From Kiritimatiellia bacterium (GTDB lineage: Bacteria; Verrucomicrobiota; Kiritimatiellia; RFP12; UBA1067), in the NCBI GenBank assembly GCA_017405115.1, contig JAFRBA010000034.1, positions 1 to 6,535 of the forward strand: a DNA stretch of 6,535 bases. Reading direction: 5' to 3'. A program made the translations under genes and the position numbers. Shown here one piece after another: positions 1 to 6,535 of the stretch (its first letter is position 1; the number at the start of each line of letters is the position of its first letter). The notes under the pieces are model-generated. The model did no database searches, was not told the DNA's origin, and saw only the letters and a program-made list of their open reading frames with translations.

Positions 1-2
1 AG

Positions 3-266
3 AAGAAATACGCGCTCTACGACCGCGACTTTTTCCTTGCCGAGATGAACGTGGACGACAACGGCACGCCCGAAGTCGCTGACGACCGCCCCGCCGAGGA
101 CTTCTACATCTCGTTCGACGCAAGTTCCAAGAAGCCGTATTCAATCCACCGCAAGAACGAGGACGAGCTAGACTTTGACCTCACATTCGGATTCAAGTCG
201 GGCGGCCTCGATGCCTACGCGGCGTTCTGGCGGCGGTACAAACGTCCACCAAAACGCGAGTACTGA
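3..266 (+). CDS. N-terminal fragment of an adenine-specific DNA methyltransferase, 5' end outside window, ends at a premature TGA
   Basis: The frame is open from the first full codon (position 3) and ends at TGA 264-266. The visible part is 87 residues, beginning KKYALYDRDFFLAEM and ending FWRRYKRPPKREY. No catalytic motif of its own is visible. It is acidic in the middle, then basic near the end. The same frame continues after the stop with DFIVSRLDLLVPQDVRERKG and then the FFTP motif of the methyltransferase, with no promoter or start site between. I infer that this is the middle or N-terminal part of one larger protein, lying just before the SAM-binding domain. The ATG at 45 is internal: the frame is open upstream of it and there is no ribosome binding site. 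What precedes position 1 (possibly a nuclease or specificity region) cannot be seen. Alternative: a true short protein that happens to abut in frame, which I think unlikely. Confidence 0.75.
   Translation, partial: KKYALYDRDFFLAEMNVDDNGTPEVADDRPAEDFYISFDASSKKPYSIHRKNEDELDFDLTFGFKSGGLDAYAAFWRRYKRPPKREY
264..266 (+). other. In-frame TGA stop splitting the methyltransferase gene
   Basis: TGA sits between a Tyr codon (TAC) and an Asp codon (GAC). The frame is open for 87 codons before it and 589 after it. The protein context reads PPKREY-stop-DFIVSRLDLLVPQ. As I remember relatives, a tryptophan (YWDFIVSRLD) sits here, so a single G-to-A change of TGG would explain the stop. The two halves are annotated separately but are best read as one gene. 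Options are a real nonsense mutation (pseudogene), a base error in the assembly, or recoding. General recoding of TGA to Trp is poorly supported: about 34 Trp codons in the three large genes are all TGG, although none of the three full genes ends in TGA (they use TAA, TAG, TAG). Confidence 0.85.
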
Positions 267-308
267 GACTTCATAGTCTCGCGCCTCGATCTCCTCGTCC
301 CGCAGGAC

Positions 309-2036
309 GTGCGTGAGCGCAAAGGCGCGTTCTTTACACCGCAGATGTGGGTGCAGCTGTCGCAGCGGTATTTTTCACTTGTGCTTGGCGAGAGATGGCA
401 AGACGAATACGACATCTGGGACTGCTGCGGCGGGACAGGCAACCTTGAGGTCGGACTCGTGAACAAATACCGCATCTGGGTATCAACGCTCGACCAGCAG
501 GACGTTGACGTGATGCACGAGCGCATCAAAAACGGCGCGAACCTCCTCGAAAGCCACGTGTTTCGTTTCGACTTCCTCAACGACTCCTTTGACAAGCTGC
601 CGCAGGGCCTGAAGGACATAATCTTCAACCCAGCCCGCCGCCGCAAGTTCGTCATCTACATCAATCCTCCGTATGCGGAAGCAGGAGACATCCGCCAAAG
701 GACGGGCACGGGGCAGAACAAGACAGATGTATCGGTAGTGCATTCGACTTACGACCGGTATGTGGATAAAATAGGACTTGCGGGGCGTGAACTTTTCGCG
801 CAGTTTCTGATGCGCATACGAGACGAGATCCCAAGTTGCATTGTGGGGCAGTTCTCTAAGTTGAAGCATCTGCAATCGCCGAACTTCAAGGCGTTCAGGC
901 AAGAGTTTCACGGTGCGTTGGAGAAGTGCTTCCTCGTTACAGCTGACACTTTCGACAACGTGAAGGGCAAGTTCCCGATAGGTTTCTTCGTGTGGCGGCT
1001 GGGAGAGGGCACGTTTACCGAGACGACGGCGGACGTGTACGACCGCAATGGCGAGTTCATTGGCGTAAAGACGCTTCTTTCTTATGATAACGAGCACTCA
1101 ATCAACGATTGGCTCATAGAGACGCGCAATCGGCCATCGATGTTGCAACTTGGTTTTCTCTCAACGCGGGCACATGATGTTCAGGACATAAATACGGTTT
1201 ACATTAAGCGTGACAAGGCGCTAATCAAATCAGCTCGTGGCACGTGGATCACAGACGCGAATGTCATCGAAGCTGGTGTGTACATGGGTGTCTGCCACAG
1301 CATAGAGGTCGATTGGTTGAATGACCGCGACCAATTCCTCTATCCGGGTAATGGCTGGAATGATGACGTAGAATTTCAGACGGATTGTCTTGTGTTCACC
1401 CTTTTCTCCGGTGCTAACTATGTCAAGTCCGCAGATGGCGTGAACCACTGGATTCCATTCACGGAGGAAGAGGTCGGGGCGAAGGACTGCTTTGCAAGCC
1501 ACTTCATGGGCGACCTTATAAGCGGTAGGGCGGTCTCGACGAAACCGTCACAGACGGGAACGGCGGCATCATCGATGCCGCCCTACCAGGTCGAACTGTT
1601 TGCGGACGCGCGGGACGCGCGTCCCTACCAGGCATCTACCCTCCAAGACTCAAAAACTCCCAGCGGCGAAAGCAATGCCACGTCAAGACCTCACAAGACT
1701 GTAAATTCTGTTGGTCCCGTTAAAAACGACTCTGAGACTCTGTGTCTCTGCGTTAAAGGCAATCTTTCTCCCGCCGCCCGTGCCGTGCTTGAAGCTGGGC
1801 GCGAGCTCTGGCGCTACTACCACGCCCAGCCGAACGCCAACCCCAACGCCTCCTACTACGACATACGACTCCACTTTCAAGGGATGAAGAAGACCGCCTC
1901 CGGCAAAGAGCAGATGAACGCCACATCCTCCGACGAAACATACAATGCGCTTCTCGCCAACCTGCGAGCCGCACACAAAACCCTTGCCGCCCAGATTGTG
2001 CCAAAGGTGTATGCGTACGGGTTCTTGAAGCGATAA
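309..2036 (+). CDS. Adenine-specific (N6) DNA methyltransferase, restriction-modification type, body of a gene interrupted upstream
   Basis: This part carries the catalytic domain of a class I SAM-dependent DNA methyltransferase that would methylate the adenine amino group in a DNA target. Numbering from the GTG at 309: FFTP at residues 8-11 (motif X-like), WDCCGGTGNLE at 37-47 (motif I, SAM binding), INPPY at 118-122 (motif IV, catalytic; NPPY is typical of N6-adenine enzymes), and a conserved-looking block about 135-235 ending in NVKGKFPIGFFVW. Residues about 240-400 may recognise the target. A low-complexity linker (about 405-480) precedes a C-terminal domain (about 485-575, including ELWRYYHAQPNANPNASYYDIR). 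The GTG at 309 is not a convincing start: it lies inside DVRERKG and has no properly spaced ribosome binding site. The frame is open back to 267, and beyond that stop to position 3. The gene is probably broken or misread at 264-266. It could be a type I- or IIG-like enzyme; no nuclease partner is visible. Confidence 0.88.
   Translation: MRERKGAFFTPQMWVQLSQRYFSLVLGERWQDEYDIWDCCGGTGNLEVGLVNKYRIWVSTLDQQDVDVMHERIKNGANLLESHVFRFDFLNDSFDKLPQGLKDIIFNPARRRKFVIYINPPYAEAGDIRQRTGTGQNKTDVSVVHSTYDRYVDKIGLAGRELFAQFLMRIRDEIPSCIVGQFSKLKHLQSPNFKAFRQEFHGALEKCFLVTADTFDNVKGKFPIGFFVWRLGEGTFTETTADVYDRNGEFIGVKTLLSYDNEHSINDWLIETRNRPSMLQLGFLSTRAHDVQDINTVYIKRDKALIKSARGTWITDANVIEAGVYMGVCHSIEVDWLNDRDQFLYPGNGWNDDVEFQTDCLVFTLFSGANYVKSADGVNHWIPFTEEEVGAKDCFASHFMGDLISGRAVSTKPSQTGTAASSMPPYQVELFADARDARPYQASTLQDSKTPSGESNATSRPHKTVNSVGPVKNDSETLCLCVKGNLSPAARAVLEAGRELWRYYHAQPNANPNASYYDIRLHFQGMKKTASGKEQMNATSSDETYNALLANLRAAHKTLAAQIVPKVYAYGFLKR
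1524..1587. repeat. Nested inverted repeats, REP-like palindromic element inside the methyltransferase linker
   Basis: GGTAGGGCGG (1524-1533) is matched by its exact reverse complement CCGCCCTACC (1578-1587). Nested inside, GGCGGCATC (1562-1570) and GATGCCGCC (1574-1582) form a perfect 9-base stem around a 3-base loop. The two structures share the right-hand GCCGCC, so they are mutually exclusive folds. The stretch is translated in frame as a Ser/Thr/Ala/Gly-rich linker. Such layered palindromes are unlike the surrounding coding DNA and look like an inserted dispersed element. That it is dispersed in the genome is inference. Confidence 0.65.
1604..1632. repeat. 14-base perfect palindrome with tandem 9-mers, second palindromic unit in the linker
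   Basis: GGGACGCGCGTCCC (1612-1625) is a perfect palindrome. GGACGCGCG occurs twice in tandem at 1604-1612 and 1613-1621. The 10-mer CCCTACCAGG ends this unit (1623-1632) and also ends the preceding inverted repeat (1581-1590), so the two palindromic units share the same right edge. It encodes DARDARPYQA in the methyltransferase frame. The shared edge suggests that both units belong to one repeat family. Confidence 0.6.
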
Positions 2037-2091
2037 CGATGCCCGGTCATGTAGTATCAGAATTGGGGAGAGGCCCCGCAGATTTTCTGAA

Positions 2092-2119
2092 CCGAAGACC
2101 GAAGACCGCCTGCCGCCTG
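2092..2119. repeat. Short tandem heptamer repeats (CCGAAGA x2, CCGCCTG x2)
   Basis: CCGAAGA occurs at 2092-2098 and 2099-2105. It is followed directly by CCGCCTG at 2106-2112 and 2113-2119. Both units are seven bases and begin with CCG, so the stretch reads as a four-unit heptamer array with two sequence variants. It lies in non-coding DNA 55 bases after the methyltransferase stop. No function can be seen. Confidence 0.5.
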
Positions 2120-2169
2120 GAGGGACATTCACTTTGGATGTCGACTGGCATTGAGCAACTTAGCAAGAA

Positions 2170-2205
2170 GAGCGCCAGCTGCCGGGGCTGATGCGCTCCA
2201 GTCTT
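2170..2205 (+). terminator. Possible intrinsic terminator of the methyltransferase gene
   Basis: GAGCGCCAGC (2170-2179) pairs with GCTG (2187-2190) and GCGCTC (2193-2198), giving ten base pairs with a two-base AT bulge and a seven-base loop. The following bases (CAGTCTTTCGG) are only weakly T-rich, so termination would be inefficient or the hairpin may serve another role. It ends 16 bases before the -35 box of the next gene, a sensible place to separate two transcription units. Confidence 0.4.
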
Positions 2206-2213
2206 TCGGTCAC

Positions 2214-2243
2214 TTGTGACTTACGCCTACAGTGTGGTATAAT
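2214..2243 (+). promoter_or_regulatory. Housekeeping-type promoter of the DUF4838 gene
   Basis: TTGTGA (2214-2219) and TATAAT (2238-2243) are separated by 18 bases, and TGG just before the -10 box makes it an extended -10. Transcription should begin near 2250. This puts a leader of about 106 bases before the preferred ATG at 2356. An ATG pair at 2254/2257 would instead allow a near-leaderless start in the same frame. Confidence 0.65.
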
Positions 2244-2283
2244 GCACATCGCCATGATGAGGCATTTAGGCAATGAAGTGGTT

Positions 2284-2298
2284 CTTGACACGGTCAAG
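2284..2298. promoter_or_regulatory. Perfect dyad in the leader of the DUF4838 gene
   Basis: CTTGAC (2284-2289), ACG, GTCAAG (2293-2298) is a perfect six-base inverted repeat with a three-base centre, about 35-50 bases after the predicted transcription start. It could be a transcription-factor operator or a small mRNA hairpin. The sequence does not decide which, and chance is possible. Confidence 0.3.
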
Positions 2299-2355
2299 GT
2301 TGACGGTGAAGTCGTTACGGGTGGTCGCGCCCAGTTCTCGTCCGCGTCTATTGCT

Positions 2356-4671
2356 ATGAAGCCGGTTTTTCTGGCAATCGCGGTGGCGGCGGCGGTGTAC
2401 GTGTCTGCACAGGAGGCAATGCCTCTTGCTGGGGCGCGTGTAGTGGTGGCTGATCAATTCTGGGACACCACGGATGGGGAAAAGCGTGCGCAAGGCACGG
2501 ACGAAAACTGGGGACTGACGGCGGCACAGGATCTCACAAATGCATTATGCAAGGTGCTTGGCGGGAAAGTGCCACTCTTCCGGGAAAGCGAGGCCCCGGA
2601 GGGCGGCGATGCGACCGTGTACCTTGGACCGACTAAGGCAGCGGCGACGGCGGGGCTTGACGCCAAGTCGATGATGGCCGGCGAATGGCGGATCAAGTGC
2701 GACGGGAGAACCGCGTTTATTCTGTCACGTACCGACATGGGCGCGGCGAATGGCGTCACCGATTTCCTTGACAAGTTCGCAAATTACCGCTTCATGACGC
2801 TGGACGGTGACGACCCATTCACGGTGAACCCCGGCGTTTCCGTACCCGTGTGCGACTTCACATCGAAGCATTCCTTCTACGTACGCCACTTCGCGACATG
2901 GGACAGGTTTTTCATTGACACCTGTCATACATGGATGGGGCGTTACATGCGCCGTCTGGGGCTGTGCCTTTCGCATGAGGCAGAGGGACGCGTACGGCAG
3001 TCCATGCGCATGAGGGGCGTATGCCACACCTATCCCGAGCTCTGCCCGCCCAAGAAGTATTTTACGGAACATCCCGAATACTTTTCCATGGACCCCAAGG
3101 GCAAACGCGTGAACGGTCCTCTCACGATGCTGTGTCTCTCCAACCCCGACGTGCGGAAGATCGTCACGGACAGATTCCTTGAGATGATTGAGCAGGACAG
3201 GGCGCAGAACCCCGCCGATCCTCCGGCCATCTACAATTTTACGCAGACGGACGGCATCTATTACATCTGCAAATGCCCGGAGTGCTCGAAGATTGCGGCC
3301 CGGTATGGTGGCGATACCGGTTTGCAGATGGACTTCGTCAACGAATTGGCCCACAAGATCGGCGCGAAGTATCCCGACGTGCGCATCAGAACCTTCGCAT
3401 ATGTGAACACGATCGAGCCGCCCAAGGAGATTGTGCCGGAGCCGAACGTGATTATTTGGTTCTGTGACTGGTACATGAAGAGCGATCACCAGCTGCCGCT
3501 CGAGCATCCGGTCAACGCATACTGCCGCAACTTGCTGGAGAAGTGGTGCGCGATCACGCCCCAGATCGAGCTTTGGGACTACATGCTCTATCAAGATGCT
3601 TTCCCGGAACTGGCGGTGGACGCCATCGCCGCCGACGCGCGCTACTTCAGGAAGCTGGGGCTGTCGCGTTTCTTCATCGAGTGCGAGCACCACGGCCAGC
3701 CTTTTTGGCAGCTCAACACATATGTGTACTCGAAGTTCTTCCGTGATCCCGACACAGATCTTGAAAAGGCGATAGACGAGTATTGCGCAGTCTATGGAGC
3801 AGGTGCGGCGAAGATGCGCGAGGCGATAGACTTTCTGCGGAAGATCATAGCGGAGAATCCGCCAAAGTCTGCCGACCTTTGGCACCAGAGGGTTCTGCCG
3901 TGGAGAACCATAAAGAACATGGAGCGGTTGAGGAAGGTCGTGCGCGAAGCGATGGCGGCGGAAACGCGCGTCAAGCCGCGCGCGCGGATGGCACTTGTCC
4001 TTGAAAGCGTGGACCGGGAGCTGGCGAAGTGCTACAAGTCCGTGCAGGGTTGTGGCGCGATGCGCAAAGAGGTGATGGACGAATGGAAGGATTGTGCGCG
4101 CACCGTGTTTGATGGGGGCCTGTTCGCCGGCAAGGATAACGAAAGGAGATTTAAACGTAGCGAGGAAACGCTCGCTTACGTGGATTTCAGATTCAAGCAC
4201 CTTCCGGAAGAGCTGAAAGAAGTGCCGGAGGAAGAGCTTATCGCCCTCGACCTGCACTCCAGCCCATTTATCGGACAGGCCAACAAGAGAGTCGCGGATA
4301 CCGATTCCGAGTGTAAGTTTGTGGCGCGTCTCGTGCCGAGCGATCCGGCGCATCCTCTTGACTGGGCGGTCGTCCGCGACCTTGAAACCGGGCAGCGCGA
4401 CACCTTCGACATAAACCTTGTAAAGGACAACGGCTATCGGTGGTACCGGCTTGGCGTATCGCGCGTGGGACGCGCGGGTGCCTGCGTCCTGCAGTCTGGC
4501 ATGCAGTTTTTTGTCGGCGACCTCTACATTGAATGCGATGGTATGGCCGAGGATCCGAACTGGTACGAGTTCTGGCTGGCGATAAAGTACAACGGCAATC
4601 CGTATTCGAAGAAAGACGGCGAGGGGCTTTTCGTAGATCGCCTTCTTCTCCGCCATGCGAAGAAGCCCTAG
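2356..4671 (+). CDS. Secreted DUF4838-family protein, probable glycan-acting enzyme
   Basis: The product is 771 residues and is exported. MKPVFLAIAVAAAVYVSA is a clear signal peptide (Lys2, hydrophobic core, VSA then QE, cleavage after residue 18). This signal is why I chose ATG 2356, although the frame is open back to 2191 and no Shine-Dalgarno precedes it. Residues about 20-165 resemble the alpha/beta N-terminal domain found before the barrels of GH67/GH20-like enzymes. The central part (about 170-540) matches DUF4838 as I know it: CKCPEC with Cys305, Cys307 and Cys310 (possible metal or structural site), IIWFCDW, ELWDYMLYQ (Asp408) and FIECEHHGQPFW (Glu442, Glu444, His445, His446). Residues about 630-771 are beta-rich and may be a carbohydrate-binding or accessory domain. 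DUF4838 proteins are common beside polysaccharide-degradation genes, but their substrates are mostly unknown. The acidic residues are candidates only; no activity is assigned. Confidence 0.9.
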   Translation: MKPVFLAIAVAAAVYVSAQEAMPLAGARVVVADQFWDTTDGEKRAQGTDENWGLTAAQDLTNALCKVLGGKVPLFRESEAPEGGDATVYLGPTKAAATAGLDAKSMMAGEWRIKCDGRTAFILSRTDMGAANGVTDFLDKFANYRFMTLDGDDPFTVNPGVSVPVCDFTSKHSFYVRHFATWDRFFIDTCHTWMGRYMRRLGLCLSHEAEGRVRQSMRMRGVCHTYPELCPPKKYFTEHPEYFSMDPKGKRVNGPLTMLCLSNPDVRKIVTDRFLEMIEQDRAQNPADPPAIYNFTQTDGIYYICKCPECSKIAARYGGDTGLQMDFVNELAHKIGAKYPDVRIRTFAYVNTIEPPKEIVPEPNVIIWFCDWYMKSDHQLPLEHPVNAYCRNLLEKWCAITPQIELWDYMLYQDAFPELAVDAIAADARYFRKLGLSRFFIECEHHGQPFWQLNTYVYSKFFRDPDTDLEKAIDEYCAVYGAGAAKMREAIDFLRKIIAENPPKSADLWHQRVLPWRTIKNMERLRKVVREAMAAETRVKPRARMALVLESVDRELAKCYKSVQGCGAMRKEVMDEWKDCARTVFDGGLFAGKDNERRFKRSEETLAYVDFRFKHLPEELKEVPEEELIALDLHSSPFIGQANKRVADTDSECKFVARLVPSDPAHPLDWAVVRDLETGQRDTFDINLVKDNGYRWYRLGVSRVGRAGACVLQSGMQFFVGDLYIECDGMAEDPNWYEFWLAIKYNGNPYSKKDGEGLFVDRLLLRHAKKP

Positions 4672-4701
4672 CATGAGAGTCAAGCGCCCTCTGAGTGGAT
4701 T

Positions 4702-4723
4702 CGCGATGCCCTGACGCGATGCC
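4702..4723. repeat. 9-base direct repeat downstream of the DUF4838 gene
   Basis: CGCGATGCC occurs at 4702-4710 and again at 4715-4723, a 13-base pitch. It lies 31 bases after the TAG stop and about 50 bases before a lone TATAAT. I see no convincing terminator in 4672-4770. Function unknown; possibly chance. Confidence 0.35.
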
Positions 4724-4770
4724 TCTGTGCCCCGCGCCGATTCTGACATGTGATCGGTCTAAATGTCTTG

Positions 4771-4776
4771 TATAAT
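4771..4776 (+). promoter_or_regulatory. Lone -10-like box (TATAAT) with no good -35
   Basis: TATAAT is preceded directly by CTTG. At 16-18 base spacing the candidate -35 hexamers (around 4747-4754) are poor. CTGACA at 4743-4748 is a good hexamer but 22 bases away, which is too far. If active, it would transcribe the small ORF that follows and run into the repeat array upstream of the ATPase. Confidence 0.3.
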
Positions 4777-4778
4777 TC

Positions 4779-4886
4779 ATGCTTTTCATCATGTTCCTGC
4801 TGTCGGTAGCATATTGTGCCGCTCATAACATTTCAACCCAGGACCTCTTCGCCGCCGCCCGCAGCAAGCACTATCCAGGCACATGA
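4779..4886 (+). CDS. Possible 35-residue secreted peptide or remnant of an exported-protein gene
   Basis: ATG at 4779 (or the in-frame ATG at 4791) opens a short frame that ends at TGA 4884-4886. It begins MLFIMFLLSVAYCAAHN and ends RSKHYPGT. The first 15 residues are strongly hydrophobic, with small residues after them, as in a signal peptide; a cysteine in AYCAA could even suggest a lipoprotein-like site. There is no Shine-Dalgarno. The TATAAT at 4771 is too close for ATG 4779 to be on its transcript, so ATG 4791 would be used, almost leaderless. It may be a truncated leftover of a secreted protein gene cut by arrival of the downstream module, or a chance ORF. I do not recognise a family. 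Confidence 0.25.
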   Translation: MLFIMFLLSVAYCAAHNISTQDLFAAARSKHYPGT

Positions 4887-4903
4887 CAATAACAGAACCT
4901 GTG

Positions 4904-4919
4904 GGGCTCTTCGGAGCCC
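4904..4919. other. Stable hairpin with C(TTCG)G tetraloop
   Basis: GGGCTC (4904-4909) and GAGCCC (4914-4919) form a perfect six-base stem closed by TTCG. In RNA this is the unusually stable C(UUCG)G tetraloop. No T tract follows on either strand, so it is not a standard terminator. It stands five bases before the 23-base repeat array and may mark its boundary. Confidence 0.5.
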
Positions 4920-4924
4920 TGACC

Positions 4925-5011
4925 GCCACAAATCACCGAATGGCGGAGCCACAAAACGCCGAATGAGATCACTATAAAACGCCGAATGAAATTGCCACAA
5001 GACACCGAATG
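4925..5011. repeat. Iteron-like array: four 18-base direct repeats at exact 23-base pitch, upstream of the ATPase promoter
   Basis: Copies lie at 4925-4942, 4948-4965, 4971-4988 and 4994-5011. The consensus is GCCACAAAACRCCGAATG. CCGAATG, the C three bases into the ACRC part, and several A positions are invariant. The third copy departs at its 5' end (ACTATAAAAC). The 5-base spacers (GCGGA, AGATC, AAATT) are not conserved, so selection acts on the 18-base unit and its phasing. The array ends one base before the -35 box at 5013. It is therefore most likely an operator or activator array for the ATPase gene. An iteron-type binding site for the ATPase itself is a more speculative reading. The pitch is not a multiple of three, so it is not protein-coding. 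Units and spacers are too short for a CRISPR. Confidence 0.85.
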
Positions 5012-5012
5012 G

Positions 5013-5042
5013 TTGACCGATGCGCACAGAATATGATATAAT
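5013..5042 (+). promoter_or_regulatory. Strong promoter of the COG1373-type ATPase gene
   Basis: TTGACC (5013-5018), an 18-base spacer and TATAAT (5037-5042) with TGA just before it (extended -10) give a near-consensus sigma-70-type promoter. Transcription should start near 5049-5050, two or three bases before the ATG at 5052. The mRNA would then be leaderless or nearly so. The repeat array directly upstream is placed to control this promoter. Confidence 0.8.
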
Positions 5043-5051
5043 ATCGCCGTT

Positions 5052-6332
5052 ATGACAAATTATAAGAACAGAATTTGTGATGCTCTTCTGAGGCAAAAGC
5101 TTCAGGGGGTAGGAGCCGTTTTGCTTGAAGGGCCTAAATGGTGCGGGAAGACCACTACCTGCGAACGACTGGCGAAAAGCGTACTGTACATGGGTGATCC
5201 TGTTGCCAAAGAGAAGAACTTGCTAATCGCAAGCGTGAACATAAACGAGTTGCTGGATGGTGACGAGCCAAGACTGATCGACGAATGGCAGCTTGCACCG
5301 AAGTTCTGGGATGCAGTGAGATTTAGAGTTGACCACAGCGAAGGTTTCGGGCATTTCATTCTCACAGGTTCTGTCGTGCCACCGGATACAAACGAGATTT
5401 CCCACACCGGAACAGGGCGCATCGTCCGTTTGAGGATGCGGCCGATGTCTCTTTGGGAGTCGCAAGAGTCCTCTGGATCTGTGAGCTTGGGAGCGTTGAT
5501 GAACGGTGAAATGGTTGGCATTGCCAGATGTCAGTCGCGAAGCCTTTCCGAAATGGCATATCTCGTCTGTCGTGGTGGATGGCCTGTCGCTGTCGGACAG
5601 CAGGGCGACATGGCGCTGGAGCGGGCCCAGGAGTATTACGAAGCGACTGTCGAATCCGACATGTCGAAGGTTGACAATGTGCCGCGGGATCCTGAACGCG
5701 TCAGACGTTTGATGCGTTCATACGCTCGACTTCAGTCAACACAGGCAAAGCTGACCGCCATAAAGCAGGACATGATCGAGCACGACGTGCATGGTCTGGA
5801 CGAAGATACCGTAAAGTCGTACATCGGAGCCCTGAAGAAACTCTTCGTCATTGAGGATTCCCCCGCGTGGTGTCCATGTCTCCGCTCAAAGGCTGTCATA
5901 CGCACGAGCGATACGAGGTATTTTGCCGATCCGTCGGTGATTGCTGCCGCGTTGGGCATCGGGCCAGGGGACATGATGCGCGATCCTCGCAGTTTCGGCA
6001 ATTTCTTCGAAACCCTGGCAATGCGTGACTTGCGGTGCTATGCAGACGCAATCGGAGGTTCTGTTTCGCATTATCTCGACGCAAACGGCCTTGAATGCGA
6101 TGCCATCGTCCATCTTCGCGACGGGCGCTTCGGCCTTGTGGAGATAAAGCTGGGCGGCAAGGCGTTGATAGACGAGGGAGTATCCACTCTTAACGCGCTG
6201 GCTGATATTGTGGATGTGGACAAGATGAAAAAACCAGCGTTCAAGATGATTCTCACGGCTGTAGGTGATTTCGCCTATGCTCGACCTGAGGACGGTATTG
6301 TGGTCTGCCCCATATCGGCACTTAAGCCATAG
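5052..6332 (+). CDS. COG1373-type ATP-binding protein: AAA_14 ATPase with DUF4143 C-terminal domain
   Basis: The product is 426 residues, the usual length of the family, with no signal peptide or membrane segment, so it is cytoplasmic. The AAA_14 domain has Walker A GPKWCGKT (27-34), Walker B LIDEWQ (75-80, acidic Asp77-Glu78) and sensor-1-like FILTGS (102-107). DUF4143 follows (about 190-400). It ends in a PD-(D/E)XK-nuclease-like signature: Asp350 in ECDAIV, then Glu364 and Lys366 in VEIKLG. All key residues are kept, so it looks functional. ATG 5052 fits the usual family start, which runs straight into the helix before Walker A. There is no Shine-Dalgarno, and the -10 box ends ten bases upstream, implying leaderless translation. 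Proteins of this family are frequent, scattered and multicopy in gut bacteria and archaea. Their role is not established; defence, a toxin-like function or mobile-element maintenance are inferences. Confidence 0.92.
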   Translation: MTNYKNRICDALLRQKLQGVGAVLLEGPKWCGKTTTCERLAKSVLYMGDPVAKEKNLLIASVNINELLDGDEPRLIDEWQLAPKFWDAVRFRVDHSEGFGHFILTGSVVPPDTNEISHTGTGRIVRLRMRPMSLWESQESSGSVSLGALMNGEMVGIARCQSRSLSEMAYLVCRGGWPVAVGQQGDMALERAQEYYEATVESDMSKVDNVPRDPERVRRLMRSYARLQSTQAKLTAIKQDMIEHDVHGLDEDTVKSYIGALKKLFVIEDSPAWCPCLRSKAVIRTSDTRYFADPSVIAAALGIGPGDMMRDPRSFGNFFETLAMRDLRCYADAIGGSVSHYLDANGLECDAIVHLRDGRFGLVEIKLGGKALIDEGVSTLNALADIVDVDKMKKPAFKMILTAVGDFAYARPEDGIVVCPISALKP

Positions 6333-6339
6333 ATGTTGT

Positions 6340-6353
6340 GCAGCGACCGCTGC
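6340..6353 (+). terminator. Weak terminator-like hairpin after the ATPase gene
   Basis: GCAGC (6340-6344) pairs with GCTGC (6349-6353) around GACC, seven bases after the TAG stop. The stem is short and is followed by CTGTGTCAATTTCGG rather than a T run, so intrinsic termination would be weak. Confidence 0.3.
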
Positions 6354-6379
6354 CTGTGTCAATTTCGGAACGGCGTGCG

Positions 6380-6388
6380 CCCCCCCCC
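6380..6388. repeat. Homopolymer run of nine C next to a promoter
   Basis: Nine consecutive C residues end one base before the -35 box of the next gene (6390). Runs this long slip readily in replication and are also prone to sequencing error. In some bacteria, tract-length changes close to promoters switch expression on and off; whether that happens here is inference. Confidence 0.6.
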
Positions 6389-6389
6389 A

Positions 6390-6419
6390 TTGCGGTTTTT
6401 GCCCTGATTGTTCTATACT
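6390..6419 (+). promoter_or_regulatory. Promoter of the exported-protein gene at 6468
   Basis: TTGCGG (6390-6395), an 18-base spacer and TATACT (6414-6419) resemble the other promoters in the window, including the same 18-base spacing. Transcription would start near 6426, giving a leader of about 42 bases. That leader carries the 8-base palindrome CTCATGAG. Confidence 0.55.
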
Positions 6420-6456
6420 GAACTCATCATGCTCATGAGGGTTGCTAGTTCCAAAA

Positions 6457-6462
6457 AGGAGG
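6457..6462 (+). promoter_or_regulatory. Strong Shine-Dalgarno (AGGAGG)
   Basis: AGGAGG lies five bases before the ATG at 6468, in the context AAAAAGGAGG. It fixes the start codon over the in-frame ATG at 6483. It is the only strong Shine-Dalgarno in the window; the genes at 2356 and 5052 have none. Confidence 0.8.
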
Positions 6463-6467
6463 CATAG

Positions 6468-6535
6468 ATGGCGCAGGGCAAGATGATTGCCGTTTGCGCG
6501 GTTGTTTCGCTCGGCGCGGGAACGGCGTTTGCGGC
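6468..6535 (+). CDS. Start of an exported protein, signal peptide only, 3' end outside window
   Basis: Only 22 full codons are present: MAQGKMIAVCAVVSLGAGTAFA, then the window ends. Lys5 followed by a hydrophobic core and GTAFA is a typical signal peptide, with likely signal peptidase I cleavage after AFA. The start is fixed by AGGAGG five bases upstream and by a promoter at 6390-6419. The mature protein, and so its function, cannot be seen. It is oriented like the rest of the window and has its own promoter, so it is probably not co-transcribed with the ATPase gene. Confidence 0.75.
   Translation, partial: MAQGKMIAVCAVVSLGAGTAFA

What the first reader, a model, noticed from the sequence alone, without database searches (positions are those of the whole stretch)
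4925..5042. Four-copy, exactly phased 23-base repeat array docked onto the promoter of a COG1373-type ATPase
Four 18-base units recur at exactly 23 bases with non-conserved 5-base spacers, and the last unit ends one base before a near-consensus promoter. The exact phasing and the invariant CCGAATG core point to a repeated protein-binding site. The gene driven from it encodes an ATPase with a nuclease-like domain. This suggests a self-contained module: array, promoter and effector, perhaps with the effector or an unlinked factor reading the array. I know of no described system with this exact layout.
Basis: partly seen in the sequence, partly recalled or inferred. Interest (0 to 1): 0.72.

Follow-up and report, generated by a model that had tools for sequence, protein, structure and literature searches.

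The report
Nuclease gene reading its own repeats
A very common but untested candidate phage-defence gene carries, just before its promoter, a short row of repeats spaced 23 bases apart that the gene's own protein appears to recognise, which gives a first handle on how this gene family is controlled and how it spreads.

Summary
In detail: four units at 4925-5011, pitch 23 bp, last unit one base before a strong -35. It is not local. Of 82 testable relatives of the downstream AAA_14-DUF4143 gene, 80 exceed a 99% shuffle threshold, 78 at lag 23 and 2 at 22; control genes 25 of 372. An independent set gives 109 of 118 at lag 23. By record titles the hosts span several phyla. Repeat sequence diverges while pitch stays. 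Repeat bases covary with two protein sites: residue 344 (K/R with G3/C4), beside the PD-(D/E)xK residues, and residue 252 (D/E with G14), in the predicted winged-helix recognition helix; each ranks first of 96 and 94 columns in independent contrasts (12 concordant, 0 reverse). One exact 14-base unit version occurs only inside arrays in 12 genomes (19 of 19). Best reading: an array-promoter-gene module whose protein reads its own array with two heads and regulates itself, probably by repression. The protein matches PADLOC candidate PDC-S01, reported as one of the commonest defence candidates. A sister DUF4143 class has 32-33 bp arrays. Binding, repression and defence are untested.

The parts
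4925..4942 (+). array unit 1 (GCCACAAATCACCGAATG)
4948..4965 (+). array unit 2 (GCCACAAAACGCCGAATG)
4971..4988 (+). array unit 3 (ACTATAAAACGCCGAATG, most diverged)
4994..5011 (+). array unit 4 (GCCACAAGACACCGAATG), promoter-proximal; its 23-bp register runs into the -35
5013..5018 (+). -35 hexamer TTGACC
   Evidence: same placement in many relatives
5037..5042 (+). -10 hexamer TATAAT with TG before it
5052..6332 (+). AAA_14-DUF4143 (COG1373-type, PADLOC PDC-S01) gene, 426 aa
5115..5459 (+). AAA_14 ATPase domain (residues 22-136, P-loop GPKWCGKT)
5691..5840 (+). predicted winged-helix region (residues 214-263); helix 251-263 read by me as recognition helix; residue 252 (5805-5807) covaries with unit position 14
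6081..6083 (+). codon of residue 344, covaries with unit positions 3 and 4
6093..6149 (+). PD-(D/E)xK-like residues E348, D350, E364, K366, invariant in the 78-sequence alignment
   Evidence: the motif name is recalled

Best explanation
The window holds a complete autonomous module: array, promoter, and one gene for an ATPase / winged-helix / nuclease-like protein. The protein most likely binds its own array, one protomer per 23-bp unit, with two reading heads about one helical turn apart: the winged helix on the CCGAATG half and a loop of the nuclease-like domain on the GCC half. Because the last unit abuts or overlaps the -35, occupancy most likely represses the strong promoter and keeps a potentially harmful nuclease low; ATP state or a trigger such as phage infection would release it. 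Shown here: the array, its conservation, its placement, the covariation, the lack of other exact sites in 12 genomes, and the module borders. Inferred: binding by the gene's own protein, one protomer per unit, repression, release by a trigger, and a defence role.
For: Array upstream of relatives: best lag 22 or 23 in 82 of 82 testable of 84 (80 above threshold) against 25 of 372 control genes above it; independent set 109 of 118 at lag 23; 6 of 6 of the first plasmid isolates opened. Placement: of 76 loci, 44 have a sigma-70-like promoter within 90 bp of the last unit and in 39 of these the -35 starts 0-5 bp after the unit; of 71 control windows 4 have such a promoter, 0 at that offset. Covariation: first set (71 loci) top pairs 344-3 and 252-14, K/R344 with G3 in 43 of 46 against 0 of 25 others; independent set ranks 2 (344-4), 23 (252-14) and 36 (344-3) of 9372 pairs; both sets together (146 loci) K/R344 with G3 82 of 93 against 6 of 53, D/E252 with G14 98 of 108 against 7 of 38, independent pairs 12 concordant, 0 reverse, 2 ties and 12, 0, 7, each first among 96 and 94 columns and best at those unit positions among 59 base features. 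No isolated exact sites: 19 of 19 hits in arrays, reversed control 1 hit. Homology between related loci mostly runs from the first unit to the stop codon: 79 of 106 pairs. Model pLDDT 92.3 with a helix arrangement of winged-helix kind.
Against: No binding, expression or cleavage data. Covariation is not contact. The groupings K/R and D/E and the bases tested were chosen after seeing the first set, which is part of the 146 loci; only the rank test is wholly independent. The sliding-window peak at the recognition helix did not recur in the second set, where the best windows were 281 and 336, and pair 340-5 did not replicate (rank 1016; R/K340 absent there). Residue 186 scored nearly as well as 344 for G3 (12-1-11). 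Of 118 independent loci 43 could not be parsed into three or more units and were dropped from covariation. An activator could also sit next to the -35; 15 of 76 loci showed neither promoter type, and the Bacteroidota-type search had no control. Three of 11 plasmid relatives opened lack the array.
Confidence: 0.7

Rival explanations
1. The protein reads its array but as an activator: occupied units next to the -35 recruit RNA polymerase, giving positive feedback once the protein is switched on.
For: The last unit lies right at the -35. In 10 of 17 loci with only a Bacteroidota-type -7 match, that element starts 14-16 bp after the last unit, so the array would take the place of the upstream promoter element.
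Against: Many promoters are already near consensus (15 of 44 score 11 or 12 of 12), which suits repression better than activation.
Confidence: 0.2
2. The array is the recognition, cutting or recombination site by which the module spreads or is exchanged (homing-like). Gene-less arrays are empty or vacated sites; stacked arrays record successive arrivals.
For: Module borders at first unit and stop codon in 79 of 106 pairs (rows). L080 and L121 are the same chromosomal site (96.6% over 1371 bp, 97.8% over 1002 bp) with and without the gene, and carry in-register mixed arrays. Pairs of units without a gene of this clade near L069, L074 and L044. Array fused to a gene remnant in L119. Invariant nuclease-like residues next to reading residue 344.
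Against: No target-site duplication or terminal repeat was established. Only a handful of gene-less arrays were seen. Ordinary recombination between repeats would give the same scars, and local alignments between diverged loci also tend to end where coding ends. The array sits at the promoter with fixed spacing, which mobility alone does not explain.
Confidence: 0.15
3. The array is read by a host factor (nucleoid protein or general regulator), not by the encoded protein.
For: Such direct-repeat operators exist (recalled).
Against: Paralogues in one genome carry different units (L012 and L080), and unit bases covary with residues of the encoded protein.
Confidence: 0.05
4. The array is transcribed and works as an RNA (guide or processed repeat RNA).
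For: Regular repeats beside a nuclease-like gene.
Against: Spacers of about 5 bp, an array upstream of the gene's promoter, mostly 3-5 units, and no Rfam family at gathering score in the window.
Confidence: 0.03

Closest known systems
PDC-S01 (PADLOC phage defence candidate; AAA_14-DUF4143 / COG1373 proteins)
   Same: Same protein family: PDLC04790 E 2.2e-52. PMC12988326 (passages seen) calls PDC-S01 the fourth most common defence across prokaryotes and describes an ATPase domain fused to the PD-(D/E)-X-K superfamily.
   Different: The words promoter and direct repeat do not occur in that paper's main text as held. The array is the new part.
Archaeal ATPases of solved structure (PAB2304, 2qen; SSO1545, 2fna), STAND-like (class name recalled)
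   Different: The matches end near residue 302; the nuclease-like domain and the array are not part of those matches.
Autoregulated operators and plasmid iterons with their Rep proteins (recalled)
   Same: Direct repeats of about two dozen bases at a promoter, read by the product of the adjacent gene.
   Different: No Rep domain, many copies per genome (5-47 DUF4143 matches in each of 16 genomes), and the inferred reader is an ATPase-nuclease with a second head in the nuclease-like domain.
CRISPR and TIGR-type repeat arrays (recalled)
   Same: Repeats beside a nuclease-like gene.
   Different: No variable spacers of guide length; fixed 23-bp pitch tied to the promoter.

Membership tests
PDC-S01 (PADLOC) | match to a PADLOC PDC-S01 model over most of its length | tested here: met
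   PDLC04790 E 2.2e-52, positions 8-387 of 422; the library gives no cut-off
PDC-S01 (PADLOC) | anti-phage activity | not testable with these tools
   no experiment; [quoted passage not shown]
COG1373-type AAA_14-DUF4143 ATPase | AAA_14 and DUF4143 domains in one protein | tested here: met
   both over Pfam gathering cut-offs
PD-(D/E)xK nuclease | conserved D...E-x-K residues | tested here: met
   E348, D350, E364, K366 invariant in 78 sequences; activity untested, motif recalled
STAND-like NTPase | ATPase plus winged-helix fold of archaeal/STAND type | tested here: inconclusive
   best fold matches 2qen and 2fna, then NLR and CED-4 chains; sequence motifs of the class not tested
Type II toxin-antitoxin pair | conserved small partner gene | tested here: inconclusive
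   neighbour ORFs of 80 aa or more: the largest families occur in 3 or 4 loci; 30-79 aa ORFs starting within 120 bp after the stop: found in 51 of 84 loci, one similar pair, from two 90% identical loci; small ORFs upstream not examined
Plasmid iteron replicon | Rep initiator domain | tested here: not met
   Pfam matches are AAA_14 and DUF4143 only
CRISPR/TIGR-type guide array | variable spacers of guide length between repeats | tested here: not met
   5-base spacers in the window, pitch 23

The most novel reading that the evidence does not exclude
DUF4143 ATPase-nucleases (PDC-S01) are a family of self-addressed modules. Each protein has its own DNA address, written as an array with a class-specific pitch (23 bp or 32-33 bp; perhaps a palindrome in others), read by two heads one of which belongs to the nuclease domain itself. 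The array is at once operator, assembly platform and identity tag: the protein assembles on it to stay silent, and the same address directs the nuclease, so that modules displace one another at arrays and exclude or home into DNA that carries their address.
Probability: 0.2. Interest if true: 0.95.

Novelty: new variant of a known kind. Interest (0 to 1): 0.82.

Why it matters
PDC-S01 is reported as the fourth most common defence across prokaryotes (PMC12988326, passage) and the most frequent individual locus in a rumen genome survey (PMC13356809, passage), yet my searches of the held library gave no paper on its control or target. A conserved array with a residue-to-base code gives a binding site to test, a way to tell cognate from foreign arrays, and probes for finding such genes. 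It also suggests that a nuclease-fold domain takes part in sequence reading, and that repeat pitch follows protein class.

Tried and rejected
Scattered repeat: not seen, 19 of 19 hits of one exact 14-base unit version lie in arrays; the reversed control pattern gave 1 hit. Diverged single sites were not searched genome-wide. Chance periodicity: rejected by shuffles and control genes. Among the high-scoring control genes, L049 at 6490 and L042 at 3198 proved to be AAA_14-DUF4143 genes themselves. Conserved operon partner: none found among ORFs of 80 aa or more, the largest neighbour families being in 3 or 4 loci, nor among small ORFs just downstream. Known RNA: no match at gathering score. Phage protein family: no PHROG match. 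Solved homologue by sequence: none up to E 0.1. Dimer pattern in viral contigs: none. Terminal inverted repeats or target-site duplication: flanks looked at by eye, nothing established.

Results against my reading: the recognition-helix window peak did not recur in the second set and pair 340-5 did not replicate. 8 of 118 independent loci fell below the array threshold, two of them with a best lag other than 23, and one locus above it has lag 25. Of 11 plasmid regions opened (chosen by me from 25 listed of 215 records) seven have a clear 23-bp lag, one a weak one (L319) and three none (L320, L321, L322). Two of five phage records were opened; both have lag 23. Of 106 pairs of related loci 27 do not show both module borders; six run well past the module, some of these being near-identical or shared sites, and 8 begin after the array. 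Palindromes are not clearly tied to one class: inverted repeat score 9 or more in 5 of 15 GPRQSGK, 17 of 56 other and 1 of 15 KWCGK genes.

Literature: DUF4143 (1 paper), COG1373 (7), AAA_14 (11, none on this family judging by titles), PDC-S01 (3), and two wider queries. Only passages were seen of PMC3861447, PMC10782964, PMC4406477, PMC12988326 and PMC13356809; the rest were search listings. No passage or listing seen describes an upstream array. This covers only the held open-access library.

Full report
OBSERVATION. The four-unit array is real: 18-base units at 4925, 4948, 4971 and 4994, 23 bp apart, 0 of 200 shuffles with four matches. A TTGACC-N18-TATAAT promoter begins one base after the last unit. 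The 426-aa gene that follows has AAA_14 and DUF4143 domains; its upstream neighbour, a DUF4838 gene, looks unrelated.

THE ARRAY BELONGS TO THE GENE. A protein-based search, blind to the repeat, gave 80 loci from genomes (the best 80 of 360) and 3 from viral contigs. For 82 of 84 (83 loci and the window; L003 and L005 had too little sequence) I scored the best self-match lag from 15 to 40 in up to 220 bp upstream. 80 exceeded the 99% level of shuffled sequence, 78 with lag 23 and two with lag 22; the other two had best lags 22 and 23 but fell just short. Of 372 other genes in the same loci 25 exceeded it, the highest at varied lags; two of these, L049 at 6490 (lag 23) and L042 at 3198 (lag 32), are AAA_14-DUF4143 genes themselves. 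L072 and L073 are near-identical. A second sample came from four searches over 148, 193, 299 and 301 genomes, some recurring, plus 54 of the 71 matches for which those searches gave no locus, fetched by my choice: 150 loci; 146 full length with enough upstream sequence; 136 under 90% identical to the first set; 118 after removing redundancy. 110 of 118 passed, 109 with lag 23 and one with lag 25; of the 8 below, 6 still had best lag 23. Plasmids of Bacteroides ovatus, B. uniformis, two Collinsella, Prosthecochloris (31% identical) and Lentilactobacillus (27%) have lag 23, 6 of 6. Five further plasmid regions gave one clear 23 (L323), one weak 23 (L319) and three without it (L320, L321, L322); two of five phage records were opened and gave 23. 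Host names are those of record titles; many are metagenome bins.

ANATOMY. Put in one register, the units read roughly GCCAAAT-NN-CCGAAYG followed by an A/T-rich tail; positions 5-7, 12 and 14-16 are best conserved, but subfamilies have their own versions. Arrays mostly have 3-5 units. Of 76 loci with three or more units, 44 have a sigma-70-like promoter near the last unit, in 39 with the -35 starting 0-5 bp after it (most often 3); of 71 control windows 4 have such a promoter and none at that offset. Another 17 have only a Bacteroidota-type -7 match (no control run), in 10 of them 14-16 bp after the unit; 15 show neither. The core promoter thus seems to change type with the host while the array keeps its place.

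WHO READS IT. In the first set (71 loci), with protein and repeat distances compared after allowing for overall protein distance, the best 15-residue window was 246-260 (r 0.378), over the helix 251-263 that I read in the AlphaFold model (pLDDT 92.3) as the third helix of a winged-helix fold. Mutual information put residue 344 with unit position 3 and residue 252 with position 14 on top. K/R at 344 goes with G3 in 43 of 46 loci, other residues in 0 of 25; D at 252 goes with G14 in 55 of 57. In the second set (75 of 118 that could be parsed into three or more units) the window peak did not recur (best 281, then 336), but the named pairs ranked 2 (344-4), 23 (252-14) and 36 (344-3) of 9372; 340-5 ranked 1016. 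With both sets together (146 loci) K/R344 has G3 in 82 of 93 and others in 6 of 53; D/E252 has G14 in 98 of 108 and others in 7 of 38. On a tree built without those columns, 14 independent pairs differ in K/R344: 12 change G3 the expected way, none the other way. For D/E252 and G14: 19 pairs, 12 and none. With the same groupings 344 ranks first of 96 columns and 252 first of 94; among 59 base features 344 picks G3 and C4, and 252 picks G14 and (inversely) C14. Residue 186 is a close second for G3 (12-1-11). The groupings were chosen on the first set, which is part of the 146, so these contrasts are not fully independent; the ranks are. Residue 344 lies four residues before E348 of the invariant E348, D350, E364, K366 set, so the nuclease-like domain seems to read the GCC half and the winged helix the CCGAATG half. 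Positions 3-4 and 14 are about one helical turn apart. That they are contacts is inference.

A PRIVATE SITE. One exact 14-base unit version hits 19 times in 7 of 12 relatives' genomes, always inside arrays; its reversed control hits once. The 23-bp dimer pattern hits 38 times in 8 of the 12, its reversed control none. These fall in 15 arrays: 13 upstream of a gene of this clade (in one, G001:C270, only residues 152 onward matched), one upstream of a C-terminal remnant (L119), one at a site without the gene (L121). Paralogues in one genome have different units (L012 and L080). Around 76 loci (712 kb) own-type units outside the array, with up to 2 mismatches, occur at 5 loci; permuted control 1 hit.

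A MODULE. Of 106 pairs of related loci aligned over more than 1250 bp at 70% or more, 79 start within 12 bp of the first unit of one partner and end within 30 bp of the stop codon (15 of 23 pairs at 85% or more); six run well past the module and 8 begin after the array. For example L018 with L023 (92%) starts 4 bp into the first unit and ends 1 bp after the stop. L080 and L121 are the same site (96.6% over 1371 bp, 97.8% over 1002 bp); L080 has two window-type units, four units of another type and the gene, while L121 has three unit types in register, a promoter and no ATPase gene. L028 and L069 are also mixed by eye. In L028 and L080 the promoter-proximal block fits the residue-344 rule and the distal block does not (my reading); in L069 this rule does not decide. 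L069 has two units right after its stop codon and L074 a gene-less pair with a similar 5' flank. This suggests turnover of modules at arrays; the mechanism is open.

WIDER FAMILY. I examined 90 of 270 DUF4143 matches in 16 genomes (30 returned, 60 chosen by me from the listed rows; several are first-set genes), of which 86 could be tested. The KWCGK P-loop class has lag 23 in 14 of 15; other P-loops have lag 32 or 33 in 35 of 56, another lag in 5 and none in 16; the GPRQSGK class has none in 15. Pitch thus follows protein class as judged by the P-loop.

Noticed in passing
L091, L093, L105-L107, L112 and others: DUF4143 genes with other P-loops (mostly GxRQxGK) carry upstream direct repeats of 32-33 bp pitch instead of 23 (35 of 56 in the 'other' class).
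   Followed up: partly
L085, L086, L088, L089, L102, L104 upstream of the gene: Some DUF4143 genes without direct repeats have palindromes near the promoter, such as GCAAATCTTAC...GTAAGATTTGC; not clearly tied to one class by the count.
   Followed up: partly
L121 1371-1680 against L080 4575-6408: Same chromosomal site in two genomes with and without the ATPase gene; the gene-less allele keeps a three-type stacked array and a promoter. A PF00144 (serine hydrolase type) frame follows, its front part in another frame.
   Followed up: partly
L119 about 1479-1810: Array fused directly to the last 70 or so residues of a gene of this clade: a degraded module.
   Followed up: partly
L069 5 and 28 bp after the stop codon; L074 about 1140 bp after; L044 about 4685 bp after: Pairs of array units without an adjacent downstream gene of this clade.
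   Followed up: partly
window 309-2036: 575-aa frame with no Pfam, NCBIfam, PADLOC or PHROG match at the limits used, holding an NPPYAE stretch like that of adenine methyltransferases (motif recalled); an 87-aa frame before it (3-266) may be its front part.
   Followed up: partly
L002 about 6290-6550: Directly downstream of the 23-bp module lies a repeat of about 33 bp pitch before another frame, so modules may sit head to tail.
   Followed up: no
PMC4406477 table (passage): Thermus thermophilus TT_P0211 (AAA 14, DUF4143) is listed with the value 6.6 in a section on changes of gene expression with plasmid DNA, downstream of a CRISPR locus.
   Followed up: no
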